The translations under genes were made by a program, and so were the position numbers. This document shows, one piece after another, positions 1 through 64,000 of a stretch of 64,000 nt of DNA; positions within the stretch are counted from its first letter, which is position 1, and the number at the start of each line of letters is the position of its first letter. The stretch is from Oscillospiraceae bacterium (GTDB taxonomy: Bacteria; Bacillota; Clostridia; Oscillospirales; Oscillospiraceae): assembly GCA_017429835.1 (NCBI GenBank), contig JAFROD010000013.1, positions 1 through 64,000 of the forward strand, read 5' to 3'. Under the pieces are notes generated by a model. The model searched no databases. It was given only the letters and a program-made list of their open reading frames with translations, and was not told the DNA's origin.

Positions 1-234
1 GGCGTTTCTGCCGACGCAACGTTGATTTTTTGCCGAAGGCAAAAAATGCAAACGACTCCCCTCACCATCGAGGAAGGACATGGCTATGCCCTCCGCTCTT
101 TTTGGAGCAAACGACGGTGAGGGGAGTCGAAGAATAAAATGCAGCAGTCCGGTGGACTGCTGCGCGTCGGCGTTTCTGCCGACACAACATTGATTTTTAG
201 CCGAAGGCAAAAAATGCAAACGACTCCCTTCACC
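1..234. repeat. Two 66-bp direct repeat copies with internal inverted repeat
   Basis: A 66-bp unit at 1-66 recurs at 169-234 with only a few differences. Each copy contains a small hairpin (TTTTTTGCC/GGCAAAAAA type) and ends in GACTCCC(C/T)TCACC. The 3' end of copy one (53-66) is also the exact reverse complement of 116-129, so the spacer is closed by a 14-bp inverted repeat. No gene with an RBS is visible here. It looks like a dispersed intergenic repeat; the family is not recognised. Confidence 0.6.
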
Positions 235-239
235 TGCTC

Positions 240-270
240 AAAAAAAACGGAGGGCTTTGCCCTCCGTTTT
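240..270 (-). terminator. Rho-independent terminator of the PTS gene
   Basis: AAAACGGAGGGC-TTT-GCCCTCCGTTTT forms a 12-bp hairpin. On the minus strand it is followed by a run of U, 27 bp after the stop of the leftward transporter gene. Confidence 0.8.
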
Positions 271-296
271 CTTTGTGAAACGGGAATAGAATCGCC

Positions 297-1337
297 TTAC
301 AGATCCAGCTTCAAATCGCCCGGGCGGATCCAGCCGAGCTTGCGCATGAGCTCGCTGAAGAGCCAGGTCAGCGCGGCGGGCAGGACGACGCAGATCAGCA
401 GCAGACCGATCCAGCCCTTCGCGCCCATTGCCGACGCGCCCATCGTGGTGACGACGCCGAGGGGGCCGACCAGACCGCAGGTGCCCATACCGGCGGCAAC
501 GCCGGTGTTTTCCATCTGAAAGACCAGGGTTGAGATCGGCCCAACGACAGCAGACGACAATATCGCGGGCAGCCAGATCACGGGACGCTTGACGATATTG
601 CCCATTTGGAGCATCGACGTGCCGAGCCCCTGCGCGGTCAGACCGCCCCAGCGGTTTTCGCGGAAGCTCATCACGGCGAAGCCGACCATCTGACAGCAGC
701 AGCCTGCGGTCGCGGCGCCGCCCGCCAGTCCGGCAATGCCGATCGCGGCGCAGATCGCCGCCGAGCTGATGGGAAGGGTCAGCAGAATGCCGACCACGAC
801 GGAAACGATAATACCCATGACGAAGGGCTGCAGCTCCGTGGCGGTATTGATAAACTCGCCGATGTAGTGCATGCCGTAGGCGATCGGCGGACACAGAAGC
901 ATGGAAATGCCGAAGCCGACGAGGATCGTGACGGTCGGAGTGACGAGAATGTCGACCTTGGTTGACTTAAAGACGAGTTTGCCGAACTCACAGGCGACCA
1001 GCACGGCGAGGAACGCGCCGGCAGGCCCGGCGGTATAGCCGTCCGCGCCGAGGGAGTAGCCGATCGCGCCGATCGCTACGCAGGAGAACAGCAGCAGACC
1101 TTCCGCCTTCAGCGCGTAGGCGACGGCGACGCCGATGGCTGCGCCGACGACGTAGCCGTTCTGCGCAAAAGAAGCGATTTCCTGCAAAAACGGAATCCCG
1201 CACCACTTTCCCAGCGTGCCGAAGATCGTGCCGATCAAAAGCGACGCGAACAAGCCCTGCGCCATCGCGCCCATCGCGGTGACGAAATACGTCCGCCACG
1301 AGAGGCTGATATTCTTTTTCGCCAAATAAGCTTTCAT
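297..1337 (-). CDS. PTS transporter subunit IIC, PTS_EIIC_2-like membrane protein
   Basis: A 346-aa, very hydrophobic, glycine/alanine-rich protein with about eight to ten membrane segments. The pattern (SWRTYFVTAMGAMAQGLFASLLIGTIFG at the start, repeated GxxVG/GGAA loops) matches the PTS_EIIC_2 family of standalone IIC proteins. It would transport an unknown sugar or related solute through the inner membrane; no IIA or IIB gene is nearby. I chose the ATG at 1337 because GGAG sits 8 nt upstream, whereas the in-frame GTG at 1346 has no room for an RBS. Divergent nucleoside hydrolase genes make a nucleoside or ribose link conceivable, but that is inference. Confidence 0.8.
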   Translation of the reverse strand: MKAYLAKKNISLSWRTYFVTAMGAMAQGLFASLLIGTIFGTLGKWCGIPFLQEIASFAQNGYVVGAAIGVAVAYALKAEGLLLFSCVAIGAIGYSLGADGYTAGPAGAFLAVLVACEFGKLVFKSTKVDILVTPTVTILVGFGISMLLCPPIAYGMHYIGEFINTATELQPFVMGIIVSVVVGILLTLPISSAAICAAIGIAGLAGGAATAGCCCQMVGFAVMSFRENRWGGLTAQGLGTSMLQMGNIVKRPVIWLPAILSSAVVGPISTLVFQMENTGVAAGMGTCGLVGPLGVVTTMGASAMGAKGWIGLLLICVVLPAALTWLFSELMRKLGWIRPGDLKLDL

Positions 1338-1369
1338 TTCTCTCACTCCAAAAACGGATTTCTGCGCCC

Positions 1370-1398
1370 ATTGTAGCGCAAAACGGAAAAGAATGCAA
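1370..1398 (-). promoter_or_regulatory. Promoter of the PTS IIC gene
   Basis: On the minus strand TTGCAT (1393-1398) is followed by a 17-nt spacer and TACAAT (1370-1375), about 25 bp before the RBS. It lies back to back with the promoter of the nucleoside hydrolase operon. Confidence 0.55.
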
Positions 1399-1408
1399 GG
1401 GGCATGAA

Positions 1409-1437
1409 TTGACTTTCTTTCCGGGATAGATTAAAAT
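1409..1437 (+). promoter_or_regulatory. Promoter of the nucleoside hydrolase operon
   Basis: TTGACT (1409-1414), 17-nt spacer, TAAAAT (1432-1437). The predicted transcript begins near 1444. That places the upstream in-frame ATG at 1436 inside the promoter and supports 1463 as the true start. Confidence 0.6.
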
Positions 1438-1462
1438 GAAAGCGAAGAAAGGGGAGAAGAAA

Positions 1463-2392
1463 ATGGATCGGATTCCTGTGATTCTCGACGGCGATCCCGG
1501 CCATGACGACGCGATCGCGTGGATGCTCGCAAAGGCGAGTCCGCTGCTGGAGATCCGCGCCGTGACCTCCGTCTGCGGCAATCAGACGATCGAGAAAACG
1601 ACCTATAACGCCATGCGCATCTGCACCCTGCTCGGCATCGACGCGCCGATCGCGATGGGCAAACCCGCGCCCCTGATGGCGCCGCCGATGAACGCGCCCT
1701 CCGTCCACGGGCAGTCCGGTCTCGACGGCCCGAAGCTGCCGGAGCCGGCGATGGAATTGAGCGAGCTGCGCTCCGTGGAGCTGATGGCGAAGGTGCTGCG
1801 CGAGAGCGAGGAGCCCGTCACGATCGTCGCGACCGGCCCGCAGACCAACGTCGCCGCGCTGCTGCTTTCGCATCCGGAGCTGAAGCCGAAAATCGAAAGG
1901 ATCAGCTTCATGGGCGGCGGGATCGCGCACGGCAATTGGACGCCCGCCGCAGAGTTCAACATTCTCGTCGATCCCGAGGCGGCGGATATCGTGCTGAAGA
2001 GCGGCGTTCCGCTCATTATGAGCGGTCTGGACGTGACCGAGAAGGCGCTGATCTATCCCGCCGATTTCGAGCGCGTGCGGGCGGTCGGAAACGTTGTCGC
2101 CCGCGTCGTGGCGGACTGGCTGGAATTCTTCTACGAGTTCCACCGCAAGCTCGGCTATCCGGGCGCGCCCCTGCACGATCCGGTCGCGGTCGTGTCGCTG
2201 CTCCGCCCCGATCTGCTGAAAACGAAAGCGCTCTGCGTCGAGATCGAAACGAAGGGCGAGTACTGCCGCGGCGCGACGATCGGGCACGACCGTGCGCCCG
2301 CGAACGCGCGGGTCAATCTCGGCATTGACCGCGACGGCTTTGCCGATCTGCTGGTCGAAGCGGTCAAAGCGTATGGGGAGGCGAGAAGATGA
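1463..2392 (+). CDS. Inosine-uridine preferring nucleoside hydrolase (first paralogue)
   Basis: A 309-aa cytoplasmic enzyme of the IU_nuc_hydro family, which cleaves the N-glycosidic bond of ribonucleosides to base plus ribose. The N-terminal DGDPGHDDA (about residues 9-17) is the signature DxDxGxDD calcium/ribose site, here in the variant DPGHDD. The Asn of PAAEFNILVDPEA and the late Asp/His (LHDPVAVV) complete the active site. The ATG at 1463 is preceded by AAAGGGGAG. It overlaps the next gene by four bases (ATGA), so the pair is translationally coupled. Substrate preference cannot be read from sequence. Confidence 0.9.
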   Translation: MDRIPVILDGDPGHDDAIAWMLAKASPLLEIRAVTSVCGNQTIEKTTYNAMRICTLLGIDAPIAMGKPAPLMAPPMNAPSVHGQSGLDGPKLPEPAMELSELRSVELMAKVLRESEEPVTIVATGPQTNVAALLLSHPELKPKIERISFMGGGIAHGNWTPAAEFNILVDPEAADIVLKSGVPLIMSGLDVTEKALIYPADFERVRAVGNVVARVVADWLEFFYEFHRKLGYPGAPLHDPVAVVSLLRPDLLKTKALCVEIETKGEYCRGATIGHDRAPANARVNLGIDRDGFADLLVEAVKAYGEARR

Positions 2393-3318
2393 AAAGAATA
2401 CCGGTTTGGATCGACTGCGATCCCGGCGTTGACGACGCTGCGGCGTTAGTGCTTGCAGACCGTCTGCCGGAGCTGGATTTACTTGGGATCAGCACGGTGG
2501 CGGGCAACGCGCCGCTGCCGCTGACGACGGAAAACGCGCTGAAGATCTGCGACTTGATGGGGAAGAACTACCCCGTCTGTCCCGGCGCGGACAAGCCCAT
2601 CCTGCGCCCCTACGAATACGGCGAGAGCTTCCACGGTGTCGACGGGCTCGGCGGCGCGAAGCTGCCCCCGCCCAAGCGCAGAGCGGAGGACGTACCCGCG
2701 TGGGACGCGATCTACGAAGCGGCGAAAACCTGCGTCGGGAAGCTGGAGCTGATCACGCTCGGTCCGCTGACGAACGTTGCCATCGCCCTTGCAAAGCACC
2801 CCGATCTGCCGGATTATCTGTACCGCATTACGCTCATGGGCGGCTCGGCGACGCGCGGCAACTGCACGCCTGCGGCGGAGTTCAATATTCACGCCGACCC
2901 CGAGGCGGCGCAGATCGTGTTCCGCTGCCCCGTTCCAAAGGTCATGTGCGGTCTTGAGGTCACGGAGCAGGCGTTCCTGACGCGGGAAGAGCTGGACGGT
3001 CTCGGCAGAATCGACAGTCCAAAGTGCCGCTTCTTCTATGAGGCGACGCCCGACCTGTGGCGCAAAAACACGGCGGTCGGACAGGGTGGCTGGTGCGTCC
3101 ACGACGCCTGCCCGGTGCTCTACTGCGCAAGACCCGACGTGTTTTCCGGCAGGGAGGCGGGCGTCTTCGTCGAAACGCAGTCCGATCTGACCTTCGGCAA
3201 GACCGTCACCGATCTTTTCAGCGACAAGAAATTCGACGAGAAAAACACCTTCGTCGTCCTCGACCTCGACCGCGCCGCCTTCCGCGACGCCCTGCTCAAT
3301 GCGATCGAAGGGAAATGA
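2389..3318 (+). CDS. Nucleoside hydrolase (second paralogue)
   Basis: A 309-aa protein of the same family, beginning ...[12 protein letters not shown], the canonical DxDxGxDD motif. [15 protein letters not shown] and the C-terminal VHDACPV stretch are the further metal and ribose contacts. It starts inside the stop codon of its paralogue. The two copies are clearly diverged, which suggests different base preferences (for example purine versus pyrimidine) within a salvage operon; that division is inferred. uvrB follows after 16 bp and may be read through from this promoter. Confidence 0.9.
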
Positions 3319-3334
3319 TCCCACGGAGAAAACT

Positions 3335-5293
3335 ATGGATTTCAAGCTACACGCGCCGTATCAGGCGACCGGCGATCAGCCGGAGGCGATCTCTAAACTG
3401 ACGGAGGGTCTGCGCAGCGGCATGAAGGAGCAGGTGCTGCTCGGCGTGACCGGCTCGGGCAAGACTTTCACGATGGCGTCCGTTATCGCAAACCTCAACC
3501 GCCCGACCCTCGTGCTGGCGCACAACAAGACCCTCGCCGCGCAGCTTTGCAGCGAGTTCCGGGAATTCTTCCCTGAAAACGCGGTCGAGTATTTCATATC
3601 TTACTACGACTACTATCAGCCCGAGGCGTATATCCCGCACACGGACACCTACATCGAAAAGGATTCGTCGATCAACGACGAGATCGAGCGTCTGCGCCAC
3701 AGCGCGACCTCCTCGCTCTTTGAGCGGCGGGACGTGATCGTGGTCGCGTCTGTGTCGTGCATCTACGGTCTGGGCGACCCGATCGACTATAAGAACATGG
3801 TCATCTCTCTGCGCACCGGCATGGAGAAAAACCGCGAGGAGCTGATGAAAAAGCTCGTCGAGATCCGCTACGAGCGCAACGATATCGAATTCACGCGCAA
3901 CACCTTCCGCGTCCGCGGCGACACGGTGGAGATCTATCCCGTCTACTGGTCGGGACGCGCGATCCGCGTCGAATTCTTCGGCGACGAGATCGACCGCATC
4001 TCCGAGATCAACGCCGTGACCGGCGTGCCGGAGCGCGTGGTCAATCACGTCGCGATCTACCCCGCTTCGCACTACGTCGCCTCCCGCGAAAAGCTGAACC
4101 GCGCAATCGTCGAGATCGAGGCGGAGATGGAGGAGCGCGAGGCGTGGTTCAAGGCGCACGACAAGCTGTTGGAGGCGCAGCGCATCCGCCAGCGCACGAT
4201 GTACGACATCGAAATGCTGCAGGAGATCGGCTTCTGCAGCGGCATCGAGAACTATTCGCGGGTCATTTCCGGCAGAGCGCCGGGCACGCCGCCGATGACG
4301 CTGCTGGACTACTTCCCGGACGATTTTATCCTCTTCGTGGACGAGAGCCACGTGACGCTCCCGCAGGTGCGCGCGATGTACCGCGGCGACCGCAGCCGCA
4401 AGGAGAGCCTCGTCGACTACGGCTTCCGTCTGCCGAGCGCGTTCGACAACCGCCCGCTGACCTTCCCGGAATTCGAGGGCAAGATCCGTCAGGCGGTCTA
4501 TGTCTCTGCGACGCCGGCGGAATTTGAGCGAGAGAGAGCCGCGCAGATTGCCGAGCAGGTGATCCGCCCGACCGGACTCCTGGATCCCGAGATCTTCGTC
4601 CGCCCGATCGAGGGGCAGATCGACGATCTGATCGGCGAGTGCAACAGCGTCGTTGCGCGCGGGGAGCGCGTCCTCGTGACGACGCTGACGAAGAAAATGG
4701 CGGAGGATCTGACGAGCTATCTGCAAAAGGCGGGTATCCGCGTGCGCTATATGCACTCCGACGTCGCCGCGCTGGAGCGAATGGAGATCCTGCGCGATCT
4801 GCGCATGGCAAAGTTCGACGTGCTGGTCGGCATCAACCTCCTGCGCGAGGGTCTCGACCTGCCGGAGGTCTCTCTGGTCGCCATTCTGGACGCGGACAAG
4901 GAGGGCTTCCTGCGCAGCGAGACGAGTCTCATTCAGACGATCGGACGCGCCGCGCGCAACGCCGGCGGGCGCGTGATCATGTACGCCGACGAGGTGACGG
5001 ACGCCATGTTCGCCGCGATCAACGAGACGAACCGCCGCCGCGGCATTCAGGACGCCTACAACAAGGCGCACGGCATCGTGCCGAAGACGATCATCAAGGA
5101 CGTGCGCGAGCTGCTGGAGATCACGCAGTCCGAGAGCGAAGCCGCCCGCGCCGACGGCGTGAAGATGACCCGCGCGGAGCGCGAACGCGAGATCGCGCGG
5201 CTGGAAAAGGAAATGAAGGCTGCGGCGCGGATGATGGAATACGAATACGCCGCCGTCCTGCGCGACCGTATCATCGAGCTGCGCGGGAAATAG
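3335..5293 (+). CDS. uvrB: Excinuclease ABC subunit B
   Basis: A 652-aa protein, full length for UvrB. It carries the damage from UvrA to UvrC in nucleotide excision repair. Visible motifs are Walker A GVTGSGKT (37-44), the aromatic beta-hairpin [18 protein letters not shown] (about 95-112), the DESH helicase motif, the conserved [12 protein letters not shown] and [14 protein letters not shown] blocks, and a C-terminal UVR coiled-coil with [18 protein letters not shown]. The ATG at 3335 follows CACGGAGAA; an earlier in-frame ATG at 3299 would lie inside the preceding gene. No uvrA or uvrC is seen next to it. Confidence 0.97.
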
Positions 5294-5319
5294 CCTCCCT
5301 CTTGAGGGAGCCAATACGA

Positions 5320-5346
5320 AAGCGTGCGCGAAGGCGCACGCTTTTT
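5320..5346 (+). terminator. Terminator after uvrB
   Basis: AAGCGTGCGC-GAAG-GCGCACGCTTTTT hairpin with a T run, directly after uvrB. Its T run abuts the -35 of the next promoter. Confidence 0.85.
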
Positions 5347-5372
5347 GCAACTTTTTTCCGTTCTCAGCCGTC
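5346..5372 (+). promoter_or_regulatory. Candidate ECF-type autoregulatory promoter
   Basis: TGCAAC (5346-5351), 17-nt spacer, CGTC (5369-5372) just before the ECF sigma gene. This is the typical -35 AAC / -10 CGTC layout of ECF-dependent promoters and suggests autoregulation (inference). Confidence 0.5.
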
Positions 5373-5412
5373 ATATAGACAGACGCGTCAAAACGAAAAC
5401 GGAGGTCGGCAA

Positions 5413-5889
5413 ATGGACAGGGAAGCATTTACGAAGATTTATGAAGCGCAGTTTCGGTTCGTCTGGAACGTGTGTCTGACGCTGCTGCGGAATCCGGCGG
5501 ACACGGAGGACGCGGTGCAGGAGACCTTCTGGCGTCTGCTGCGGCAGGAGGACGCGCCGGAAACGGCGGAGCATATCCGCGCGTGGCTGACCGTGACCGC
5601 GCGGAACGTGTGCCGCGACGAGCTGCGCCGCTTCCGGCGCAAAGAGCTTTCTCTGGACGCCGCGGCAGACGCGGCGGCCTTGCCGCCGGAGATCGATGAA
5701 ACGCTTGCCGCCGTCCGAAGCCTGCCGGAGAAATACCGGCTGCCTATCTATCTGTTCTATTATGAGGAGCTTTCCACCGCGCAGATCGCGGCGGCTTTGC
5801 AGCGGCGGGAATCCACCGTTCGGAGCGACCTGCGGCGCGGGCGGGAAAAGCTCAGGCAAATGCTGGGAGGAGATCGCAATGAGATTTGA
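5413..5889 (+). CDS. RNA polymerase sigma factor, ECF subfamily
   Basis: A 158-aa sigma-70 family factor with only regions 2 and 4. Region 2 (about residues 8-70) carries DTEDAVQETFWRLL and the WLTVTARNVCRDELRR stretch for -10 recognition. Region 4 (about 95-150) has LPEKYRLPIYLFYYEELSTAQIA and the HTH RRESTVRSDLRRGREKL. The ATG at 5413 follows GGAGGTCGGCAA. Its stop overlaps the next gene, a membrane protein, as is usual for an ECF/anti-sigma pair. The inducing signal is unknown. Confidence 0.93.
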   Translation: MDREAFTKIYEAQFRFVWNVCLTLLRNPADTEDAVQETFWRLLRQEDAPETAEHIRAWLTVTARNVCRDELRRFRRKELSLDAAADAAALPPEIDETLAAVRSLPEKYRLPIYLFYYEELSTAQIAAALQRRESTVRSDLRRGREKLRQMLGGDRNEI

Positions 5890-6988
5890 AATCAAAAAGG
5901 CATACGACAACGCCGCGCCGACGCAGACGGCGGTTGTGCGGGTGTATGAGAAGCTTCTGAACCGCGCCGATGCCGCGCCGGAGCGCGAACCGCGCAGAGC
6001 GTCGCGCGTTTCCCGCCGTCTGACGCTTGCGGCGGCGGTCATCGCCGCGCTTGCAATGCTGTCCGTCGCGGGCTACGCGGCGTATCAGCGTTGGTTTTTG
6101 CCCGCGCCGGAAACCTACGAGCCGGGCAACAACGGCATTTATCGGGAGCACGGGCGCAGCGACTACGACCTTGCGGATATCGAAAGCCGTGCCGCAACGG
6201 ACGATCCGGGCGACGCGCCGCTCACCGACGAGGCGTTTATTCTGAAAGGGTTGGAAATCCTGAACGAGGTCGGTATGCCGGACGTGCGCCCGGAGCAGTT
6301 GACCGTCGTTCGACAGGAAAACCTGTACTGGGGCAGGGAGGAGGCGGAAGTACTGTTTGACAACGAAGGCGTCCGCACGTCCGTCAGATTCAATGCCGAA
6401 ACCGGACGCTTCCTCGGCATGAGCGGGATCGACTGGCAGCTCGAGGGAGCCGCCGCCTGCGGCAGCGATGAAGAAGCCGCGGCACTGGCGCGGCGCTGTT
6501 ACGCGGCGCTGCCGGTGGAACAGGGGTATACGATGACACACGTGGAGAAATACGACGCGCAGTATTGGAGCTATGATTTCAGCCGCGAGGTCGAGCCGGG
6601 CGTTTTCAACGAATATGAGACGGTGCGCGTGGCGATCAATCCGGTCTCCGGCCGGCTCACCGGCTGCACGGTGTTTTACGTTCCTCTGCTGGACGACCAC
6701 GAGCCGGGGCAGGAGAAGATCGGCGCGCAGGAGGCCGAGCAGATCATGCAAAGCGCGCTGCCCGCGCTTCTTGACGGCATGACGCTCACGAAAGCAGAGG
6801 TCGTGATCGGGCTGCCGAACTGGAACTACACGGCGTATCAGAACGAGCCGAACCGCCGTGCCTCCGACGTCACCCGATGGGCGTGGGAGTTGACCTACGA
6901 GACCCCGAACAGCGAGTTTGCCGACGTGGTCGTTCTCCTCGTGGACTGTTACACGGGCGAGCTCCTCGGCGGCGACGCGACGAAGTAA
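5879..6988 (+). CDS. Membrane partner of the ECF factor, probable anti-sigma protein
   Basis: A 369-aa protein with a short cytoplasmic N-terminus (about 50 residues), one membrane segment near residues 42-65 (RRLTLAAAVIAALAMLSVAGYAAY) and a large extracytoplasmic part with PepSY-like sections (FNAETGRFLGM, INPVSGRLTGCTVFYVP, VDCYTGELLGG). The gene overlaps the sigma factor by 11 bp, which ensures co-expression. The single-pass layout beside an ECF factor is that of an anti-sigma factor; direct sigma binding is inferred, as no zinc anti-sigma motif is seen. Confidence 0.75.
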   Translation: MRFEIKKAYDNAAPTQTAVVRVYEKLLNRADAAPEREPRRASRVSRRLTLAAAVIAALAMLSVAGYAAYQRWFLPAPETYEPGNNGIYREHGRSDYDLADIESRAATDDPGDAPLTDEAFILKGLEILNEVGMPDVRPEQLTVVRQENLYWGREEAEVLFDNEGVRTSVRFNAETGRFLGMSGIDWQLEGAAACGSDEEAAALARRCYAALPVEQGYTMTHVEKYDAQYWSYDFSREVEPGVFNEYETVRVAINPVSGRLTGCTVFYVPLLDDHEPGQEKIGAQEAEQIMQSALPALLDGMTLTKAEVVIGLPNWNYTAYQNEPNRRASDVTRWAWELTYETPNSEFADVVVLLVDCYTGELLGGDATK

Positions 6989-7037
6989 AAAAAGATAAGA
7001 GCAGCGTGCGCTTTCGCGCACGCTGCTCTTATCTTTT
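6988..7037. terminator. Bidirectional terminator
   Basis: A perfect 22-bp stem (AAAAGATAAGAGCAGCGTGCGC and its complement) with a two-base loop sits between convergent genes. It begins in the stop region of the membrane protein and overlaps the stop codon of the XRE gene. Confidence 0.9.
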
Positions 7038-7229
7038 GTCCGAAATGCCGAGCAGGTAGTCGGTGCTGACGCGGTACAGCGCCGCAAGCCGTATCAAAAC
7101 CTGCGTCGGGAGATCGTTTTCTCCTGTTTCGTATTTCGAATAACCTGTCTGCGACATTCCAAGATACTTGGCGACTTGTGTCTGTGTCATATCCGCATCC
7201 TCGCGGAGGTCGCGCAGCCGTGGATACAT
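7029..7229 (-). CDS. XRE-family transcriptional regulator, single HTH domain
   Basis: A 66-aa protein that is essentially one Cro/CI helix-turn-helix (LRDLREDADMTQTQVAKYLGMSQTGYSKYETGENDLP), with a LAALYRVSTDYLLG tail typical of HTH_3. I use the ATG at 7229, preceded by GCGAGGTGAGG; a GTG at 7238 would add three residues. It faces a small divergent gene across two palindromic sites, so autoregulation and control of that gene are likely. Confidence 0.85.
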   Translation of the reverse strand: MYPRLRDLREDADMTQTQVAKYLGMSQTGYSKYETGENDLPTQVLIRLAALYRVSTDYLLGISDKR

Positions 7230-7256
7230 GTTCCTCACCTCGCACCAAGTATGGCA

Positions 7257-7298
7257 TAACCTGTTTCAGAGTATTGCATTATAACCTGAAACAGGTTA
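7257..7298. promoter_or_regulatory. Operator pair for the XRE regulator
   Basis: TAACCTG-AAA-CAGGTTA (7282-7298) is a perfect palindrome. TAACCTGTTTCAG (7257-7269) is a second, half-conserved copy 25 bp away (start to start), in the gap between the divergent genes. Two helically phased sites suggest cooperative repressor binding. Confidence 0.65.
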
Positions 7299-7321
7299 GA
7301 ATATGCGAGGGAGGGATAGAA

Positions 7322-7513
7322 ATGTATCAAAAAATGTACTGTTTGCTGTTCAACGCTGTAACGACTGCAATCGAAGAAATCAGAAAGCGCAATTACGGAA
7401 ATGCAGAAAGCATACTGATTCAGGCACAGCAGGAGTCGGAAGAAGTATATCTGTCCTGCGCAGGCAAAACAGAAGACAGCCGTTCTGCAATTATGCAGGA
7501 CGGCTGTCTTTGA
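7322..7513 (+). CDS. Small hypothetical protein divergent from the XRE regulator
   Basis: A 63-aa protein starting MYQKMYCLLFNAVTTAIEEI, with an amphipathic helix-rich N-terminal half (RNYGNAESILIQAQQESEEVYLS). RBS GAGGGAGGG lies 6 nt before the ATG. The last 14 codons are also a terminator hairpin, so the reading frame may in effect end near VYLS. It is a recurrent small protein in clostridial genomes as far as I recall; function unknown. Confidence 0.7.
   Translation: MYQKMYCLLFNAVTTAIEEIRKRNYGNAESILIQAQQESEEVYLSCAGKTEDSRSAIMQDGCL
7473..7510. terminator. Terminator embedded in the end of the small gene
   Basis: AAGACAGCCG..TGCA and TGCA..CGGCTGTCTT form a long stem lying inside the 3' coding end of the 63-aa ORF. 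It serves both convergent genes. Confidence 0.75.
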
Positions 7514-7517
7514 ACGT

Positions 7518-8264
7518 TCAGAAAATCACCGTATACCACACGCCGCAGATCTCGCGCAGGAACATCTGACAGAAGTAGATCGGGTTGTCCGTGGAAGCGG
7601 GAACGCCGAGCATGCGCAGCCCTTCCGCCTCCGCCAGCAGGGAAGCGCGGGCGAGGTGGTAAGAGCTGGACACGACGGCGGCGGTCTCCGGCCGCGCGCC
7701 GAATTCCGCTTCGATCAATTCCAGCGAATAGCGGAGGTTCTCTTCCGTGGTCGTCGCCCTGTCCTCCATGCGCAGGCGCTCCGGCGCGACGCCGCGCTCC
7801 GTGAGCCAACGGTACATGCACAACGCCTCGCTGAGATTCTCGCCGTCGCCCTTGCCGCCGGAGAGGATCGCGATCGCGTCGGGATACCGCTCAAGATACG
7901 CTTGCGTCGCCTGCAGGCGTTCGGAAAGCGACTTGCTCGGCACATCGCCGTTGACGCCCGCGCCGAGGACGATCACAAAGTCTGCCTTCGGATCGTCGTC
8001 GCCCTTGCAGCAGATGCCGACCCAGATCCCCGTCCCGATCGCGGCAAGGAGCACGACGCACACGCCGATTCGCAGGACGATCCGGACGGTCTTTGCCGTC
8101 TTCGGAAACCGCCCCTTGAGCGCGTCGGCTGCGCCGAAGAGCAGAATGACCGCGCCGATCGCGCAGAACAGCAGACCGGCGAAATGGTAGAACAGCAGCG
8201 TGACGTAGAGCGCGACGCCGAACAGAATCAAGCCGCCGCCCGTTACCCAATACTTCTTTTTCAC
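7518..8264 (-). CDS. YdcF/SanA-family membrane protein (DUF218)
   Basis: A 248-aa protein. The first about 100 residues hold two to three membrane segments (WVTGGGLILFGVALYVTLLFYHFAGLLFCAIGAVILLFG; VRIVLRIGVCVVLLAAIGTGIWVGI). The rest is a DUF218 domain: DFVIVLGAGVNGDVPS, LSGGKGDGENLSEA, EDRATTTEENLRYS and SSYHLARA are its conserved blocks. Members are linked to cell-envelope processes such as vancomycin sensitivity and envelope carbon metabolism. The GTG start overlaps the M42 peptidase stop by 4 bp (GTGA), so the two are coupled. Confidence 0.88.
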   Translation of the reverse strand: MKKKYWVTGGGLILFGVALYVTLLFYHFAGLLFCAIGAVILLFGAADALKGRFPKTAKTVRIVLRIGVCVVLLAAIGTGIWVGICCKGDDDPKADFVIVLGAGVNGDVPSKSLSERLQATQAYLERYPDAIAILSGGKGDGENLSEALCMYRWLTERGVAPERLRMEDRATTTEENLRYSLELIEAEFGARPETAAVVSSSYHLARASLLAEAEGLRMLGVPASTDNPIYFCQMFLREICGVWYTVIF

Positions 8265-9292
8265 AGGAGATAGCCCTTGAGCACCTTCAAGGTGTTGAGC
8301 ACGCCGTCTTTATGGCTGCGCTCGTAGCCGTGCGAGGCGTAGACGCCCGCGCCGATCAGACCGTGACGGATATCGTAGCCCGCGCCGAGCGTGGCTTCCA
8401 CGTCCGAGCCGTAGTGCGGGTAAACGTCCACGGCGTAGTCGGCGTCTTCCTTCTTCGCCGCAGCGATCAGCTTCTTCACGACCTCGTAGGAGTACGGGCC
8501 GCCCGAATCCTTCGCGCAGATCGAGACCTGCCGCTCCGTGCATTGCAGCCCGTCGCCGACGCAGCCCATGTCCACGGAGATTGCCTCGGTCACGCCCGCG
8601 GGTACGCTGCCGGCGCCGCCGTGACCGACCTCCTCATAGACCGTGATGTGGACGTAGACGTGCCGCGCGGGGACGATTTCGTTGTCCTTCAAATACTTCG
8701 CAAAGCCGAGCAGAATGCCGACGGAGAGCTTGTCGTCGAGGAAGCGGCTCTTGATGTAGCCGGACTTCGTGACGCGGGTGCGCGGCTCAAAGCAGACGAT
8801 GTCGCCGACCGAGACGCCGAGCTTCTTCACGTCGTCCGCGTTGTCCACGACCTCGTCGAGCAGGACTTCGACGTTGTCCCACTTACGCTCCGTGGAATTG
8901 TAGTCGCCGTTGACGTGGACGGAGGCGTTGCAGAGCTGCAGCGTGCCCTCGTAAATGCCGTCGAATTTCGTGACGATGCGGCAGTTTTCCGTTTCGGCGT
9001 TGTTCGCGCACATGCCGCCGAGGCGGTCGATGCGCAGCCTGCCGTTCCCCTTGATCTCCGCGACGATGCCGCCGAGCGTATCGGCGTGCGCTTCCAGAAG
9101 CAGACCGTCCGCGTCGTCTGTTCCGCCGAGATCGACCAGAATGCCGCCCTTGACGGTGCGGCTTGCCGGATAACCCAGCGCGGTGAACTCGCGCAGAACG
9201 AAGTCCTCCGCGTCGCGGGTATAGCCCGTGGGGCTGTCGATGCCCAAAAGCGCGACTGCTTTCTCCACCGCGAAGTTTACATAATTCTCCAT
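8261..9292 (-). CDS. M42 family metallopeptidase (glutamyl aminopeptidase/endoglucanase type)
   Basis: A 343-aa dinuclear-metal aminopeptidase that trims peptides in the cytoplasm. Metal ligands and catalytic residues are visible: HAD in LLEAHADTLGG, the EE pair in YEEVGHGGAGS, DMGCVGDG, and the late His in LIGAGVYASHGYERSH. The ATG at 9292 follows AAAGGAGC by 8 nt. It is first in a two-gene unit with the YdcF-like gene. A TATAAT on the minus strand (9323-9328) may be its -10; I see no good -35. Confidence 0.9.
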   Translation of the reverse strand: MENYVNFAVEKAVALLGIDSPTGYTRDAEDFVLREFTALGYPASRTVKGGILVDLGGTDDADGLLLEAHADTLGGIVAEIKGNGRLRIDRLGGMCANNAETENCRIVTKFDGIYEGTLQLCNASVHVNGDYNSTERKWDNVEVLLDEVVDNADDVKKLGVSVGDIVCFEPRTRVTKSGYIKSRFLDDKLSVGILLGFAKYLKDNEIVPARHVYVHITVYEEVGHGGAGSVPAGVTEAISVDMGCVGDGLQCTERQVSICAKDSGGPYSYEVVKKLIAAAKKEDADYAVDVYPHYGSDVEATLGAGYDIRHGLIGAGVYASHGYERSHKDGVLNTLKVLKGYLL

Positions 9293-9356
9293 ATCCAAGC
9301 TCCTTTCGAGGTTCTTTTTGCTATTATAGCACACATCGGAATATTTTGCACGAACA

Positions 9357-9390
9357 AAACCGCGTGTCGATGGCTTTCGACACGCGGTTT
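9357..9390 (-). terminator. Terminator after thrS
   Basis: AAACCGCGTGTCGA / TCGACACGCGGTTT stem with a six-base loop and T-rich flank on the minus strand, 15 bp past the thrS stop. Confidence 0.85.
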
Positions 9391-9405
9391 GTGTTATTTC
9401 AATAA

Positions 9406-11211
9406 TCAGAACGAACGATCCTTCGTCGCGATCTCCTTCAGGCACTTGCCGAGGAATTCGTCGGGCAGCATCGCGCCGAGATCCACGCCGCCTCTGGTGC
9501 GGACGGAGACCGTGCCGTTTTCCATGTCGCGGTCGCCGATGACGAGCATGTAGGGGATCTTCTGCATCTGCGCCTCGCGGATCTTGTAGCCGAGCTTTTC
9601 GCTGCGCAGATCGCTTTCCACGCGGATGCCCGCGGCGGAGAGCTTGCTCTCCAGCTCTCTGGCATAGTCGTGGGCGCGGTCGGTGATCGGAAGGATGCGG
9701 ACCTGCGTGGGCATCATCCACAGCGGCAGCGCGCCGGCAAAGCGCTCAATCAGGTAGGCGAGCGTGCGCTCGTAGCAGCCGAGCGAGGTGCGGTGGATGA
9801 TATAGGGGATCTTCTTCTGCCCGTCCACGTCGGTGTATTCCATCCCGAACTTTTCCGCCAGCAGCATATCGACCTGAATGGTGACGATCGTGTCTTCCTT
9901 GCCGTAGACGTTCTTATACTGAATGTCGAGCTTCGGGCCGTAGAAGGCGGCCTCGTCGATGCCGATCGTGTAATCGACGTTCAGATCGTCGAGGATGGTC
10001 TTCATCGTCGCCTGCGCCAGCTCCCACTGCTCCGGCGTGCCCTCATATTTATTGTTCGGGTTGGCGGGATCCCACTGGGAGAAGCGGAACGTGCAGTTTT
10101 CCAGCATGCCGACGGTGTCGAGCACGTACTTGGCAAGCTCCAGGCAGCCCTTGAACTCTTCTTCGAGCTGCTCCGGACGCAGGACGAGGTGACCCTCGGA
10201 GATCGTGAACTGCCGCACGCGGATCAGACCGTGCATTTCGCCGGAATCCTCGTTGCGGAAGAGGGTGGACGTCTCGCCCAGCCGCATGGGAAGATCGCGG
10301 TAGGAGCGCGCGCGGTTCAGGAAGACCTGATACTGGAACGGGCAGGTCATCGGACGCAGGGCGTACATTTCCTTGCTGTCGTCGTCCGCGTCGTCGCGGT
10401 TGCCGAGCAGGAACATGCCGTCGCGGTAGTGATCCCAGTGACCGGAGATGCGGTAGAGATCGCGCTTCGCCATCAACGGGGTCTTGGTCAGAAGGTAGCC
10501 GCGCTTCTGCTCCTCGTCCTCGATCCAGCGCTGCAGGAGCTGAATGACTCTTGCGCCCTTCGGCAGCAGGATCGGCAGACCCTGACCGATGATATCGACG
10601 GTGGTGAAGAATTCCAGCTCGCGCCCGAGCTTGTTGTGGTCGCGCTTGCGGGCTTCCTCCTGCTGCAGGAGATAGGCGTCCAGCTCCTCCTTCTTCGGGA
10701 AGGCGACGCCGTAGATGCGCTGCAGCATCTTGCGCTTGGAGTCGCCGCGCCAGTAGGCGCCGCAGCACTGCGTCAGCTTGAAGGCGTTTGCCTTGATGCG
10801 GCCGGTGGAGTCCAGATGCGGGCCGGCGCACAGGTCGGTGAATTCGCCCTGCGTGTAGAAGGAGATGACCGCGTCCTCGGGCAGATCGTTGATCAGCTCG
10901 ACCTTGTAGGGCTCGCCGAGGGAGTCCATATAGGCGATCGCTTCTTCTCTGGGCTTCTCGCTGCGCACGAGCTGCAGACGCTCCTTGCAGATCTTCTTCA
11001 TCTCCGCCTCGATGGCGTCCAGGTGCTCCTGCGTAAAGGAGAAGTCGCAGTCAAAGTCGTAATACCAGCCGTTGTCGATGGACGGGCCGATCGCGAGCTT
11101 GACCTGCGGATACAGACGCTTGACCGCCTGCGCCATGACGTGCGAGCAGGTGTGCCAGTAGGTCTTGCGGTAGGCTTCGTTTTCAAAGGTATACAGATTT
11201 TCTTCGGACAT
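9406..11211 (-). CDS. thrS: Threonyl-tRNA synthetase lacking the TGS domain
   Basis: A 601-aa class II synthetase that charges tRNA-Thr. The N-terminus starts directly in the N2 editing domain (HTCSHVMAQAVKRLYP, about 18-33; later TQCCGAYWRGD). The catalytic core follows with motif 2 FRNEDSGEMHGLIRVRQF and motif 3 GCYERTLAYLIERF, then an anticodon-binding domain. The usual about 60-residue TGS domain is missing. This is not an annotation error: the ATG at 11211 has a strong RBS (CAGGAGGAAG) and the T-box terminator lies immediately upstream. Confidence 0.96.
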   Translation of the reverse strand: MSEENLYTFENEAYRKTYWHTCSHVMAQAVKRLYPQVKLAIGPSIDNGWYYDFDCDFSFTQEHLDAIEAEMKKICKERLQLVRSEKPREEAIAYMDSLGEPYKVELINDLPEDAVISFYTQGEFTDLCAGPHLDSTGRIKANAFKLTQCCGAYWRGDSKRKMLQRIYGVAFPKKEELDAYLLQQEEARKRDHNKLGRELEFFTTVDIIGQGLPILLPKGARVIQLLQRWIEDEEQKRGYLLTKTPLMAKRDLYRISGHWDHYRDGMFLLGNRDDADDDSKEMYALRPMTCPFQYQVFLNRARSYRDLPMRLGETSTLFRNEDSGEMHGLIRVRQFTISEGHLVLRPEQLEEEFKGCLELAKYVLDTVGMLENCTFRFSQWDPANPNNKYEGTPEQWELAQATMKTILDDLNVDYTIGIDEAAFYGPKLDIQYKNVYGKEDTIVTIQVDMLLAEKFGMEYTDVDGQKKIPYIIHRTSLGCYERTLAYLIERFAGALPLWMMPTQVRILPITDRAHDYARELESKLSAAGIRVESDLRSEKLGYKIREAQMQKIPYMLVIGDRDMENGTVSVRTRGGVDLGAMLPDEFLGKCLKEIATKDRSF

Positions 11212-11242
11212 AATGCTTCCTCCTGTTTTGGTAAGGGGCAAT

Positions 11243-11475
11243 AAAAAATCACCCCTGAATGATTCAGGGGTGAGAATACTCCCACGGTTCCACCCTGCTT
11301 GCAGTTTTTGCAAACTGCCGCTCGTTCGCGCGCTAACGGGCGCACCCGTCTTCCCCTACTTCGTTCAGGGAAGCGGCTCGGAAGCGGTACGTGCCGGACG
11401 GGTGCAGGAGCTTTCACCGGCCGCTCCCTCTCTGTGCATCGTATCACGGTACGTTTCTTCGTCTTCGCCGATTTC
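11243..11475 (-). ncRNA. T-box riboswitch leader of thrS
   Basis: On the minus strand the leader has a stem I with AGAGAG and GGTGAAAG loop elements closed by GGAGC/GCTCC, a stem II CTTCCC..GGGGAAG, and a stem III GCAGTTT-GCAA-AAACTGC. The T-box AGGGTGGAACCGTGGG (complement of 11281-11296) follows, then the terminator TCACCCCTGAAT/ATTCAGGGGTGA with TTTTTT (11243-11273). Uncharged tRNA-Thr would favour the antiterminator and switch thrS on. An ACC triplet in TGCACCCG is a candidate specifier, though I could not fold the specifier loop with certainty. Confidence 0.9.
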
Positions 11476-11481
11476 GTCATA

Positions 11482-11510
11482 AATATAGCACTTTTTGCGG
11501 TGGTTGTCAA
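11482..11510 (-). promoter_or_regulatory. thrS promoter
   Basis: Minus strand TTGACA (11505-11510), 17-nt spacer, TATATT (11482-11487). Transcription would begin about 265 nt before the thrS start codon, giving room for the whole T-box leader. Confidence 0.8.
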
Positions 11511-11665
11511 ATGGTTTCTTTTTTACGCTTGTTATGTTAACTAAATTGTAACCATTCCACAAGATGTAGGGTATAAACGGCAAAAATCACCACTCCATGT
11601 TGTCTTATGCTTGTTAACATAATTACGCAAAAAGTTCGGATTATGCCGGAAATTACGAAAAAAGC

Positions 11666-11693
11666 TTGACAAAATCGGAAAAAATGTTATAAT
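11666..11693 (+). promoter_or_regulatory. Promoter of the 3D-domain gene
   Basis: TTGACA (11666-11671), 16-nt spacer, TATAAT (11688-11693), about 75 bp before the start codon. The 11541-11660 stretch upstream is AT-rich and shows no gene. Confidence 0.75.
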
Positions 11694-11767
11694 TAACCCA
11701 CAGTTACAATAGAGTAACAATAGTTTCTGGTTTTGAAACCAAACACAATGGAAAGGAGGATACTCTG

Positions 11768-12865
11768 ATGCGCAGAACGGAAAAACAGACAACGAACCGT
11801 AAGAAGCTCCTGCACAGACTGATCGCGATTGCAATCATGGCTGCGATCGTCGTGGCAGCACTGTCGCTGACTGTTTTTGCACAGAACAGCTATCTGATTA
11901 CAGACGGCGATTATGTCACGGTTCACCGATCCTACAGTACAGACCCGGAAGTGGTTTTGGATGAAGCCGGTATCGAGCTGAGCGAGGAGGATACCTACAC
12001 CACAACCTATAGAAACGGCGTCAGCCGCATCGACGTCCAACGGATGCAGATGGTGACCGTCATCAATGCCGGCGAGCAGAGCGTGATCGGCACCTACGGC
12101 GAAACGGCGAAGACCCTGCTCAGCCGCATGGGCATCGTGCCCGGAACCGGCGATATTCTCTCCTGCGAGGACGACACCCCCACCTACGACGGCATGGTCA
12201 TCGAACTCAAGCACAAGGAGATCCGGCAGACCGAGTACGACAAGAGCCTACCTTACGACACGAAGTACTACGAGGATCCGGAGCTTGCTCCGGGCGAGGA
12301 AATCACCCTGATCGAAGGCGTTGACGGCGTGATCCACTACACCGCGCAGCTCGTTTACGAGAACGGCGAACTGGTTTCCGAGGAAGTCATCGACGAAGAG
12401 GCGACGACCAAGATGGTCACTCGTCTGGTCGTCAGAGGACCGGAGCGCGCGATTGACGATCAGCCGACCGCGCCTGATCATCGCAATGCGACCATTGAAG
12501 ACCCGATGAACAACGACGAGCACGCCATCGGCGGCGGCACGATCACGACGGTCTCCGGCACGTCCTACCGTTATTCGGACGTTCTGACCGTCACCTGCAC
12601 CGCGTACTCCTGCGGCGACCGCGTCGGCACGACCGCAACGGGTACCGTGGCGAGAGTCGGCGCAGTCGCAGTCGATCCGCGCTATATCCCGCTGGGTACG
12701 AAGATGTACATCGTTTCCAACGACGGCCAGTACATCTACGGCTACTGCACGGCGGAGGATACCGGCGGCTCCATCAAGGGCTACAAGATCGACCTGTATT
12801 TCGACACCTTTGACGAGTGCTGGGAGTTCGGCGTTCGCACCTGTACCGTGTACATCCTCTCATAA
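11768..12865 (+). CDS. Secreted cell-wall protein with DUF348, G5 and 3D domains (YabE/resuscitation type)
   Basis: A 365-aa exported protein. A basic N-terminus and hydrophobic segment (about 15-38, LIAIAIMAAIVVAALSLTVFA) form a signal or anchor. A DUF348 segment follows (about 42-110), then a G5-like region (LAPGEEITLIEGVDGVIHYTAQLVYENGEL, about 170-225) and a C-terminal 3D domain with its three aspartates in AVDPRYIPLGT, TAEDTGG and YKIDLYF. Such proteins are predicted peptidoglycan lytic transglycosylase-like enzymes acting in growth or spore resuscitation. RBS AAAGGAGG lies 8 nt before the ATG. Confidence 0.9.
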   Translation: MRRTEKQTTNRKKLLHRLIAIAIMAAIVVAALSLTVFAQNSYLITDGDYVTVHRSYSTDPEVVLDEAGIELSEEDTYTTTYRNGVSRIDVQRMQMVTVINAGEQSVIGTYGETAKTLLSRMGIVPGTGDILSCEDDTPTYDGMVIELKHKEIRQTEYDKSLPYDTKYYEDPELAPGEEITLIEGVDGVIHYTAQLVYENGELVSEEVIDEEATTKMVTRLVVRGPERAIDDQPTAPDHRNATIEDPMNNDEHAIGGGTITTVSGTSYRYSDVLTVTCTAYSCGDRVGTTATGTVARVGAVAVDPRYIPLGTKMYIVSNDGQYIYGYCTAEDTGGSIKGYKIDLYFDTFDECWEFGVRTCTVYILS

Positions 12866-12877
12866 GCCTTGAAAAAT

Positions 12878-12918
12878 CACCTCTTCTCTGCTAAAATGGC
12901 AGGGAAGAGGTGTTTTTT
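12878..12918 (+). terminator. Terminator overlapping the rsmA leader
   Basis: CACCTCTTC..CTGC and GCAG..GAAGAGGTG form a stem with TTTTTT at 12913-12918. The 3' arm contains GAAGAGG, the rsmA ribosome-binding site, and the T run touches the ATG. Confidence 0.75.
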
Positions 12919-13782
12919 ATGCTGGATGTCTGCAATGCGCAGGTGATGAAGCGCCTGCTCGCGGAATACGGATTTCATTTTTCCAAAGCAAAGGGGCAGA
13001 ATTTTCTGACACAGCGGTGGGTACCGCAGCGCATCGCGGCGGAATCCGGCGTGGACGAGTCCTGCGGCGTGCTGGAGATCGGGCCGGGCTTCGGGCCTCT
13101 GACGCAGGAGCTCTGCCTGCGCGCGGGCAGGGTCGTCGCGCTGGAGGTCGATATGTCCCTTGAGCCGGTGCTGGAGCGCACGGTCGGGGAGTTCGACAAT
13201 CTGGAGATCCTTTTTTGCGACGCGCTGAAGGCGGATCTGCCCGCGCTGATTGCGGAGAAATTCGAAGGGCTCACGCCGATGGCGTGCGCCAACCTGCCGT
13301 ACTATATCACCTCGCCCGTGCTGACGAAGCTGCTTGAAAGCAAGTGCTTTTCCTCGATCACCGTCATGGTGCAGAAGGAGGTCGCGCAGCGCATCTGCGC
13401 GAAGCCCGGCACGGCGGACTACTCCGCTTTTACGATCCTGTGTCAGTATTATACGCAGCCGGCGCTGCTGTTCGACGTGCCGGCGAGCTGCTTTCTGCCG
13501 CAGCCGAAGGTCACGAGCGCGGTCGTCCACCTGATAACGCGCGCCGCGCCGCCTGCGGAGATTACGGACGAAACGCTGCTTTTCCGCACGGTGCGCGCCG
13601 CCTTTGCCATGCGCCGCAAGACCCTGCTCAACGCCCTGTGCGCGGGTTTCGGCGAGCGGAACAAGACGGAGCTCGCCGCGCTGCTGGAGGCTTGCGGCGT
13701 CGCGCCGACGGTGCGCGGCGAAACGCTGGGCATTCCGGAGTTTGCGCGCATCGCGAACGCGATCGCCGCAAAACGGGGATAG
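12919..13782 (+). CDS. rsmA: 16S rRNA (adenine1518/1519-N6)-dimethyltransferase
   Basis: A 287-aa SAM-dependent methyltransferase that dimethylates the two adenines in the 3'-terminal hairpin of 16S rRNA during small-subunit maturation. Diagnostic motifs are KGQNFL (about residue 27), motif I LEIGPGFGPLTQEL, and the catalytic NLPYYITSPV. The C-terminal helical domain has MRRKTLLNALCAGF. The ATG at 12919 follows GAAGAGG, which is part of a terminator hairpin, so access of ribosomes may be structure dependent. A HAD phosphatase gene follows 8 bp later. Confidence 0.95.
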   Translation: MLDVCNAQVMKRLLAEYGFHFSKAKGQNFLTQRWVPQRIAAESGVDESCGVLEIGPGFGPLTQELCLRAGRVVALEVDMSLEPVLERTVGEFDNLEILFCDALKADLPALIAEKFEGLTPMACANLPYYITSPVLTKLLESKCFSSITVMVQKEVAQRICAKPGTADYSAFTILCQYYTQPALLFDVPASCFLPQPKVTSAVVHLITRAAPPAEITDETLLFRTVRAAFAMRRKTLLNALCAGFGERNKTELAALLEACGVAPTVRGETLGIPEFARIANAIAAKRG

Positions 13783-13790
13783 GAGGAACG

Positions 13791-14468
13791 ATGTACCGAG
13801 CCATTTTGATCGATCTGGACGATACCATACTGGATTTCGGCGCGGCGGAGCACGTCGCCATTGCAAGGACGTTTCGGGAGATCGGCTTAGACCCGACGCC
13901 GGCGCTCCTGCGCCGCTACAGCGAGATCAACCTCTCCCAGTGGGAGGCGTTCGAGCGCGGCGAGATCAGCCGCGACACCGTGCTGACCCGCCGCTTCGAG
14001 CTGCTGTTCAGAGAGCTGGGGCTTGCCCGTGACGCGCAGGCGACCGAGGACGTTTACCGCAGCTATCTCGGGATCGGACACTATTTCGTGGACGGCGCGG
14101 TGGAGATCCTGGATTATCTTGCCCCGAAGTACGACCTCTATCTTGCCTCCAACGGCGTCGCGGCGACGCAGTATTCCCGTCTGGAAAGCGCGGATATCAA
14201 CCATTATTTCAAGGATATCTTTATCTCCGAGGTCACGGGACACCACAAGCCGGAGAAGGAGTATTTCGACTACTGCTTCGCGCGCATGCCGGGCTTTGCC
14301 CGCGAAACGACCCTGATGATCGGCGACAGCCTGACGAGCGACGTCCTCGGCGGGAAAAACGCGGGCGTCGCCACCTGCTGGTTCAACCGCAACGACCGCC
14401 CCGGCAGACCGGACATCGTCCCTGACTACGAAATCCACAGGTTGGACGAGCTGAAAGAATTTCTGTAA
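13791..14468 (+). CDS. HAD-superfamily hydrolase, YjjG-like nucleotidase
   Basis: A 225-aa phosphatase. HAD motif I is IDLDDTILDF (about 6-15), motif II ASNGV, motif III the Lys of HHKPEKEYFDY, and motif IV IGDSLTSDVLGGKNAG. The helical cap after motif I and overall length fit the YjjG/noncanonical pyrimidine nucleotidase group, which removes phosphate from unusual dNMP/UMP. RBS AGGAGG is 4 nt upstream of the ATG. It forms an operon with rsmA. Exact substrate is not shown by sequence. Confidence 0.88.
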   Translation: MYRAILIDLDDTILDFGAAEHVAIARTFREIGLDPTPALLRRYSEINLSQWEAFERGEISRDTVLTRRFELLFRELGLARDAQATEDVYRSYLGIGHYFVDGAVEILDYLAPKYDLYLASNGVAATQYSRLESADINHYFKDIFISEVTGHHKPEKEYFDYCFARMPGFARETTLMIGDSLTSDVLGGKNAGVATCWFNRNDRPGRPDIVPDYEIHRLDELKEFL

Positions 14469-14492
14469 ATCATCTGAGAAACAAAAAGACGA

Positions 14493-14526
14493 TGCCGCCG
14501 GCGGATTCCCGCCGGCGGCATGTTTT
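14493..14526 (+). terminator. Terminator after the HAD gene
   Basis: TGCCGCCGGCGG-ATTC-CCGCCGGCGGCA, a 12-bp GC-rich stem followed by TGTTTT. The remaining bases to 14601 contain nothing I can assign. Confidence 0.8.
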
Positions 14527-14601
14527 ATGTCCTGCACGACCTCACGCTTTATGCGCGGAGCGCAGGCGAGCGCGCAATGACGCGTTGGAACGATTGCTAT
14601 C

Positions 14602-16014
14602 TCAGGATACGGCGTAGAACGTCTGGCCGTCCACGATGACGGCGGCGAGGTCGGCGGGGTCGATCGACTGATTGAAGATCAGACCGAGGTGCGCCGTGCC
14701 GTCGTGCCAACCGGTGAAGTCCGAGGTCACCGCGTCGTGCGCCGAGCGCGGCGTATACGCGTGCCAGCCGTCGTCCAGCACGGTTTCCCGCGTCCCGTCG
14801 CGGAAGACCAGCGTCACCGTCGGCTGATATGCCTCATAGCGTTCTTCTCCCTGTACGCCGACGATATTCAGACCGATGGCGTCCATGCTGACGCTCTGCC
14901 ACGTGACGGCCTCCGTCGGCGTTCCCTCGGGCTCGGAGAGCGTGATCGCGTCGGGGAGCATGGTCTCCAGCTCCACGTCGAAGAGATAGTAGGGGTGTCC
15001 CGCCGTATCTCCTTCCTCAAACAGCTCGAGGATCTCGAAGCTGATCGAGTCGCCGACCGCGTTGACCGGCAGATTGCCCAGATGACCGATCAGATAGCGG
15101 CGCAGATTTTCCTCGCTGCCCACCAATCGCGCGTGCAGCAAGGTGCCGCTGCTCTGGTGCGTGAAGTTATAAACCGCGAACTCCGGCGTCACGTCCAGAT
15201 GCGCCATGCCGTAGTCCGTCAGCGCCTCCACGTCCAAAACGGCGTAGATCACGCTGGGGCTGACCGTCAGAGAGTGCAGCGTGAAGCGGTAGTCCTGCGT
15301 CTCCGCCGCCGTGGCGTAATGGTGTCGATCCGCAGCGAGCAGTTCTTCCTGCACGGCCTCGAGCGCGTTCAGCGGGAAGGACGCCAGCGCGGGCGCTTCT
15401 CCTTTACGCGAGAGGGAGAAAACGATCTCCGCGTCGTCCGCAAGCGGCTGATCGAGCGTTGCGCAAAGCTCCACCCGGTCCTTCCATGCGCCGATCTCCC
15501 GCGACGAGACGGCGGTCTCGTAGTCCGCAAACGTCAGGGCAAGACCGCTTTCGCGCAGCGGCGGCAGGCTTTCGTCCTTCGGCGAGACGTCCACGACAGC
15601 GCGGAGCCGTCCGCCGCCCGCCGACAGCTCGAGCAGGACGAGGTTGTAGTCGCCCGCCTCCGCCTTGACCCAGCTTGCGTAGCCGAAATCGGCGGGGATG
15701 ACCTCCGAGCTATCCGGCTCGTAGGTCTGCGCGTGGCTGTCGAGGACTTCCGCCGCAGGGCCGAATTCGTCCGTGAAGCGGAACGCGCCCAGCTTCCACG
15801 CGGCAAACACCGAGCCGCCGAGCAGCAAGACTGCCGCCAATACCGCCGCAGCGACGGTCAGGGGGCGGAATCGCATGCGTTTCGGCTGCGCTTTTTCCGC
15901 CTTCAGCCGGGAAAGCGTCAGCGCCCTGACCCGCTCGACACTCCCGTATTGCGGCGTGATCGGCTGCCCGACGTCTTCCATACCGTCCAAAAGATCAGAA
16001 ATATGGTAATTCAT
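14602..16014 (-). CDS. DUF4179-type membrane protein, probable anti-sigma factor
   Basis: A 470-aa protein. A cytoplasmic N-terminus of about 48 residues begins MNYHISDLLDGMEDV, followed by one membrane segment (LTVAAAVLAAVLLLGGSVFAAW) and a long beta-rich extracytoplasmic part. This is the layout of DUF4179-containing proteins encoded after ECF sigma genes. It lies 12 bp downstream of the ECF gene with its own AGGAGG. It differs from the first anti-sigma-like protein in this window both in sequence and in its outer domain, so the two systems sense different signals (inference). Confidence 0.75.
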   Translation of the reverse strand: MNYHISDLLDGMEDVGQPITPQYGSVERVRALTLSRLKAEKAQPKRMRFRPLTVAAAVLAAVLLLGGSVFAAWKLGAFRFTDEFGPAAEVLDSHAQTYEPDSSEVIPADFGYASWVKAEAGDYNLVLLELSAGGGRLRAVVDVSPKDESLPPLRESGLALTFADYETAVSSREIGAWKDRVELCATLDQPLADDAEIVFSLSRKGEAPALASFPLNALEAVQEELLAADRHHYATAAETQDYRFTLHSLTVSPSVIYAVLDVEALTDYGMAHLDVTPEFAVYNFTHQSSGTLLHARLVGSEENLRRYLIGHLGNLPVNAVGDSISFEILELFEEGDTAGHPYYLFDVELETMLPDAITLSEPEGTPTEAVTWQSVSMDAIGLNIVGVQGEERYEAYQPTVTLVFRDGTRETVLDDGWHAYTPRSAHDAVTSDFTGWHDGTAHLGLIFNQSIDPADLAAVIVDGQTFYAVS

Positions 16015-16026
16015 AGATTCCTCCTG

Positions 16027-16557
16027 TCATGCGTTTTCCAGAGCCGAACGCAGCTTTTCTCTTCCCCGCCGCAGGCGGGATTTCACCGTGGAGACCGGAA
16101 TTCCGGTTTCCTCGGAGATCGCCGTGATCGGCTGACCGTGGAAATAGTAACGAAGAAAGATCGCACGGTCGGTCGGCTCCATGGCAAACACCGCCGCTCG
16201 CACGAGCCGTTCCCGTTCCGCCCGCTCCAGACGTTCGGACAGGTCTGCCCCGTCGATTGCGATCAGATCCTCGTCGAGAGACAGCGTCATGCCGCGCTCG
16301 CGGAGCTTTTGCTTGGCCTTGTTGCGGGCGACGCTGCCCAGCCATGCGCGGACGGCGGGGCGGGTCACGCGGTCTGCCTGCTTCCAGAGCTCCAGAAATA
16401 CGTCCGAAGCAACTTCTTCCACGTCCGCCTCCGTCATGCTCGACCCGATGATACAGCGGATCACGGTGCAGACGTAGGCAGTGTATTTGTCAATGAAATA
16501 GGCAATGGCGTCTTCTCTGCCGTTTTGCAGGCGCGCCAGCGCCGCGGCTTCCGTCAA
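16027..16557 (-). CDS. RNA polymerase sigma factor, ECF subfamily (second system)
   Basis: A 176-aa sigma factor. Region 2 is residues about 14-85 (ADVEEVASDVFLELWKQ; WLGSVARNKAKQKLRE). Region 4 spans about 115-170 (MEPTDRAIFLRYYFHGQPITAISEETGIPVSTVKSRLRRGREKL). The start is a TTG at 16557, ten bases after GGAGG; the nearer ATG is out of frame. It is co-transcribed with the downstream membrane protein. Confidence 0.93.
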   Translation of the reverse strand: MTEAAALARLQNGREDAIAYFIDKYTAYVCTVIRCIIGSSMTEADVEEVASDVFLELWKQADRVTRPAVRAWLGSVARNKAKQKLRERGMTLSLDEDLIAIDGADLSERLERAERERLVRAAVFAMEPTDRAIFLRYYFHGQPITAISEETGIPVSTVKSRLRRGREKLRSALENA

Positions 16558-16606
16558 AACCGCATCACCTCCCGTGTGTGTTGTTTTTGCGGCCGCACTT
16601 TATAAT

Positions 16607-16630
16607 CACGTTTTTTCGGAAAAAGTTGCA
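16607..16630 (-). promoter_or_regulatory. Possible ECF-type promoter of the second sigma operon
   Basis: Minus-strand TGCAACTTTTTCCG (GTTGCA at 16625-16630) resembles the -35 region before the first ECF gene. A CGTG at 16607-16610 could be the -10, but the 14-nt spacer is short. Weak call. Confidence 0.3.
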
Positions 16631-16753
16631 TCTGCAGACGAAAAAACGATTGTCTCGCGTTGCTGTATTCTACCATACGCCGCCGCGCGATTCACCCCTT
16701 GCCGCATTTTTTTGCTGTGAAGGGACGTTTTTTGAAAAAACGCAAAAAACTGC

Positions 16754-16781
16754 TTGACATTTGACGGAAACTGCATATAAT
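16754..16781 (+). promoter_or_regulatory. tRNA-Gln promoter
   Basis: TTGACA (16754-16759), 16-nt spacer, TATAAT (16776-16781), about 26 bp before the mature tRNA. Confidence 0.85.
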
Positions 16782-16807
16782 TAGATTTGCGCTTCGGCGC
16801 ACGGCAC

Positions 16808-16881
16808 AGCGGGTTTGTGTAATGGTAGCACACCGGACTCTGACTCCGTTTGTGAGGGTTCGAATCCTTCACCCGCTGCCA
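16808..16881 (+). tRNA. tRNA-Gln (anticodon CUG)
   Basis: The 7-bp acceptor AGCGGGT/ACCCGCT is followed by discriminator G and encoded CCA. The D arm is GTGTAATGGTAGCAC. The anticodon loop CTCTGAC gives CUG. The T arm is GAGGG-TTCGAAT-CCTTC. The gene is the integration target of the prophage: its last about 24 bases are supplied by the phage copy of the core, so it remains intact. Confidence 0.93.
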
Positions 16882-16882
16882 A
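16858..16882 (+). other. attL core of the prophage
   Basis: The 25-bp sequence from the T-loop through CCAA of tRNA-Gln recurs exactly at 53210-53234. The tyrosine integrase gene lies 160 bp inside. Confidence 0.9.
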
Positions 16883-16888
16883 CAGCAG

Positions 16889-16923
16889 AAATCCCCGTAT
16901 CCATTGAGATACGGGGATTTTTC
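16889..16923. terminator. Terminator just inside attL
   Basis: AAATCCCCGTATC / GATACGGGGATTT hairpin with TTTTTC, eight bases past the tRNA. As it is inside the prophage it replaces the host terminator of the tRNA, which now sits beyond attR. Confidence 0.8.
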
Positions 16924-17044
16924 TTGTAATTGCAACGGTTTGCGGACTTTTCACTTTCTCAATTTTGATACTGAAATTATCATAACCGAGTGGCAAAAAC
17001 TCATATTTTAGACGGAAAAATGTCAATGAAAATGGCAATGGATT

Positions 17045-18073
17045 TTACTGCCCGCGGTAGAAGTCATACATAGCGGTTTTGTACCGTTCAATATCGCTCT
17101 TTGCGATCTGCGTGTAGATCTCGTTCATCGTTTTGTCGTTCTTCCAACCGCCGATCTCCATCGCGATTCTTTGCGGAACGCGGAGATGATAGGACAGACT
17201 GGCAAACGAATGACGGAGCCCGTGAATGCCGACATACGGCAGCCCGTTTTCCTCGCAGATTTTCTCACAGTTTCGCCGCAGGGTATTCTGTGAATGCTCC
17301 AGCACTTTCCCGGACGGCTTTCGATCACGCTCAATCGCTGCCGCCAGTTCCGGGATCAGGATCGGCACAGCTCTCGTCGAAGTATCGTTCTTGTTTTCCT
17401 CTTTTACGACATAGCGATTGTCCTTCGTGAGAACTCTTGCGCCTTGTACGTGGATAAATTGCGGATTTCGCGGAATGTCTTCCCAGCGCAAGGCGTCGAT
17501 CTCGGAGATCCGCATTGACAGCAGCGCGAGGAGAAGCGGTATTGCATATTCGGTATCTTTTACAGCGCTGACAAATGCGCGGATCTGCTCATAGTCCAGG
17601 AAGCGATACGGTTTCGGCGCGTCTTTTGAGAGCGTGACTTCCGGAAGGTTGATGCCGTTTCGCTTTGCAACGGATCGCAAAAATCCCCAGGCGTTTTTCA
17701 GCGTCTTTCCGCAGCACAGGAGCGCTTCGCTGTCCACGATGCGCTGCCACTCGCTTTCTCTGATCTGATCGAGGCGCCGGTTGATGATGTTTTGAAATCT
17801 GTGGTCACGAATGCTGATGTATCCTCGGACCGTGAGAGGGGACAGCGAATTCTCGCGTTCCTCGATGTACTGCGTCATTGCCGAGTAAACAGTCGGCTGC
17901 TTTTCAAGACGCTCCTGCAGGCGAAAATCCGCCTGATATGCCGACTTTGCGGCTCTTGCCTTGCGCTCACAGCGGGTCTTGTCCAAGTCCGTAATGTACT
18001 GCTCTTTTCCGCCGACCCGCAGGCGGATCATCCATTCCCCGCTTTTTAATTTGATTGCTTTTGGAATTTTCAT
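17045..18073 (-). CDS. int: Tyrosine-type site-specific integrase of the prophage
   Basis: A 342-aa recombinase. The N-terminal about 60 residues have the strand-rich arm-binding style (SGEWMIRLRVGGKEQYITDLDKT); a SAM-like core-binding domain follows (about 65-155), then the catalytic domain. Active-site residues seen are Arg in LLSMRISEIDALRW, HxxR in HGLRHSFAS, Trp replacing the second His in IGGWKN, and the Tyr of NEIYTQ. The ATG at 18073 lies 10 nt after GGAGG; a TTG at 18079 is the alternative. Its position next to attL supports that it made this insertion. Confidence 0.93.
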   Translation of the reverse strand: MKIPKAIKLKSGEWMIRLRVGGKEQYITDLDKTRCERKARAAKSAYQADFRLQERLEKQPTVYSAMTQYIEERENSLSPLTVRGYISIRDHRFQNIINRRLDQIRESEWQRIVDSEALLCCGKTLKNAWGFLRSVAKRNGINLPEVTLSKDAPKPYRFLDYEQIRAFVSAVKDTEYAIPLLLALLSMRISEIDALRWEDIPRNPQFIHVQGARVLTKDNRYVVKEENKNDTSTRAVPILIPELAAAIERDRKPSGKVLEHSQNTLRRNCEKICEENGLPYVGIHGLRHSFASLSYHLRVPQRIAMEIGGWKNDKTMNEIYTQIAKSDIERYKTAMYDFYRGQ

Positions 18074-18143
18074 TGACAAAAAACCTCCTATGCGCTACCA
18101 TAAAAGGGTAGAGAATCCCTATATTTACCGTGGTTTTTCTACA

Positions 18144-18182
18144 GCCCGTTTCCGAGGACCAGTCGGAGGCGGGCATTTTTTA
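18144..18182 (+). terminator. Plus-strand terminator between integrase and lipoprotein
   Basis: GCCCGTTTCCGA / TCGGAGGCGGGC stem with ATTTTTT on the plus strand. The flanking genes are on the minus strand, so this ends some plus-strand transcript (see the candidate small RNA in the findings). Confidence 0.6.
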
Positions 18183-18183
18183 T

Positions 18184-18729
18184 TTAATCTTCTCCAAAAT
18201 GGAAGAAATCGAGGGTGATTTCACCGTCTGTGATTGAAAGATACGGGAAGCCTTTTGAGCTTGACAGTATTGTTTCCAGTGAGTAATTCCCATATAGAGT
18301 TGACATCAAGTCTCGCGCAGAATTGTGTAGCCCAAGGAATGATGCTGTCAAATCATCCCATAGCATCATACTTTCCTGCGATCCATTGCTTGCGTCTGAA
18401 TACAAGGATGAAAACTCATCATTTAAGATAATAACCGTAGCGGTGCCATCCTCGACTGTTACAAGCGTCTGGTATGCAGTATTAGAAAAAACATTTGTCA
18501 GAAGCGTTTTCAGTTGCTCCGGATCATCGATGAGAGGCGCAGCAGTCGTTTCGATAGTTGTTTCCTCTTCGGTAGGAGCAACGGTTGTTTCGACCTGTTC
18601 AGTGATAATTTCTTCTGGCGTTGAAGGAATGTCTGCTGCTTCCGACTCTTTCGATGTTTCAGAAGCAGCACAAGCAGAAAGTGCAAGTAACAGTGCGAGA
18701 GATATGATAATTGCGATGGCCTTTTTCAT
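18184..18729 (-). CDS. Prophage-encoded lipoprotein of unknown function
   Basis: A 181-aa protein with a lipoprotein signal: MKKAIAIIISLALLLALSAC, lipobox LSAC, Cys about residue 20. A Thr/Glu-rich linker follows (TTVAPTEEETTIETTAAP), then a compact C-terminal part (LLTNVFSNTAYQTLVTV...). The ATG at 18729 has AGGAGG upstream. Located in the lysogeny block, it is probably expressed from the resident prophage and may alter the host surface, for example superinfection exclusion; that role is inferred from position only. Confidence 0.75.
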   Translation of the reverse strand: MKKAIAIIISLALLLALSACAASETSKESEAADIPSTPEEIITEQVETTVAPTEEETTIETTAAPLIDDPEQLKTLLTNVFSNTAYQTLVTVEDGTATVIILNDEFSSLYSDASNGSQESMMLWDDLTASFLGLHNSARDLMSTLYGNYSLETILSSSKGFPYLSITDGEITLDFFHFGED

Positions 18730-18736
18730 TGGTGCA

Positions 18737-18800
18737 TTCCTCCTAAAATAATAATACTGTTGTAAAACTGTCGCGTATGTAAGTAGCACGCGGCTTTTTG
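18737..18800. repeat. Imperfect direct repeat, copy of the ImmA 3' end (second copy 19299-19360)
   Basis: The stretch before the lipoprotein start (TCCTCCTAAAATAATAATACTG... to GCACGCGGCTTTTT) repeats the 3' end of the immA gene plus the downstream RBS at 19299-19360. The two copies bracket the membrane zinc-ribbon gene, as expected if that gene was inserted by recombination between repeated segments. Confidence 0.6.
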
Positions 18801-18836
18801 AAAAGCCTCGGTTACGCCGGCGAAGGGCATTCTATA

Positions 18837-19292
18837 TCACTCTTTTATGAACGGCGCCGCGCAATTCCAGCATTTTGTTCGGTTGGCTCTTTGCCGTTCA
18901 CCGCAGTGAGGGCAAACAATATAGCCGTCAGAATCAGAGAGCGGAGTAACGGGCGACTGTGCTGGAATTTGGTCAGAGGATTCTTTTTGTATCGGCTGGG
19001 CAACATCGGTTTTGGAAGCTACAGCAGGCGCAGGCTTGTTTGTCGTAGCAGGTGCAGGTTGCTTTCTGATTTCGCCTTCTATTTTTGTAAGGTGAATGGA
19101 GTTGTTTTCCGTCTCATCAAGCAGAGCTGCGAAAGCTAATGAAAAAATACAGAATAGTGTCGCGCTAATTGCAGAAGCGAGAAAATACCAAACAGACTCT
19201 AACTCAACAGCAAGCAAAATACCACCGATCACAGATAGAATAGCAACCACAATACCGAGAGTGCGAATAATTGACGCGTACTTCTTTAACAT
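18837..19292 (-). CDS. Two-TM membrane protein with C-terminal zinc ribbon
   Basis: A 151-aa protein with two adjacent membrane helices (about 8-62: IIRTLGIVVAILSVIGGILL; VWYFLASAISATLFCIFSLAFAALL). A Pro/Ala/Thr-rich linker follows, then a CPHC-x11-CWNC zinc ribbon at the extreme C-terminus (about 122-145). RBS AGGAGGAAAAAC precedes the ATG. The gene is a moron-like insert, bracketed by copies of the immA tail. Function is unknown; the soluble ribbon is probably cytoplasmic. Confidence 0.7.
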   Translation of the reverse strand: MLKKYASIIRTLGIVVAILSVIGGILLAVELESVWYFLASAISATLFCIFSLAFAALLDETENNSIHLTKIEGEIRKQPAPATTNKPAPAVASKTDVAQPIQKESSDQIPAQSPVTPLSDSDGYIVCPHCGERQRANRTKCWNCAAPFIKE

Positions 19293-19302
19293 GTTTTTCC
19301 TC

Positions 19303-19731
19303 CTAAAAGTATAATTCTGTTGCAAGATTGCCGTGTGTGTAATAGCACACGGCTTTTTTTATTAGGTCTTCGGTGATCCCGAAGAAATCCGCGAGTTGCC
19401 ACATCTCTGTATAACCGGCTGCGACGGCGGCGTCCAGATCGGCGGCAGAGATCAGGCGGCGGATCGCCCACTTGTCGGCGCGGTTCTCGTGACGCTGCCG
19501 GCAGTCTACGGCGGTATACCTGCTGTAGAACGAACCTGTCACGCAATGGCCGAGTTCGTGCGCGAGGCGGGTGCGTTCGTCCGCCTCGGTTTGGATCTGC
19601 GCCCGGTCGATGCCGATGTAGCACTGATCACCGTCTTCGATTGACATCGACGCGCTTTGTGGGAGTGGGAAGTCCAGTACTTGTATCCCCTTCCTTTCGG
19701 CGCACCGATAGAGCGAGGTTAATGTCTTCAA
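19303..19731 (-). CDS. ImmA/IrrE-family metallopeptidase
   Basis: A 142-aa zinc peptidase with HELGH (about residues 59-63) and a downstream ENRADKWA segment supplying the third ligand. In ICEBs1 and many prophages such proteases cleave the neighbouring CI-like repressor to start induction. Here the repressor gene ends 3 bp upstream in the same transcript, so the same anti-repressor role is likely. Confidence 0.85.
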   Translation of the reverse strand: MKTLTSLYRCAERKGIQVLDFPLPQSASMSIEDGDQCYIGIDRAQIQTEADERTRLAHELGHCVTGSFYSRYTAVDCRQRHENRADKWAIRRLISAADLDAAVAAGYTEMWQLADFFGITEDLIKKAVCYYTHGNLATELYF

Positions 19732-19734
19732 CGA

Positions 19735-20079
19735 TTACCCCTTCTTCTGGCGCTCTTTGACGTAGGCGGCGAAGCGCAGCACCTCTTCGTACATCTCGTC
19801 GGTGATCTCACCGTCTCCGCCAAACAGAGCGAATTTTATTTCTTCGTCAGATACGCGCTCGGCAGTTCCTGCTGGGGTATCGTCATCATCAACAAGGTAA
19901 GAGATGGGAACCCCGAACAGCACCGACATCGCTTTGATTTTTGAGGCTGGAATATCGTCAACCCTGCCGCATTCCCATTTGCTGACGGCGTTCTTCTTAA
20001 CTCCGAGTTTCTCGCCGAGTTCAGTCTGCGTTAGATTAGCACGCTTTCGCAACATCTTGATCTTATCAGCGATTTTCAT
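19735..20079 (-). CDS. CI-like XRE repressor of the prophage
   Basis: A 114-aa regulator. N-terminal HTH (about 5-60): IKMLRKRANLTQTELGEKLGVKKNAVSKWECGRVDDIP. The C-terminal region is acidic and helical, lacks a LexA-type serine protease domain, and so fits ImmA-mediated rather than RecA-mediated inactivation. It is divergent from the Cro-like gene across a control region with repeated ATCTTGAAAAGAT sites. It would maintain lysogeny. Confidence 0.88.
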   Translation of the reverse strand: MKIADKIKMLRKRANLTQTELGEKLGVKKNAVSKWECGRVDDIPASKIKAMSVLFGVPISYLVDDDDTPAGTAERVSDEEIKFALFGGDGEITDEMYEEVLRFAAYVKERQKKG

Positions 20080-20104
20080 TTTAATGACCTCGCTTAATTA
20101 TTAT

Positions 20105-20200
20105 TGTATCTTCATTTTAACACATTTTTTCGCAAAGTCAATAAAAAATATCTTGACAAGGTGAAAAACACGTGTATAATGAAAGTATCTTGAAAAGATG
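20105..20200. promoter_or_regulatory. Lysogeny/lysis divergent promoters and operators
   Basis: Rightward promoter: TTGACA (20153-20158), 16-nt spacer, TATAAT (20175-20180). Leftward promoter: TTGACT/TAAAAT on the minus strand (AGTCAA 20136-20141, ATTTTA 20114-20119), also 16 nt apart. Operators: palindrome ATCTT-GAA-AAGAT (20187-20199), a variant ATCTTGACAAGGT overlapping the rightward -35 (20150-20162), and an ATCTT half-site (20108-20112). Another perfect copy follows the Cro-like gene at 20425-20437. Confidence 0.8.
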
Positions 20201-20216
20201 AAAGCGAGGTGAGCAA

Positions 20217-20420
20217 ATGAATTCAGATGTTTTGAAAGGGAAGATCCGAGAGAATGCTTTGACACAGTCCGATGTGGCAGAAAAGATTGGCATTAGTCTT
20301 TCGAGATTTAATGCAAAAATCAATAATTGCGGAGCAGAATTCACTCTTGGCGAAGTTCGCGCTATCAAAGATCTTCTCCATCTAACCGCAGAGCAAACTG
20401 ACTTTATTTTTTTCTCATAA
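20217..20420 (+). CDS. Cro-like small HTH regulator
   Basis: A 67-aa HTH protein: LKGKIRENALTQSDVAEKIGISLSRFNAKIN (about 6-36). The tail ends ...LTAEQTDFIFFS, the common ending of phage Cro-like proteins in Firmicutes. RBS GCGAGGTGAG precedes the ATG. It is first in the rightward early transcript and would antagonise the repressor. Confidence 0.85.
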   Translation: MNSDVLKGKIRENALTQSDVAEKIGISLSRFNAKINNCGAEFTLGEVRAIKDLLHLTAEQTDFIFFS

Positions 20421-20508
20421 AAGTATCTTGAAAAGATTACTTTTGAGAAATGAGGTCGAGCGAATTGCTTGACTGCCTGAACTGTACTTAGAGCATACTG
20501 CATTACTT

Positions 20509-20524
20509 GTCCGATAAAACGGAC
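20509..20524. promoter_or_regulatory. Palindromic site before the small HTH gene (second copy at 20812-20825)
   Basis: GTCCG-ATAAAA-CGGAC lies just before the RBS, and GTCCGATGTCGGAC, a perfect 14-bp palindrome, overlaps the stop codon of the same gene. The shared half-site GTCCG(A) suggests one protein binds both; regulation is inferred. Confidence 0.4.
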
Positions 20525-20545
20525 TGAAAGGAGGAACAAAGAAGA

Positions 20546-20812
20546 ATGCCTCGACTGAAACCATCTGCCGCGCAGCAGGCAGCAGCAGAGGCGGAGCGCC
20601 GAAAACGGTCCCTGCTCGGTACGCTTAATAAGTATCGGATGATCTGCGGCTTCAATTCGTGGGAGCTTGCCGCACCTGCGATCGGGATGAGCCGCGCAAC
20701 GATCTTCCGCAGGATCCGGGAGCCGGAGACCTTCACCCTGGACGAACTGCACCGAATCGTCCGTGTCCTGCAGATTCCGAAGGACGAAATCTCAGACATC
20801 ATTTTTTCATAG
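20546..20812 (+). CDS. Small HTH DNA-binding protein, early gene
   Basis: An 88-aa basic protein; an Ala/Arg-rich N-terminal helix is followed by an HTH-like segment WELAAPAIGMSRATIFRRIREPETFTLDELHRIVRVLQ and the tail EISDIIFS, similar in style to the Cro-like protein. AAAGGAGGAAC precedes the ATG. It is flanked by two GTCCG/CGGAC palindromes (20509-20524, 20812-20825), which may be its own operators. Confidence 0.75.
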   Translation: MPRLKPSAAQQAAAEAERRKRSLLGTLNKYRMICGFNSWELAAPAIGMSRATIFRRIREPETFTLDELHRIVRVLQIPKDEISDIIFS

Positions 20813-20838
20813 TCCGATGTCGGACGGAAAGGATAATA

Positions 20839-21195
20839 ATGGACATTAAGAAGATCGTGGAAAACATCTGCTGTGATTATACACACGCGACGCTCATTGA
20901 TCTATGCCGTTTCTACTTCACGGGAATGAAAAAGAAGGATCCGCAGAAAGCAAAGCGATATGACCTTGACCAAATCGCATTTATCATCCTCTCATTGAAT
21001 ATTGACCCAGCGGGAATATATGCGGTTTATACCGATGACAGAATAATCCTCGAATGTGCATTTGCTCACCAAACTGTCGATTATGTGTTCAAGAATACGC
21101 TTTATTGTTGGGCGGATGAACCGGAATATCCCGTTACAAAGGATAGCTTGCAGCAGCGTGTATATGTCCGCAGAATAGCAACAAAAACGATATAA
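20839..21195 (+). CDS. Hypothetical phage early protein
   Basis: A 118-aa protein beginning MDIKKIVENICCDYTHATLIDLCRFYF. No family is recognised. It is mixed alpha/beta by pattern (LDQIAFIILSLNIDPAGIYAVYTDDRIILECAF), with three scattered cysteines and no membrane segment. RBS GGAAAGGA lies 5 nt before the ATG. It sits between regulators and the recombination module. Confidence 0.6.
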   Translation: MDIKKIVENICCDYTHATLIDLCRFYFTGMKKKDPQKAKRYDLDQIAFIILSLNIDPAGIYAVYTDDRIILECAFAHQTVDYVFKNTLYCWADEPEYPVTKDSLQQRVYVRRIATKTI

Positions 21196-21209
21196 AGGAG
21201 GACAAACCA

Positions 21210-21557
21210 ATGAACAACGCACAGATCATTCCGGTCGCCCAGAAACGCGACTATCTCTACGTGGACGAGCCGTCTGAATTTGAGCATCTTTCCCGGTGCA
21301 CAGATCAGCGCAAGCAGCGTGACGCCGAGCGCATCGAGAGCGATCTCCGCGAGCGCAACCGGCAACGCAGAGAGGCGCGGCGAGAATGGCGCCACCTTAT
21401 GCACAACTGCTACCTGATGTTCCTCGGAATCGTCGCCACCTGCTGCGCGCTTGCTTCGATTACCGCGATCCGCGCATCCTATCCGGCTCTTGCAATCTTC
21501 CCTGCGGTCCTTGCACTCGTGTCGCTCTGGGCCGGGATGGTTCAGAAAAATGGATAA
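21210..21557 (+). CDS. Small membrane protein with charged N-terminal helix
   Basis: A 115-aa protein. Residues about 25-62 form a very charged helix (DQRKQRDAERIESDLRERNRQRREARREWR). Two membrane segments follow (CYLMFLGIVATCCALASITAI; YPALAIFPAVLALVSLWAGMV). AAAGGAGGACAAACCA precedes the ATG. Function unknown; small early membrane proteins may affect the host envelope or exclude other phages (inference). Confidence 0.65.
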   Translation: MNNAQIIPVAQKRDYLYVDEPSEFEHLSRCTDQRKQRDAERIESDLRERNRQRREARREWRHLMHNCYLMFLGIVATCCALASITAIRASYPALAIFPAVLALVSLWAGMVQKNG

Positions 21558-21648
21558 AAAGAGCCGCCTGCAAAGCTGGCACTTCGCAGACGGCAAAAGA
21601 ATATAACGACTACTTACAAACTACTACAGAACGGAGGATTTGTCAACC

Positions 21649-23058
21649 GTGAAAATATCAAAGATTTCCATTCGCAACCTGTTCGGCATCACCGAACGCA
21701 CCCTTGACGGCAAGTCTGTCGAACTGTCCGGCCCGAAGGGATCCGGCAAAACCAGTGTCCTCGACGCGATCCGCTATGCATTGACCAACCGTTCCGACCG
21801 GGATTACATCATCCGGCAGGGCGCGGACGAAGGCGAGATCCTGATCGAAACTAACACCGGCCTTCAGATCGACCGGAAGAAGCGCACGACAAAAGCGGAC
21901 GCAATCACCGTGCGCGACGGCGGCGCGTCTTACACCCGCCCGGCAGAATTTCTGTCCGGCATCTTTACGCCGCTGCAGCTCGATCCCGTCGCGTTCACGC
22001 AGATGTCGCGGCAGGAGAAGAACCGGACAATCCTGAATCTGATCGACTTTCCCTGGGATATGAACTGGATCAAAGAGCAGTTCGGCGAGATCCCGCAGGG
22101 CGTCGACTACAGTCAGCATATTCTGGATGTCCTCGCGCAGATCCAGGCGGACAACGGCGTTTATTTCCAGACCAGACAGGCGATCAACCGCGATATCCGG
22201 AACGAGCAGGCCTTCATTGCCGATATTGGCAAAGGGCTGCCGGACAACTACAACGCGGATCTGTGGCGCAATTACAGTTTGACCGAAAAGATCGGCGAAT
22301 TGACGCGGATCCAGCACCAGAACGGCCTGATCGAACGTGCGAGAAACTTCCGCAGCGACTACGAGAGCAAAAAGCGTGCTATTGAGGCGAAACATGAAGC
22401 GGAAAAAATGACGCACGAACGCAGCATCGCCAGTGACCGCGAACGCCTGCTCAAGACGATCGCCTCGGCACAAGCCGAACTTGCCGGTCTCGATGAGCGT
22501 CTGGCGGACAAACTCAAGGCGGTTTCGGCGTCCAAAGAGGCAGAAATGAGTAAACTGGATGCCGATATGGGAACGGCGGCTCGGTATGCAGACGGCACGA
22601 TTGTAGATACATCTGCTCTCTCGGATGAGATTGCGACCGCCGAGCGAATGAAAAAGTACCTCAACGAGTATGACCGTATGAAAACTCTGGAACGAGAGGT
22701 CGAGGATCTGCAAGGAAAAGAGGCTGCGCTGACCGAAAAGATCGAACTCGCACGCGAACTTCCGGCAAAGATTCTGGCGACCGCGGTTATTCCAATCGAC
22801 GGTCTGACCGTGGAGAACGGCATCCCGCTGATCCACGGACTTCCGATTTCCAATCTGTCCGACGGCGAATTGCTGGAGCTGTGCGTCGACGTGACCGTCA
22901 GCAAGCCTGGGCAGCTTGAGATCGTCCTTGTAGACGGCGCGGAACGTCTCGATTCCGCTGCCAGAGAGCGTCTTTACGCAAAATGCAAGGAAAAGGGCTT
23001 GCAACTGATTGCGACCCGCGTGAGTGATTCTGACGATCTGGAGGTGGTGGAACTGTGA
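21649..23058 (+). CDS. SMC/RecF-like AAA ATPase of the phage recombination module
   Basis: A 469-aa protein. Walker A is GPKGSGKTS (about 27-35) after a RecF/SbcC-like start KISKISIRNLFGITERTLDG. A coiled-coil middle (about 215-375, rich in EAEKMTHERSIASDRERL and similar) precedes the signature-like LSDGELLELCVDVTV and Walker B EIVLVDGAERLD. This is the split-ABC layout of SMC-type DNA repair ATPases. The start is GTG at 21649, 11 nt after GGAGG; the TTG at 21640 is too close to the RBS. It probably works with the following SSB-like and nuclease genes in DNA replication or recombination. Confidence 0.82.
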   Translation: MKISKISIRNLFGITERTLDGKSVELSGPKGSGKTSVLDAIRYALTNRSDRDYIIRQGADEGEILIETNTGLQIDRKKRTTKADAITVRDGGASYTRPAEFLSGIFTPLQLDPVAFTQMSRQEKNRTILNLIDFPWDMNWIKEQFGEIPQGVDYSQHILDVLAQIQADNGVYFQTRQAINRDIRNEQAFIADIGKGLPDNYNADLWRNYSLTEKIGELTRIQHQNGLIERARNFRSDYESKKRAIEAKHEAEKMTHERSIASDRERLLKTIASAQAELAGLDERLADKLKAVSASKEAEMSKLDADMGTAARYADGTIVDTSALSDEIATAERMKKYLNEYDRMKTLEREVEDLQGKEAALTEKIELARELPAKILATAVIPIDGLTVENGIPLIHGLPISNLSDGELLELCVDVTVSKPGQLEIVLVDGAERLDSAARERLYAKCKEKGLQLIATRVSDSDDLEVVEL

Positions 23059-23588
23059 AAACCCATTGGAAGAAACTGACCAATCCGGACTACCTTGGGG
23101 CGTATTCGCTTGCCGGCGAGAACGGCTATTCAGAGAAGGTCGTCGTGATTGAAAGTGTCCGGCAGGAAACGGTGACCGGAACGGACGGCAAGAAGGAAAT
23201 GTGTATGGTGGCACATCTGGTCAATGAGAAGCCGATGATTCTGAACGCCACGAACTGCAAGGCAATCGCGAAGGTCGCCGGAAGCAGCTTCGTCGAGGAC
23301 TGGGCCGGCGTTGCTGTTACGCTGTTCGTTCAGCAGGGCGTGAAGGCGTTTGGTGATGTGGTGGACGCTCTTCGGATTCGTCCGAAGGCGCCGATGCCGC
23401 CGACAACCTGCGACCGCTGCGGCGATCTGATCGCGCCTGCGTTCAAAATGACCGTTCCGCAGCTGATTGAGTATTCCAAACAGCATTGCAACGGATCGAC
23501 ACTCTGCGCTTCCTGTATGAAGGCATACAAGGAAATGCAGGACGCACAGAAACAGAAGGAGGCCGCAAATGATTCTGAATCAAGCTAA
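23055..23588 (+). CDS. SSB-like protein with zinc ribbon, recombination module
   Basis: A 177-aa protein with a GTG start inside the stop codon of the ATPase gene (GTGA). Residues about 1-115 have the beta-rich pattern of phage ssDNA-binding or annealing accessory proteins (LGAYSLAGENGYSEKVVVIESV..., VAVTLFVQQGVKAFGDVVDALRI). A four-cysteine ribbon follows: CDRCG and CASC (about 121-155). The SSB role is inferred from fold pattern and context. It overlaps the nuclease gene by 20 bp. Confidence 0.6.
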   Translation: MKTHWKKLTNPDYLGAYSLAGENGYSEKVVVIESVRQETVTGTDGKKEMCMVAHLVNEKPMILNATNCKAIAKVAGSSFVEDWAGVAVTLFVQQGVKAFGDVVDALRIRPKAPMPPTTCDRCGDLIAPAFKMTVPQLIEYSKQHCNGSTLCASCMKAYKEMQDAQKQKEAANDSESS

Positions 23589-24393
23589 TTACTATTCCAA
23601 GGAAGCGGATATGGAGTATATGTCCGCTTCCCAGTTCAAAAATTTCAAGCGCTGCGAGGCGGCTGCTATGGCAGAACTTCGCGACGAATATGCCCTGGAT
23701 GAATCTACCGCGCTGCTTGTCGGCGGATACGTCGACGCACATTTTGAAGGAACGCTTGACGTCTACCGCGCGCAGCACCCGGAGATCTTCAAAAAGGACG
23801 GTACGCTGAAAAGCGATTTCGTCAAGGCAGATGAAATTATCGCCCGGGCCGAGCGTGACGAGTTGTTTATGCTCCTGATGTCCGGTAAGAAGCAGGTGAT
23901 CGTCACCGGCAAGATCGCCGGAGTACCCTTCAAGGGAAAAATCGACAGTCTGCTTGATGCGGACGCCTGCCGCGAAATGGTGCGGCGCTTTCCGGAGACG
24001 GCTCCGGTCGTCGGCTTCGGCGACGGGATGATCGTTGATCTGAAGTGCATGAAAGATATGCACCGCGTCTGGTCCGATGACGAACACAGCTACGTTTCGT
24101 TCGTCGACGCCTGGGGCTACGACTATCAGGGCGCGATCTATCAGAAACTGGAAGGTCACGCACTCCCGTTCGTGCTTGCCGTGACCACCAAAGAGACGGA
24201 GCCGAATCTTGAGGCGATCAGTCTCTCCGGCGACGATCTTGACCTTGCTTTGAGCGACGTGGAGGAGCTTGCGCCGCGCTACGCGGCGATTAAGCGCGGG
24301 GAGATCGAACCCGAACGGTGTGAAAAATGCCCGTACTGCATCGCTACGAAGAAGCTGCGCCGCATTATTGATCTGACGGAGCTGGAAGTCTGA
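23569..24393 (+). CDS. PD-(D/E)XK nuclease, RecE/RecB-like
   Basis: A 274-aa protein. MSASQFKNFKRCEAAAMAEL is the typical start of Cas4/RecB-type exonucleases. The catalytic core is GKIDSLLD followed by MIVDLKC (Asp...DxK, about 125-165), with YQGAIYQ as motif III. A C-terminal CEKCPYC could bind a metal or an Fe-S cluster. It would act as a 5'-3' exonuclease with the SMC-like ATPase and SSB-like partner. RBS AAGGAGG lies 7 nt before the ATG. Confidence 0.85.
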   Translation: MILNQANYYSKEADMEYMSASQFKNFKRCEAAAMAELRDEYALDESTALLVGGYVDAHFEGTLDVYRAQHPEIFKKDGTLKSDFVKADEIIARAERDELFMLLMSGKKQVIVTGKIAGVPFKGKIDSLLDADACREMVRRFPETAPVVGFGDGMIVDLKCMKDMHRVWSDDEHSYVSFVDAWGYDYQGAIYQKLEGHALPFVLAVTTKETEPNLEAISLSGDDLDLALSDVEELAPRYAAIKRGEIEPERCEKCPYCIATKKLRRIIDLTELEV

Positions 24394-24394
24394 T

Positions 24395-26290
24395 ATGGAC
24401 GAGATACGAGAAAACGAGACGCTGCCTGCCGTTCCGTTTCACCGCCCGAGCGAAATCAAATGGACCGTAGAAAACTTTGAGATCTCGGACGAGCCGTACC
24501 GTGCATTGTGGGAGTTCGGCAAGCAGGCGAACCAATTCCTCTATGAGCAGGAAATCGGCAGGATGGAGAAAGCGGCGAAATCGCTGGGCTTTCGCCGCTT
24601 CAAGACGCAGTACAAGGCGTTCGTGCAGTCTGTCAAAAACGACGTGCCGGCGGAAACGATCTGCAACGGCGCACTCACGCAGTTTGACAATCAGCCGATG
24701 GAACTGGCCTGCGGAACGTGGGATTGCTCTGACGATGGGATCTACCGCAACAGCTTCGGCAGAGAAGTTGCCTGCGCACACGCGATCATGCCGATCGAGC
24801 GCCTTGTGAACATCGATACGAACGAGGTCAAGGTGCGGCTCGCGTATAAGCGCAGCGGATGCAGGTATCAGTGGCAGTCCGTGATCGTGGATAAGGAAAG
24901 CATTTCGACGGCACGAAACATCGTATCGCTCGCAAAATACGGCATTTCCGTGACCTCCGGAACGGCGCCGGTTCTCGTGGATTATCTGAACGACATCGAG
25001 AATATGAACTATGACGTCATCCCGGAGCGCAAGAGCATTTGTCGGCTCGGATACATACCGAACGAAGGATTCTCCCCGTACGTTGACGGCTTGATCTTCG
25101 ACGGCGATGCGAACTATCGAAGCTTATATAACGCCGTAACGAGCAAAGGGGATGAAACGGAGTGGTACAAAGCCGCGCTGGAGTGCAGAAAAATGTCCGT
25201 CACGGCAAGAATCATCCTGGCGGCGTCGTTTGCTTCACCGCTGCTTGAACCGCTTGGCTGTCTGCCGTTTTTCGTCCATCTGTGGGGTATCGACAGCGGC
25301 ACCGGCAAGACCGTTGCGCTGATGCTGGCGGCGTCCGTCTGGGGCAATCCCGCGATCGGCGAGTACGTGAAAACATTCGACGCGACGGCGGTCGGCTGCG
25401 AAAAGACGGCCGCCTTCCTGAATCACCTGCCGCTCTGTCTGGACGAGCTGCAGCTTACGAGGGACAGCCGCGGAAAACAGAATTTCGACGTGTACCGGCT
25501 TGCGCAGGGCGTTGGCCGAACGAGGGGAAATCGGTCCGGCGGCATTGATATGACGCCAACCTGGAAAAACTGCATTCTGACGACCGGCGAATCTCCTATC
25601 ACCGGGCAGACTGCCGGCGCAGGCGCGGTCAACCGCGTGATCGACATTGAGTGTACCGCGGCAGACGTCGTGATCCGAGACGGAATGCGGATCTCCGGTA
25701 TCCTGAAACGCAACTACGGCTTTGCCGGTCGGCGCTTCATCGAACAGATCTACGGCGAGAGATCGGAGCAGATCATTGCCGCGCTGAAGGATATGTACCA
25801 TACCGAGTATGAGTATATGTCGAAGAGCGATACCACCGAGAAGCAGGCAATGGCAGCCGCGGCGATTTCCGTTGCTGATCACTGGCTGACACAGACCTAC
25901 TTCAAGGACGGTCTGCCGCTGCTCGGCGAGGAGCTGCGCGAGTTCCTTGCGACTAAAGCCGCAGTATCGACGGGCGTTCGCGCCTATCAGTTCCTCTGCG
26001 ACTGGGTCAGTCAGAACGCCAACAGGTTTTCCACCGAAGTGAGCGGCGAGGTCTACGGCGTGATCGACTGCGATGTGGCGTATATCAACCGTTCTGTGTT
26101 CAATCAGACGCTCACGGAGAACGGTTTTGACGCCCGCAGTGTGCTGTCATATCTGCGGAGTGAGCGGAAGATCGAAGTACCGCCGAAAGGATTTACAAAG
26201 CTGAAGCGTATTGGCGGTGTTCCTACTCACTGCGTTGCTCTCAAAATTGAGCAACAGGGCGGTGCGCTCGATGATGAACTACCGCTATGA
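24395..26290 (+). CDS. DUF927-family phage replication ATPase (primase/helicase type)
   Basis: A 631-aa protein of the DUF927 group. Walker A GIDSGTGKT (about 303-311) in a FVHLWGIDSGTGKTVALMLAASVWGNP context, Walker B-like LPLCLDELQ, and a sensor region ILTTGESP. The N-terminal about 220 residues are probably the DNA- or nucleotide-binding part. Genes of this type take the place of the replicative helicase or primase in phages and mobile elements. It ends 10 bp before the first origin iteron, so it may load onto that array. It starts one base after the nuclease stop. Confidence 0.83.
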   Translation: MDEIRENETLPAVPFHRPSEIKWTVENFEISDEPYRALWEFGKQANQFLYEQEIGRMEKAAKSLGFRRFKTQYKAFVQSVKNDVPAETICNGALTQFDNQPMELACGTWDCSDDGIYRNSFGREVACAHAIMPIERLVNIDTNEVKVRLAYKRSGCRYQWQSVIVDKESISTARNIVSLAKYGISVTSGTAPVLVDYLNDIENMNYDVIPERKSICRLGYIPNEGFSPYVDGLIFDGDANYRSLYNAVTSKGDETEWYKAALECRKMSVTARIILAASFASPLLEPLGCLPFFVHLWGIDSGTGKTVALMLAASVWGNPAIGEYVKTFDATAVGCEKTAAFLNHLPLCLDELQLTRDSRGKQNFDVYRLAQGVGRTRGNRSGGIDMTPTWKNCILTTGESPITGQTAGAGAVNRVIDIECTAADVVIRDGMRISGILKRNYGFAGRRFIEQIYGERSEQIIAALKDMYHTEYEYMSKSDTTEKQAMAAAAISVADHWLTQTYFKDGLPLLGEELREFLATKAAVSTGVRAYQFLCDWVSQNANRFSTEVSGEVYGVIDCDVAYINRSVFNQTLTENGFDARSVLSYLRSERKIEVPPKGFTKLKRIGGVPTHCVALKIEQQGGALDDELPL

Positions 26291-26299
26291 ACGCCAAAT

Positions 26300-26559
26300 G
26301 TACGACATGGTCGTACAAAAGTCGTACGCGCAAACCCTTGCAAACTCAGTAGTGTACGACCGTACGACCTGTACGACCGAAAAATACACGCTATATAGAG
26401 CATAAAAAAATAATGCGAATTCTAATGAAAACAGATTTTTTCTCGCGCATAAGGAAATGTTGCAAAAAAGTCGTACAGTCGTACACCACCCTGCAAACCC
26501 TTTATTATCAATGCTTTTCGTGTACGACTTGCGGTCGTACACAGTAGTACAAGTCGTAC
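26300..26559. other. Putative phage replication origin with GTACGAC iterons
   Basis: A 260-bp non-coding gap between two replication genes holds eleven exact copies of GTACGAC or its complement, starting at 26300, 26310, 26321, 26354, 26362, 26371, 26470, 26478, 26522, 26534 and 26553. A twelfth copy with one change is at 26544. The copies flank a roughly 90-bp AT-rich core (26378-26469). GCAAACCCTT also occurs twice (26330, 26493). Iterons plus an unwinding element between helicase/primase genes are the hallmark of phage origins; replication function itself is inferred. Confidence 0.75.
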
Positions 26560-26581
26560 GTTTTAACGAAAGGACTGACAA

Positions 26582-28096
26582 ATGGAATTACGAGATTACC
26601 AACGGCAATGTATCGACATCATTGACAATCTGGATCCGGGCGCGTATCTCGTGCAGATGGCTACCGGCCTGGGCAAGACGGTAACCTTTGCGAATATCAG
26701 ACGGCGCGGGCGCGTACTGCTCCTGTCGCACCGTGAAGAACTGGTACATCAGCCCGAAAAATACTATACCTGCTCCTATGGCGTCGAGCGCGCCAACGAG
26801 TGCAGTCACGGTGAAGAGGTCATATCTGCTTCGGTGCAGTCGCTCGTACGCCGGTTGGACAAGTTCGCTCCCGATACGTTTGACACGATCATCTGCGATG
26901 AAGCGCACCACGCAGCCGCTGTTACATACCGCAGTATCTTCAATCACTTTGCACCGCGTCTCCTGCTCGGTTTTACGGCAACGCCGGCACGCGGCGACAA
27001 GGTCCGCCTGGATGATATCTTCGACAGGATCATTTTTCAGAGAGATCTGCGCTGGGGCATCCAGAACGGATACCTATGCGACATCACCTGCAAGCGTGTC
27101 GATATCGGCTATGACCTATCTGCCGTAAAAACAGCGCGGGGCGACTATGCGCCCGGCGAACTGAATGACGCGATGGAGGGGACTGCTGACGCGATCGCGC
27201 AGGCGTATCGGGAACACGCGGTCGGTCAGACGCTGATCTTCGCGGTCAGCGTGGAACGCTGCAACGAGATCGCGGAGAAGATCCCCGGCGCGGTCGTCGT
27301 GACCGGAGAGACGAAGAACCGCGCCGAGATTATCGAACGCTTTACCAGACGGGAGATTCCGTGCATCGTCAACTGCATGGTGTTCACCGAAGGCACGGAT
27401 ATGCCTTTGATCGAAACGATTATTGTGGCGCGTCCTACGCAGTCAGACAGTCTGTATACGCAGATGGTCGGCAGGGGCTTGCGGCTCTATCCCGGCAAGG
27501 ACAAGCTCACGCTGATCGACTGCGTCGGTATCACCGGCCGCGCTTCACTCTGCACCGCGCCGTCCCTGATCGGCGTGGATATGACGACGGTACCGCAGGA
27601 ACGGCGATCTCTGGTAGAGGGCGACTTATTCGAGCTGCCTTTGAGAGCAGATTACGCCGCAGACTGTCCGCAAAGCTGGATCCGCAACGTGGAGATCGTC
27701 GACCTCTGGGCAAAAGAGCAACGCTATAATCTGCACGGTGTCGGCTGGTTCAAAATGCCTGACGGTACGATGCTTCTCTCCCTGCCAAATAATGAGAAGA
27801 TTCGCATTACTGCGCCGGATCCGCTCGGAAACGTGATCTTCCGCAGAGAAAAAATGCCAATGCAGGAGGCACTGGATTCCGTATACAGTTGGCTTCAGGA
27901 ATATCGGCAGGAAGAACGGCTTCTGTGGGACATCGACTGCATGAAGCGCTGGGGGAAACAGCCGGCGTCCGAGCGTCAGATCGAAATCATCAGAAAGCGG
28001 TGCAAGGGATTTGATCCGACCGGATTGACCAAGATGCAGGCGACGCAAATACTGAATCGCCTGTTCGGAGAGAAGAAGGGACGGCGATCTGCATGA
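26582..28096 (+). CDS. SF2 DEAD/DEAH-box helicase
   Basis: A 504-aa superfamily 2 helicase. Q-like start MELRDYQRQCI, Walker A MATGLGKT (about 26-33), DEAH in IICDEAHHAA, motif III FTATPAR, motif VI QMVGRGLR. A C-terminal extension (about 345-504) has no recognised domain. It is common in replication modules of Firmicutes siphophages, where it is thought to unwind at forks or origins. It starts 22 bp after the last iteron, and VRR-NUC overlaps its stop by ATGA. Confidence 0.92.
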   Translation: MELRDYQRQCIDIIDNLDPGAYLVQMATGLGKTVTFANIRRRGRVLLLSHREELVHQPEKYYTCSYGVERANECSHGEEVISASVQSLVRRLDKFAPDTFDTIICDEAHHAAAVTYRSIFNHFAPRLLLGFTATPARGDKVRLDDIFDRIIFQRDLRWGIQNGYLCDITCKRVDIGYDLSAVKTARGDYAPGELNDAMEGTADAIAQAYREHAVGQTLIFAVSVERCNEIAEKIPGAVVVTGETKNRAEIIERFTRREIPCIVNCMVFTEGTDMPLIETIIVARPTQSDSLYTQMVGRGLRLYPGKDKLTLIDCVGITGRASLCTAPSLIGVDMTTVPQERRSLVEGDLFELPLRADYAADCPQSWIRNVEIVDLWAKEQRYNLHGVGWFKMPDGTMLLSLPNNEKIRITAPDPLGNVIFRREKMPMQEALDSVYSWLQEYRQEERLLWDIDCMKRWGKQPASERQIEIIRKRCKGFDPTGLTKMQATQILNRLFGEKKGRRSA

Positions 28097-28449
28097 CGGA
28101 AACGCAGCACCAGTGCAACGTGATCAAATGGTCGCAGCAGCCGTCGATCCGTGCAAAATGGCCGGAACTGAAGCTCCTATACCACAACAAGAACGAGACT
28201 GCCGAAGGGGTGCGTCGTGTTTCTGTGGATAAGGCGATGGGAGTAAAGAAGGGCGTGCCGGATCTGTTTCTTCCGTCTGCACACGGTCGGTACCACGGCC
28301 TTTTTATCGAGATGAAGACGGAAACGGGCAGCCCGACGACCGATCAGCGCTGGTGGATTGACGAGCTTAATGCGGCAGGATACTACGCTGTGGTTTGCCG
28401 CGGATGGCGCGATGCAGTCCGCGTACTCGAATGGTATCTGTCGCTATGA
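28093..28449 (+). CDS. VRR-NUC domain nuclease
   Basis: A 118-aa single-domain nuclease. The core is GVPDLFLPSAHGRYHGLFIEMKTETGSPT, i.e. the PD-x-ExK active site of the VRR-NUC family (about 56-82), followed by QRWWIDELNAAGY. Such proteins are presumed to resolve branched DNA during phage replication or packaging. The ATG overlaps the helicase stop. Confidence 0.9.
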   Translation: MTETQHQCNVIKWSQQPSIRAKWPELKLLYHNKNETAEGVRRVSVDKAMGVKKGVPDLFLPSAHGRYHGLFIEMKTETGSPTTDQRWWIDELNAAGYYAVVCRGWRDAVRVLEWYLSL

Positions 28450-28787
28450 ATACCGGAGTTGTCTTACCGTATGAAACTGCCGCAATGCGCGGCGACGAGT
28501 TGCCGAAAGATCTGCCGATGCCGGATCAGCTCCTGTATATCGGCTTACGATCTCTGTATTGGCAGGTTCGGAAAGATATCATCACAAGGGATACGGCGGT
28601 TGTTGAGAAACGGCGACTGCTGGAGCAATACAGAATAAACACGTTCCGCTTCGATATGTGGCAGAACGCGGCAAGGCGGGAGCAGGAGATTGAATCCCTT
28701 CTGGCTGCAATTCGCAAGGACAGCGACCTGATGCAGAACGATAAGGTAAACGCTCTTGTTTCAGCCATCGACGGAATCAGGAGGTAG
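28446..28787 (+). CDS. Phage hypothetical protein, helical
   Basis: A 113-aa protein starting in the VRR-NUC stop (ATGA). It is helical with a conserved-looking block DQLLYIGLRSLYWQVRKDIITRDTAVVEKRRLLEQY and a charged C-terminus. Homologues are common downstream of VRR-NUC genes in clostridial phages as far as I recall; no function is assigned. No catalytic motif is visible. Confidence 0.7.
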   Translation: MNTGVVLPYETAAMRGDELPKDLPMPDQLLYIGLRSLYWQVRKDIITRDTAVVEKRRLLEQYRINTFRFDMWQNAARREQEIESLLAAIRKDSDLMQNDKVNALVSAIDGIRR

Positions 28788-28788
28788 T

Positions 28789-29115
28789 ATGAAACAGAAT
28801 AACATGCTTGCCCGGATGGAGACGAAGATCGCCGCTCGGGAGCACGCAAAGTACCAAAAGCAGCTTGATATTGCCCTGCAGATGGGCATGGACGCCGCGA
28901 CGATCGCCGCAAACGACGTCCTCGGCATGGAGCAGGACAAGGCGGCAGGCTTCCTGACCGCCTACATCGAAACATACAACACGATCTGCAAAATGATCAC
29001 AGAGGACAGCAAGGACGATCCGGATATCGTTTACTCGACCGCGAAGATCGACCAGCGCCTCCGTCAGATCGTCGGCGATGCGGTCTTCAAACCGTGGGAG
29101 GTACGGTATGGGTGA
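28789..29115 (+). CDS. Phage hypothetical protein
   Basis: A 108-aa all-helical protein with strong RBS CAGGAGGTAGT. It starts one base after the previous stop. The central segment (LQMGMDAATIAANDVLGMEQDKAAGFLTAYIETYNTICKM) suggests a compact helical bundle. No family is recognised. It overlaps the zinc-ribbon gene by 8 bp. Confidence 0.7.
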   Translation: MKQNNMLARMETKIAAREHAKYQKQLDIALQMGMDAATIAANDVLGMEQDKAAGFLTAYIETYNTICKMITEDSKDDPDIVYSTAKIDQRLRQIVGDAVFKPWEVRYG

Positions 29116-29392
29116 CTATATCAGCCGTGAGGCGGTGATAAAGACACAAGAGCGGATGTGCCTTGGCTGTCCATGCGACAGGACTTTATGCGGAAAATGT
29201 GCTGCCAATACGTTTAAGCGACAGGTCATGGAGATGTCAGCCGCCGACGTGCGCCCGGTGGTGCATGCGCACTGGATTGAAGAAGAAGGATGCCAAATCT
29301 GCTCCAACTGCGGAGAAGAACATGAATGGATCGACTACAGAGCTACGTTTTGCGACAACTGCGGTGCCGATATGCGGGAGGCGACGAAATGA
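29108..29392 (+). CDS. Phage zinc-ribbon protein
   Basis: A 94-aa protein beginning MGDYISREAVIKT, with cysteines CLGCPCDRTLCGKC (N-terminal group) and a C-terminal ribbon CSNCGEEHEWIDYRATFCDNCGADM (about 66-90). HWIEEEGCQICSNCG is a recurring phage motif found in small proteins of replication modules. It probably binds zinc and assists neighbouring enzymes; role unknown. It ends four bases inside the helicase-methylase gene. Confidence 0.75.
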   Translation: MGDYISREAVIKTQERMCLGCPCDRTLCGKCAANTFKRQVMEMSAADVRPVVHAHWIEEEGCQICSNCGEEHEWIDYRATFCDNCGADMREATK

Positions 29393-31914
29393 ACAACCGA
29401 GCGCAGACGTCTATAGACTACAACCAATTCTTACATACGAAAATCGTAACGGCGCCGGAAAGCGGATTTGACCTCGATCCTGCGCTGGTGCATCCGGTAC
29501 TCCTGCCGCATCAGAAGGATGCTGTGATCTGGGCTTGCAGAGGCGGCAGACGCGCTCTGTTTGAGAGCTTCGGTCTCGGCAAGACGATTCAGATTCTGGA
29601 ATGGTGCAGGCAGGTCGTCAACCATGAGGGCGGCAAGGCAGTGATCGTAATGCCGCTCGGCGTCCGTCAGGAGTTCATTCACGACGCAAGCGCGCTCTTG
29701 CAGATGAAGAAACCTCTGTATGTCACCAATCAAGAGGCGGCAGAAGCGGCAGAAGATCAGATTTTGCTGACAAACTACGAGCGCGTCCGCGACGGCGACA
29801 TCGACCCGCAGAGGTTTACCGCTTGCGCGCTGGATGAAGCGTCCGTTCTGCGGAGCTTCGGCAGCAAAACCTATCAGACCTTCCTTGATAAGTTCCAGGG
29901 CGTGAAGTATAAGCTGGTCGCCACGGCGACGCCTTCGCCGAACAAGTACAAGGAGCTGATCCACTACGCCGGATTTCTGGAGGTCATGGATACCGGGCAA
30001 GCGCTCACGCGGTTTTTCAAGCGCGACAGCACGAAGGCGAACAATCTGACGCTGTATCCGCACAAGGAAGAGGAATTCTGGCTGTGGGTATCGAGCTGGG
30101 CGCTGATGCTCGTCTATCCTTCGGATCTCGGTTATGACGACACCGGCTATGCGCTGCCGGAAATGGAAATCCGCACACACGTTATACGGGACGTTTACGG
30201 TCAGACTGTCGACCGTGACGGTCAAATAAAACTGATGAACGACGTCGCCATGTCATTACAGGAGGCGTCGCGGGAAAAGCGGGAGAGCATTCCGCGCCGC
30301 GTGGCTAAGGCAAAGGAGATTGTTGACAGCGATCCGGACGCTCATTTCCTGCTGTGGCACGATCTGGAGGCGGAACGGCTGGAGATCATGCGGCAGTTCC
30401 CGGAGGTATCGGAAATCCACGGCACAATGGACTACGACCTGCGAGAGCAGCGGGTGATCGACTTCTCAGAAGGTCGGTCGCGGCTGTTTGCCACGAAGAA
30501 AAGCCTGTCCGGGCAAGGCTGTAACTTCCAGCGGCATTGCCACCGGGCGATCTTCGTCGGCATCGACTATGAGTTCAACGACTTCATTCAGGCAATCCAC
30601 CGCATTTACCGTTTCCTGCAGAGCGAGAAGGTCATTATCGACCTGATCTATATGGAATCGGAAGATCCCATTTATAGAGTGCTCATGCAGAAATGGAAGC
30701 AGCACCTTCATATGCAGGAGAAACTGCGGGAGATTGTCAAGAAATACGGCCTATCGGAGCGGCTTGCCGCCATCCGAATGGCAAGAAGCATAGGAGTGGA
30801 AAGAGTGGAAGTCAAAGGCAAGAATTACACGGCGGTCAACAACGACTGCATTTTGGAGACGGCGAAGATGCCGGATAACAGCGTTGATCTGATCGTGACC
30901 TCGATCCCGTTCAGCAATCATTATGAGTACACGCCGAGCTATAACGATTTCGGGCATAACGAGAATACGGCGCGCTTCTTCGACCAAATGGACTATCTGT
31001 CCCCGAACCTGCTGCGCATTCTGAAGCCGGGACGGGTGTTTTGCTGCCACGTCAAGGACAGAGTGCTGTTCGGCAATGCGACCGGAATGGGAATGCCGAC
31101 GATGGAACCGTTTCACGCGCAGTGCATTCAGCACTATATGAAACACGGCTTTGCATACTTCGGGATGATTACCGTCGTCACCGACGTCGTCCGCGAGAAC
31201 AATCAGACCTACCGCCTCGGATGGACGGAGCAATGTAAGGACGGCAGCAAGATGGGCGTCGGCTGCCCAGAATACGTTCTGCTGTTCCGCAAACTGCCGA
31301 CTGATCGCTCGAAGGCGTATGCCGATACGCCGGTTGTGAAGTCGAAAGAGGAATACACCCGCGCACAGTGGCAGCTTGACGCCCATGGTTATTGGCGTTC
31401 GTCCGGTGACAGATTGCTCTCCAAAGAGGAACTCATGAGCTTGGACGTGTCGAAGCTGCAGGCGGCATACCGCAAGTACAGCCGCGATACGGTGTACTCC
31501 TATGAAGAACACATGGCGCTTGCGAAGAAGCTGGACGAAGACGGGCACCTTCCTGCGACCTTTATGGTCGTCGCTCCGGGGAGCTGGACGGATCAGGTGT
31601 GGGACGACATCAACCGTATGCGGACGCTGAACACCAATCAGACGCAGAACAACCGCGTGATGCACGTCTGCCCGTTGCAGTTAGACATCGTTGACCGCCT
31701 GATTAACCGCTACAGCAACGAGGGCGATCTTGTCCTTGATCCGTTCGGCGGCCTCGGTACGGTCGCGCTGGAGGCAATCAAGGCAGGGCGGAAGGGCTAT
31801 ACCATCGAACTGAACAATGACTACTTCCGCGATGCCGTCGGCTATCTGAAAGAGTACGAAGACACTGACGACGCGGCGATTACGATGTTCGACCTGCTGG
31901 GGGTGACGGTATGA
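29389..31914 (+). CDS. Fusion of SNF2-type helicase and beta-class DNA methyltransferase
   Basis: An 841-aa two-part protein. Residues about 1-465: SF2/SNF2-like helicase with Walker A SFGLGKT (60-66), DEAS in CALDEASVL, and motif VI QAIHRIYRF. From about 472: N6-adenine/N4-cytosine methyltransferase with motif IV first (LIVTSIPFSNHYEY, in place of DPPY/SPPY) and motif I last (LDPFGGLGTVALEA), the permuted beta order. The phage may modify its own DNA against host restriction while translocating on it; target site unknown. The TSIPF variant is notable. Start at ATG 29389, coupled to the preceding gene. Confidence 0.88.
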   Translation: MNNRAQTSIDYNQFLHTKIVTAPESGFDLDPALVHPVLLPHQKDAVIWACRGGRRALFESFGLGKTIQILEWCRQVVNHEGGKAVIVMPLGVRQEFIHDASALLQMKKPLYVTNQEAAEAAEDQILLTNYERVRDGDIDPQRFTACALDEASVLRSFGSKTYQTFLDKFQGVKYKLVATATPSPNKYKELIHYAGFLEVMDTGQALTRFFKRDSTKANNLTLYPHKEEEFWLWVSSWALMLVYPSDLGYDDTGYALPEMEIRTHVIRDVYGQTVDRDGQIKLMNDVAMSLQEASREKRESIPRRVAKAKEIVDSDPDAHFLLWHDLEAERLEIMRQFPEVSEIHGTMDYDLREQRVIDFSEGRSRLFATKKSLSGQGCNFQRHCHRAIFVGIDYEFNDFIQAIHRIYRFLQSEKVIIDLIYMESEDPIYRVLMQKWKQHLHMQEKLREIVKKYGLSERLAAIRMARSIGVERVEVKGKNYTAVNNDCILETAKMPDNSVDLIVTSIPFSNHYEYTPSYNDFGHNENTARFFDQMDYLSPNLLRILKPGRVFCCHVKDRVLFGNATGMGMPTMEPFHAQCIQHYMKHGFAYFGMITVVTDVVRENNQTYRLGWTEQCKDGSKMGVGCPEYVLLFRKLPTDRSKAYADTPVVKSKEEYTRAQWQLDAHGYWRSSGDRLLSKEELMSLDVSKLQAAYRKYSRDTVYSYEEHMALAKKLDEDGHLPATFMVVAPGSWTDQVWDDINRMRTLNTNQTQNNRVMHVCPLQLDIVDRLINRYSNEGDLVLDPFGGLGTVALEAIKAGRKGYTIELNNDYFRDAVGYLKEYEDTDDAAITMFDLLGVTV

Positions 31915-32447
31915 GCAAAGCGATTGGCGAACAAATAAAGAAAATGAGAAAGCTTCGGAAACTGACGCAAAAGCAGCTTGCCGAAGCGGCAAAAGTTGCG
32001 ACTGGAACGATTCAACAATATGAACTTGGAAAAAGAAAGCCAAGCTTTGAGAATCTCATTGCGATCTCTCATGCACTCAATGTCTCTGTGAATATGCTTT
32101 GTGATCTAAATAGTGCTCCCGTTATTCAATTAGAAGATGATGAGTTTTTTATAATCACGGGAGTGCTGGCAGATGGTTTTCGTTCAGTATACCGTGAGAT
32201 CAGTCGGCAGATAGAACTTTTCGGAGACCAAAGCGACAGGCACCCACTGGAATACCTTGCGTTTATCACCGAGGAGATCGGAGAGTTGGCAGAGGCGATT
32301 ACCGAGACATTTATGAACGGAAGGCACCCGGAACGCGGAGGGTATGACAATATGGTGAAGGAAGCCATCCATGTCGCAGCAACAGCGATTTCTGCTATTT
32401 CGTGTATCAGGAGAATGGAGATGAAACAGAATGAACTGGAAATATGA
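31911..32447 (+). CDS. XRE HTH fused to MazG-like NTP pyrophosphohydrolase
   Basis: A 178-aa protein. Residues 5-62 are a Cro/CI HTH (IKKMRKLRKLTQKQLAEAAKVATGTIQQYELGKRKPS). Residues about 95-170 match small phage NTP-PPase domains: FITEEIGELAEAITE supplies ExxE and KEAIHVAATAISAI the second helix. The enzyme part would hydrolyse (d)NTPs to NMP and PPi; the HTH would tie this to DNA binding or to transcription. The ATG overlaps the stop of the helicase-methylase gene. Confidence 0.78.
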   Translation: MSKAIGEQIKKMRKLRKLTQKQLAEAAKVATGTIQQYELGKRKPSFENLIAISHALNVSVNMLCDLNSAPVIQLEDDEFFIITGVLADGFRSVYREISRQIELFGDQSDRHPLEYLAFITEEIGELAEAITETFMNGRHPERGGYDNMVKEAIHVAATAISAISCIRRMEMKQNELEI

Positions 32448-32865
32448 ATCAATCGAAAAGTTGAAGGGCTACGAAGCGCATCTGGCGTCCCTGACGTCTA
32501 TCCCGGAGGAGATCAGCCGCCTGGAGTCCGCTGCCTGCTCGATCCGCTCGGCGACCGCTGACGGCACGGCTGTTTCGGGCGGCGGGAATAAGCGCGAGGA
32601 TATGCTCCTATCGAACATCGTCCTGCGGGAAGAACTGGAACGCAAACTCGAGCAGGCCAAACTGTGGGTGTCTGTGGTCGAGCGCAGCCTCGGCGTCCTG
32701 GACGATGAGGAGCGCCGCGTCCTCGATTTGATGTACATACACCGGCAGCCAGGCAGCGTCGAGCGCCTTTGCAGCGAGCTGTGCTGCGAAAAGCCGACTG
32801 TTTATCGCCGCAGAGACGCCGCACTGCATAAGTTCACGGTCGCACTGTATGGCCTCGAGGTCTGA
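32431..32865 (+). CDS. Late-gene regulator, RinA/ArpU or DUF1492-like sigma region 4 protein
   Basis: A 144-aa protein. The N-terminal half is a charged helix (EKLKGYEAHLASLTSIPEEISRLESA). The C-terminal part resembles sigma region 4: LDDEERRVLDLMYIHRQPGSVERLCSELCCEKPTVYRRRDAALHKF (about 90-135). Genes of this type sit just before terS in Firmicutes phages and switch on late transcription. It overlaps the XRE-MazG gene by 17 bp and is followed by a terminator. Confidence 0.8.
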   Translation: MNWKYESIEKLKGYEAHLASLTSIPEEISRLESAACSIRSATADGTAVSGGGNKREDMLLSNIVLREELERKLEQAKLWVSVVERSLGVLDDEERRVLDLMYIHRQPGSVERLCSELCCEKPTVYRRRDAALHKFTVALYGLEV

Positions 32866-32933
32866 AAATGAGAAAAATATGAGACGATTTTTCTGAAAAT
32901 CTGTGTTATACTGTAAAAAATGAAGTTTGCAAA

Positions 32934-32970
32934 GGCCTCGCCGGTCGTCCGGCGGGGTCTTTCCTTTGTG
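32934..32970 (+). terminator. Terminator before the packaging genes
   Basis: GGCCTCGCCGG-TCGT-CCGGCGGGGTC stem with G-U pairs, then TTTCCTTT. It separates early from late transcription; a TATACT at about 32908 could be part of a promoter but I see no convincing -35. Confidence 0.6.
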
Positions 32971-32980
32971 GGTGGTGACG

Positions 32981-33502
32981 ATGGCTCTCAATGAGCGACA
33001 GAGAAGATTTGTAGAGGAATACCTTGTGGATCTGAATGCGACGCAGGCTGCGCTTCGCGCCGGATACAGCCAAAAGACGGCGGGCAGCCAGGGGCAACGC
33101 CTGTTGAAAAATGTTGAAATCGCAGCGGCAATCAAAAAGCGGACGGATGCACGGATCAAACGGACAGATATTACGGCGGATTTCGTGCTGACGGAGCTGA
33201 TGAAGATCGCGGCGGCGAACCTTACCGACTTCATCACGATCGGTAAGAGGAACAGGATTTCGATCATTCCGACGCAGGATATTCCCGCTGACAAACTGGC
33301 GGCGCTTTCCGGGATCAAAAAGGGCAAGAACGGCGAGCTGGAGATCAAGACGCATGACAAGCTCCGTGCGCTCGAAATGCTGATGAAGCATCTCGGCCTG
33401 TTCGATAAGCCGGACGGCAACGATGAGAACGCTCTTGCCGAATTCCTGAAAGCGACCACTCCGTCACCGGAAGACATTGAGGCGCTGTATGAGGAAGAAT
33501 AA
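32981..33502 (+). CDS. terS: Terminase small subunit
   Basis: A 173-aa protein of the Terminase_2 family. MALNERQRRFVEEYLVDLNATQAALRAGYSQKTAGSQGQRLL (residues 1-42) is the classic HTH that recognises phage DNA for packaging; a helical oligomerisation segment follows. The ATG at 32981 comes after GGTGGTGACG. It overlaps terL by 14 bp. Confidence 0.92.
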   Translation: MALNERQRRFVEEYLVDLNATQAALRAGYSQKTAGSQGQRLLKNVEIAAAIKKRTDARIKRTDITADFVLTELMKIAAANLTDFITIGKRNRISIIPTQDIPADKLAALSGIKKGKNGELEIKTHDKLRALEMLMKHLGLFDKPDGNDENALAEFLKATTPSPEDIEALYEEE

Positions 33503-34796
33503 TAAGTCATTCTCATTCAAGCCGTTCTCTGAGAAGCAGCGCCGACTGATGAACTGGTGGAGAGAAGGCAGTCCTCACGCAGACTGCAATATGGTCATCG
33601 CGGACGGCGCCGTCCGTTCCGGCAAGACGATCGCAATGATCTGCGGCTTTTTTCTCTGGTCATTTGACACCTTCAAAGGCAAGCACGAGACGTTTATCCT
33701 TGCCGGCAAGACGATCGGCGCTCTGAAAAAGAACGTAATCGCTCCAGCGCTCAGTATCTTTGACGCCTGGGGACGCAAATATCACTATGTCAGTTCCGGC
33801 GATGAGGCACGGATCGAGGTCGGCGGCAACGTCTACTACCTCTATGACGCGCACAACGAGCGCAGCCGTGAGAGGCTGCAGGGCTTGACCGCCGCCGGCG
33901 CTTTGGCGGATGAGGTCGCGCTGTTCCCACGTTCCTTCGTGGAGCAGATGATCGCCCGTTGCTCTGTCGACGGCGCCAAACTGTGGCTCAACTGCAACCC
34001 GGAATCACCGGCACACTTTGTGAAAGCAGAACTGATCGACAAGGCGGAGCAAAAGAATATTTATGTTCTGCACTTCCGTATGGAAGACAATCTGGCGCTG
34101 TCAGAGAAAGTGCGGCAATTCTTCCGGAACGCATTCACCGGCGTCTTTTATCGCCGCTTCATCCTTGGCGAGTGGGCGCTCACGGACGGCCTGGTCTATC
34201 AGGACTTTGCCGACGACCCGGCTAGCTACACGATCACGGAGATACCGCGAATCCAGTATGCGACGATCGGTGTGGACTTCGGCGGTACCGGCTCGGCTCA
34301 CTCGTTTACGCTCACTGGTTTTACTCCGGGCTATGAGAGCGTTGTTATCTTGGCGGAGTACTACCACTCAAACAAAGACGGCAGGGCGCTCAATCCTGAT
34401 CAACTGCAAAATGCTTTCGTCGAATTCGTCAGAGAGGCGCGGAAGAAGTTCAACGTCTATGAGGCGTTCTGCGACAGCGCGGAGCAGACGCTGATCCGGG
34501 GCTTGCAGGGCGCGGTTTCCAGAGCCGGTATTGCAATCGACGTGAGGAACGCCCGCAAAGGTCCGATCAATGACCGGATCATGTTTTATAATTCTCTGAT
34601 CGCACAGGGGCGCTTCTTTATACACAGCTCCTGCAAAAACACGATCAAGGCGATGTGCGAGGCTGTGTATAACAGCAAGAACAAAACGGAAGACGAGCGC
34701 CTTGACGACGGCTCGACCAATATTGACAGCCTGGACAGTATGGAGTATTCGACCGAATCTGTTCAGGCTGAAATCATCTATCTCGGAATGAGGTGA
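33489..34796 (+). CDS. terL: Terminase large subunit, PBSX family
   Basis: A 435-aa packaging motor. ATPase part: Walker A-like DGAVRSGKT (about 38-46), Walker B ALADEVALF. Nuclease part (about 245-435): GVDFGGTGSAHS with the first catalytic Asp, EAFCDSAEQT as the second, and the late NIDSLDSMEYS. It cuts and pumps DNA into the prohead with the portal. The ATG at 33489 lies inside terS; the portal GTG overlaps its stop. Confidence 0.95.
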   Translation: MRKNNKSFSFKPFSEKQRRLMNWWREGSPHADCNMVIADGAVRSGKTIAMICGFFLWSFDTFKGKHETFILAGKTIGALKKNVIAPALSIFDAWGRKYHYVSSGDEARIEVGGNVYYLYDAHNERSRERLQGLTAAGALADEVALFPRSFVEQMIARCSVDGAKLWLNCNPESPAHFVKAELIDKAEQKNIYVLHFRMEDNLALSEKVRQFFRNAFTGVFYRRFILGEWALTDGLVYQDFADDPASYTITEIPRIQYATIGVDFGGTGSAHSFTLTGFTPGYESVVILAEYYHSNKDGRALNPDQLQNAFVEFVREARKKFNVYEAFCDSAEQTLIRGLQGAVSRAGIAIDVRNARKGPINDRIMFYNSLIAQGRFFIHSSCKNTIKAMCEAVYNSKNKTEDERLDDGSTNIDSLDSMEYSTESVQAEIIYLGMR

Positions 34797-36145
34797 AACC
34801 CTTGAGGGCGATTACACAGTATCTCCAGGAGCGCGGTTATACGTGCGTTCCGGATAGTTACTATTCCTACATTGATCTGTGGCAGAAATGGTACAAAGGC
34901 AAGGTTCCTTCCGTCCATTCCTATTCGCAGTATAACGGCAAGAAAAAGATCCGCCGCACGCGGAAAAGCCTCGGCCTCGGCAAGACAATCCCGGAGGACT
35001 GGGCGAATCTCCTGCTCAATGAGAAGGTCAATTTCTCGCTAAAGACGAAAAAACAGCAGATCAAGATCGAGGAGATCCTGCGGGCAAACGAGTTCTACTG
35101 CAAGGGAAACAACCTCGTCGAGCTGACCTTCGCGCTTGGAACCGGCGCCTTCGTCGAGTTTATGGACGGCGAAGATCTCCACATCGACTACATCCGCGCT
35201 GGTATGATCTATCCGCTCACGTGGGACAACGGCCGGATCACGGAATGCGCGTTCGCGTCTGAGCGCGTTTCCGGAAAAAAGAAGATGGTCTATCTCAACA
35301 TCCACCGCCGCGAAAAAGGCAAATATGTGATCGAGAATCGCCTGTTTGAGAGAAACGGCACCGCTCTGACGGTGGTCGATCTCCCGGAGGGTGTCATGCC
35401 GCAAGTCAAAACCGGCTCGTCAATCCCGCGCTTTCAGATCCTGACGCCGAATATCGCCAATAATATTGATTCGGACTGCCCGCTCGGCATTTCTGTTTAT
35501 GCCAATGCGCTGGATCAGTTCGAGACGGCGGATATCATCTTCGACAGCTATGCAAACGAGTATCGGCTCGGCAAAAAGCGAATTACCGTTCCGATAACAA
35601 TGGCACGCGCCCAAATGGAGGAGGACGGAACCGTTACGCCGGTATTCGACGATGCGGACACGGAATTCTACGCCGTGCCGCAGGACGATAAAGGCGAGAA
35701 CAAGATCCAGGAACACAATATGGAGCTTCGATCCGCAGCACACAGCACAGGCATCCAGGATATCCTCAACCTGGTTTCGTGGAAATGCGGCTTCGGCATG
35801 AAACGCTATAAGTTCACGAACGGTGATATGAAGACCGCGACGGAGGTCATTTCGGACAACTCCGACCTGTACCGCAATATGCGGAAACACGAGCAGCATT
35901 TGACCAATGCCCTAACCGGCCTGATCAACGCCATCTGCGATATGCTGCATCTCGGGAAAGCGGAACTGACGATCTCTTACGACGATTCGATTATTGAGGA
36001 CACGGACAAGGAGCGCGGCATAGACCGCCAGGACGTCCGCGACGGGATTATGCAGCCGTATGAGTATCGTATGAAGTGGTACGCCGAGGACGAGCAGACG
36101 GCGAAGTCGAAAGTCGGCGCCGGCGTCGGTTTGCGTCTGGAGTGA
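34793..36145 (+). CDS. Phage portal protein, SPP1/A118-like
   Basis: A 450-aa protein starting GTG within the terL stop (GTGA). IDLWQKWYKGKVPSVHSYSQYN and RTRKSLGLGKTIPEDWANLLLNEK are typical of the SPP1 gp6-like Phage_prot_Gp6 family. The central wing and stem end in TGLINAICDMLHLG. The C-terminal DRQDVRDGIMQPYEYRMKWYAEDEQTAKSKV is standard. It forms the dodecameric ring through which DNA enters. Confidence 0.92.
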   Translation: MKPLRAITQYLQERGYTCVPDSYYSYIDLWQKWYKGKVPSVHSYSQYNGKKKIRRTRKSLGLGKTIPEDWANLLLNEKVNFSLKTKKQQIKIEEILRANEFYCKGNNLVELTFALGTGAFVEFMDGEDLHIDYIRAGMIYPLTWDNGRITECAFASERVSGKKKMVYLNIHRREKGKYVIENRLFERNGTALTVVDLPEGVMPQVKTGSSIPRFQILTPNIANNIDSDCPLGISVYANALDQFETADIIFDSYANEYRLGKKRITVPITMARAQMEEDGTVTPVFDDADTEFYAVPQDDKGENKIQEHNMELRSAAHSTGIQDILNLVSWKCGFGMKRYKFTNGDMKTATEVISDNSDLYRNMRKHEQHLTNALTGLINAICDMLHLGKAELTISYDDSIIEDTDKERGIDRQDVRDGIMQPYEYRMKWYAEDEQTAKSKVGAGVGLRLE

Positions 36146-36151
36146 TAGTTT

Positions 36152-36883
36152 ATGCTTCGCCCGGAATACCTCGAAGAATTACCTGACGAAATCCTTGAAC
36201 TGTTCTCGGAGGCGGAGCAGGAGATCCTTGCGGATATGGCGCGGCGGATCTCTACTTATGATTTTTGGATTCCGGCCGCCGATCATCAGAACAGGGTGCT
36301 CCGCGAAGCCGGGATTATGCAGGAGGATATCCTCACCGTCCTGTCGGCGACGACACGGAAATCGGAGGAAGAACTGCGCGACCTGATGCAGCGTGCCGGC
36401 AGTATGGCGCTGCACAACGACGAGAGCATCTATTCCGCAGGCGGCTTTCACGTGCCTTCGATCAAAGACAGCCTGCCGCTGCGGAACGTGCTGAACGCCG
36501 GATATCAAGCGACGGCGACCGAGATGGCGAACCTGTGCAGAACGACGGCGCGGACGGCGACGAAACAGTTTGAGGACGCGCTCGATCGGGCGTGGCTCAA
36601 CGTGTCAAGCGGTGCCTTCGACGCAGACGCCGCCATTCGATCAGCCGTCAAGGAACTGTCGGAAAAGGGAATTCAGTCGATTACATATCCTTCCGGCAGA
36701 ACGGACAGCATCGAAACCGCAGTTCGGCGTGCCGTCGTGACCGGCGTCAATCAGACTTCTGCGCAATTATCGCTTGAACTTATGGACGAGCTTGGCTGTG
36801 ATCTTGTCGAAGTGACGGCACATTCGGACGCCCGGCCGGAACACGCGCTGTGGCAGGGTAAAATTTATCGAAGAAAAAAATAA
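36152..36883 (+). CDS. Phage minor capsid protein, N-terminal part (interrupted)
   Basis: A 243-aa product similar to Phage_min_cap2/Mu-F-like minor head proteins: ELFSEAEQEILADMARRI, DESIYSAGGFHVPSIKDSLPLRNVLNAGYQAT, and GVNQTSAQLSLELMDELGCDLVEVTAHSDARPEHALWQGKIY. In relatives the next residues are a Ser-rich turn and YPDF; here the frame ends RRKK-stop. The missing part resumes at 38434 after a roughly 1.56-kb insertion. The truncated protein loses its conserved GWNCRH segment. It is probably non-functional unless the insert is removed or the halves assemble. Confidence 0.85.
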   Translation: MLRPEYLEELPDEILELFSEAEQEILADMARRISTYDFWIPAADHQNRVLREAGIMQEDILTVLSATTRKSEEELRDLMQRAGSMALHNDESIYSAGGFHVPSIKDSLPLRNVLNAGYQATATEMANLCRTTARTATKQFEDALDRAWLNVSSGAFDADAAIRSAVKELSEKGIQSITYPSGRTDSIETAVRRAVVTGVNQTSAQLSLELMDELGCDLVEVTAHSDARPEHALWQGKIYRRKK

Positions 36884-36891
36884 AAAACCTC

Positions 36892-36940
36892 TTGACTTTT
36901 GTGTCACCAATAGTATAATAAGAATTACGGTGACACAAAA
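36892..36940 (+). promoter_or_regulatory. Promoter and operator of the inserted cassette
   Basis: TTGACT (36892-36897), 16-nt spacer, TATAAT (36914-36919). A perfect 12-bp inverted repeat, TTTTGTGTCACC (36897-36908) and GGTGACACAAAA (36929-36940), flanks the -10, ideally placed for repression by the RHH protein encoded just downstream. Confidence 0.8.
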
Positions 36941-36953
36941 GTGAGGTGAGTAA

Positions 36954-37124
36954 ATGTCTCCGAAAACTGGAAGACCGACTTCTGAACCTAAAACACATGA
37001 GACACGCATTCGAATGTCAGACGAAGACGTTCGCATTTTGGAAATCTGTTGTAAAAAAACTGGTATGACAAAAGCGGAGGTAATTCGCAAAGGCATCCGC
37101 GAGGTTTATGAGAAGGTCAAATAA
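36954..37124 (+). CDS. Ribbon-helix-helix (CopG/Arc-like) repressor of the inserted cassette
   Basis: A 56-aa protein: MSPKTGRPTSEPKTHETRIRM, then SDEDVRILEICCKKTGMTKAEVIRKGIREVYEKVK. THETRIRMS is the DNA-binding beta strand; the two helices follow. RBS GTGAGGTGAG precedes the ATG. It is very probably an autorepressor acting at the inverted repeat around its promoter. It is too short for a standard length cut-off and easily missed. Confidence 0.82.
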   Translation: MSPKTGRPTSEPKTHETRIRMSDEDVRILEICCKKTGMTKAEVIRKGIREVYEKVK

Positions 37125-37239
37125 AAAAGAAACAGCCCGTGACCCTCGATAAGTAACGGACTGTTTCCATTGCACCAAACCAAGGAGGCTTGGTAAATAT
37201 ATTATACCACGCCTTCCTTGAAAACTCAAGGAGGTTTTT

Positions 37240-37473
37240 GTGAATAATTCAACAGATACTGAATTCGAATTGATAGATACTATTGAAACGGCTTGCGTGG
37301 AATTGGACTGTGCTATGGCGGTGCTCAGCCAAGTTCTCGAGGACTATTTTTCTGACGATGAAACAGAAAAACTCTTGAGCTTCTATGCCGATAACATTTC
37401 CAAACTGCTCAATGCAGTTGATTCTTTGCTGCGTGGAACAAAACACATGTTGCAGGACAGAATCCCAATATAA
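37240..37473 (+). CDS. Small acidic helical protein of the inserted cassette
   Basis: A 77-aa acidic protein (MNNSTDTEFELIDTIETACVELDCAMAVLSQVLEDYF...) with GTG start 5 nt after AAGGAGG. It is all-helical by pattern, with no recognised family. The preceding 115 bp hold a weak hairpin (AAACAG..CTGTTT) and a CCAAG-GAGG-CTTGG stem. It lies between the repressor and the endonuclease. Confidence 0.65.
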   Translation: MNNSTDTEFELIDTIETACVELDCAMAVLSQVLEDYFSDDETEKLLSFYADNISKLLNAVDSLLRGTKHMLQDRIPI

Positions 37474-37487
37474 GAGGGGTAAGGCAA

Positions 37488-38378
37488 ATGGGAGCTGTTA
37501 TTGATTTATCAGGGCAGGTTTTCGGAAAGCTTACTGTAGTTTCTTACGCAGGTAGCAGAAACGGCAATGGTGCGCTTTGGCTGTGCAAGTGTGACTGTGG
37601 CAACATCACAATAAAAAGTGGCAAAATGCTGAGGCACCACGGGAAATATGCTTCCTGCGGCTGCTATGACGGTAGACGCAAACGGCTGGTCGATCTGACA
37701 GGTCAACGGTTTGGCAATCTAACCGTTCTTCATAGAGTGGAGAACACCAAAGACAGCAAACCACAATGGTTGTGTCAATGCGATTGTGGTAATCAGAAGA
37801 TCGTTCAAAGCAAGCATCTGAAGAGCGGCGACGTAAAATCTTGCGGTTGCGGCAAAGGCATTAAGCGAGTTGGAAAAAGGACACAATTCACTCCTGCTTG
37901 CAGACCAATAATTGAGCTACATAGTCATAGGAACAGATTGTATAACATTTGGAGCGGTATGCATTATCGTTGTGAAAAACCAAATGCAAGCAGTTATGAA
38001 TTCTATGGCGGGCGCGGTATTTGCGTTTGTGCAGAATGGTCTGGTAAAAAAGGATTTGATCATTTTCGAGAATGGGCAGTTGCTCATGGTTATGCCGACG
38101 ATCTTGAAATTGATAGAATCGACAACGATCTTGGCTATGAGCCTGCCAATTGTAGGTGGGTCACGCATCAGGAAAACGCTTTTAACCGAAGAGCCAGAGG
38201 ACGATCAGGGATAGTTGGCGTGAGTTTCAGAAAAGACCGACCATCAGATATAGGCGCATGGCGAGCGTGTATTACAGTTGAAGGCAAATCAAAATACATT
38301 GGCACCTTCAAAACGAAAGAAGAAGCCATAGCGGCACGCAAGAAAGCAGAAATGGAGATTGGTCTCCGAAAAGAATAA
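37488..38378 (+). CDS. HNH homing endonuclease with N-terminal zinc-finger repeats and C-terminal AP2 domain
   Basis: A 296-aa protein. Two N-terminal repeats of the type DLSGQVFGKLTVV...WLCKCDCG...CGC (about 5-58 and 67-125) are Cys-rich DNA-binding modules. The HNH centre is in NIWSGMHYRCEKP...YGGRGICVCAEW...LEIDRIDNDLGYEPANCRWVTHQENAFNRR (about 150-240). A C-terminal AP2-like DNA-binding domain has GIVGVSFRKDRPSDIGAWRACI...YIGTFKTKEEA. The cassette sits in a conserved head gene, the usual lifestyle of homing nucleases. Confidence 0.88.
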   Translation: MGAVIDLSGQVFGKLTVVSYAGSRNGNGALWLCKCDCGNITIKSGKMLRHHGKYASCGCYDGRRKRLVDLTGQRFGNLTVLHRVENTKDSKPQWLCQCDCGNQKIVQSKHLKSGDVKSCGCGKGIKRVGKRTQFTPACRPIIELHSHRNRLYNIWSGMHYRCEKPNASSYEFYGGRGICVCAEWSGKKGFDHFREWAVAHGYADDLEIDRIDNDLGYEPANCRWVTHQENAFNRRARGRSGIVGVSFRKDRPSDIGAWRACITVEGKSKYIGTFKTKEEAIAARKKAEMEIGLRKE

Positions 38379-38433
38379 CGATGCAGACAGCAGGGCAGAT
38401 AGCCTTGCTGTCTTGCTATAGGTGGTGATCATA

Positions 38434-38637
38434 ATGAGTTCCAATTCACAAGATTATTCGGACTATCCGGATTTTGAATCCTCGACAGGATACGGCACCG
38501 GAGAAGGTCTTTGCGGTTGGAACTGTACAGGGCCGGCATAGTTTCGGTCCTTATACATTTCTGGTTCGCCTCGCGTATGGTCTGATGAAGAACTAGCGAA
38601 GCTCGACGAGCCGACGGTCGAATATGACGGCAAGAAG
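38434..38637 (+). pseudogene. Middle part of the minor capsid gene with two micro-indels
   Basis: From the ATG at 38434 the frame reads SSNSQDYSDYPDFESSTGYG...LCGWNC, the direct continuation of the N-terminal part ending GKIY. After the WNC codons a seven-base excess (about 38525-38531) shifts the frame into a TAG at 38539. In the shifted frame the expected RHSFGPY follows. A two-base excess near 38557 restores the original frame (GSPRVWSDEELAKLDEP). Net +9 restores frame but leaves the stop. Confidence 0.7.
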
Positions 38638-39285
38638 ATGACCGAATACGAAGCCCGCCAGAGGATGCGCTACAACGAGCGGCAGATCCGGCGCTGGAAG
38701 CGGGAAGAGGTCGCTTTGAACGCGGCGGGCCTGGACAGCAGCGAGGCAGCCGCAAAGGTCAGCGCATGGCAGGCGCGGCAGCGTGACTTCGTCAATCAGA
38801 CCGGCTTCAAGCGGGACTATGCGAGAGAGGCTATACCGAAAAACGCAGTTGCGATTTCCGAAAAATCTGCTACAATAGAAGCGATAGAGACAGAAGGTGG
38901 AATCGCTGTGCACGAAATTGGCAGGATTGATATCACGAAATATCAATGCGTTTCGGATATTATTTCTACAGATGAGGTAATAATAACGGATGAGCGTATG
39001 CAGCATATTCGCGAAAATCATCCGGGCGCTTATGAAAGAATTGCGCCATATTTACAAATTGCTTTAGGTGAACCAGATTATATTCTGGAAGATAAGCATC
39101 CCGATTCAGCATTAGTGCTGAAACTCGTAGAAGAAAATGATTTGCGTATTCAAATCGTCTTGCGCCTTCATACTTCGCAAGACAAAGAAGGCTATAAGAA
39201 CTCTATTATTTCTGCATGGGATATTAGTCAAGAACGCTGGAGAAACTATATTAAAAACAAAAAAGTGCTTTACAAACGTGAATAA
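38638..39285 (+). CDS. Minor capsid protein C-terminal part with PBECR-like nuclease domain
   Basis: A 215-aa open frame from the first usable ATG. Residues 1-65 finish the minor capsid protein (MTEYEARQRMRYNERQIRRWKREE). Residues about 105-215 (ITDERMQHIRENHPGAYERIAPYLQIALGEPDYILED...LRIQIVLRLHTS...NSIISAWDISQERWRNYIKNKKVLYK) match phage Barnase-EndoU-ColicinE5/D-RelE-like nuclease domains fused to phage head proteins. It may cleave host RNA on injection. With no RBS before this ATG, expression is doubtful. Confidence 0.72.
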   Translation: MTEYEARQRMRYNERQIRRWKREEVALNAAGLDSSEAAAKVSAWQARQRDFVNQTGFKRDYAREAIPKNAVAISEKSATIEAIETEGGIAVHEIGRIDITKYQCVSDIISTDEVIITDERMQHIRENHPGAYERIAPYLQIALGEPDYILEDKHPDSALVLKLVEENDLRIQIVLRLHTSQDKEGYKNSIISAWDISQERWRNYIKNKKVLYKRE

Positions 39286-39297
39286 TTCTGGTATTAT
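39269..39297 (+). promoter_or_regulatory. Promoter of the structured RNA
   Basis: TTTACA (39269-39274), 17-nt spacer, TATTAT (39292-39297). It overlaps the last codons of the minor capsid gene, and transcription would begin near 39304. Confidence 0.65.
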
Positions 39298-39302
39298 ATA
39301 CA

Positions 39303-39494
39303 TAGGGTAGAGAGGACTTTGAGGTGGTAAATTTCGTTGCGACCACACGCCGATGGCATGACAAGGGGAAACCCTGAGAGATGCGGGAGATGCGACGCCC
39401 GCCAAAGTCCAAGACCAATGGGGCCATAGAAATATGGCCCCGCCGGTCTACTTAGAGAAACCACCAATCCGGTTTTGCGGATCGGTGGTTTTTC
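39303..39494 (+). ncRNA. Candidate structured non-coding RNA of unknown family
   Basis: A 190-nt gene-free stretch with its own promoter and terminator. Domain A is closed by a perfect 8-bp stem, GGACTTTG (39314-39321) with CAAAGTCC (39403-39410). Inside are GTGGT/ACCAC (39324-39346), GCAT/ATGC (39356, 39381) and an AGGG-GAAA-CCCT GNRA hairpin (39364-39375). Domain B is GACC..GGGGCCAT-AGAAAT-ATGGCCCC..GGTC (39413-39448). It ends in a terminator AAACCACC..GGTGGTTTTT (39458-39493). It does not match any riboswitch, ribozyme or intron core that I can recall. Confidence 0.6.
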
Positions 39495-39519
39495 TATGCA
39501 CAACCGAATAGTGTTGATC

Positions 39520-39550
39520 AAACCACGATGCTTCTGCACCGTGGTTTTTT
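39520..39550 (+). terminator. Second terminator before the scaffold gene
   Basis: AAACCACG..CGTGGTTT with six T. Two consecutive terminators between head genes is unusual and implies that late transcription must pass them by antitermination or start anew. Confidence 0.65.
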
Positions 39551-39581
39551 CATACCCATTTTTGAGAACAGGAGGAACTAT

Positions 39582-40124
39582 ATGGATTTTCTGAAAGAAC
39601 TTTTCAACGGGCAGTCGCTTTCGTATGAGCAGCTCGAAGCCGCCGCGAAAGCGAAGGGCCTTCAGGTCGTGAACGCTGCGGGCGGCGCGTACGTTCCGAA
39701 GACGGACGTCGATCACCTGAACGGTCAGATCACCACGCTGACGGGTCAGCTCGGCGAGGCGAACAAGAAGCTCGAGGGCTACGACCCGAACTGGAGGCAG
39801 ACCGCAGAGGCGGCAAGTCAGAAGCTCCAGCAGGAGCGCTTCGACTTCGCGATTGAGAAGGGGGTCGAGGCAGCGAAGCCCAGAAACGTAAAGGCGGTCC
39901 TTGCGCTGATCGACCGCAGCAAATTGAAGTTCGCCGATGAGGAGGTCATCGGTCTTGATAAGCAGCTGAAGGAACTCAAAGAGAATGAGGATACGGCATT
40001 CCTCTTTGGAGAGCAGCAGCCGATCAAGACGGGACTTTCCCATCAGAACGGACAGGAAGGCGCTCCTGATAAGAAAGACGCCGCAAATAATGCTCTCAGA
40101 GCAATTTTCAGAGGAGGAAACTAA
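39582..40124 (+). CDS. Phage scaffold protein, GP20-like
   Basis: A 180-aa protein of the phage minor structural protein GP20 family. MDFLKELFNGQSLSYEQLEAAAKAKGLQVVN start, then a coiled-coil (HLNGQITTLTGQLGEANKKLEGYD), and the family block FDFAIEKGVEAAKPRNVKAVLALIDRSKL. It guides procapsid assembly and is lost on maturation. RBS CAGGAGGAAC; the capsid gene starts 4 bp later. Confidence 0.9.
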   Translation: MDFLKELFNGQSLSYEQLEAAAKAKGLQVVNAAGGAYVPKTDVDHLNGQITTLTGQLGEANKKLEGYDPNWRQTAEAASQKLQQERFDFAIEKGVEAAKPRNVKAVLALIDRSKLKFADEEVIGLDKQLKELKENEDTAFLFGEQQPIKTGLSHQNGQEGAPDKKDAANNALRAIFRGGN

Positions 40125-40127
40125 TCT

Positions 40128-41303
40128 ATGCCTAATCAGAGTATTTCCCGCACGGATGCCGAGGCGATCATTCAGGAGCAGGTCATTCCGACCGTCTTGC
40201 AGGATGCGCCGAAGCAGTCCGTAGTAATGCAGCTTGGCCGCAAGCTGCCCAACATGACCAGCAATCAGACCCGTATCCGTGTGCTGGATCTCCTGCCGAT
40301 GGCCTACTGGGTTCACGGCGACACCGGCTTCAAGAGAACCTCGAAGCAGGCGTGGGATAACGTCTTTATCGACGCTGAAGAACTGGCTGTCATCGTCCCG
40401 ATCTCGGAAGCTGTTCTTGAAGATGCCGACTTTGACATTTTCGGTGAAGTAACGCCGAAGGTCATTGAGGCGATTTCTGCAGCGGTCGATGCTGCAATCC
40501 TGTTCGGCGTCAACAAGCCGGCGAACTGGCCTGCCGATATTGTGACCCGCGCCCGGCAGGCAGGCAACAACGTAGCAGTCGGCAGCAATCCGAACTACTA
40601 CGACCTCATTATGGGCGAGAACGGCGTCATCGCGAAGGTCGAGGATTCCGGCCGTATGGTCACCGGCGTCCTGTCGGCAATGGGTATGCGTGCCAAGCTG
40701 CGCGGCATCAAGGACGACGCCGGTCATCCGATCTACGTCAGCGATATGAAGGGCGCGACCCCGTATGCGCTTGACGGCAGCCCGATGTTCTTCCCGCAGA
40801 ACGGCAGTTTTGCCACTTCGATCGCGCAGCTCGTTGCCGGCGATTTCTCCCAGATGGTCTACTCGATCCGCAAAGATATCACGGTCAAGATCCTCGACCA
40901 GGGCGTCATTCAGGATCCGGACACCAAGGAGATCGTCTACAACCTCGCGCAGCAGGATATGATCGCGCTGCGTGTCGTGTTCCGTATGGGCTGGGCTCTT
41001 CCGAACCCCGCGACCCGTATGGACGGCGACCGCGTGACCGTTCCGTTCGCGTATCTGGAACCGGCTTCCGCAATGACCGACTACTCCCTGACCTTCACCG
41101 TCACCGATTCCAACAGCGCGGCGGTCGCCGATGCCATCGTTGAGATCGACGGTGCCCGCGTCAAGACCAACAGCAGCGGCGTCGCAGTGTTCCACCTGCG
41201 CAACGGCAGCTACAAGTACAAGGTCAAGAAGGGCAGCGTCAGCGTCACCGGCACGAAGGCGATCTCCAGCTCCAATGCGACGCAGGCGGTCACGCTGGCG
41301 TAA
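40128..41303 (+). CDS. Major capsid protein with C-terminal Ig-like domain
   Basis: A 391-aa protein. Residues about 1-305 are an HK97-fold capsid protein (RVLDLLPMAYWVHGDTGFKRTSKQAWDNVFIDAEELAVIVPISEAVLEDAD; ALRVVFRMGWALPNP). Residues about 315-391 form a carboxypeptidase-regulatory/Ig-like beta sandwich (YSLTFTVTDSNSAAVADAIVEIDG...TNSSGVAVFHLRNGSYKYKVKKG) displayed on the capsid surface, a known phage adaptation for binding carbohydrates or mucus. RBS GAGGAAAC precedes the ATG. Confidence 0.93.
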   Translation: MPNQSISRTDAEAIIQEQVIPTVLQDAPKQSVVMQLGRKLPNMTSNQTRIRVLDLLPMAYWVHGDTGFKRTSKQAWDNVFIDAEELAVIVPISEAVLEDADFDIFGEVTPKVIEAISAAVDAAILFGVNKPANWPADIVTRARQAGNNVAVGSNPNYYDLIMGENGVIAKVEDSGRMVTGVLSAMGMRAKLRGIKDDAGHPIYVSDMKGATPYALDGSPMFFPQNGSFATSIAQLVAGDFSQMVYSIRKDITVKILDQGVIQDPDTKEIVYNLAQQDMIALRVVFRMGWALPNPATRMDGDRVTVPFAYLEPASAMTDYSLTFTVTDSNSAAVADAIVEIDGARVKTNSSGVAVFHLRNGSYKYKVKKGSVSVTGTKAISSSNATQAVTLA

Positions 41304-41315
41304 GGAGGGGACGAT

Positions 41316-41588
41316 ATGTCTATCAAAGCCGAACTGATTGCTCTTGCTGAAAAGGTCAGCGGCGAGAGCAATCTCTCCGCTGCGGATATCGCCGCGGCGA
41401 TCGCGCTGCTTGCGGCCAAGATGCCCGAAGCGCCTGGCACGGCTACCACCACGACCGCAGGTCTGGTCAAGCAGGGCGTCGCCGTTCCTGACGCAGCCGG
41501 CGAGACTGTGACGGGCACCGAGTTCAACGCGCTGCTGGCTTCGCTGCGTGGCGGCGGCTCGGTTGCTACGGCTGCGGCGTCAACCTAA
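41316..41588 (+). CDS. Head fibre protein
   Basis: A 90-aa protein. The C-terminal part TATTTTAGLVKQGVAVPDAAGETVTGTEFNALLASLRGGG is the signature of phage head fibre proteins of the phi29 gp8.5 type. The N-terminal half is a helix rich in Ala (IKAELIALAEKVSG...IAAAIALLAAKM). It decorates the capsid together with the capsid Ig-like domain. RBS AAGGAGGGGAC. Confidence 0.85.
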   Translation: MSIKAELIALAEKVSGESNLSAADIAAAIALLAAKMPEAPGTATTTTAGLVKQGVAVPDAAGETVTGTEFNALLASLRGGGSVATAAAST

Positions 41589-41603
41589 AAGGAGGTGACC
41601 GCC

Positions 41604-41951
41604 TTGCCGGACTATGAGTTCTATACGACCGTCTATCACGGACTGCTCCAGAGCGACGTATTCACAAGACTGCACGTCAAGGCGGCAGCCTATCTTTCTG
41701 CTGCGACGCTCAATAAGAGCAACCGGACGGATCTCCCTGAGAACGTGCGCAACGCCGTCAAGATCACGCTCTGTGCTCTTGTGGATGAAATGCACAAGGC
41801 GGAGTGCGGAGGCGACGTCGTGTCCGAGACGAACGACGGGATCAGCCGAACCTACGCTGCGAAGAAGCAGCAGACGGACGCGGAAAAACTCTCCTCGGTC
41901 GTGTACGAGTATCTCGCCTGGACCGGGCTCCTGTATCGGGGGTGCGGCTGA
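41604..41951 (+). CDS. Head-tail connector (adaptor) protein
   Basis: A 115-aa all-helical protein similar to head completion proteins of siphophages (YEFYTTVYHGLLQSDVFTRLHVKAAAYLSAATLNKS...VRNAVKITLCALVDEMHKAE). I choose TTG at 41604, eight bases after AAAGGAGG; a GTG at 41595 lies inside that RBS. It ends at 41951, sharing its last base with the next ATG. Confidence 0.78.
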   Translation: MPDYEFYTTVYHGLLQSDVFTRLHVKAAAYLSAATLNKSNRTDLPENVRNAVKITLCALVDEMHKAECGGDVVSETNDGISRTYAAKKQQTDAEKLSSVVYEYLAWTGLLYRGCG

Positions 41952-42295
41952 TGCTTCTTGCGAACGACACGATCACCATTGTCCACCACACCGAAACGGA
42001 AAACGCGGATGAATACACCTGCACTGTATGCGTCGGCGTGAGCTGGTTCGGAAAACGTGGGCTTGCTCCGTCTGCAAGCGGCGGTCTTGCTCCGAATATC
42101 AAATACACCGTCCGTATCCCGGAAGCCGTCGTGCCGGAAACGCTGCCCGTCCCCGGCGATATCATCGTCCACGGGATCCTCGGCAGTTATTCCGGCAAGA
42201 ACAGTCTCAAGGACAGAGAACACTTCACCGTCTTACAGGTCGGGGACAATCGGCGGGCGCTTTTTACGCCTCACGTGGTGGTGAGAAGCGGATGA
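41951..42295 (+). CDS. Minor capsid / head closure protein
   Basis: A 114-aa beta-rich protein starting one base into the preceding stop. LLANDTITIVHHTETENADEYTCTVCVGVSWFG...VPGDIIVHG fits minor capsid proteins that close the head-tail interface (stopper position). No catalytic motifs are seen. It overlaps the next gene by 4 bp. Confidence 0.72.
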   Translation: MLLANDTITIVHHTETENADEYTCTVCVGVSWFGKRGLAPSASGGLAPNIKYTVRIPEAVVPETLPVPGDIIVHGILGSYSGKNSLKDREHFTVLQVGDNRRALFTPHVVVRSG

Positions 42296-42678
42296 AACTG
42301 AAAGTGCTTGCACAGTTTGACGGGAAAGTGATCCTCGGCAGATGCGGTATCGGCAACAACGGGCTCCGGAAGTATCTTGCCTCCAGAGTGAAGTTGCGGA
42401 GCGATCCATACGTTCCGATGGAGAGCGGTACGCTGAAAAACCAGGTACAGACCGCGTCGGACGGTTCGGTGCTCATCTACAGTCAGCCATATGCGCATTA
42501 CCAGTATCACGGTAAGGTGATGGCAGGCAGAGCGCCGAAGCACTACACCGGATCGGCGCTGACCTATCACGGCGCACCGATGAGAGGGCCTGAATGGGAA
42601 AAGCGGATGCTTGCGGATCACGCTGGTGATCTTGAAAAGGACTGCGCGGCCTATATCAACGGCCGGAAGGGTGGTTAG
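42292..42678 (+). CDS. Minor capsid protein, HK97 gp10-like
   Basis: A 128-aa protein with the pattern of phage minor capsid/tail completion proteins: SRVKLRSDPYVPMESGTLKNQVQTAS, YAHYQYHGKVM, and MRGPEWEKRMLADHAGDLEKDCAAYI. It would sit between the connector and the tail tube. Coupled to the previous gene (ATGA). Confidence 0.8.
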   Translation: MKLKVLAQFDGKVILGRCGIGNNGLRKYLASRVKLRSDPYVPMESGTLKNQVQTASDGSVLIYSQPYAHYQYHGKVMAGRAPKHYTGSALTYHGAPMRGPEWEKRMLADHAGDLEKDCAAYINGRKGG

Positions 42679-42680
42679 TG

Positions 42681-43106
42681 ATGACTGTAACGAAATCCCT
42701 GCAGCAATACTTTCTCACGTTTCCGGGACTTTCCGGGAAACGGCTGAACATCGACTGCCTGACCGCAAATACGGATTCGTATTCGATCGACAGCGTCCCT
42801 TCCGAGACGGTAATGAAGCGCTACATTGACGGTACTGCCGTCAAACGACACCTGTTTGTTATTTCCTCACGGTGCTTCTACAGCTCCGACCAGCAGCAGC
42901 AGGAAGAAAACATCGCCTTCTTTGACGCTCTTTCCGAGTGGCTTGAAGAACAGGAAATCCTTGGACTTCTGCCTGATCTCGGCGAGAAAAAGACGGCAAG
43001 AAAAATCACCGTGCTGTCCTCCGCCTACCCGCTGATCGTGGATGACGGCGGAGAGACGGCACGCTATCAGATTCAGTTAGAACTAATCTATTTACAGGAG
43101 GTTTAA
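42681..43106 (+). CDS. Tail terminator / minor capsid protein
   Basis: A 141-aa protein in the tail terminator position. LQQYFLTFPGLSGKRLNIDCLTANTDSYSID...VKRHLFVISSRCFYSSDQQQQEENIAFFDALSEWLEEQE is typical of proteins annotated as minor capsid in clostridial siphophages. The ATG at 42681 follows TAGTG; the RBS is GGAAGGGTGG. Confidence 0.78.
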   Translation: MTVTKSLQQYFLTFPGLSGKRLNIDCLTANTDSYSIDSVPSETVMKRYIDGTAVKRHLFVISSRCFYSSDQQQQEENIAFFDALSEWLEEQEILGLLPDLGEKKTARKITVLSSAYPLIVDDGGETARYQIQLELIYLQEV

Positions 43107-43113
43107 TACTTAT

Positions 43114-43629
43114 ATGACGCTTGATGCATATATGGCTCAGCTCGCAGAGGTCGCAGCGACCGGCGAGCGTATCGGCCGGCACATGGTCCTCGCTGTTGAC
43201 ACGTCCGCAAACGGCAACACGGCCAGCGCAGGCAGTTTCACGGTCGTCGCCTACCACATCGACAACCTCGGCGCGGCGCTCAATGCGAGCACGACGGACA
43301 AGTCCTACATCGGCGAGGGCGAATCCACGCTGAAGACCGGCACCAAGAGATCCTTCGCGATCACGGGCAACCGTCTCGTCGGTGAGGATTTCCAGGATTT
43401 CTGTCTCAGCAACGATATCAAGTACGGCGTCGGCACCGACGTCCAGCGCGGCTATGTGTACTTTGATGCCGGTACCAAGACCGGCGAGAAGGGCACTGCG
43501 ACGATCACCGTCTCGAAGGACGGCAACGCGAACGCTTCCGATCCCGGCGAGGTCGAGATCAACCTCAACGTCAACGGCACGCCCGAGGACTACACCTATA
43601 CCGCTCCGTCGTCCGGAGGTGGCACCTGA
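43114..43629 (+). CDS. Major tail (tube) protein
   Basis: A 171-aa protein with the beta-rich character and order of tail tube proteins: MTLDAYMAQLAEVAATGERIGRHMVLAVDTS; TKRSFAITGNRLVGEDFQDFCLSNDIKYGVG. RBS CAGGAGG; its stop overlaps the chaperone ATG by one base (TGATG). Hexameric rings of this protein build the tail tube around the tape measure. Confidence 0.85.
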   Translation: MTLDAYMAQLAEVAATGERIGRHMVLAVDTSANGNTASAGSFTVVAYHIDNLGAALNASTTDKSYIGEGESTLKTGTKRSFAITGNRLVGEDFQDFCLSNDIKYGVGTDVQRGYVYFDAGTKTGEKGTATITVSKDGNANASDPGEVEINLNVNGTPEDYTYTAPSSGGGT

Positions 43630-43961
43630 TGAAACCGTTTGCTTTTTCCAACCGGTTCTGCAAGGTTCAGTTTTTCGAGGAGGATCCTGTCGTAGTCACC
43701 TTGCAGATCGGTGACGATCTCGACAAGAAGATCCTGGAATCCGGCCGGATCATCGAAAAAGCCGACCGGAAGAATGACTTCGAAGCGAGGAAGGAAAGCT
43801 ACCGCGAGGCGCTGGATATGCTCATCGGCAGCGAAAAAGCAGATGAGATCCTCCAGCGTGCGGAAACGACCGATTCTCTGTCCTGCCTCGAACTGTGGCA
43901 GTACGTCGTGCTTGCGGTCCGCGAGCACAAAACAAAAAACCTGACTGCCTCTGCCCGCTGA
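43629..43961 (+). CDS. Tail assembly chaperone, short form (gpG-like)
   Basis: A 110-aa protein in the gpG position between tube and tape measure: MKPFAFSNRFCKVQFFEEDPVVVTLQIGDDLDKKILESGRI..., a helical chaperone that keeps the tape measure soluble. The end of the gene contains an A AAA AAC slippery site (43934-43940) followed six bases later by a hairpin. A fraction of ribosomes would therefore shift -1 and make the long GT form. Confidence 0.85.
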   Translation: MKPFAFSNRFCKVQFFEEDPVVVTLQIGDDLDKKILESGRIIEKADRKNDFEARKESYREALDMLIGSEKADEILQRAETTDSLSCLELWQYVVLAVREHKTKNLTASAR

Positions 43962-43968
43962 CAGAGGC
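43934..43968 (+). other. Programmed -1 ribosomal frameshift signal (tail chaperones G/GT)
   Basis: The heptamer A-AAA-AAC in frame (43934-43940), 6-nt spacer, then a perfect 7-bp hairpin GCCTCTG-N8-CAGAGGC (43947-43968). Shift by -1 reads CCT GAC TGC and joins the downstream frame, which has no start codon of its own. Confidence 0.88.
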
Positions 43969-44533
43969 GTCCTACTGGAACTGTCCGGACACCCTGATCA
44001 TTGAAGAAGTCCCATACCGAATTCACACAGATTTTCGGTATGGGATCAACTTTTCTATGAAACTGATGTCCGGGCAGCTTACTTCATCTGATGTTCTCAA
44101 CTGGTTTGAGGACGCTCCGCCTTCTGACTATTCAGCGGCGCAGGAGGCAGTGTTCCGATTCTATCGTTGTGGCGCGGAGACACAGAATGTCAACAAGGAT
44201 AGCATTCCGCCTCCCGCCTACGCATTCGGCGTAGACGCGGCGGTCATTATTTCCGCATTTCAGAAGGAATACGGTATTGATCTGACAACGGCGCGGCTGC
44301 ACTGGTGGCGGTTCTCTGCGCTTCTGGAAGGGCTGATTTCGTGCAGCTTCTCCGAGCGCGTTTCCTACCGGCAGTGCGATCCTTCGGAGATCAAGGCGAA
44401 GGATATGCGAAATCGGTACGCAAAACTAAAACGACGGTTCGCGTTGGAGGCAGACGGCACGCGCCGCAAAGAGCCGACAACGCTGGAAGAATACAACGAG
44501 CTTCTTGCTTTGAAGGCAAGAGGCAAAGCATAG
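43940..44533 (+). CDS. Tail assembly chaperone, gpT-like extension made by frameshifting
   Basis: A 197-codon open frame without a credible start, read after the -1 shift at 43940; the fused GT product has about 301 aa (43629-43940 joined to 43940-44533). Recognisable blocks are PLTEASYWNCPDTLIIEEVPYRIHTDFRYGINFSMKL and LHWWRFSALLEGLISCSFSERVSYRQCDPSEIKAKDMRNRYAKLKRRFAL, the phage Gp15-like (T) chaperone domain. It recruits tail tube subunits to the tape measure. Confidence 0.88.
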   Translation, partial: PDCLCPLTEASYWNCPDTLIIEEVPYRIHTDFRYGINFSMKLMSGQLTSSDVLNWFEDAPPSDYSAAQEAVFRFYRCGAETQNVNKDSIPPPAYAFGVDAAVIISAFQKEYGIDLTTARLHWWRFSALLEGLISCSFSERVSYRQCDPSEIKAKDMRNRYAKLKRRFALEADGTRRKEPTTLEEYNELLALKARGKA

Positions 44534-44546
44534 CGAGGTGAACGAC

Positions 44547-47500
44547 TTGGCAGCGGACGGCTCCGTTATTATCTCCATCGACGCCGACGGAAAGCTTGCG
44601 ATCAAAGAACTTAACGATACCGGCGAGAAGATTGACAGTCTCGGCGAAAAATCAGAAAAAGCGAATAAGGGCATGACGGAGCTTGCTGCCGGCGCGACCG
44701 CTGTTTCGGTCGCGCTGATCGCGGTCGGGAAGGAAGTCGTAGAAGCATCTACAAAGTTCGAAGCAGCGTATGCACGGACACAGACGATCATGGACGAAGC
44801 GGAAGTGTCTGTCAGAGATATGCGCAGAGATGTTCTGCAGCTGTCGCAGGATTCCGCGATGGCGGCGACCGATGTTTCCGACGCCGTCTACAATGCCATT
44901 TCCGGCAGCGTGGCGACCAAGGACGCGGTCGCCTTTGTCGATCAGGCGAACAAGCTCTCCGTCGCCGGCTTCACTTCGCTGGCAAGCGCGACGGATATCA
45001 TGACGACAACGCTCAACGCATACGGCCTTTCTGCCGATAAGGTCGGCGGAATCAGCAACGTCCTGATCTCCACGCAGAACCTCGGCAAAACGACGGTGAA
45101 CGAGCTGTCGGAATCCATGGGCCGCGCGATCTCCACAGCATCTGCGTACGGCGTCGATCTGCAGAACCTGTCCACTGCCTACGTCGAGCTGACCAGAGGC
45201 GGCATTCAGACGCGGATGGCGACGACATATCTTGCCGGTATGTTCAACGAGCTCGGCGACGCCGGCAGCAAGGTCGGCAAAATCATTGCTGAGCAGACCG
45301 GCAGCTCGTTCGGCCAGTTGATGGCGCAGGGCTGGTCCCTCGGCGACGTTCTGCAGGTTCTGAGCGACACGGTTGATGGCAACGCAGAGGCGATGATGGG
45401 TCTTTGGGGATCGCAGGAAGCGGGCAAGGCGGCAAACGCCATCATGACGCAGTCTGTAGAGGACTTCAACGCCGTGCTCTCCCAGATGAATCAGGAGATG
45501 GCAGGCACGACCGGAACGACCGAGAAGGCCTACGAGACCATGACCAGCACGTCAGAATTCATTGACCGGAGGTTGAGCAATTCTGTCACGAACCTCGGCA
45601 TTGCGTTCGGCGACGGGCTAAATCCGCCGCTCAATGCCATCAAGTCCTTGCTTGCGGACGTCATTGAAGGGTTTACCGGTTTTTTGAATGACCATCCGGC
45701 CGTGAGAGCTGCAATCAGCGGACTTGCTGTTGGCATCACGGTAGCTACGCTTGCACTTGGTGTCTATACAATCGGCGCTAAGGCAGCAGAGAAAGCGACA
45801 CTGGCACTGACGGCAGCAATGGATACCAATCCGATTTTTCTTATTATTACCGCAATCGCTGCATTGGGTGTCGGCCTCTATACGTTGATTTCGAGTTTGA
45901 GCAATGCGACGGATGAATTCGACGAGATGACGGAAGCGTCCAAACGGCTTGAAACGACTGTGGCTGAAACGGAAAGGACATTTAATGAAACCCGCGATGA
46001 AATAGAGGGAACGGCAACAATTGCCGGGCAGTATGTCGATCGCCTGAAAGAACTCGAATCGCAGCAGAGCATGACGGAGGCAGAAACCGAGGAATACCGT
46101 GCTACTGTTGATAAACTTCGGACGATAATGCCTGGTCTTAATGCAGAGATCGACGAGCAGAGCGGTCTTCTCAAGGATGGCGCAATTGCGTTGCAGAATC
46201 AAATTGATAATTGGTACGAACTGGCTGTTGCGCAGGCTCTTCAAAATAAATATGCAGAGCAGATTCAAGCACAGGCTGAAGCCGAAGCGGAACTTGCTGG
46301 GAATATGGCAGCGAAAAAGCGCCTTACTTCTGAACTGGCTGTTGCGCAAGATCAGGCGCGGCAGGCAACTGAAAAAGCTGAACAGGCAGAACGGCAGTAT
46401 CAAAACCAGATGGCTGCGTATGATGCCGAAACAAATAATAGAATTGCAGGCGTTTCAACAATGACCGATGAGGCGTATGATGCGCTGCGAATCTCGTACC
46501 TTAAAGCGCAGGCTGACAGCGATCGCTACCGTCAGCAAGCAAACGACTTTGAATTGTCCGCATCCGAGCTTGAGGATCAACTCAACACGACCAACGATGC
46601 AATCGAGGAGAATAATCGCGTTATAGAGGAAAACGCAGAGCAGGTCGAGGCGGCAAGAGAAGCTTACAACTATTACAACGATGAGATTTCCTCTTCAAAT
46701 GGCTTTGACAGTACTGTTAATTCGCTGAAGTCCAGTTTGGAAGAACTGACCGACTCCTACATTGAAGCGTATGATGCCGCCAAAAAGAGTATGGAAGGGC
46801 AGTATACTCTTTGGGACGATGTCGCAGATGTCAGCGCGATCAGCGTCGAATCTATGATCGAGAACCAGCAGAAGCAGGCGCAATACTGGACGGATTACAA
46901 ATCCAATATTGAGACCCTGCTGGCCTATTCGGATCAGATCCCCGGTCTTGCCGAAATGGTTGCTTCTTTCGGTGACGGCAGTGCGAATAGCGTGAATGCG
47001 ATCGCTGGTATGGCGGCTTCCTTGTCGGAAGGAGATACATCAGCACTTACAGGTCTTGTACAGCAATGGCAGAATACGGAGTCAGCCCAGCGCAGCGCGG
47101 CAAATTCGATCGGTCTTCTTTCCATTGATTTGGATGGCTTCGTCGAAGAAACAAGAGAGTCGATCAGAGAAGATCTTAACAATTCAACTGAAGCTTACAC
47201 TGCTGCAGTGGATACCATTCAAGCATATATTGATGGCGCGGTTGAAATGACTGACCTTGTCGCTGACGCATACAATTCCGTTGGCAGCGCAGCGATGAAT
47301 GCTCTTGTAAGCGCGATGAGCCCCCACTATGTCGGCGCAGGCGCTTCAGAACAGAACACCGCAACAGGGCGTGCCACCGGCACGATCAACGCCAAGCGCG
47401 GCGTGACGCTGGTCGGCGAACACGGTCCCGAACTTGTGTTCATGAACGGCGGCGAACAGGTCATTCCCGCGAACGAAACCCACCGCATGCTGGCGGCGGC

Positions 47501-47678
47501 GTACCCCATCGCACCGGAGATGAAAACGATGCCCGGCGGCGTCCCTGCGGCAGTCGGTAGGACGGGCGCTGCACAGATCAGTGCAATTATCGCCGTTCCG
47601 CTCAGTATTGACGGAAGGGAATTCGCGCGCGCGACCGCCGAATACGTCGGTGAAGAAATGGAGTTTGAGGTGATGTGA
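44547..47678 (+). CDS. Tail tape measure protein, TP901 family
   Basis: A roughly 1043-aa protein. The conserved TP901 region is about 60-330 (FEAAYARTQTIMDEAEVSVRDM...GITSLASATDIMTTTLNAYGLS-like, QMNQEMAGTTGTTEKAYE). Membrane-like helices follow near 375-460 (AAISGLAVGITVATLALGVYTIGA; IFLIITAIAALGVGLYTLIS), then long coiled-coils (about 470-760) and a C-terminal LVGEHGPELVFMNGGEQVIP tail-tip motif. It sets tail length and helps DNA entry. I use TTG 44547, six bases after GAGGTG; GTG 44538 is possible. Confidence 0.93.
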   Translation: MAADGSVIISIDADGKLAIKELNDTGEKIDSLGEKSEKANKGMTELAAGATAVSVALIAVGKEVVEASTKFEAAYARTQTIMDEAEVSVRDMRRDVLQLSQDSAMAATDVSDAVYNAISGSVATKDAVAFVDQANKLSVAGFTSLASATDIMTTTLNAYGLSADKVGGISNVLISTQNLGKTTVNELSESMGRAISTASAYGVDLQNLSTAYVELTRGGIQTRMATTYLAGMFNELGDAGSKVGKIIAEQTGSSFGQLMAQGWSLGDVLQVLSDTVDGNAEAMMGLWGSQEAGKAANAIMTQSVEDFNAVLSQMNQEMAGTTGTTEKAYETMTSTSEFIDRRLSNSVTNLGIAFGDGLNPPLNAIKSLLADVIEGFTGFLNDHPAVRAAISGLAVGITVATLALGVYTIGAKAAEKATLALTAAMDTNPIFLIITAIAALGVGLYTLISSLSNATDEFDEMTEASKRLETTVAETERTFNETRDEIEGTATIAGQYVDRLKELESQQSMTEAETEEYRATVDKLRTIMPGLNAEIDEQSGLLKDGAIALQNQIDNWYELAVAQALQNKYAEQIQAQAEAEAELAGNMAAKKRLTSELAVAQDQARQATEKAEQAERQYQNQMAAYDAETNNRIAGVSTMTDEAYDALRISYLKAQADSDRYRQQANDFELSASELEDQLNTTNDAIEENNRVIEENAEQVEAAREAYNYYNDEISSSNGFDSTVNSLKSSLEELTDSYIEAYDAAKKSMEGQYTLWDDVADVSAISVESMIENQQKQAQYWTDYKSNIETLLAYSDQIPGLAEMVASFGDGSANSVNAIAGMAASLSEGDTSALTGLVQQWQNTESAQRSAANSIGLLSIDLDGFVEETRESIREDLNNSTEAYTAAVDTIQAYIDGAVEMTDLVADAYNSVGSAAMNALVSAMSPHYVGAGASEQNTATGRATGTINAKRGVTLVGEHGPELVFMNGGEQVIPANETHRMLAAAYPIAPEMKTMPGGVPAAVGRTGAAQISAIIAVPLSIDGREFARATAEYVGEEMEFEVM

Positions 47679-48406
47679 TGATCCTTCCTGTTACCGTTGC
47701 CGGCAGGGATCTGCTGGAATTTGACGCGAAAATGCAGAGCTATCCGGAGATTTCCTCCTGCAAGGTCGACGCAAATATCTTTCAGGGGGCGAACAGATCC
47801 TCCATCCAGCTTTTGAGCAATCGCCGCGGTCAGCGGACGCTGAAGTGCAAAATCGACTTTTTCGGCGACAATTACAACCGCACACTGCACCAGTCGGAGT
47901 TTGAGGCGCTGTTCCTCGGCTCCGAGCCGGTCGTGATCGACATCTGCGACGGCTACTGGTACCGCGCAGTCCTGACCGATATTGACGATCCGTCGACCGA
48001 TCACGAGCTGATCACGACGGTCGAATACACCTTTGCGGTCACGCGGCACATCGGCGATGAAGTCACAATCGAAATCGCAGGCGCGAACGACTTTGTTTTC
48101 AACTGTAATTCCAACGTCGCAAAGACGGACTGCATCGTGCGGATTGCCGATCAGTATGCCGATCCTGAAAATGTTACTGTGGCGTTGAACGGATATGAGT
48201 TTTCGGTTAACGGCCTTGACAGCGACCTTGTTCTGAATGGCGTCGATAAAACCTTCCTGATCGGCGGCGCGAATGCCGCCGGCAGGGTGATTTGGACGGA
48301 TTTCCCGTTCCTCGTACCCGGAGAAAACCATGTGAGTGTATTTGTCGGCGGCACTATTCCGTATGGGATTATTGCCTCAGTCAGCTACACGCCGACGTAT
48401 CTGTGA
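47678..48406 (+). CDS. Distal tail protein (Dit-like)
   Basis: A 242-aa protein right after the tape measure, with a one-base overlap. MILPVTVAGRDLLEFDAKMQSYPEISSCKVDANIFQGANRSSIQLL and HQSEFEALFLGSEPVVIDICDGYWYRAVLTDI correspond to the N-terminal ring domain of Dit proteins. The C-terminal part is a beta sandwich (IRIADQYADPENVTVALNGYEFSVNG) like the galectin-type domain. It forms the hub of the baseplate. Confidence 0.82.
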   Translation: MILPVTVAGRDLLEFDAKMQSYPEISSCKVDANIFQGANRSSIQLLSNRRGQRTLKCKIDFFGDNYNRTLHQSEFEALFLGSEPVVIDICDGYWYRAVLTDIDDPSTDHELITTVEYTFAVTRHIGDEVTIEIAGANDFVFNCNSNVAKTDCIVRIADQYADPENVTVALNGYEFSVNGLDSDLVLNGVDKTFLIGGANAAGRVIWTDFPFLVPGENHVSVFVGGTIPYGIIASVSYTPTYL

Positions 48407-48415
48407 GGTCGCCGT

Positions 48416-49450
48416 ATGCTGCAAATCGAGAACGGCATCCAGATCGCAACGGATGACTATTACGTCCAGCACAAGGAATACGGCGAGGATGAGCTGCACT
48501 TCGAGGTGCAGATTTCCGATCCGGTCTACCTTGCTATCAACGAGGAAACGCGGATCTATGAATCCACAGAGCATCAGACCTACGTTGTGAAAACGGTATC
48601 CGGCGGAAAGAAAACGGCAAAAATCGGCGGGCAGCTCGATCTTACCGATTGGAAAGCGGAGATTGATCTGAACTACAACCGCACCGGCACCGCTGTGCAA
48701 TTTTTGAACGGTTTCAAGCCGTCCGGGTGGACCGTGGCGGATCCCACGCCGAAAACCGCTACAAAAACGATTAAACTCGACGCGCCGACACCGCTCGACC
48801 TTGCCCTTCGTGTGCAGGAAGATTTCGGGTGTCGGCTGCGCTTCGATACCGCAGGAAAGACGGTGACGATCATCTATCCGGATGATGTGACGCAGTCGAA
48901 CTCCTACGCGGTCGATACGGTCAATCTCGTAAGCGCGCCGGAGTACAAGGGGAAATCATCTGATCTGTACACCAGAATCTATCCGCGAGGGAAAAACGGA
49001 CTCACGATCGCAAGCGTGAACAGCGGCGTTACATACCTCGATACAGAAGATGATCCGCCATATACCGACCGTGTTATCTGCAAGACGGTTGACTTTAATG
49101 AGATTTCTTCTGCTGCCGAGTTGAAAACAGAGGCGCAGAAAACGGTCAATGCTGCAAGCCGGCCGGAGCGGAGCTGGAAGCTGAAGATCGTCGATCTCTA
49201 CCGGATCAATCCGCAGAAGTGGCAGGATATGCAGGTCGACATCTTTACGAAACTGCGTCTGTCGGACACCTACAAGGGCTTCACGGCAACGGTGCAGGTG
49301 GTAGAGGACAAGTTTTTCCCTCACTATCCGGAGAAAAACGAGGTCACGATCTCGACTGTTACGAAGTCTGTGCAGAGATCACTGCACGGGCTGATCGACA
49401 CGATCTACAACCCGAACAGCAGATTCAATATGCGCTTGAAATCACGCTAA
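48416..49450 (+). CDS. Tail-associated protein (Tal/gp18-like, prophage tail N-terminal)
   Basis: A 344-aa protein corresponding to the N-terminal gp27-like part of tail tip proteins (PF06605 type): NGIQIATDDYYVQHKEYGEDELHFEVQISDPVYLAINEETRIYE; KIKLDAPTPLDLALRVQEDFGC-like; VNLVSAPEYKGKSSDLYTRIYPRGKNGLTI. It lacks the long C-terminal lytic or fibre extension often seen, so enzymatic functions may lie in the following genes. Confidence 0.83.
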   Translation: MLQIENGIQIATDDYYVQHKEYGEDELHFEVQISDPVYLAINEETRIYESTEHQTYVVKTVSGGKKTAKIGGQLDLTDWKAEIDLNYNRTGTAVQFLNGFKPSGWTVADPTPKTATKTIKLDAPTPLDLALRVQEDFGCRLRFDTAGKTVTIIYPDDVTQSNSYAVDTVNLVSAPEYKGKSSDLYTRIYPRGKNGLTIASVNSGVTYLDTEDDPPYTDRVICKTVDFNEISSAAELKTEAQKTVNAASRPERSWKLKIVDLYRINPQKWQDMQVDIFTKLRLSDTYKGFTATVQVVEDKFFPHYPEKNEVTISTVTKSVQRSLHGLIDTIYNPNSRFNMRLKSR

Positions 49451-49462
49451 GGAGGAGAATAC

Positions 49463-50713
49463 ATGACGACAAAGATTCCCCACATCATTCACGTCGATCT
49501 GCAGAGTCACGCGAAGCGGCAGATCGTTTATATGAAGCAAGGCGACGAGATGAGCAGAGAACTGCTCATCTTTTTCTATAACGGCGGAGCCGTGTGGGCG
49601 GTGCCGAATGAGATCACTTCTGTATCGCTGTCCTACTGCAAGGCGGACAAGGTTCACGGCTGCTATGACCATATCGCTGATGAGGTGGCCTATGTTTTCA
49701 ACTCCGGGCGTACCTCCGTAACGATGGCGATTCATCCGCAGGTGCTCACCGCAGCGGGCAACGTCGTCTGTGAACTGAAACTATGCAACGCTGCTGGACA
49801 CGCGCTGAATACCTTTAACTTCGTAATCAACTGCGAGCAGTCGCCGCACGCGATGGGGCAACAGTCTGAAGGATACTGGAATAACGTCTTCGACGGCGCG
49901 ACCTTCACGCCGCACGTTTCTTCCGATGGGATTCTGTCCTGGACGAACGACAAGGGGCTGCCGAATCCGGAACCGGTCAATATCGCTATATATGGCTGGG
50001 TTATTCCAGAGGAGGGTGTTCCTGTTCAGACAATGGAGATTGTCACGTCGGAAAATGTTGAAGAGAACATTGATGCGGACGATAAAATAATGACTCCCGC
50101 AGCGGCGCAGGTTTTGATCGGCATCAACTGTCCGCCGCCGATCCAGCTTCTGACGGAATACACCGTCAGCGGGGCTACTCCGTGGACGGACAACTCGACG
50201 ACGAGCGTTAAGGGGGACTTTATCACGAAGGACGGCGCGCTGTACATCTGCACCGCGCCAAGCTCATCGGCGGGTGCGTGGAGTTCGAGAAAGGGAAACT
50301 ACAAGCGAGTATCGTACAGCCTCGCAATCAGAGAATTCAGCACGAGCGCTGTGTGCAATACCGGCGACTTCTGCTACAAGGCGGCAAGCGGCTCCTATGA
50401 CCCGCGGCTGCTGGTGTGCATTGCGGACAACACGACGGGCGCCTTCGACGCGACAAAGTGGCAGGACGTCGGCCCTGTGTTCACGGTTGACAGCGTTGAT
50501 TTTAACAACTACGCAACCGCGTTGGCTTTCGGCACCGCTGTTGCTGACCTCGGCGGCGAGTACCTGCGGCAGGCGCAGTACTCCGAATCGTTGAAGTACG
50601 TAGCGTTCCGGAACCAGAACTCCTACGGAAGCGCGCTGATCTATGTGTTCTATAAGACAGACGGGACGGTGGATAAGACGCGGTACTCCTCGCTTCCGTA
50701 TGCGACGGTGTGA
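49463..50713 (+). CDS. Baseplate upper protein-like with two carbohydrate-binding-like repeats
   Basis: A 416-aa protein. The N-terminal about 150 residues fit the BppU N-terminal fold (QSHAKRQIVYMKQGDEMSRELLIFFYNGGAVWAVPNEITSVSLSYCKADKVHG). The second half holds repeats of the chitinase C-terminal type: GDFITKDGALYICTAPSSSAGAW and GDFCYKAASGSYDPRLLVCIADNTTGAFDATKWQDV (about 250-345), which often bind polysaccharides. It is a likely receptor-binding component. RBS AAGGAGGAG. Confidence 0.8.
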   Translation: MTTKIPHIIHVDLQSHAKRQIVYMKQGDEMSRELLIFFYNGGAVWAVPNEITSVSLSYCKADKVHGCYDHIADEVAYVFNSGRTSVTMAIHPQVLTAAGNVVCELKLCNAAGHALNTFNFVINCEQSPHAMGQQSEGYWNNVFDGATFTPHVSSDGILSWTNDKGLPNPEPVNIAIYGWVIPEEGVPVQTMEIVTSENVEENIDADDKIMTPAAAQVLIGINCPPPIQLLTEYTVSGATPWTDNSTTSVKGDFITKDGALYICTAPSSSAGAWSSRKGNYKRVSYSLAIREFSTSAVCNTGDFCYKAASGSYDPRLLVCIADNTTGAFDATKWQDVGPVFTVDSVDFNNYATALAFGTAVADLGGEYLRQAQYSESLKYVAFRNQNSYGSALIYVFYKTDGTVDKTRYSSLPYATV

Positions 50714-50716
50714 GCC

Positions 50717-51892
50717 ATGAAAATACTTACGAGATACGGGAAAGCGCTTTTGAGCGCGGACGGCGTGCTGGCGCTTGCGCCGTACAGACAAGCGTGGGGC
50801 TACCTGCAATCCGTGAGCTGCGGAGAAGCGCAGCTCTATGACTGGATCTACAAGTGCATTTCGGAAGCGTTCTCCGTGACGTCGAGAACGGTCGGCGGAA
50901 AGACCTACACCGTCGACGGCGGGAATGAGCACGTGCTGTCAAACGACGTGCATTGGCTCGTCATCCCGATGCGGCAGTTCGATATTCCTGCGGAGGAAAG
51001 CGGCAATCTGACCGCGTTCCGCGCCGTCCGCCGGGTGTGCGGGGACAATCAAATGCTGCTGGGCTGGGCGTGCCCGGACGTCAACAGCGCGGCGGTCGAC
51101 TGGAGCGGCTATGAGGTCGTCAACGACGGGGAGTACCTCGACGCGTACCGGCTGCAATATCCGCATTCCGACCTGTCAGAGAAGAGGGCAGAGATCCGGG
51201 CGACAATCTCAGAGATCGACGCTTTGGTGCAGACGGAAACAGGCTGCAGCATTGTGAACAAGCCGGAAAGCGAGGCGGATAAGCTGGCCGTTGCGACGGT
51301 GCTGCACGACTGGATTCTTACCAACGTCAGCAATAATAGATCAAGACAGGATTCGACCCATTGGGCGCATTGTGCGTATTCCGTGCTGCGGCAGGTCGAT
51401 GACCCGTCAGACGGAAGAAAGGCAGATTGTGCCGGTTTCGGTGCGGCGTTTCAGCTTCTATGCGAGCAATACGGAATCAACTGCCTGGAAGTTTTGGGCG
51501 GTGCAGGAGACTCGGACACGGGTGCGACGGGTACGCGGACGAACCACGCATGGAACATGCTGTCGCTGTCGCTGCCTATCGGAACGTACACGGCAGACCC
51601 TGCGCTGTGGTACGCAGCGGATGTGCGGTTTGATGAATATGTAAAGGACAGTTTTTCAGTCAATGATCCTGACATCAAGAAATACTTTATGCAGGAAGGC
51701 GCGCGCGTCGTCCCATCATCGACGTGGACGACACGCAGATACTTCCTTTCCAGCAAGGTATATTACGACGACGTTGACGTAAGATTCCATTCCGGAAGCA
51801 ACAATTACGATTACACGCACAGAGCGAACAACGCGATCGGCTATCCGGTGGAGGTACCGGGCGCGGAATTGCAGGGAGGTGGTGCGGCATGA
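50717..51892 (+). CDS. Tail protein with transglutaminase-like cysteine protease domain
   Basis: A 391-aa protein starting 3 bp after the baseplate gene. The N-terminal about 160 residues have no recognised family. The second half shows the transglutaminase/bacterial protease fold with a full triad: Cys238 in KADCAGFGAAFQLL, His277 in RTNHAWNML and Asp294 in TADPALWY. A YD-rich C-terminus follows. Position in the baseplate suggests it acts on host surface peptides, for example peptidoglycan stems or pili; the substrate is inferred. An unusual tail enzyme worth testing. Confidence 0.75.
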   Translation: MKILTRYGKALLSADGVLALAPYRQAWGYLQSVSCGEAQLYDWIYKCISEAFSVTSRTVGGKTYTVDGGNEHVLSNDVHWLVIPMRQFDIPAEESGNLTAFRAVRRVCGDNQMLLGWACPDVNSAAVDWSGYEVVNDGEYLDAYRLQYPHSDLSEKRAEIRATISEIDALVQTETGCSIVNKPESEADKLAVATVLHDWILTNVSNNRSRQDSTHWAHCAYSVLRQVDDPSDGRKADCAGFGAAFQLLCEQYGINCLEVLGGAGDSDTGATGTRTNHAWNMLSLSLPIGTYTADPALWYAADVRFDEYVKDSFSVNDPDIKKYFMQEGARVVPSSTWTTRRYFLSSKVYYDDVDVRFHSGSNNYDYTHRANNAIGYPVEVPGAELQGGGAA

Positions 51893-51940
51893 GCTGCGTT
51901 AACCAATCTCAAATAAACTGCATTTTTGGAGGTACATATC

Positions 51941-52378
51941 ATGATTAAGCATGGCGTCTGCATCACGATCGGAGCAATCGGCGGTGCGATCGCGAGTCTT
52001 TTTGGCGGTTGGGACACCGCTCTGATCACGCTGGTTATCAGTATGGCAATCGACTATGTGACAGGGTTGATCGTCGCGGCAGTATTCCACAAGTCAAACA
52101 AGTCCGCCACCGGAGGGCTGGAGAGTTCTGCCGGTTGGAAGGGCATCGCCCGGAAGTTTGTCACGCTTTGCATCGTTGTGATCGCGAACTATGCGGACAA
52201 GCTGGTCGGCAGTACATATATCCGTGACGCCGTTGTGATCGGCTTCTGCGCGAATGAGTTCATCTCAATCTTGGAGAACGCCGGCTTGATGGGACTGCCG
52301 ATCCCAAAGGTCTTGACACGCGCGATCGACGTTCTCAAGCAGAAATCAGACGATGAGGAGGGACACGGCGATGCTTAG
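51941..52378 (+). CDS. Phage holin (holin 4 / toxin secretion-lysis family)
   Basis: A 145-aa membrane protein: MIKHGVCITIGAIGGAIASLFGGWDTALITLVISMAIDYVTGLIVAAVFHKSNKSATGGLESSAGWKGIARK is the family signature (three membrane segments, DYVTG and GLxSxxxxKG). It makes membrane lesions that let the endolysin out. The ATG at 51941 follows TGGAGGTACATATC. It overlaps the lysozyme gene by 8 bp. Confidence 0.93.
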   Translation: MIKHGVCITIGAIGGAIASLFGGWDTALITLVISMAIDYVTGLIVAAVFHKSNKSATGGLESSAGWKGIARKFVTLCIVVIANYADKLVGSTYIRDAVVIGFCANEFISILENAGLMGLPIPKVLTRAIDVLKQKSDDEEGHGDA

Positions 52379-53120
52379 AACGTCTGAACGCGGCATCGCG
52401 TTTATCAAAGACCATGAGGGTTTTGTTACATACAAGATTTGGGACTATAAGCAGTACAGCATCGGCTACGGGTCGCATTGTGGCGTGGCAGATTATCCCA
52501 ACGGTATTACGAAGGAGCAGGGAGACAAGCTGCTCCGCCAGATCCTTGAAACCGAAACGGAGCCGATCGTCGCGAAGGTCGAACGGACTCGCGGTAAGAA
52601 GTTCCTGCAGTGCGAATGGGACGCTTTGACATCCCTCACGTACAACCTCGGCGCACAGTGGGTGAGTCCCCAGTATTCCGTCTACAAATTCGCCACCGGT
52701 GAATACCAGATGGACGAAGCTGCCTTCATCGCCACAATGCAGGCGTGGTGTCACGCAGGAGGGGATAAGCTCGAAGGTCTGGAGCGCAGACGCACCCAGG
52801 AGGCACGTCTGTACCTCTACGGCGACTATTCCGATGGCAAGCCTTTCAACAAGAACGAAAACGGGAAGGAGGAAAGCATTATGTATCCCAAACTGAAGGA
52901 CGTGCCCGAATGGGCGCACGATGAAGTCAAAGCGCTGATCGACGCCGGAATTGTCCTGGGCACACAGGGCGAGGGCGAAGATAGACAGATCGACATGACG
53001 CACAGCGAGTGCCGCTGCTGCGTTTGGATGGTCCGGTACGCCGAGGAGCTGATCAAGAACGTGCCCGGTGTCGCGGCGAAGGACGTCGTCAAGGCGATCG
53101 CCGAGAAGTTCGGGTTTTAA
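52371..53120 (+). CDS. Endolysin, T4-type lysozyme (GH24) with C-terminal SLH-like domain
   Basis: A 249-aa lysin. Residues 1-155 are a GH24 muramidase with Glu16 (KDHEGF), Asp25 (KIWDYKQYS) and Ser30 in place of the usual Thr, then SIGYGSH and DALTSLTYNLG. The C-terminal part (about 178-240: LKDVPEWAHDEVKALIDAGIVLGTQGEG...MTHSECRCCVWMVRYAEELI) reads like an S-layer-homology-type wall-binding module. RBS GGAGGG. Last gene before attR. Confidence 0.92.
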   Translation: MLRTSERGIAFIKDHEGFVTYKIWDYKQYSIGYGSHCGVADYPNGITKEQGDKLLRQILETETEPIVAKVERTRGKKFLQCEWDALTSLTYNLGAQWVSPQYSVYKFATGEYQMDEAAFIATMQAWCHAGGDKLEGLERRRTQEARLYLYGDYSDGKPFNKNENGKEESIMYPKLKDVPEWAHDEVKALIDAGIVLGTQGEGEDRQIDMTHSECRCCVWMVRYAEELIKNVPGVAAKDVVKAIAEKFGF

Positions 53121-53144
53121 CTGCACCGGAAGATGCTGTTTTGC

Positions 53145-53159
53145 CAATGAAAATGGCAA
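53145..53159. repeat. Candidate integrase arm-type site (partner at 17024-17038)
   Basis: The 15-mer CAATGAAAATGGCAA occurs at 53145-53159 near attR and at 17024-17038 near attL, both inside the prophage. Paired short repeats at both ends are typical of integrase arm sites. A shorter form (CAATGAAAAT) overlaps attR at 53232. Confidence 0.45.
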
Positions 53160-53209
53160 CGGGCTTGAAAACCGTTGATTTTTCAGTGCTTTTATAGCAA
53201 TTTCCTACT

Positions 53210-53234
53210 GTTCGAATCCTTCACCCGCTGCCAA
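53210..53234 (+). other. attR core of the prophage
   Basis: Exact 25-bp copy of the tRNA-Gln 3' end (GTTCGAATCC...GCCAA). The rest of the tRNA is absent, so this is an attachment site and not a gene. Confidence 0.9.
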
Positions 53235-53236
53235 TG

Positions 53237-53273
53237 AAAATCGGTCAAATTCTTCGGAGTTTGGCCGATTTTT
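53237..53273 (+). terminator. Original host terminator of tRNA-Gln
   Basis: AAAATCGG(T)CAAA / TTTGGCCGATTTT hairpin with TTTTTG directly after attR. It was separated from its tRNA by the prophage. Confidence 0.7.
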
Positions 53274-53388
53274 GTTGTTAAACGGTCGCTTTATAAACAC
53301 ATTAGTTCTGAACCGAAGTGGCGAAAAATGAGTTTACCCTTTAGTTTCTCCTTTAGTAGGTTCGTGCACAGAAATAATGCCCAAATGA

Positions 53389-54576
53389 CTACGCAGTTTT
53401 TACGCTCTTTATGAATCTTTCCATGCGATTTGCGCTGTCCTCTTTCATCTGATCTGTGACGTGCCCGTACACATCCAGCGTAAAAGCTGCGGTCGCATGT
53501 CCGAGATTTCCCTGGACAGTTTTCACGTCGTCTCCTGCCTGTAGAGCTGCAACGGCGTAAGAATGCCGCATATCGTGAAAGCGAATATCCGGCGCACCGA
53601 TTTGGGCAACAACTTCTTTGAAATGGTTGTATACTGTGTTCGGATTAAGATAACCACCGAGTTCGTTTGTAAAGACAAGATTCATCGGGTTCTGGAAACT
53701 TTCACCGTGTTTCAACTGCCATGTCGCTTGCTGCTTTTTCACGCGGTACAAGACGTTCATAACATCTTTGGCGGGCTTCAGTTTTCGTGCCTTGCCGTTT
53801 TTGGTTGTAACCAGTATACATTTCCCGTCACCCTCACGAGGCCGCTGGAGCTGTTTGTCGATCAAAACCGTTCCTCTTGTAAAATCAACGGCATCCCAAG
53901 TCAATCCTAGTACCTCGCCCTTTCGCATACCTGTAAACAACGTGACGAAAAACAGATACTCAAACTGTTCACCACGGATTGCTTCCAAGAAATCCGTAAT
54001 CATATACTCGTCCATCGGATGCATTTCCTTTTTCTCGATCCGGGGACGGATAGAGGCATCTGTGGGATTTGAAGGTATGTAACCATTAAGGACCGCTTGC
54101 TTTAAGGCAGCGTGGAGAATGCCGTGCAGGTTTTTGATCGTTTTGGCAGATAGCGTCCCGATCTTGCTGTTATAGAAGCTCTGAATTGTGTGGGGGTTCA
54201 GTGCATCAAGTTTGATTGCTCCCATTGCAGGTTTGATGTGTTTCCGAATGGAAGCCTTATAAGCGTATGCTGTCGCTTCCTTTACGCCAACAAGGTATTC
54301 CTTTGCCCAAATATCCATCCATTCACCCACGGTAAGTTTGCACGGGTTCAAATAGACTCCGTGGTCTATGTCGGTTGTTACTTCTCGGAGCTTTTGTGCA
54401 ACCTCTTTTTTTGTTTTTCCATAGATGGTCCGCTGAATCTGTTTTCCGGTTCCAGGATCATAGCCTGTTGTAAAGCGCGCCTCCCAGTAAGTATAGTCTT
54501 TTCCTTTTCTAGTAATTGTTCTAAGCCGAATCGAACCAGACCCGGCTGTCGCTCTTTGTGGTTTGTTGTATGGCAT
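53389..54576 (-). CDS. int: Tyrosine integrase, Tn916 Int-like
   Basis: A 395-aa recombinase. N-terminal arm-binding domain (SGSIRLRTITRKGKDYTYWEARFTTGYDPGTGKQIQRTIYGKTKKEVAQKL), core-binding domain (about 70-160), catalytic domain with Arg in FTGMRKGEVLGLTW, HxxR in FHDMRHSYAVAAL, His in GNLGHATAAFTL and Tyr in DVYGHV. All five catalytic positions are intact. RBS AAAGGAGG lies close to the ATG at 54576. It is unrelated in detail to the prophage integrase, so a separate insertion made this element. Confidence 0.93.
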   Translation of the reverse strand: MPYNKPQRATAGSGSIRLRTITRKGKDYTYWEARFTTGYDPGTGKQIQRTIYGKTKKEVAQKLREVTTDIDHGVYLNPCKLTVGEWMDIWAKEYLVGVKEATAYAYKASIRKHIKPAMGAIKLDALNPHTIQSFYNSKIGTLSAKTIKNLHGILHAALKQAVLNGYIPSNPTDASIRPRIEKKEMHPMDEYMITDFLEAIRGEQFEYLFFVTLFTGMRKGEVLGLTWDAVDFTRGTVLIDKQLQRPREGDGKCILVTTKNGKARKLKPAKDVMNVLYRVKKQQATWQLKHGESFQNPMNLVFTNELGGYLNPNTVYNHFKEVVAQIGAPDIRFHDMRHSYAVAALQAGDDVKTVQGNLGHATAAFTLDVYGHVTDQMKEDSANRMERFIKSVKTA

Positions 54577-54621
54577 ATATCCTCCTTTCCAGCCACACAG
54601 CAGACATCGTTTGCTATAATT

Positions 54622-54650
54622 ATTATAGCTGCAGTGTGGCAAATGTCCAA
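54622..54650 (-). promoter_or_regulatory. Integrase promoter of the second element with palindromes
   Basis: Minus strand TTGGAC, 17-nt spacer, TATAAT. The -10 lies in the palindrome GCTATAAT-T-ATTATAGC (54613-54629). A second palindrome, GTCGCGAT-C-ATCGCGAC (54654-54670), overlaps the xis stop codon. Both may bind regulators of int. Confidence 0.6.
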
Positions 54651-54660
54651 CTTGTCGCGA

Positions 54661-54858
54661 TCATCGCGACGATTTCCGGAGGTACTCTTCAAGAGCGTTC
54701 ACGGGGATACGATAGGATCGACCAACCCGAACGCTATGAATTTGCCCGGAGCGAACTAACTCGTATGCCATATTCCGACCGATGGAAAGAATCGGCATTA
54801 AATCCTCCACCTTGAGTACAAGGGGGAGATCTTTTGTTATCTTGAAAGCTTCTGACAT
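54661..54858 (-). CDS. xis: Excisionase-type HTH protein
   Basis: A 65-aa MerR-like winged HTH: KVEDLMPILSIGRNMAYELVRSGQIHSVRVGRSYRIPVNALEEYL (about 15-60), the DNA-binding excisionase family fold. It lies upstream of the integrase in the same direction, the standard xis-int order, and would favour excision. RBS AGGAGG upstream. Confidence 0.85.
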   Translation of the reverse strand: MSEAFKITKDLPLVLKVEDLMPILSIGRNMAYELVRSGQIHSVRVGRSYRIPVNALEEYLRKSSR

Positions 54859-54887
54859 TAAGACCTCCTGTTATATTGTTGTTGTAT

Positions 54888-55454
54888 TCAATACCGGTCG
54901 TCGCCGAGCTTCTTGCGGCGGAGATAGATGTTGAAGTCAAAGCCGCGTCTGACGCGGCAGTAATCACAGTCGTCCTTTTCCATCTGCAGCGGGTCTGCGC
55001 GACGGATGACGTGAACGGGGGAAGTGATGAACTGCTGCGCGCAGACCGGGCAGAGGCAAAGCTCCAGGTCTGGCTTTTGCATCGACTTTGCGCGGATCTT
55101 TCGTAAGCCGATGCTGTAGGCTGCAGCGCGATCGATTCTCCGCATACACTCCGGGGAGATATGCCCGATATAGTCGCCGAGCGTCTGCTTGTCTACGGTT
55201 TTTACCTGCTCCAGCAGAGCCATCGACGGCTCTGCCAAGCCGAACCTTGCGCCGATATATGCGTGGACCGGCAGGTTCGTTTTCTTGATTTCGCTTGTGA
55301 TTGCAGCAACGATCACGGTGGGCGATGTGGCGTTGCCCTTGTTGTTTTGGATTACGATACCGGGGCGGATAAAGTTCTGGACGGAACCGATATTATAGCC
55401 AAAATTGACGTAGTAAAGATCGCCGCGGCGAATCTTCTGTTCTTTTTGTTTCAA
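54888..55454 (-). CDS. PemK/MazF-like toxin-domain protein with zinc-ribbon extension
   Basis: A 188-aa protein. Residues about 8-120 are a PemK/MazF domain (IRRGDLYYVNFGYNIGSVQNFIRPGIVIQNNKGNATSPTVIVAAIT; EPSMALLEQVKTVDKQTL). The C-terminal about 65 residues carry CLCPVCAQQF and CDYC, a probable zinc knuckle. MazF-type proteins cut mRNA; no separate antitoxin gene is evident beside it, so the extension may control activity or it may act as a regulator. The start TTG 55454 follows GAGGAAG. Confidence 0.82.
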   Translation of the reverse strand: MKQKEQKIRRGDLYYVNFGYNIGSVQNFIRPGIVIQNNKGNATSPTVIVAAITSEIKKTNLPVHAYIGARFGLAEPSMALLEQVKTVDKQTLGDYIGHISPECMRRIDRAAAYSIGLRKIRAKSMQKPDLELCLCPVCAQQFITSPVHVIRRADPLQMEKDDCDYCRVRRGFDFNIYLRRKKLGDDRY

Positions 55455-55663
55455 GTTGATCTTCCTCTCTGAATTATGTAAGCAGACCGCGGGTTGGCGG
55501 TCTGCATTGTTGTTTTTTGGGAATTCACACATTTGCCCCCGGCGCCCCTGTGAAGCGGGAAGTCATCAAGCTGCGATTTGCTGATCGCAACACGGGAATC
55601 GCACCCCTCCGCCGTTCTGACCGAGCTGCCCAATGCTGTGACGCGTTCAAGACAGGAGTATCA

Positions 55664-55774
55664 TTATTTCTTCTGACTGTCATCGCCGTCCCGGTAGCAA
55701 TCCGGCACCTGCAGCAGGTTCTTCCGCTCGCTTCCGTTTGGAAGGTCGTCGCGCACCCGACTGTCGTGGCTCAC
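55664..55774 (-). CDS. Possible 36-aa protein of the second element
   Basis: GTG start with GACGAGG nine bases upstream encodes SHDSRVRDDLPNGSERKNLLQVPDCYRDGDDSQKK. The composition is protein-like and similar short products occur in clostridial elements as far as I recall. The surrounding stretch 55455-55899 otherwise holds no supported gene. Confidence 0.35.
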   Translation of the reverse strand: MSHDSRVRDDLPNGSERKNLLQVPDCYRDGDDSQKK

Positions 55775-55899
55775 GCTTTCGCGCCTCGTCAGAAGTAAAG
55801 TACTTGATGAAATGCTTATTCAATTTTCAAAGTGCAGCGAGAGGAAAAATGATCCTCTCACTATACGGACATTTGGAGGCAGTTTTGGGAGGGTATTAT

Positions 55900-56352
55900 T
55901 TAGAAATTCTTCAAAAATTTTTTCCGGGCTGCTTTTATGGATTCCTCGACTGTCTTGTGCGTTGTCAGACCTTCACGCTTTGCTATATCATGAAAAGATT
56001 TGCCTGTTGCGTATAGTAAGAGCCTGCGCCGTTGTGTTTCCGTTAAGCAAGAAAGCGCCTTCTGAACACGGACGTACAGGGAATGGTTTTCGTGGGCGTT
56101 ACTTATGAGCACCTCTGGCGTAGTCCCGTCCGAATAGTCCGTACCCTCGTACTCTGTGGCGTCGAGCGAAATACAATGGTGTCGCTCTTTGCGATCTGCA
56201 TTTGCTTCGATGCGGTCGCATTCGGCGAGGAAAGCGGCAATTTCATCCGAAACCTTAACGAAGGAGGCCTCGCCGGTGACGAACTTGTATGTGACCGTCT
56301 TGCTTTGCCCGCCGCTGTTCGCGGGCAAATTGCTCTTGTTCTGTGATCTCAT
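55900..56352 (-). CDS. Sigma-70 region 4-like regulator of the integrative element
   Basis: A 150-aa protein. The C-terminal half resembles sigma region 4: VRVQKALSCLTETQRRRLLLYATGKSFHDIAKREGLTTHKTVEESIKAARKKFLKNF (about 92-150). The N-terminal half (TYKFVTGEASFVKVSDEIAAFLAECDRIEANADRKERHHCISLD) matches the start of sigma-like ICE regulators. It probably drives excision or transfer genes. The ATG at 56352 follows GGAGATTACATCA. Confidence 0.78.
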   Translation of the reverse strand: MRSQNKSNLPANSGGQSKTVTYKFVTGEASFVKVSDEIAAFLAECDRIEANADRKERHHCISLDATEYEGTDYSDGTTPEVLISNAHENHSLYVRVQKALSCLTETQRRRLLLYATGKSFHDIAKREGLTTHKTVEESIKAARKKFLKNF

Positions 56353-56520
56353 TGATGTAATCTCCTTTGTGTTTTTTGAATTGTTGAAAAGTCAAAAAAC
56401 GGAGATTACGGATATGCTGCGGTGTAACAGCGCCAGGTTTTTCGCATAAGAAAAGCTCCTTTCGCGCGAGGCGGAAGGAGCCTGATTTATAGCAGCGTAT
56501 GATGGGCGGAGCATAAAAAA

Positions 56521-56570
56521 CACCGTATGACAACAGAGCATAGTTACCTATGCTTGTCCATCATACGGTG
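56521..56570. other. Nested hairpin upstream of the sigma-like gene
   Basis: Outer arms CACCGTATGA (56521-56530) and TCATACGGTG (56561-56570) enclose AGCATAG-TTAC-CTATGCT (56537-56554). A second hairpin GCTCCTTTC..GAAGGAGC follows at about 56455-56481. They lie in the untranslated region between the zinc-ribbon and sigma-like genes and could be an attenuator or a small RNA. Confidence 0.5.
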
Positions 56571-56621
56571 CCCGGGCAGTCACGGTCGTCAGACCGGCTC
56601 CGCTTACGCGCTATAATGTGA

Positions 56622-56906
56622 TCAATATTTGTTTTGATTCTGAAGGCGGGATTTCAATTTGCCGAGACTTTTTGATCGATAAAAATATGCCAGATTTACA
56701 ACGGCAGTACCTTTGCACTTTGGACACTTCACGCGAAGATGCCCTTGGGCGTCGCTGAATACGCGGTCTACAGGGAAACAGCAATAGGGGCATAAGACGT
56801 CTCGCTCGGTCAGATCGACGCATTCCTCATACGAGATTTGCAGAAAGTGAACGATTTTTTGAGGGACCGGCAGTCTCTGAAACTTCGGTTTGTAGTTAGC
56901 TTCCAT
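56622..56906 (-). CDS. Zinc-ribbon protein of the integrative element
   Basis: A 94-aa protein starting MEANYKPKFQRLPVPQKIVHFLQISYEECVDL, with a Cys4 ribbon CPYCCFPVDRVF and VKCPKCKGT (about 40-65). The start lies in the 3' end of the ImmA gene (11-bp overlap), implying coupled translation. No function is known; zinc ribbons beside ImmA are frequent in ICE regulatory blocks. Confidence 0.72.
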   Translation of the reverse strand: MEANYKPKFQRLPVPQKIVHFLQISYEECVDLTERDVLCPYCCFPVDRVFSDAQGHLRVKCPKCKGTAVVNLAYFYRSKSLGKLKSRLQNQNKY

Positions 56907-57609
56907 CTGTAACACCGGTCTTTTGGAGATACTCTTCCACGCTCCTAACATTCAGCAAATTGCATGCTTCGAGCTGGATACAAAGCGTCGTATAGGAAAC
57001 GCCTTTCGCGTCGGCGATCCTGTGCAGCTTCTCTACGTCTTTAGGAAGAAACAACCGTTTGCCGTAGGACGTGATCCTATCACTGCCAAACGCCTTCTTA
57101 ACAACCTGTTTCAGCGCATCGGATGTCAGCAAAATGCTTCCGGCCATTGCGTTTGCCTGCACTTCACTAAACGCAAGACATTCATGGAGCTGGGCCAAAG
57201 AATAGTCCCCAACACTATTTTGTTCCGTGTGAAAGCAGGCGACGTGATGCTGCGGATCGGTTCGCGACAGAATGATATGAGAAAGCTCATGTGCGAGTAT
57301 AAACCTTCGCAACGTTTCCCTCTCGGGAGCCATGAGGAAACGCTCAAGAACGATTGTGTTGGCAGGAAAGAGCGTCCGCTCGACCTTGCCTCCTTTCCAG
57401 ACACGCAGCGGCGTCTGGCCGTCTGCCGCGAACGCAATCTTGTCCAGATTTGCTTCGGCAAACGACTCATAAAGGATGTTTTGCTTTAACACATTGACTG
57501 CGATCGCGTCAACGTCCACCTTCTGCGGTACTCGTTTGCCGTAGTATCGCTTTACAATCCCATCCGCAATCTGAATGATCTCTGAAGTGTGCAGATATGC
57601 GCTTTTCAT
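56896..57609 (-). CDS. ImmA/IrrE-family metallopeptidase of the integrative element
   Basis: A 237-aa zinc peptidase. HELSH in FILAHELSHIILSR (about 122-126) and a downstream Glu in LAFSEVQANAMAGSILLT provide the zinc site. The C-terminal part has a helix-turn-helix-like DVEKLHRIADAKGVSYTTLCIQLE. It probably degrades an element repressor to trigger excision; the matching repressor is not in view. Start ATG 57609; an in-frame TTG 9 nt upstream is possible. Confidence 0.85.
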   Translation of the reverse strand: MKSAYLHTSEIIQIADGIVKRYYGKRVPQKVDVDAIAVNVLKQNILYESFAEANLDKIAFAADGQTPLRVWKGGKVERTLFPANTIVLERFLMAPERETLRRFILAHELSHIILSRTDPQHHVACFHTEQNSVGDYSLAQLHECLAFSEVQANAMAGSILLTSDALKQVVKKAFGSDRITSYGKRLFLPKDVEKLHRIADAKGVSYTTLCIQLEACNLLNVRSVEEYLQKTGVTDGS

Positions 57610-57696
57610 GTTCTTCAATTCTTCACCCTCTTTACAATAGCTGACAAAACAGATGAACCAGCGAGAATAATAGAACATCTGTTTGATTATGGATAG

Positions 57697-57725
57697 ATTA
57701 TAAATCAGGGGAAGAATAATGTCAA
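57697..57725 (-). promoter_or_regulatory. Promoter upstream of the ImmA gene
   Basis: Minus strand TTGACA, 17-nt spacer, TATAAT (TGTCAA 57720-57725, ATTATA 57697-57702), about 85 bp before the start codon. A consensus-strength promoter. Confidence 0.8.
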
Positions 57726-57886
57726 TGTAATTTTCTGTTGTTTCTTTATCAAATACTACGATCCTGGCGCAATAATACTGACAAACCGGCACATTGTAAC
57801 GCGGTCTAGCATTTCTTGTAATACTTGATCAGTTCTCATATTAGTGCAGGAAGAGATATTTATGCAGCATTCTAGCCTAAATAGAA

Positions 57887-58909
57887 TTATTTAGGATCCT
57901 CTTGCTTTTTCTCCAGATAGTTCAGATAGAATTTACAGAGTTCAATTCGAGCTTGCGACAAATACTGATCCACAATATAATCAATATTCTTAATTAATTC
58001 ACAGTTGTCCAGATCTGTATTTTTCCAACCTTCAGGGAGATCTTCATCGGCAATAAAGCGGTTTCTGTATGAACTTATACCAATAGCAGCGCGGATATAT
58101 GTTTTATCCTGTAGTTTAACATCGCGGTAATAGCAGACAATTGACCCACCGATTTCGTTTGTCCTTCCATCTACAAAATCTTCGCTATCCTTTAAGTAGC
58201 AACCCGCTAAAAAAGCCTGTTGTTTACTGTTATAAAAGATGCGCGATAAAGGAGCTTTTTCGGAAAAGAGCAAGTGATGAAATGCTGACGATTCATTGTT
58301 TACAGCTTCTTCAATGCTAAGTCCTTTTTGCCGGAGTGTATCGCCCCATTTCCAGACGTCCTTATTCTCCTGTGGGAAATTATACATTAAACTGATATAT
58401 AAATCGTTATCGAAGCGGCGGCTACGATCAGAGATTAATTTGGCAAGGGATAAGCGCAACCCATCAAGTATGTTGCTGATTTGATCACACGGTCTATCAG
58501 CCGGATAAGAGTGTTTAGCTTTACTAATGCAGTCAGCCACAGCTTTAATTTGTGTCTGTTCTTCGCATTCGTTCAGATGTATATTGTTGCTCTGTATCTG
58601 GAATAACAAACTATTTGTTGCGCGCAATTCTTCTTTTTCATCATCAGTTGCACAGATCTTGTCTGATATGGATTTCAAAACAATAAGGATAAAAACAACC
58701 ACTGTGCAAATTATACCGAGAACGGTAAACTGCTTTTTATTATCAGTAACCGTATAAAGACATAGGTCTTCTCCAAAATACGCAAGAATAAGAGAATACC
58801 ATAAGCCCAGTGATGAATAAAGAATTGTAAACGCGATTCTATGATTGTTACTAAGATTGTTTAGCCACCGCCAAAAGGAGTGCTTATTTTCTTTGTTTAC
58901 TGCTCGCAT
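57887..58909 (-). CDS. Two-TM membrane protein with GAF-like cytoplasmic domain
   Basis: A 340-aa protein. Two membrane helices lie at about 28-95 (IAFTILYSSLGLWYSLILAYFG; FTVLGIICTVVVFILIVLKSI). A coiled segment with EEKEEL-like character follows, then a soluble domain (about 145-325) with IGGSIVCYYRDVKLQDKTYIRAAIGISSYRNRF reminiscent of GAF sensor folds. No enzyme motif is seen. Lower GC than the core and the company of mobile genes suggest an accessory, possibly defence-related role (inference). It overlaps the preceding small gene by 26 bp. Confidence 0.65.
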   Translation of the reverse strand: MRAVNKENKHSFWRWLNNLSNNHRIAFTILYSSLGLWYSLILAYFGEDLCLYTVTDNKKQFTVLGIICTVVVFILIVLKSISDKICATDDEKEELRATNSLLFQIQSNNIHLNECEEQTQIKAVADCISKAKHSYPADRPCDQISNILDGLRLSLAKLISDRSRRFDNDLYISLMYNFPQENKDVWKWGDTLRQKGLSIEEAVNNESSAFHHLLFSEKAPLSRIFYNSKQQAFLAGCYLKDSEDFVDGRTNEIGGSIVCYYRDVKLQDKTYIRAAIGISSYRNRFIADEDLPEGWKNTDLDNCELIKNIDYIVDQYLSQARIELCKFYLNYLEKKQEDPK

Positions 58910-59054
58910 CTTTTTCTATCCTTGCTTTCATACATATTGATTTTTCTTCAATTTTCCGTATTGGAGTGCGAAACAAGTATGCTCTGCGAGCAATACTTGC
59001 AGCAGATTTAGAAGGCTGTATCCAATAATTGATACTACGTTTTATTCTTTCCAT
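58884..59054 (-). CDS. Small basic protein coupled to the GAF-like membrane protein
   Basis: A 56-aa, strongly basic protein (MERIKRSINYWIQPSKSAASIARRAYLFRTPIRKIEEKSI...KDASSKQRK) with a good RBS (TGGAGGAAACAA). The 26-bp overlap with the following gene implies co-translation and a shared task. No family is recognised. Confidence 0.6.
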   Translation of the reverse strand: MERIKRSINYWIQPSKSAASIARRAYLFRTPIRKIEEKSICMKARIEKDASSKQRK

Positions 59055-59736
59055 TTGTTTCCTCCAGAATAATACTATTCGATGCAATTTAACCCCCCTA
59101 ATTCCATAAGAATTTCACATATAGTCAAGCTTTCGTTATCTTATCTCTATATTATGCATCTTATATGTGATTAGCGCAGTTTAATTGCTTTCCAATAGAA
59201 CGCTATAATAATGCTCAATGCCAAAGCGATGTGAATTCAACTGTCTGCCGTCAGTTGGGAACAATGTCAATGTCCGTGGATTCGATGATGCCGGTGAAAA
59301 ACATGTGCCATTGGAAATACATCAATCGCCTCAAATTACGCTTATGCTGTTTCCTGATCATGATAGTATACACAATATTCGATGACCACAGCTCTCACGC
59401 AAGCTTTTCCTGCATTCTTAAGCGACTGTGCTGATCCATGCTTTCGCGTAACCAAAAAAGAATGATTCTAATGCATTGATAATATTGCTTGTATCTCGGC
59501 GCAGGCGTTTATAGAATCGCCTCCAATCACTATTTGGAATTGAGCCAAAACACTAAATTGATTACCGCCGGTCATCGAACATGCGTAGTTGAAAACTATA
59601 TCGTATTGCCGCTTTATGTTCGAACGATCTGCGGTCGATTGATAAAATCATTAATCATTAGTAGTGTAATAGATTTTCTATTGCTGCCACCAATAAGTAG
59701 CAACGAAAGAAACAGGTTTCAGTGCCTTATTGGTCC
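59055..59736. other. Gene-poor AT-rich stretch
   Basis: About 680 bp without a gene I can support. On the plus strand 59218-59385 encodes 55 aa (MPKRCEFNCLPSVGNN...) that reads like protein but has no RBS. The remainder contains frequent stops in all frames. It looks like a decayed insertion between the mobile element and the Rhs locus. Confidence 0.5.
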
Positions 59737-59919
59737 TTATATATAGCTATTGAGAATTCGAACGACGCTTTGATACCACGCCTTAGATGCGTTTCCGTTT
59801 TCGTAATGCGTTCGCGCATCATTCATTGCCTCGCGTAACTGCCAAGTTTTATAGTTTCCGGGGTGATCTGTTATCTCATCTATCATATCAATAGAAAAAG
59901 TTACCGTATAACCGCTCAA
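59737..59919 (-). CDS. Small protein downstream of the displaced Rhs tip, immunity candidate
   Basis: A 60-aa protein (MSGYTVTFSIDMIDEITDHPGNYKTWQLREAMNDARTHYENGNASKAWYQSVVRILNSYI) with strong RBS AAAGGAGG and TTG start. It is soluble and acidic. It lies about 77 bp downstream of an orphan Rhs core fragment on the same strand, the normal place of an immunity gene or of a decayed toxin tip. The role is inferred from position. Confidence 0.6.
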   Translation of the reverse strand: MSGYTVTFSIDMIDEITDHPGNYKTWQLREAMNDARTHYENGNASKAWYQSVVRILNSYI

Positions 59920-59995
59920 GGTGAATCCTCCTTTCTACATAGTATGTAAACAAAGCAAATCTTCTTATACATACACTCCAGCGTCATCTGCTATA

Positions 59996-60178
59996 TTATT
60001 GTATAGTGTTGTACGCTTTTCCTCTCTTGCTATTCGAATCGTTGAGGTAATATGCGGACATATTGCAGGAGATCTCATCGACTGCATCCGTGCTTGCGAA
60101 GGCGTCGGCGTTGATGAAACGATGGATAACCGGGTCGTAGTAACGGCTCTGGAGGTAATACCATCCCGTTTCTGATGT
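59996..60178 (-). pseudogene. Displaced Rhs core C-terminus (orphan tip remnant)
   Basis: The minus-strand frame encodes ETGWYYLQSRYYDPVIHRFINADAFASTD...CNMSAY, then diverges (YLNDSNSKRGKAYNTIQ-stop). It duplicates the Rhs core end at 61445-61563; 55 bases (60120-60174 versus 61508-61562) are identical. There is no start codon. It is the classic scar of Rhs toxin-tip exchange. Confidence 0.82.
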
Positions 60179-60284
60179 ATGTTAGTAGCTGAAGCAGCAA
60201 TAAAAGGGCGTATTTATGACCAAATTGGCATTTTTATGCACAGCTTGGCAGTTCTGACTGCTCCATTTGTAAATGCTTGACGTC

Positions 60285-60324
60285 CTGCAGGAGGCAGCGC
60301 GCCCTGCCTCCTGCAGAAGTTTTT
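60285..60324 (+). terminator. Strong hairpin between the immunity candidate and the orphan tip
   Basis: CTGCAGGAGGCAG / CTGCCTCCTGCAG, a perfect 13-bp stem with a six-base loop, then AAGTTTTT on the plus strand. The T run is on the plus strand although the neighbouring genes are on minus; it may still end transcripts or be a repeat remnant. The rest of 60179-60405 shows no gene. Confidence 0.45.
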
Positions 60325-60405
60325 CGGCATAACACAGAAACCCGGTCTCTGCAATGCGCAACTGTTTTATTGCATTAGCTAAATGACTTTTGTATGCTGC
60401 TCGCA

Positions 60406-60822
60406 CTACTGTTCCTGTTTATCTATATCCTTTTCTTTCTTCGCAAATCGTAAAAGTAACGCACATAGAACAACGCCGATAATGTCAATTGTGATCGCAA
60501 GAGCTTTAATTAGATCTGCAACAAGGAAGAGAGAAATTGCAGCACAAAGGATGTCCGCCATTAGTACGACCTGAAGGCCATAGATACTGACAGAAAGCGT
60601 TTTTTTGAAAAAAAGCAAAAGCAGTGACACAAGAAGTATAATGCAATAGCATAACAGAAGTACAAGTGCTATTATTCCGTTTGTGTATGCATACGCCAGC
60701 AGAAATGGAACAGAAAAAGCGCCGAAATACCCCGCCTTGCAGCCAGTGCTAACCAGTACCAATGTCGCAACAATGCGAAGAATAAAGAACAAAACTACAA
60801 TTACTTTATAGTGCTTTTTCAT
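60406..60822 (-). CDS. Four-TM membrane protein, probable immunity protein for the Rhs toxin
   Basis: A 138-aa membrane protein with about four helices (VIVVLFFILRIVATLVLVS; YFGAFSVPFLLAYAYTNGIIALVLLLCYCIILLVSLLLLFF; LVADLIKALAITIDIIGVVLCALLL) and a charged C-terminus. It starts ATG 60822 five bases after TGGAGG, 30 bp past the Rhs stop and on the same strand. Genes in this place normally neutralise the upstream C-terminal toxin. A membrane immunity protein hints at a toxin acting at the membrane, which is inference. Confidence 0.68.
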   Translation of the reverse strand: MKKHYKVIVVLFFILRIVATLVLVSTGCKAGYFGAFSVPFLLAYAYTNGIIALVLLLCYCIILLVSLLLLFFKKTLSVSIYGLQVVLMADILCAAISLFLVADLIKALAITIDIIGVVLCALLLRFAKKEKDIDKQEQ

Positions 60823-60852
60823 TCTTACCTCCAAGATTTCTTCCTTAATGAA

Positions 60853-63800
60853 TTATGGACATATCGTGTCACAGACCGCTCTCCACCAGAATCCCAAATA
60901 GCTGGTATTTTCGTCAAACAAATCCAAGTCAACATGCCGACATCGCTCATTTGGAAGGAGGTTATAGATATCGTTATGTGCGTTCCATTCGGTTACCATA
61001 CTAGATACAGTTCTGTGCCATTCAGGGCTGTTGTATGAGGGATGATTACCGTAATATAGTTGAATATAGCTGCAGATATCTCTCTGCAAGGAGCTGTCAG
61101 TTATAGCATAAGAATTGAGTATTTGTACATCTGGATTCCTTTTTGCTCCATTATTGCCGTATCGCATATCGACTACGTAGACTGTCATTTTTCCAGAAGT
61201 AAAAGAAGGAATACACTCGGTATAACTCTTAGCTTCGGCTTCTGATATGAATATAACATACACTTGTTGCGCTTCAAGTGCCTGTTTTGCGGCCTCCTCC
61301 TTATGTTGACGTTGTTTCCAAGTATTCGTCAGCGTCTTCCAACGATCCTCTAAATAATCTGGTATGCCATTCCCGTTTGCATCAGTAGAAGAGTCATATC
61401 CTGTCGGATCGGAGGCATTGACAGGATTGTTATTACAGTATGCATACATATTGCAGGAGATTACATCGGTAGCATCAGTACTTGCGTAGCTGTCTGCATT
61501 GATGAAGCGATGGATAACCGGGTCGTAGTAACGGCTCTGGAGGTAATACCATCCCGTTTCTGTGTCGTAGTAGTAGCCGCGATACCGCAACGGGTTGACC
61601 GACGCCAACGAGCCGGAACTTGAAAGGAGATTGCCCCATGCATCATAGGTATAGTTCGCAAAGGTCGATGTTCCACTTGCGTTCACGAGCTTGACCACGT
61701 CGCCCTGCAGGTTCAAAATATAGTAATACGTCGTAAAGCTGCTGCCATTGTTCGTGGAATAGTTCAGCGCGAACGGTCTGCCAGATTCATCGTAAATGAA
61801 ATCCAGAACTTTCGCTGTGCTGCCGCTGCCGATGGTTTCCCGCACGACTTTGCCGTTCTGCGTGACGTATTTATGCAGCACGCCATCATCATTCTTTTCC
61901 GTGCGAATGCCATCTGCATCATAAGAATATGCGACCTGCCACTGCTCTGCATAGCAGCTTACGGTGCTCAACTGTCTTCCGCTTGCCCATGACAAATCAA
62001 GTTCTGTGTTTCCATTGTTGTATAGTATGGGGTTGCCGCTGGTGGGTGTTCCGCTGACGGTATATGTACCGCTGTTATATGTAATGGTTTGCCCTTCATA
62101 TACGATGGGACTGCCCCCAACGGTTGTCAGCAAGTCTACCCATTTGCCGTTGCCATAGCCATAAGTTTTCGTGGTTGTCGTGTTGCCAATTTTTACACTT
62201 TCGCTCTGAATATTTCCCGCTTTGTCATAGGTGTAGGTAAAGGTTTTTGTTACGTGATTTGATCCCGTACCCGCACCATCATAGTAGGTTTCTTTCGTGA
62301 GCTGGTTTTGGCTATCGTATTGATATGCGACAAGGGGGTAATGGCTGCCGGTGCTTTGAGAGATCATCGTGATATTACCCAAAGCATCATACGTGTACTT
62401 TTTGCCCTCGATGATACTGCTGTCGTCTGTGCTGTTGCCCAGACGGACGTTGCGGTATTGAACCTGTGCTGAGGAGCGATTTCCGCTAACTGTTCGGTAG
62501 GCATATGCAGTATTAAATAAATAAGTACCGCCATCTTTTACCTCGACTTTTTGCAGCCGCTTTAGTTTGTCGTAGGAAAAGTTCAGCGTATCGCCTGTCG
62601 CCGCAGTCATCCTTGTCAGACTGCCATCCGCAGTACTGTAGGTATAGTTCTCGGCGTAGTTTTTGGTGCTAATCGTCCAGTTTTGCGACGTCAAGCGGTT
62701 TTCTGTATCGTAGTTGTGCTCTGTGCGTTGCACCAGTTTGCAGGTTGCAACATCGCCGCTGTAAGTGTAAGCAAATTCAATACTACGGATCAAGCGCCCC
62801 AAAGAGTCGCGCTCAAATAAATATTTATTTGTGATGTTGCCGGAGGCGTTTTTGGTTCCGATCTCGAAAAGGAAACCCTGCCCGTTGTATATGTTGTAGA
62901 CTGTTTTCGTCAGCACTGGCGTTGCCGTATTATAACTACTATAGTATCTGGCCTCTACCAATCTGTCAAGCAAGTCATAGCTGAACTCCACCCCGCTGCC
63001 GTTGCCATACATTTGTGAGAACAGCTTTCCATTGTTTGTTTCATAAACGTTTGTTACCAGCGTAATACCTGTTCCGTTTTCCGTGCCCGTGCTAGACTTG
63101 TTGATTTTGATGGTGGTTGTCTGCCCCCATTCATTTGTATCCAAGATTACGTGATGCCAAGTGGAAGTCGCCGTTTTCCGCTTCAGCTCGGAAAGAATTC
63201 CACGGGCATAACTGTATTGCAATTCTGTAAGCGCAGACGTACTAGACGCCGTTGAATAATACCTCGTTATGCTGTTTCTTAAATCATCATTGTAATCGTA
63301 GGTGGTCTTATGATTCTTTGCGTCCGTTACGCTCTCGGGGAGCAAACCTGTAGTGTAATTGTAAGAGGTCGTATTCCCATTCACGTCAGTGACAGACGCT
63401 ACAGTGTTATTGTTGTTTGAATAGGTGGCACTGCTTTGCAAGTAAGTATTGTTCGTGGTGTTTTTCAGTGTGGATGAAAGAACATTGCCTGCACCATCAT
63501 AGGTCATTTCCTGGTAAGCGCCGTCGTTGGTTATCTTTGTTACATTGTGATAATTGTCATATTCAAAGCTGAAAGTTCCGTTGCTTCCGATGTACTGCGT
63601 CAAATCGGCACCATTGTACGTGTAAGTCATACTTTCGCCGGTATCAGTGGAAGCGTTCAGTTTTCCGTTATTATCATAACTATAGGTTTGCACCGGCTCT
63701 TTGGACAACGCAATATCGTCAAATATCGCTGCCCCTGCGTTATGATTGTAATCAGCAAACACACGTATTTTGCTTACAGCGACTGTTTTCTTTGGAACAA

Positions 63801-64000
63801 CAACGCCGCTTACATACTGCCAGTCTCCGCAGTAGCAGTTGAACGGGATAAAAGTGTCCTCTGTGGTGTTATCCGTATAAAATATCCTGGCTTTCAATCC
63901 AAAGAACCGCTCCGACGAAGTGTATGCTGCTTTTGCGTCAAACGGCAACGAATTCGCTTTCGCCCAGCCGGAAAGGATGTATGTTGTCCGGTAATTCTCG
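60853..64000 (-). CDS. Rhs/YD-repeat protein with variable C-terminal tip (5' end outside the window)
   Basis: At least 1048 aa, open at the right edge. The N-terminal visible part is a beta-rich carbohydrate-binding-like domain (FNCYCGDWQYVSGVVVPKKTVAVSKIRVFADYNHNAGAAIFDDI). Many YD repeats follow (YDNNGKLNAST, YDGAGNVLSS, YDALGNITMI and so on), then the Rhs core end DAWGNLLSSSGSLASVNPLRYRGYYYDTETGWYYLQSRYYDP...DPTGY. The last about 165 residues after DPTGY are the tip, ending ...EWNAHNDIYNLLPNERCRHVDLDLF..., which I cannot assign. It forms a shell that delivers the tip to competitors. Confidence 0.9.
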   Translation of the reverse strand, partial: ENYRTTYILSGWAKANSLPFDAKAAYTSSERFFGLKARIFYTDNTTEDTFIPFNCYCGDWQYVSGVVVPKKTVAVSKIRVFADYNHNAGAAIFDDIALSKEPVQTYSYDNNGKLNASTDTGESMTYTYNGADLTQYIGSNGTFSFEYDNYHNVTKITNDGAYQEMTYDGAGNVLSSTLKNTTNNTYLQSSATYSNNNNTVASVTDVNGNTTSYNYTTGLLPESVTDAKNHKTTYDYNDDLRNSITRYYSTASSTSALTELQYSYARGILSELKRKTATSTWHHVILDTNEWGQTTTIKINKSSTGTENGTGITLVTNVYETNNGKLFSQMYGNGSGVEFSYDLLDRLVEARYYSSYNTATPVLTKTVYNIYNGQGFLFEIGTKNASGNITNKYLFERDSLGRLIRSIEFAYTYSGDVATCKLVQRTEHNYDTENRLTSQNWTISTKNYAENYTYSTADGSLTRMTAATGDTLNFSYDKLKRLQKVEVKDGGTYLFNTAYAYRTVSGNRSSAQVQYRNVRLGNSTDDSSIIEGKKYTYDALGNITMISQSTGSHYPLVAYQYDSQNQLTKETYYDGAGTGSNHVTKTFTYTYDKAGNIQSESVKIGNTTTTKTYGYGNGKWVDLLTTVGGSPIVYEGQTITYNSGTYTVSGTPTSGNPILYNNGNTELDLSWASGRQLSTVSCYAEQWQVAYSYDADGIRTEKNDDGVLHKYVTQNGKVVRETIGSGSTAKVLDFIYDESGRPFALNYSTNNGSSFTTYYYILNLQGDVVKLVNASGTSTFANYTYDAWGNLLSSSGSLASVNPLRYRGYYYDTETGWYYLQSRYYDPVIHRFINADSYASTDATDVISCNMYAYCNNNPVNASDPTGYDSSTDANGNGIPDYLEDRWKTLTNTWKQRQHKEEAAKQALEAQQVYVIFISEAEAKSYTECIPSFTSGKMTVYVVDMRYGNNGAKRNPDVQILNSYAITDSSLQRDICSYIQLYYGNHPSYNSPEWHRTVSSMVTEWNAHNDIYNLLPNERCRHVDLDLFDENTSYLGFWWRAVCDTICP

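Follow-up and report, generated by a model that had tools for sequence, protein, structure and literature searches.

A putative homing endonuclease cassette with proposed immI-like control in a prophage minor capsid gene

Introduction

Homing endonucleases have to be kept under control, and most of what is known about their regulation comes from T4-like phages. In copG-RNAII-repB of the plasmid pMV158/pLS1, an RHH autorepressor and an antisense RNA regulate the gene behind them. One source names CopG-RepB and has antisense RNA II among its references (PMC8264293). For Aeromonas phage Aeh1, another report describes how mobE splits nrdA, the function of the split enzyme, and the layered control of mobE, one layer being a hairpin that covers the ribosome-binding site (PMC2988022). 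Salmonella phage P22 carries ant as a moron together with arc and sar (PMC2629481). Finally, MuF toxins are phage head proteins whose C-terminal domain is toxin-like and varies (PMC5576092). Searches of open-licence PMC literature showed no paper on a homing endonuclease under arc/sar-type control or on sar-like RNAs in Clostridia.

Here we analyze a prophage in a 64,000-nt stretch of DNA (the window) from an Oscillospiraceae bacterium. A free-standing HNH/AP2 homing-endonuclease cassette has probably split the minor capsid gene (MCP2) of this prophage into two genes, and the nuclease probably takes the third position in an immI-like module of the P22 kind.

Results

The prophage head module in the window comprises a portal gene and MCP2, followed by ORFs that are scaffold- and major-capsid-like. 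Its MCP2 gene is interrupted by an insert with genes of its own, and the parts are arranged as follows:

36152-36883, plus strand: N-half of MCP2, ending GKIYRRKK-stop; Pfam PF06152 (Phage_min_cap2) positions 1-245 of 366, E 9e-80
36869-38439, plus strand: insert relative to uninterrupted relatives, a 1,571-nt gap in the profile census
38420-38436, plus strand: SD (AGGTGGTG) with an ATG at 38434, where the 3' half of MCP2 starts anew, read from the sequence
38434-38541, plus strand: 3' MCP2 fragment ORF (YPDF...GLCGWNC) with small out-of-frame insertions, ended by TAG 38539-38541
38638-39285, plus strand: remaining C-part of MCP2 with a PBECR2 nuclease-like domain (Pfam scan)

The closest relative found, L002, shares 91% identity with the N-half over 239 residues and is uninterrupted, the same MCP2 frame reading through as GRIY-SRSGKHPNYPPF. 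Together with the Pfam match, this bears out the initial annotation, made from the sequence alone, which had placed an interruption after GKIY. That annotation had also proposed aligning uninterrupted relatives to fix the junction. Against L002, homology ends at 36868 and starts again at 38440, which moves the insert limits from 36870-38434 to 36869-38439 (1,571 bp). The C-half does restart, with homology resuming at 38440, but not as simply as had been described, for its ORF is broken at 38539-38541. It meets this TAG because of two small out-of-frame insertions; past it, MCP2 homology carries on in other frames and in the ORF at 38638-39285. AlphaFold modelling of the uninterrupted protein from L002 (mean pLDDT 75) places the split where a short strand (238-240) gives way to coil, in a stretch that is well predicted.

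The insert contains the following elements of a cassette:

36892-36919, plus strand: cassette promoter TTGACT-N16-TATAAT, 11/12 matches
36895-36908, plus strand: operator left arm, which forms a perfect inverted repeat of 14 bp together with 36929-36942, at the same place in relatives
36929-36942, plus strand: operator right arm, inverted-repeat partner of 36895-36908
36954-37124, plus strand: RHH repressor of 56 aa (Arc/CopG type); phrog_876 transcriptional repressor, E 2.5e-16
37240-37473, plus strand: small acidic protein of 77 aa with a GTG start; an ORF of no family
37488-38378, plus strand: HNH/AP2 endonuclease of 296 aa; phrog_374 HNH endonuclease, E 1.7e-98, with a weak AP2 match

The RHH, small acidic, and HNH/AP2 genes are all present as first annotated, and every cassette ORF, along with both cassette promoters (one of them antisense; see below), is intact. 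Its phrog_374 match places the nuclease in a homing family of HNH enzymes. The RHH_1 match of the repressor (E 0.0019) is under the curated cut-off, and comparison of this protein with solved structures gave just designed repeat proteins as weak matches. Pfam and phrog scans gave no family match for the 77-aa ORF. As in a P22 immI-type module, an operator lies over the repressor's own promoter; the perfect inverted repeat annotated there is real, at 14 bp instead of 12. Among 40 RHH relatives, 31 likewise have their best inverted repeat enclosing the -10.

To place the split in context, N- and C-half profiles were built on 16 intact proteins, and the fetched loci were scanned with them; a structure alignment (A5) also comprised 16 intact proteins. 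With identical copies removed, the census held 206 intact MCP2 copies and 15 split rows. Rows L340 and L452 lie on the contig of L008, which brings the split rows down to 14 distinct copies, and a separate tally was kept for the ten copies that had no C-half within reach. L002 and the 206 intact copies have no insert at this place. A nuclease occupies the split site in 7 of the 14 distinct split copies: the HNH/AP2 enzyme in the window, HNH enzymes in L419, L170, L422, and L443 (the last from reading the sequence, without a scan), an HNH gene on the other strand in L029, and a GIY-YIG enzyme with NUMOD motifs in L008. MCP2 is a capsid gene hit repeatedly by nucleases of different families at one codon boundary. 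The other half of the split copies have no nuclease. Their MCP2 halves are separated by 81-97 nt (L162 and L205), by 529 nt with no clear gene (L300), or by another gene (L109), are overlapping ORFs (L302), or show a toxin-type rearrangement (L127 and L301). As a cause of the split, orphan toxin modules would account for L127 and L301 but not for the window. Loss of cassettes also seems to occur, because L205 retains the apparent tail of an L170-type RHH gene. At the family level, an MCP2 match was found in 26 of 300 sampled genomes, with several split at the same place; at the order level, 49 of 394 had a match, and long matches were mostly unbroken.

The break in the C-half, ~90 bp past the insert and with its stop at 38539-38541, falls at a GW-NC-RHS motif. 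Within a few codons of the same motif, the C-half is broken by different small insertions in L008, L029, L205, and L287 (a contig without an N-half). This second lesion was counted in 4 of 14 split copies and in none of 206 intact ones (~1e-5 by a hypergeometric calculation that ignores relatedness), and is absent from L170, L419, L422, and L443. Its W-stop-W form is rare, because a search of viral contigs for the DNA pattern gave only the contigs of L008 and L205 and two others that are unrelated. The lesions could be scars left at the cut site, could reflect immunity gained against the nuclease, or could mark the loss of a C-half that was no longer needed. Because the 3' half in the window is frame-broken, this may be a dead phage with a fossil cassette: the insertion would have killed MCP2, the C-half would be decaying, and nothing would work now. 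The two out-of-frame insertions behind the stop fit such decay, as does the severing of the toxin-like domain from the head-protein half. We nevertheless find this account doubtful, for the cassette ORFs and both promoters are intact, the split copies are broken at one motif instead of at random, and C-halves are unbroken in L170, L419, L422, L443, and L162, which carry a nuclease cassette or its place.

The DNA next to the insert carries a trace of how the cassette may have arrived:

38440-38589, plus strand: apparently imported (co-converted) tract; 86/141 bases identical to L002, versus 187/219 just downstream

This contrast in 3' flank identity has a p value of 3e-7. A fragment from the same genus shows a similar pattern, matching the window at 16 of 30 positions in the first stretch and then at 195 of 220, while L002 and the fragment agree at 29 of 30 positions in that first stretch. 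On the 5' side the sign of conversion is weak (p 0.04). A second phage group behaves in a comparable way. Intact relatives that are 79-87% identical to the L419 N-half have a quite different segment at the MCP2 site; the split copies L419, L422, and L443 have the canonical YPDF...GWNCRHHF segment, followed again by shared sequence. The flank tracts in the window and in the L419 group both appear to have been converted along with the cassette. No donor of the 3' tract in the window was found.

These data bear on an unlikely alternative, namely that the gene split first and that a moron then settled between already separate genes, with no homing. The initial annotation had recognized that naturally separate head genes in relatives would speak against its reading. 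Such separation exists in L302, L162, L300, L109, and L301, the first four being split without a nuclease, and antirepressor-type RHH modules sit between many late genes. It does not exist in the closest relative, L002, which is intact. Furthermore, the gene that a nuclease splits in L008 has an N-half 90% identical to that of an uninterrupted relative (L451, the contig of intact L006), and the imported tract directly adjoins the insert.

The trio of RHH, small ORF, and HNH, which the initial annotation had suggested searching for, recurs at other loci: an arrangement of RHH, a predicted antisense RNA (see below), and HNH occurs in seven cassettes (window, L419, L022, L033, L072, L050, and L085). 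Two are in MCP2 (the window and, in another phage, L419), and the others lie between tail-type genes (L022), adjoin the tail assembly chaperone (L033 and L072, the HNH of the latter identified from homology search), or precede the portal gene (L050) or the terminase small subunit gene (L085). Viewed from the nuclease, an RHH relative is on the same strand at 5 of 80 HNH loci, 4 of them distinct. At the MCP2 site, the repressor accompanies the nuclease in two designs, because L170 and L422 use a divergent RHH_3 gene instead, and the ORF in L443 reads the same as that of L422. RHH cassettes usually carry an antirepressor, not a nuclease. In a Pfam scan restricted to the genes cited here, antirepressor-type genes (Bro-N/ANT, AntA, ORF6N, and Rha) were behind RHH in ten tested relatives, the Bro-N match of L118 being under the curated cut-off, and four chromosomal-looking loci had DUF6809 in that position. 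The window has HNH there. With HNH as the third gene in seven cassettes, an immI-type module would therefore drive a homing endonuclease.

Recurrence of the trio, the empty site in relatives, and the imported 3' flank support the annotated picture of a self-regulated, apparently mobile endonuclease cassette in a minor capsid gene. The picture of its control was incomplete. Specifically, the stretch between the RHH gene and the 77-aa ORF carries a predicted antisense RNA gene that had been missed:

37125-37194, minus strand: predicted sar-like antisense RNA with two stem-loops and a T-run from the RHH C-terminal codons (folding, promoter)
37201-37229, minus strand: antisense promoter TTGAGT-N17-TATAAT, 10/12 matches, its -10 preceded by TG; position conserved in relatives
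37213-37234, plus strand: SD-sequestering hairpin, then TTTTT (possible attenuator), from structure prediction

The predicted RNA runs from 37194 to 37125, is ~70 nt long, and is convergent to RHH. We compared the corresponding stretch in 40 distinct RHH relatives, identical copies removed. These loci have a sigma-70-type promoter on the opposite strand, whose -10 in most cases lies 60-82 nt beyond the RHH stop. Past that stop, the mean promoter score was 9.8 on the reverse strand versus 7.9 on the forward strand, and the reverse promoter outscored at least 95 of 100 shuffles in 28 of the 40 loci. Modelled RNAs were 52-86 nt long, and folding z was below -2 in 35/40. Two stem-loops formed in 36 of the 40 loci, compared to 771 of 4,000 shuffles, pointing to a predicted family of sar-like antisense RNAs. 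The fold test was failed by L115, L117, L207, and L033, and L121 passed it with unremarkable stability (z 0.3). P22 was run as a control in the same script. Its sar gene occupies 15021-15090, next to the stop of arc, and passed the same two-stem-loop test; the -10 is at +75 there, versus +77 in the window. Rfam RF00262 (sar) was detected in P22; searching the window against Rfam 15, at the gathering threshold and at E up to 10, gave no sar match. Alignments A2, A3, and A4 of the RHH loci comprised 36, 34, and 18 sequences. On MAFFT alignments, RNAalifold returned zero pairs for the plus and the antisense strand alike, because the stems slide between loci; it was replaced by folding each sequence against shuffles. 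A table of pair types was fitted to each fold and is descriptive only. The ~70-nt convergent RNA, with two stem-loops in silico right after the repressor stop, looks like the arc-sar-ant geometry of P22. The conserved antisense promoter and fold are seen in the sequence; transcription of the RNA and its effect are inferred.

That effect may be exerted on the leader of the next gene. The 5' strand of the SD hairpin has an alternative partner, an upstream strand that is covered by the antisense RNA. We modelled RNA binding thermodynamically, with computed values of SD openness, in the 32 of 40 RHH loci that had a promoter score of at least 9 and a findable next start. Openness of the SD dropped by >0.1 in 23 of these 32 loci and climbed by >0.1 in one; among shuffled leaders it dropped in 46 of 320. 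It is also possible that an RNA-bound leader would terminate the transcript instead of closing the SD, because the SD hairpin runs into TTTTT. Alternatively, the stretch past RHH could be an mRNA leader only, with attenuator and SD hairpins, its reverse promoter and reverse-strand hairpins by-products and no antisense RNA made. The SD hairpin and TTTTT do score as a plus-strand terminator, so attenuation alone could keep the structure. We think this improbable, given that the reverse -35/-10 pair keeps its spacing and position across relatives while the stems around it vary, that Lys codons at the RHH C-terminus supply the T-run after the hairpin on the reverse strand, and that the geometry is within a few bases of that of P22 sar.

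Finally, the insertion is precise within coding sequence, as a group I intron with an internal endonuclease gene, spliced to restore MCP2, would be; this reading is so improbable that we rejected splicing, by a group I or any other intron, because the window matches no intron family in Rfam at the gathering threshold (nor is there one in the nine weak hits with E up to 10), an SD and ATG start the 3' half anew, and the frame-keeping cut (36868/38440) ends in T, not G. The initial annotation had considered the junction (T before, G at the end) permissive for group I splicing, but the U before a 5' splice site and in-frame G at the intron end do not occur together here, nor does a conserved group I core. 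Only ~250 bases of the insert are non-coding, mostly promoters and hairpins, and the C-half is out of frame further downstream.

Discussion

The insertion, its anatomy, its recurrence, and its imported flank are features of the DNA, from which repression, cleavage, and homing can be proposed. The cassette would have entered the prophage MCP2 at a site that is used by several unrelated phages. There, the RHH protein would repress its own promoter via the 14-bp operator pair, and the antisense RNA would pair with the leader between RHH and the second gene, freeing the anti-SD strand. This strand would then close the SD hairpin or end the transcript, leaving less of the second gene's product and of the nuclease. 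With little repressor and antisense RNA present, as upon entry into a naive cell or induction, the nuclease would be made and could nick or cut the uninterrupted MCP2 of a co-infecting phage. Repair would copy the cassette in, along with ~150 bp of 3' flank.

More speculatively, RHH and the antisense RNA may be a portable chassis, found in phages and chromosomes of the Clostridia type, whose regulated gene is swapped, and which, with a nuclease, applies superinfection immunity to homing. The two trans-acting regulators of a resident prophage would shut off the nuclease when a phage of the same kind enters, and homing would be on only in a non-immune cell. If this is true, the second lesion at GW-NC-RHS would be a cut-site scar or an immunity mark. 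The genes that occupy this position are antirepressors, DUF6809, and the homing endonuclease.

Several known systems resemble parts of this locus. The MuF/Phage_min_cap2 polymorphic toxins share its host gene type and PBECR2 domain, but in the window the toxin-like domain is separated from the head-protein half. With pMV158/pLS1, the window shares an RHH autorepressor and an antisense RNA (predicted here) over the following gene; that system serves plasmid copy-number control, with a replication initiator as target, and includes no moron and no nuclease. Closer in outcome is mobE in nrdA of Aeh1 (as is mobA in T4 gene 60/39), where a free-standing HNH homing endonuclease likewise turns a gene into two ORFs. 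The sections on mobE describe no repressor gene and no antisense RNA (PMC2988022), whereas the window has RHH and a predicted RNA. Moreover, the target of mobE is an enzyme; here it is a capsid protein, with a broken 3' half.

The nearest analog is P22 arc-sar-ant. Both systems have a small RHH repressor with an operator over its own promoter and are morons among late genes (PMC2629481). Both also have a ~70-nt two-stem-loop antisense RNA (predicted in the window) starting from the repressor stop, with the regulated gene next. In the window, however, a 77-aa ORF precedes the third gene, which encodes an HNH endonuclease, the gene that hosts the module is split, the antisense promoter is ahead of the next gene instead of inside it, and there is no Mnt. 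BLASTP gave no sequence homology between the window RHH protein and Arc, and RF00262 is absent from the window. The module would therefore be one that works like P22 immI by analogy, and we do not file it as a member. What sets the locus apart is a homing endonuclease under an immI-like repressor and a predicted antisense RNA, inserted in a capsid gene where such insertions recur at one site. The P22-type control scheme seems to be present in dozens of other phages and bacteria as well, and in this cassette a homing gene seems to have adopted the controls of a lysogeny module.

Structure of split MCP2 copies

Some split copies of MCP2, the Phage_min_cap2 head-protein gene, have a second break at GW-NC-RHS, a motif in the C-half. 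We observed it in the window (38527-38541), in the split copies of loci L008, L029 and L205, and in L287, a C-half that has no N-half on its contig. In L205 and L287, two copies of one codon flank the stop codon at this break. The 3' halves in L008, L170 and L205 have a good SD but lack an in-frame ATG, GTG or TTG start, with ATA or ACG at the expected start position. Orphan MCP2 C-parts in four other loci (L303, L304, L306 and L307) adjoin host-like genes, including an mnmG-like gene, a tRNA and an rRNA end.

RNAs beside MCP2 and elsewhere in the window

Skipping-rope RNA (RF02924) lies beside MCP2 in the window and in L127, a split copy with a toxin-type rearrangement.

Window 39314-39410, + strand, Skipping-rope RNA after the MCP2/PBECR2 toxin-like gene
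L127 4766-4858, Skipping-rope RNA between MCP2 modules
Window 11263-11474, - strand, T-box leader
Window 16808-16881, + strand, tRNA-Gln
Window 55590-55667, - strand, pemK RNA

RHH genes with other partners

The module of RHH repressor gene and predicted sar-like antisense RNA precedes DUF6809 (PF20648) in L011, L012, L017 and L023, loci that are chromosomal in appearance; our search of open-licence PMC literature found no mention of DUF6809. Divergent RHH_3 genes adjoin HNH at the MCP2 site in three loci.

L170 3826-4090, divergent RHH_3 gene adjoining HNH
L422 5238-5503, divergent RHH_3 gene adjoining HNH
L443 437-702, divergent RHH_3 gene adjoining HNH

The promoter region that the divergent RHH_3 and HNH genes share in L170 contains several TTAATTAA repeats.

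Follow-up and report, generated by a model that had tools for sequence, protein, structure and literature searches.

The small structured RNA encoded just downstream of a phage nuclease gene in an Oscillospiraceae genome is a member of the skipping-rope family (Rfam RF02924), and it probably serves as an antitoxin or immunity RNA for that nuclease, a predicted BECR-fold ribonuclease. This reading, to which we give a probability of roughly 0.7, draws on comparative sequence analysis; the RNA would act much as type III antitoxins do, with unrelated parts and in the opposite gene order. The window, as the whole stretch of DNA that was analyzed is called here, is 64,000 nucleotides long, and the RNA lies in the head operon of a prophage within it.

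A skipping-rope RNA with its own promoter and terminator

The nuclease gene, the RNA and their signals were found at the following window positions:

38638..39285 (+): open reading frame of the proposed toxin; it encodes the C-terminal portion of a minor head protein (Pfam PF06152, 49 bits) together with the PBECR2 nuclease domain, which is intact (at about 38911-39276; PF18810, 44.9 bits)
39269..39297 (+): promoter of the skipping-rope RNA, with TTTACA at 39269-39274, a 17-nt spacer and TATTAT at 39292-39297; its -35 box falls within the final codons of the nuclease reading frame
39314..39410 (+): conserved core of the skipping-rope RNA (RF02924), the proposed RNA antitoxin (cmscan 52.3 bits, cut-off 36.7; own-genome E 1.2e-11; model R1 101.7 bits)
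39314..39321 (+): 5' arm of the closing stem P1, 8 bp with 39403-39410; in a set of 96 distinct relatives, 8 of 8 pairs had changed on both sides
39324..39346 (+): hairpin P2, stem 39324-39328 / 39342-39346, from the covariation analysis
39335..39340 (+): 5' arm of the kissing loop (pseudoknot), CGUUGC, with its partner GCGACG at 39392-39397
39364..39375 (+): GAAA (GNRA) hairpin, seen in the window sequence
39383..39402 (+): hairpin P5, stem 39383-39387 / 39398-39402, whose loop holds the 3' arm of the kissing loop
39412..39449 (+): extra long hairpin, private to the window; outside the conserved RNA and missing from relatives
39453..39496 (+): intrinsic terminator of the RNA, a stem-loop in the sequence; most toxin-linked copies are also terminator-ended
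39522..39549 (+): second terminator-like hairpin, from sequence inspection; a same-genus relative has one too

An earlier note on this DNA had described an independently promoted structured RNA, and that description was right. The promoter, the 8-bp closing stem, the GNRA hairpin and the two terminators that it had named were all present, and the stretch from 39300 to 39500 had a predicted folding energy of -91.9 kcal/mol versus -59.2 kcal/mol in shuffled sequences (z -7.0, with none of the 200 shuffles as low). The second strong stem-loop domain that the note had also claimed exists as a hairpin at 39412-39449, but it is not conserved; it falls outside the conserved RNA because in relatives a terminator comes almost immediately after the closing stem. 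The RNA in the window is real: promoter-driven, terminator-ended, structured and strongly covarying. Its promoter makes it plausible that the lysogen expresses it constitutively.

The earlier note was mistaken in holding that no known RNA matched. The Rfam scan gave a confident match to skipping-rope, covering the full model (1-80) well above the gathering score, and an unclassified RNA was ruled out by this match. The other Rfam matches were to microRNAs and a snoRNA at E values of 0.015 or worse, mostly on the terminator hairpin, and were attributed to chance. Skipping-rope was reportedly first described by Weinberg et al. in 2017. No function was assigned to the family in the literature found; the original description lay outside that search and may already note a neighboring gene. 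Rfam catalogues skipping-rope as an sRNA, and it was the example of a pseudoknot with covariation chosen for Rfam 14 (PMC7779021 Fig. 3).

Compensatory changes in homologues, which the earlier note had named as a check on the structure, were abundant. Among 35 relatives, 99.0% of the cells in 30 base pairs were standard pairs, 19 pairs had changed on both sides, and there were 139 double-change cells versus 34 in shuffles. A second alignment comprised 96 distinct sequences, the majority located by way of the protein, and was fitted to nested stems by a model that does not include the kissing loop; in it, 98.8% were standard, 24 pairs had changed on both sides, and there were 358 double-change cells versus 86 in shuffles (0 of 500 shuffles as high). 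The kissing loop itself was paired in 98.4% of cells, and four of its six pairs had changed on both sides; its letters varied widely with the pairing kept. A covarying pseudoknot is expected of RF02924, and the kissing loop is a candidate counterpart of the pk_1 of Rfam.

Sampling covered the bacterial phylum of the window and viral contigs. Skipping-rope was present in 26 of 300 genomes from the family of the window, 27 of 295 from its order, and 28 of 398 from its phylum, or about 7 to 9% of the species of the phylum among the genomes sampled; none of the 14 control genomes contained it. Several genomes had at least three copies. In total, 114 copies were gathered, 98 from genomes and 16 from viral contigs. 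A nucleotide search of a phage collection returned one short piece in one record, and a protein search of the same collection returned one record with the nuclease domain (MT835941), which also had the RNA. There was no match in the plasmids searched with the protein.

Linkage between the RNA and PBECR nucleases

Neighboring proteins were clustered with no partner chosen beforehand, from the five nearest open reading frames on either side of each of the 114 copies. The largest cluster, drawn from 48 genomes, had 60 proteins, of which 53 were encoded immediately upstream of the RNA on the same strand; the next-largest had 8 members, and no conserved protein family was found downstream of the RNA in this clustering. 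Relatives of the partner protein were classified by Pfam as PBECR2 or PBECR3, and they were either the C-terminal part of phage minor head proteins or stand-alone. A six-frame profile search around the 111 testable copies located the domain upstream in 64 cases (56 full and 8 partial) and in convergent orientation in 2, and did not find it in 45.

The linkage also held in the other direction. All 15 PF18810 genes in 197 genomes of the order had an adjacent RNA, 13 listed by Rfam and 2 identified by eye and with model R1; in genomes G329 and G438 the RNA was present though no Rfam match was listed. In 398 genomes of the phylum, the RNA was adjacent in 11 of 11 PF18810 matches above the Pfam cut-off and in 2 of 4 below it, and the two weak matches without an adjacent RNA were in G889 and in G935, where an RNA was about 1.9 kb away. 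In the union of the two genome samples, 22 of 22 PBECR2 genes above the cut-off had the RNA.

A search with the protein only, for which a set of closer sequences served as query because the PBECR types as a whole differ too much for such a locus search, provided 80 genome loci (the best 80 of 214, mostly of the PBECR2 type) and 39 viral loci. Model R1 placed the RNA immediately 3' of the nuclease gene in 79 of the 79 testable loci among these best 80 of 214 and in 37 of 38 viral loci (116 of 117 overall). The sole exception was a viral locus (L230) in which DNA had been inserted just after the -10 box of the RNA, and the same contig (IMGVR_UViG_2857266821_000005) has a second copy of the toxin end (L342) with an RNA. 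By eye, the inserted DNA looks transposon-like.

Not every PBECR domain had the RNA. In the 398 genomes of the phylum, the RNA accompanied 13 of 13 small or C-terminal versions of PBECR3 (PF18812) versus 0 of 6 versions inside large polyvalent proteins, a set that includes one locus (in G881) where more protein follows and then the contig ends. Loci of this RNA-less kind, with PBECR3 within large polyvalent proteins, include L343, L353, L355, L357, and L363. Because of this difference, the RNA can be said to track toxin-like architecture rather than the domain as such.

Usually there was one RNA per locus, and 11 of the 116 loci had more than one. Orphan RNAs had a median best identity of 0.82 to toxin-linked RNAs elsewhere, and tandem second RNAs 0.90, a resemblance that would be expected of immunity banks. 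One orphan skipping-rope was seen at 6524-6616 of a 104-kb viral contig (L035), near a tRNA cluster; two drum RNAs (RF02958) are encoded at 9598-11897 of that contig.

The partner nuclease

The PBECR2 domain in the window scored well above its Pfam cut-off of 27.1 bits, and a profile search of the genome placed it at 38911-39276. Together, 36152-36883 and 38638-39285 correspond to Phage_min_cap2 plus PBECR2. The minor head protein gene is split (36152-38640) by an inserted stretch at about 36870-38430, and there is a further frame break near 38528-38541. The inserted stretch contains a promoter with a dyad, a short open reading frame (36954-37124) reading like a ribbon-helix-helix regulator, another open reading frame, and a 296-aa open reading frame (37488-38378) that resembles a homing endonuclease and had no Pfam match. 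Neither the PBECR2 domain nor the RNA is disrupted. The insertion divides the head gene, and therefore the delivered fusion may not be made in this particular phage.

An AF2 model of the PBECR2 domain had a pLDDT of 93 and a pTM of 0.87. The top rows from VIA-align were a Salmonella toxin-antitoxin complex (Z 7.7) and the RNase toxin BrnT (Z 7.4, rmsd 2.6 over 76 residues), followed by a contact-dependent inhibition toxin (Z 5.8) and RelE (Z 5.2); no Foldseek match reached an E value of 0.001. Taken alone, the match in fold is of moderate strength, because all of the VIA-align Z scores are under 8. Taken together, the VIA-align matches point with moderate strength to one fold class, in agreement with Iyer et al. 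2017 (PMC5512222), where PBECR domains are predicted RNases that also occur in MuF fusions.

Constraint on the promoter and presence of a terminator

The RNA started a median of 31 nt after the toxin stop codon (116 loci), and a TTTACA box followed at 17-19 nt spacing by a TANNNT box was found in 109 of the 116 loci found through the protein. The -35 box coincides with the final Leu-Tyr-Lys codons of the toxin. At this spot the Tyr codon was TAC in 103 of 105 cases and the Leu codon CTT in 102 of 105, versus 141 of 598 and 144 of 700, respectively, in the rest of these genes. Judged by this codon use, the -35 box of the RNA constrains the last codons of the nuclease, and the promoter is under selection. 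A terminator followed 89% of the toxin-linked copies, versus 10% in shuffles; among the orphan RNAs, the promoter was kept in 55% and the terminator in 77%.

Joint exchange of the toxin end and the RNA

According to alignments of related loci, at least three exchanges have replaced the C-terminus of the toxin and the RNA together, as a single cassette with near-identical sequence on either side. The window and a genome of the same genus (G243, locus L072/L338) were mostly 84-98% identical over 38631-38930 and 39481-39880, versus only 28-72% over 39031-39480, which is the toxin end plus the RNA. Two Monoglobus genomes (L332 and L337) were about 96% identical over kilobases on both flanks and differed as a block from about codon 33 of the toxin to just past the RNA. 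The same replacement of the cassette, with shorter flanks, was apparent between L252/L253 and L336.

No pair of loci had toxins more than 80% identical and RNAs less than 75% identical. Across all types, distances between toxins correlated with distances between RNAs (Mantel r 0.78, 0 of 2000 permutations as high). The replaced cassettes are the stronger evidence, because linkage alone yields some correlation.

Proposed function and alternatives

The role of antitoxin RNA for the adjacent PBECR-like nuclease, one of several suggested by the earlier note, is strongly supported by linkage in both directions and by joint exchange, with neutralization being what we infer. A BECR-fold ribonuclease (PBECR2 or PBECR3) would be the payload at the C-terminus of a head protein of the phage, or would be made as a small stand-alone protein. 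Skipping-rope would be transcribed from its own sigma-70-type promoter, overlapping the end of the nuclease gene, to its own terminator, and the kissing loop between two hairpins would hold the fold. Most likely, the folded RNA binds the cognate nuclease and blocks it, in the way that ToxI acts on ToxN. The RNA would shield a lysogenic cell both from its own toxin, which is expressed late, and from the toxin that related phages inject, and orphan and tandem RNAs may confer immunity to the toxins of other phages. An antidote is favored because no PBECR2 gene above the cut-off was seen without the RNA in the genome samples, and RNAs without a toxin were common. The 45 of 111 RNAs with no nearby nuclease are compatible with orphan antidotes and also with an RNA that has some second role.

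Joint inheritance and exchange would also be expected if the RNA were an obligate cofactor or guide that forms an active ribonucleoprotein with the PBECR nuclease and sets its activity or its choice of target. The linkage and the distance correlation agree with such a role, as do the hypervariable letters of the kissing loop that are kept in pairing. However, those variable letters are paired within the RNA and are therefore not free to act as a guide, the RNA has a promoter of its own, and many copies persist without a nuclease. BECR-fold RNases of the BrnT and RelE types work without an RNA cofactor, to our knowledge. This explanation is considered unlikely.

An antisense RNA that base-pairs with the toxin mRNA, as in type I systems, would also adjoin its toxin gene, but predicted duplexes were no stronger for cognate pairs (-42.9 kcal/mol) than for non-cognate pairs (-43.3 kcal/mol), and the fold is rigid and strongly covarying, which makes this role very improbable. 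The position of the RNA between the minor head protein and scaffold genes, in the window and in several phages, could suggest an element of the head operon, either an attenuator or the packaging RNA that the earlier note had listed. The packaging role found no support: stand-alone PBECR genes outside head operons equally have the RNA, many orphans are elsewhere, and the gene downstream varies, so that a head-operon element has very little chance of being correct. That a general small RNA merely hitch-hikes next to PBECR genes, as the orphan copies might suggest, is scarcely credible given its presence at every above-cut-off PBECR2 gene in the samples, the constant spacing, the synonymous codon constraint at the promoter, and the joint exchange.

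Beyond the antidote for a single nuclease, skipping-rope may be a widespread class of immunity RNA against the head nucleases of temperate phages, in which the catalytic end and the RNA are swapped as a cassette, orphans are immunity banks, and some phages with no nuclease use the RNAs as counter-defence. This broader proposal is tentative, at somewhat short of even odds.

Relationship to known systems

The arrangement resembles type III toxin-antitoxin systems (ToxIN, CptIN, TenpIN; AbiF/RCd22) in that a small RNase-like toxin adjoins a structured RNA, by which neutralization is proposed here, and in the pseudoknot (that of ToxI), the link to phages and the terminator-ended RNA. In the known systems, the RNA is an array of tandem short repeats upstream of the toxin and co-transcribed with it (PMC12373285). 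Here, in contrast, a single RNA of about 100 nt lies downstream under a promoter of its own, and a PBECR (BECR-fold) domain takes the place of a toxin from the ToxN or Abi_2 family. The type III layout of an upstream, co-transcribed RNA array separated from the toxin by a terminator was not found; the RNA follows the stop codon by about 31 nt.

The MuF polymorphic toxins of temperate phages (Jamet et al. 2017, PMC5576092) likewise have a C-terminal toxin on a minor head protein encoded just after the portal gene, and their immunity factor is expected to lie downstream. Here too, the minor head protein is conserved and its C-terminal toxin varies, with ends swapped between near-identical flanks. 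Small downstream open reading frames were sought as immunity proteins for the MuF toxins in that study, but no conserved protein family was found directly downstream in the present loci, and the candidate immunity factor in that place is an RNA. The PBECR domains described among polyvalent proteins by Iyer et al. 2017 (PMC5512222) are the same Pfam domains, with the same RNase prediction and MuF fusions; the available parts of that paper mention no RNA partner, and the PBECR3 domains in large polyvalent proteins were without the RNA here. RF02924 corresponds to the RNA in sequence, stems, pseudoknot and the small terminator-ended form, and to it are added here the partner nuclease, the fixed promoter and the joint exchange.

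Skipping-rope, a family with no assigned function, is thereby given a specific partner and a role that can be tested directly. If the proposed role is correct, RNA antitoxins include a kind that is not related to ToxIN, and an RNA can serve as the immunity factor for a polymorphic toxin delivered by phages. This would explain why searches for downstream immunity proteins at head-protein toxins may miss the factor.

Two other RNAs were seen in the window. A T-box leader (RF00230) at 11263-11474 (-) is ordinary. A pemK RNA (RF02913, 68 bits) at 55590-55667 (-) lies just upstream of a PemK-like open reading frame at 54888-55532 (-), a second pair of RNA and toxin.
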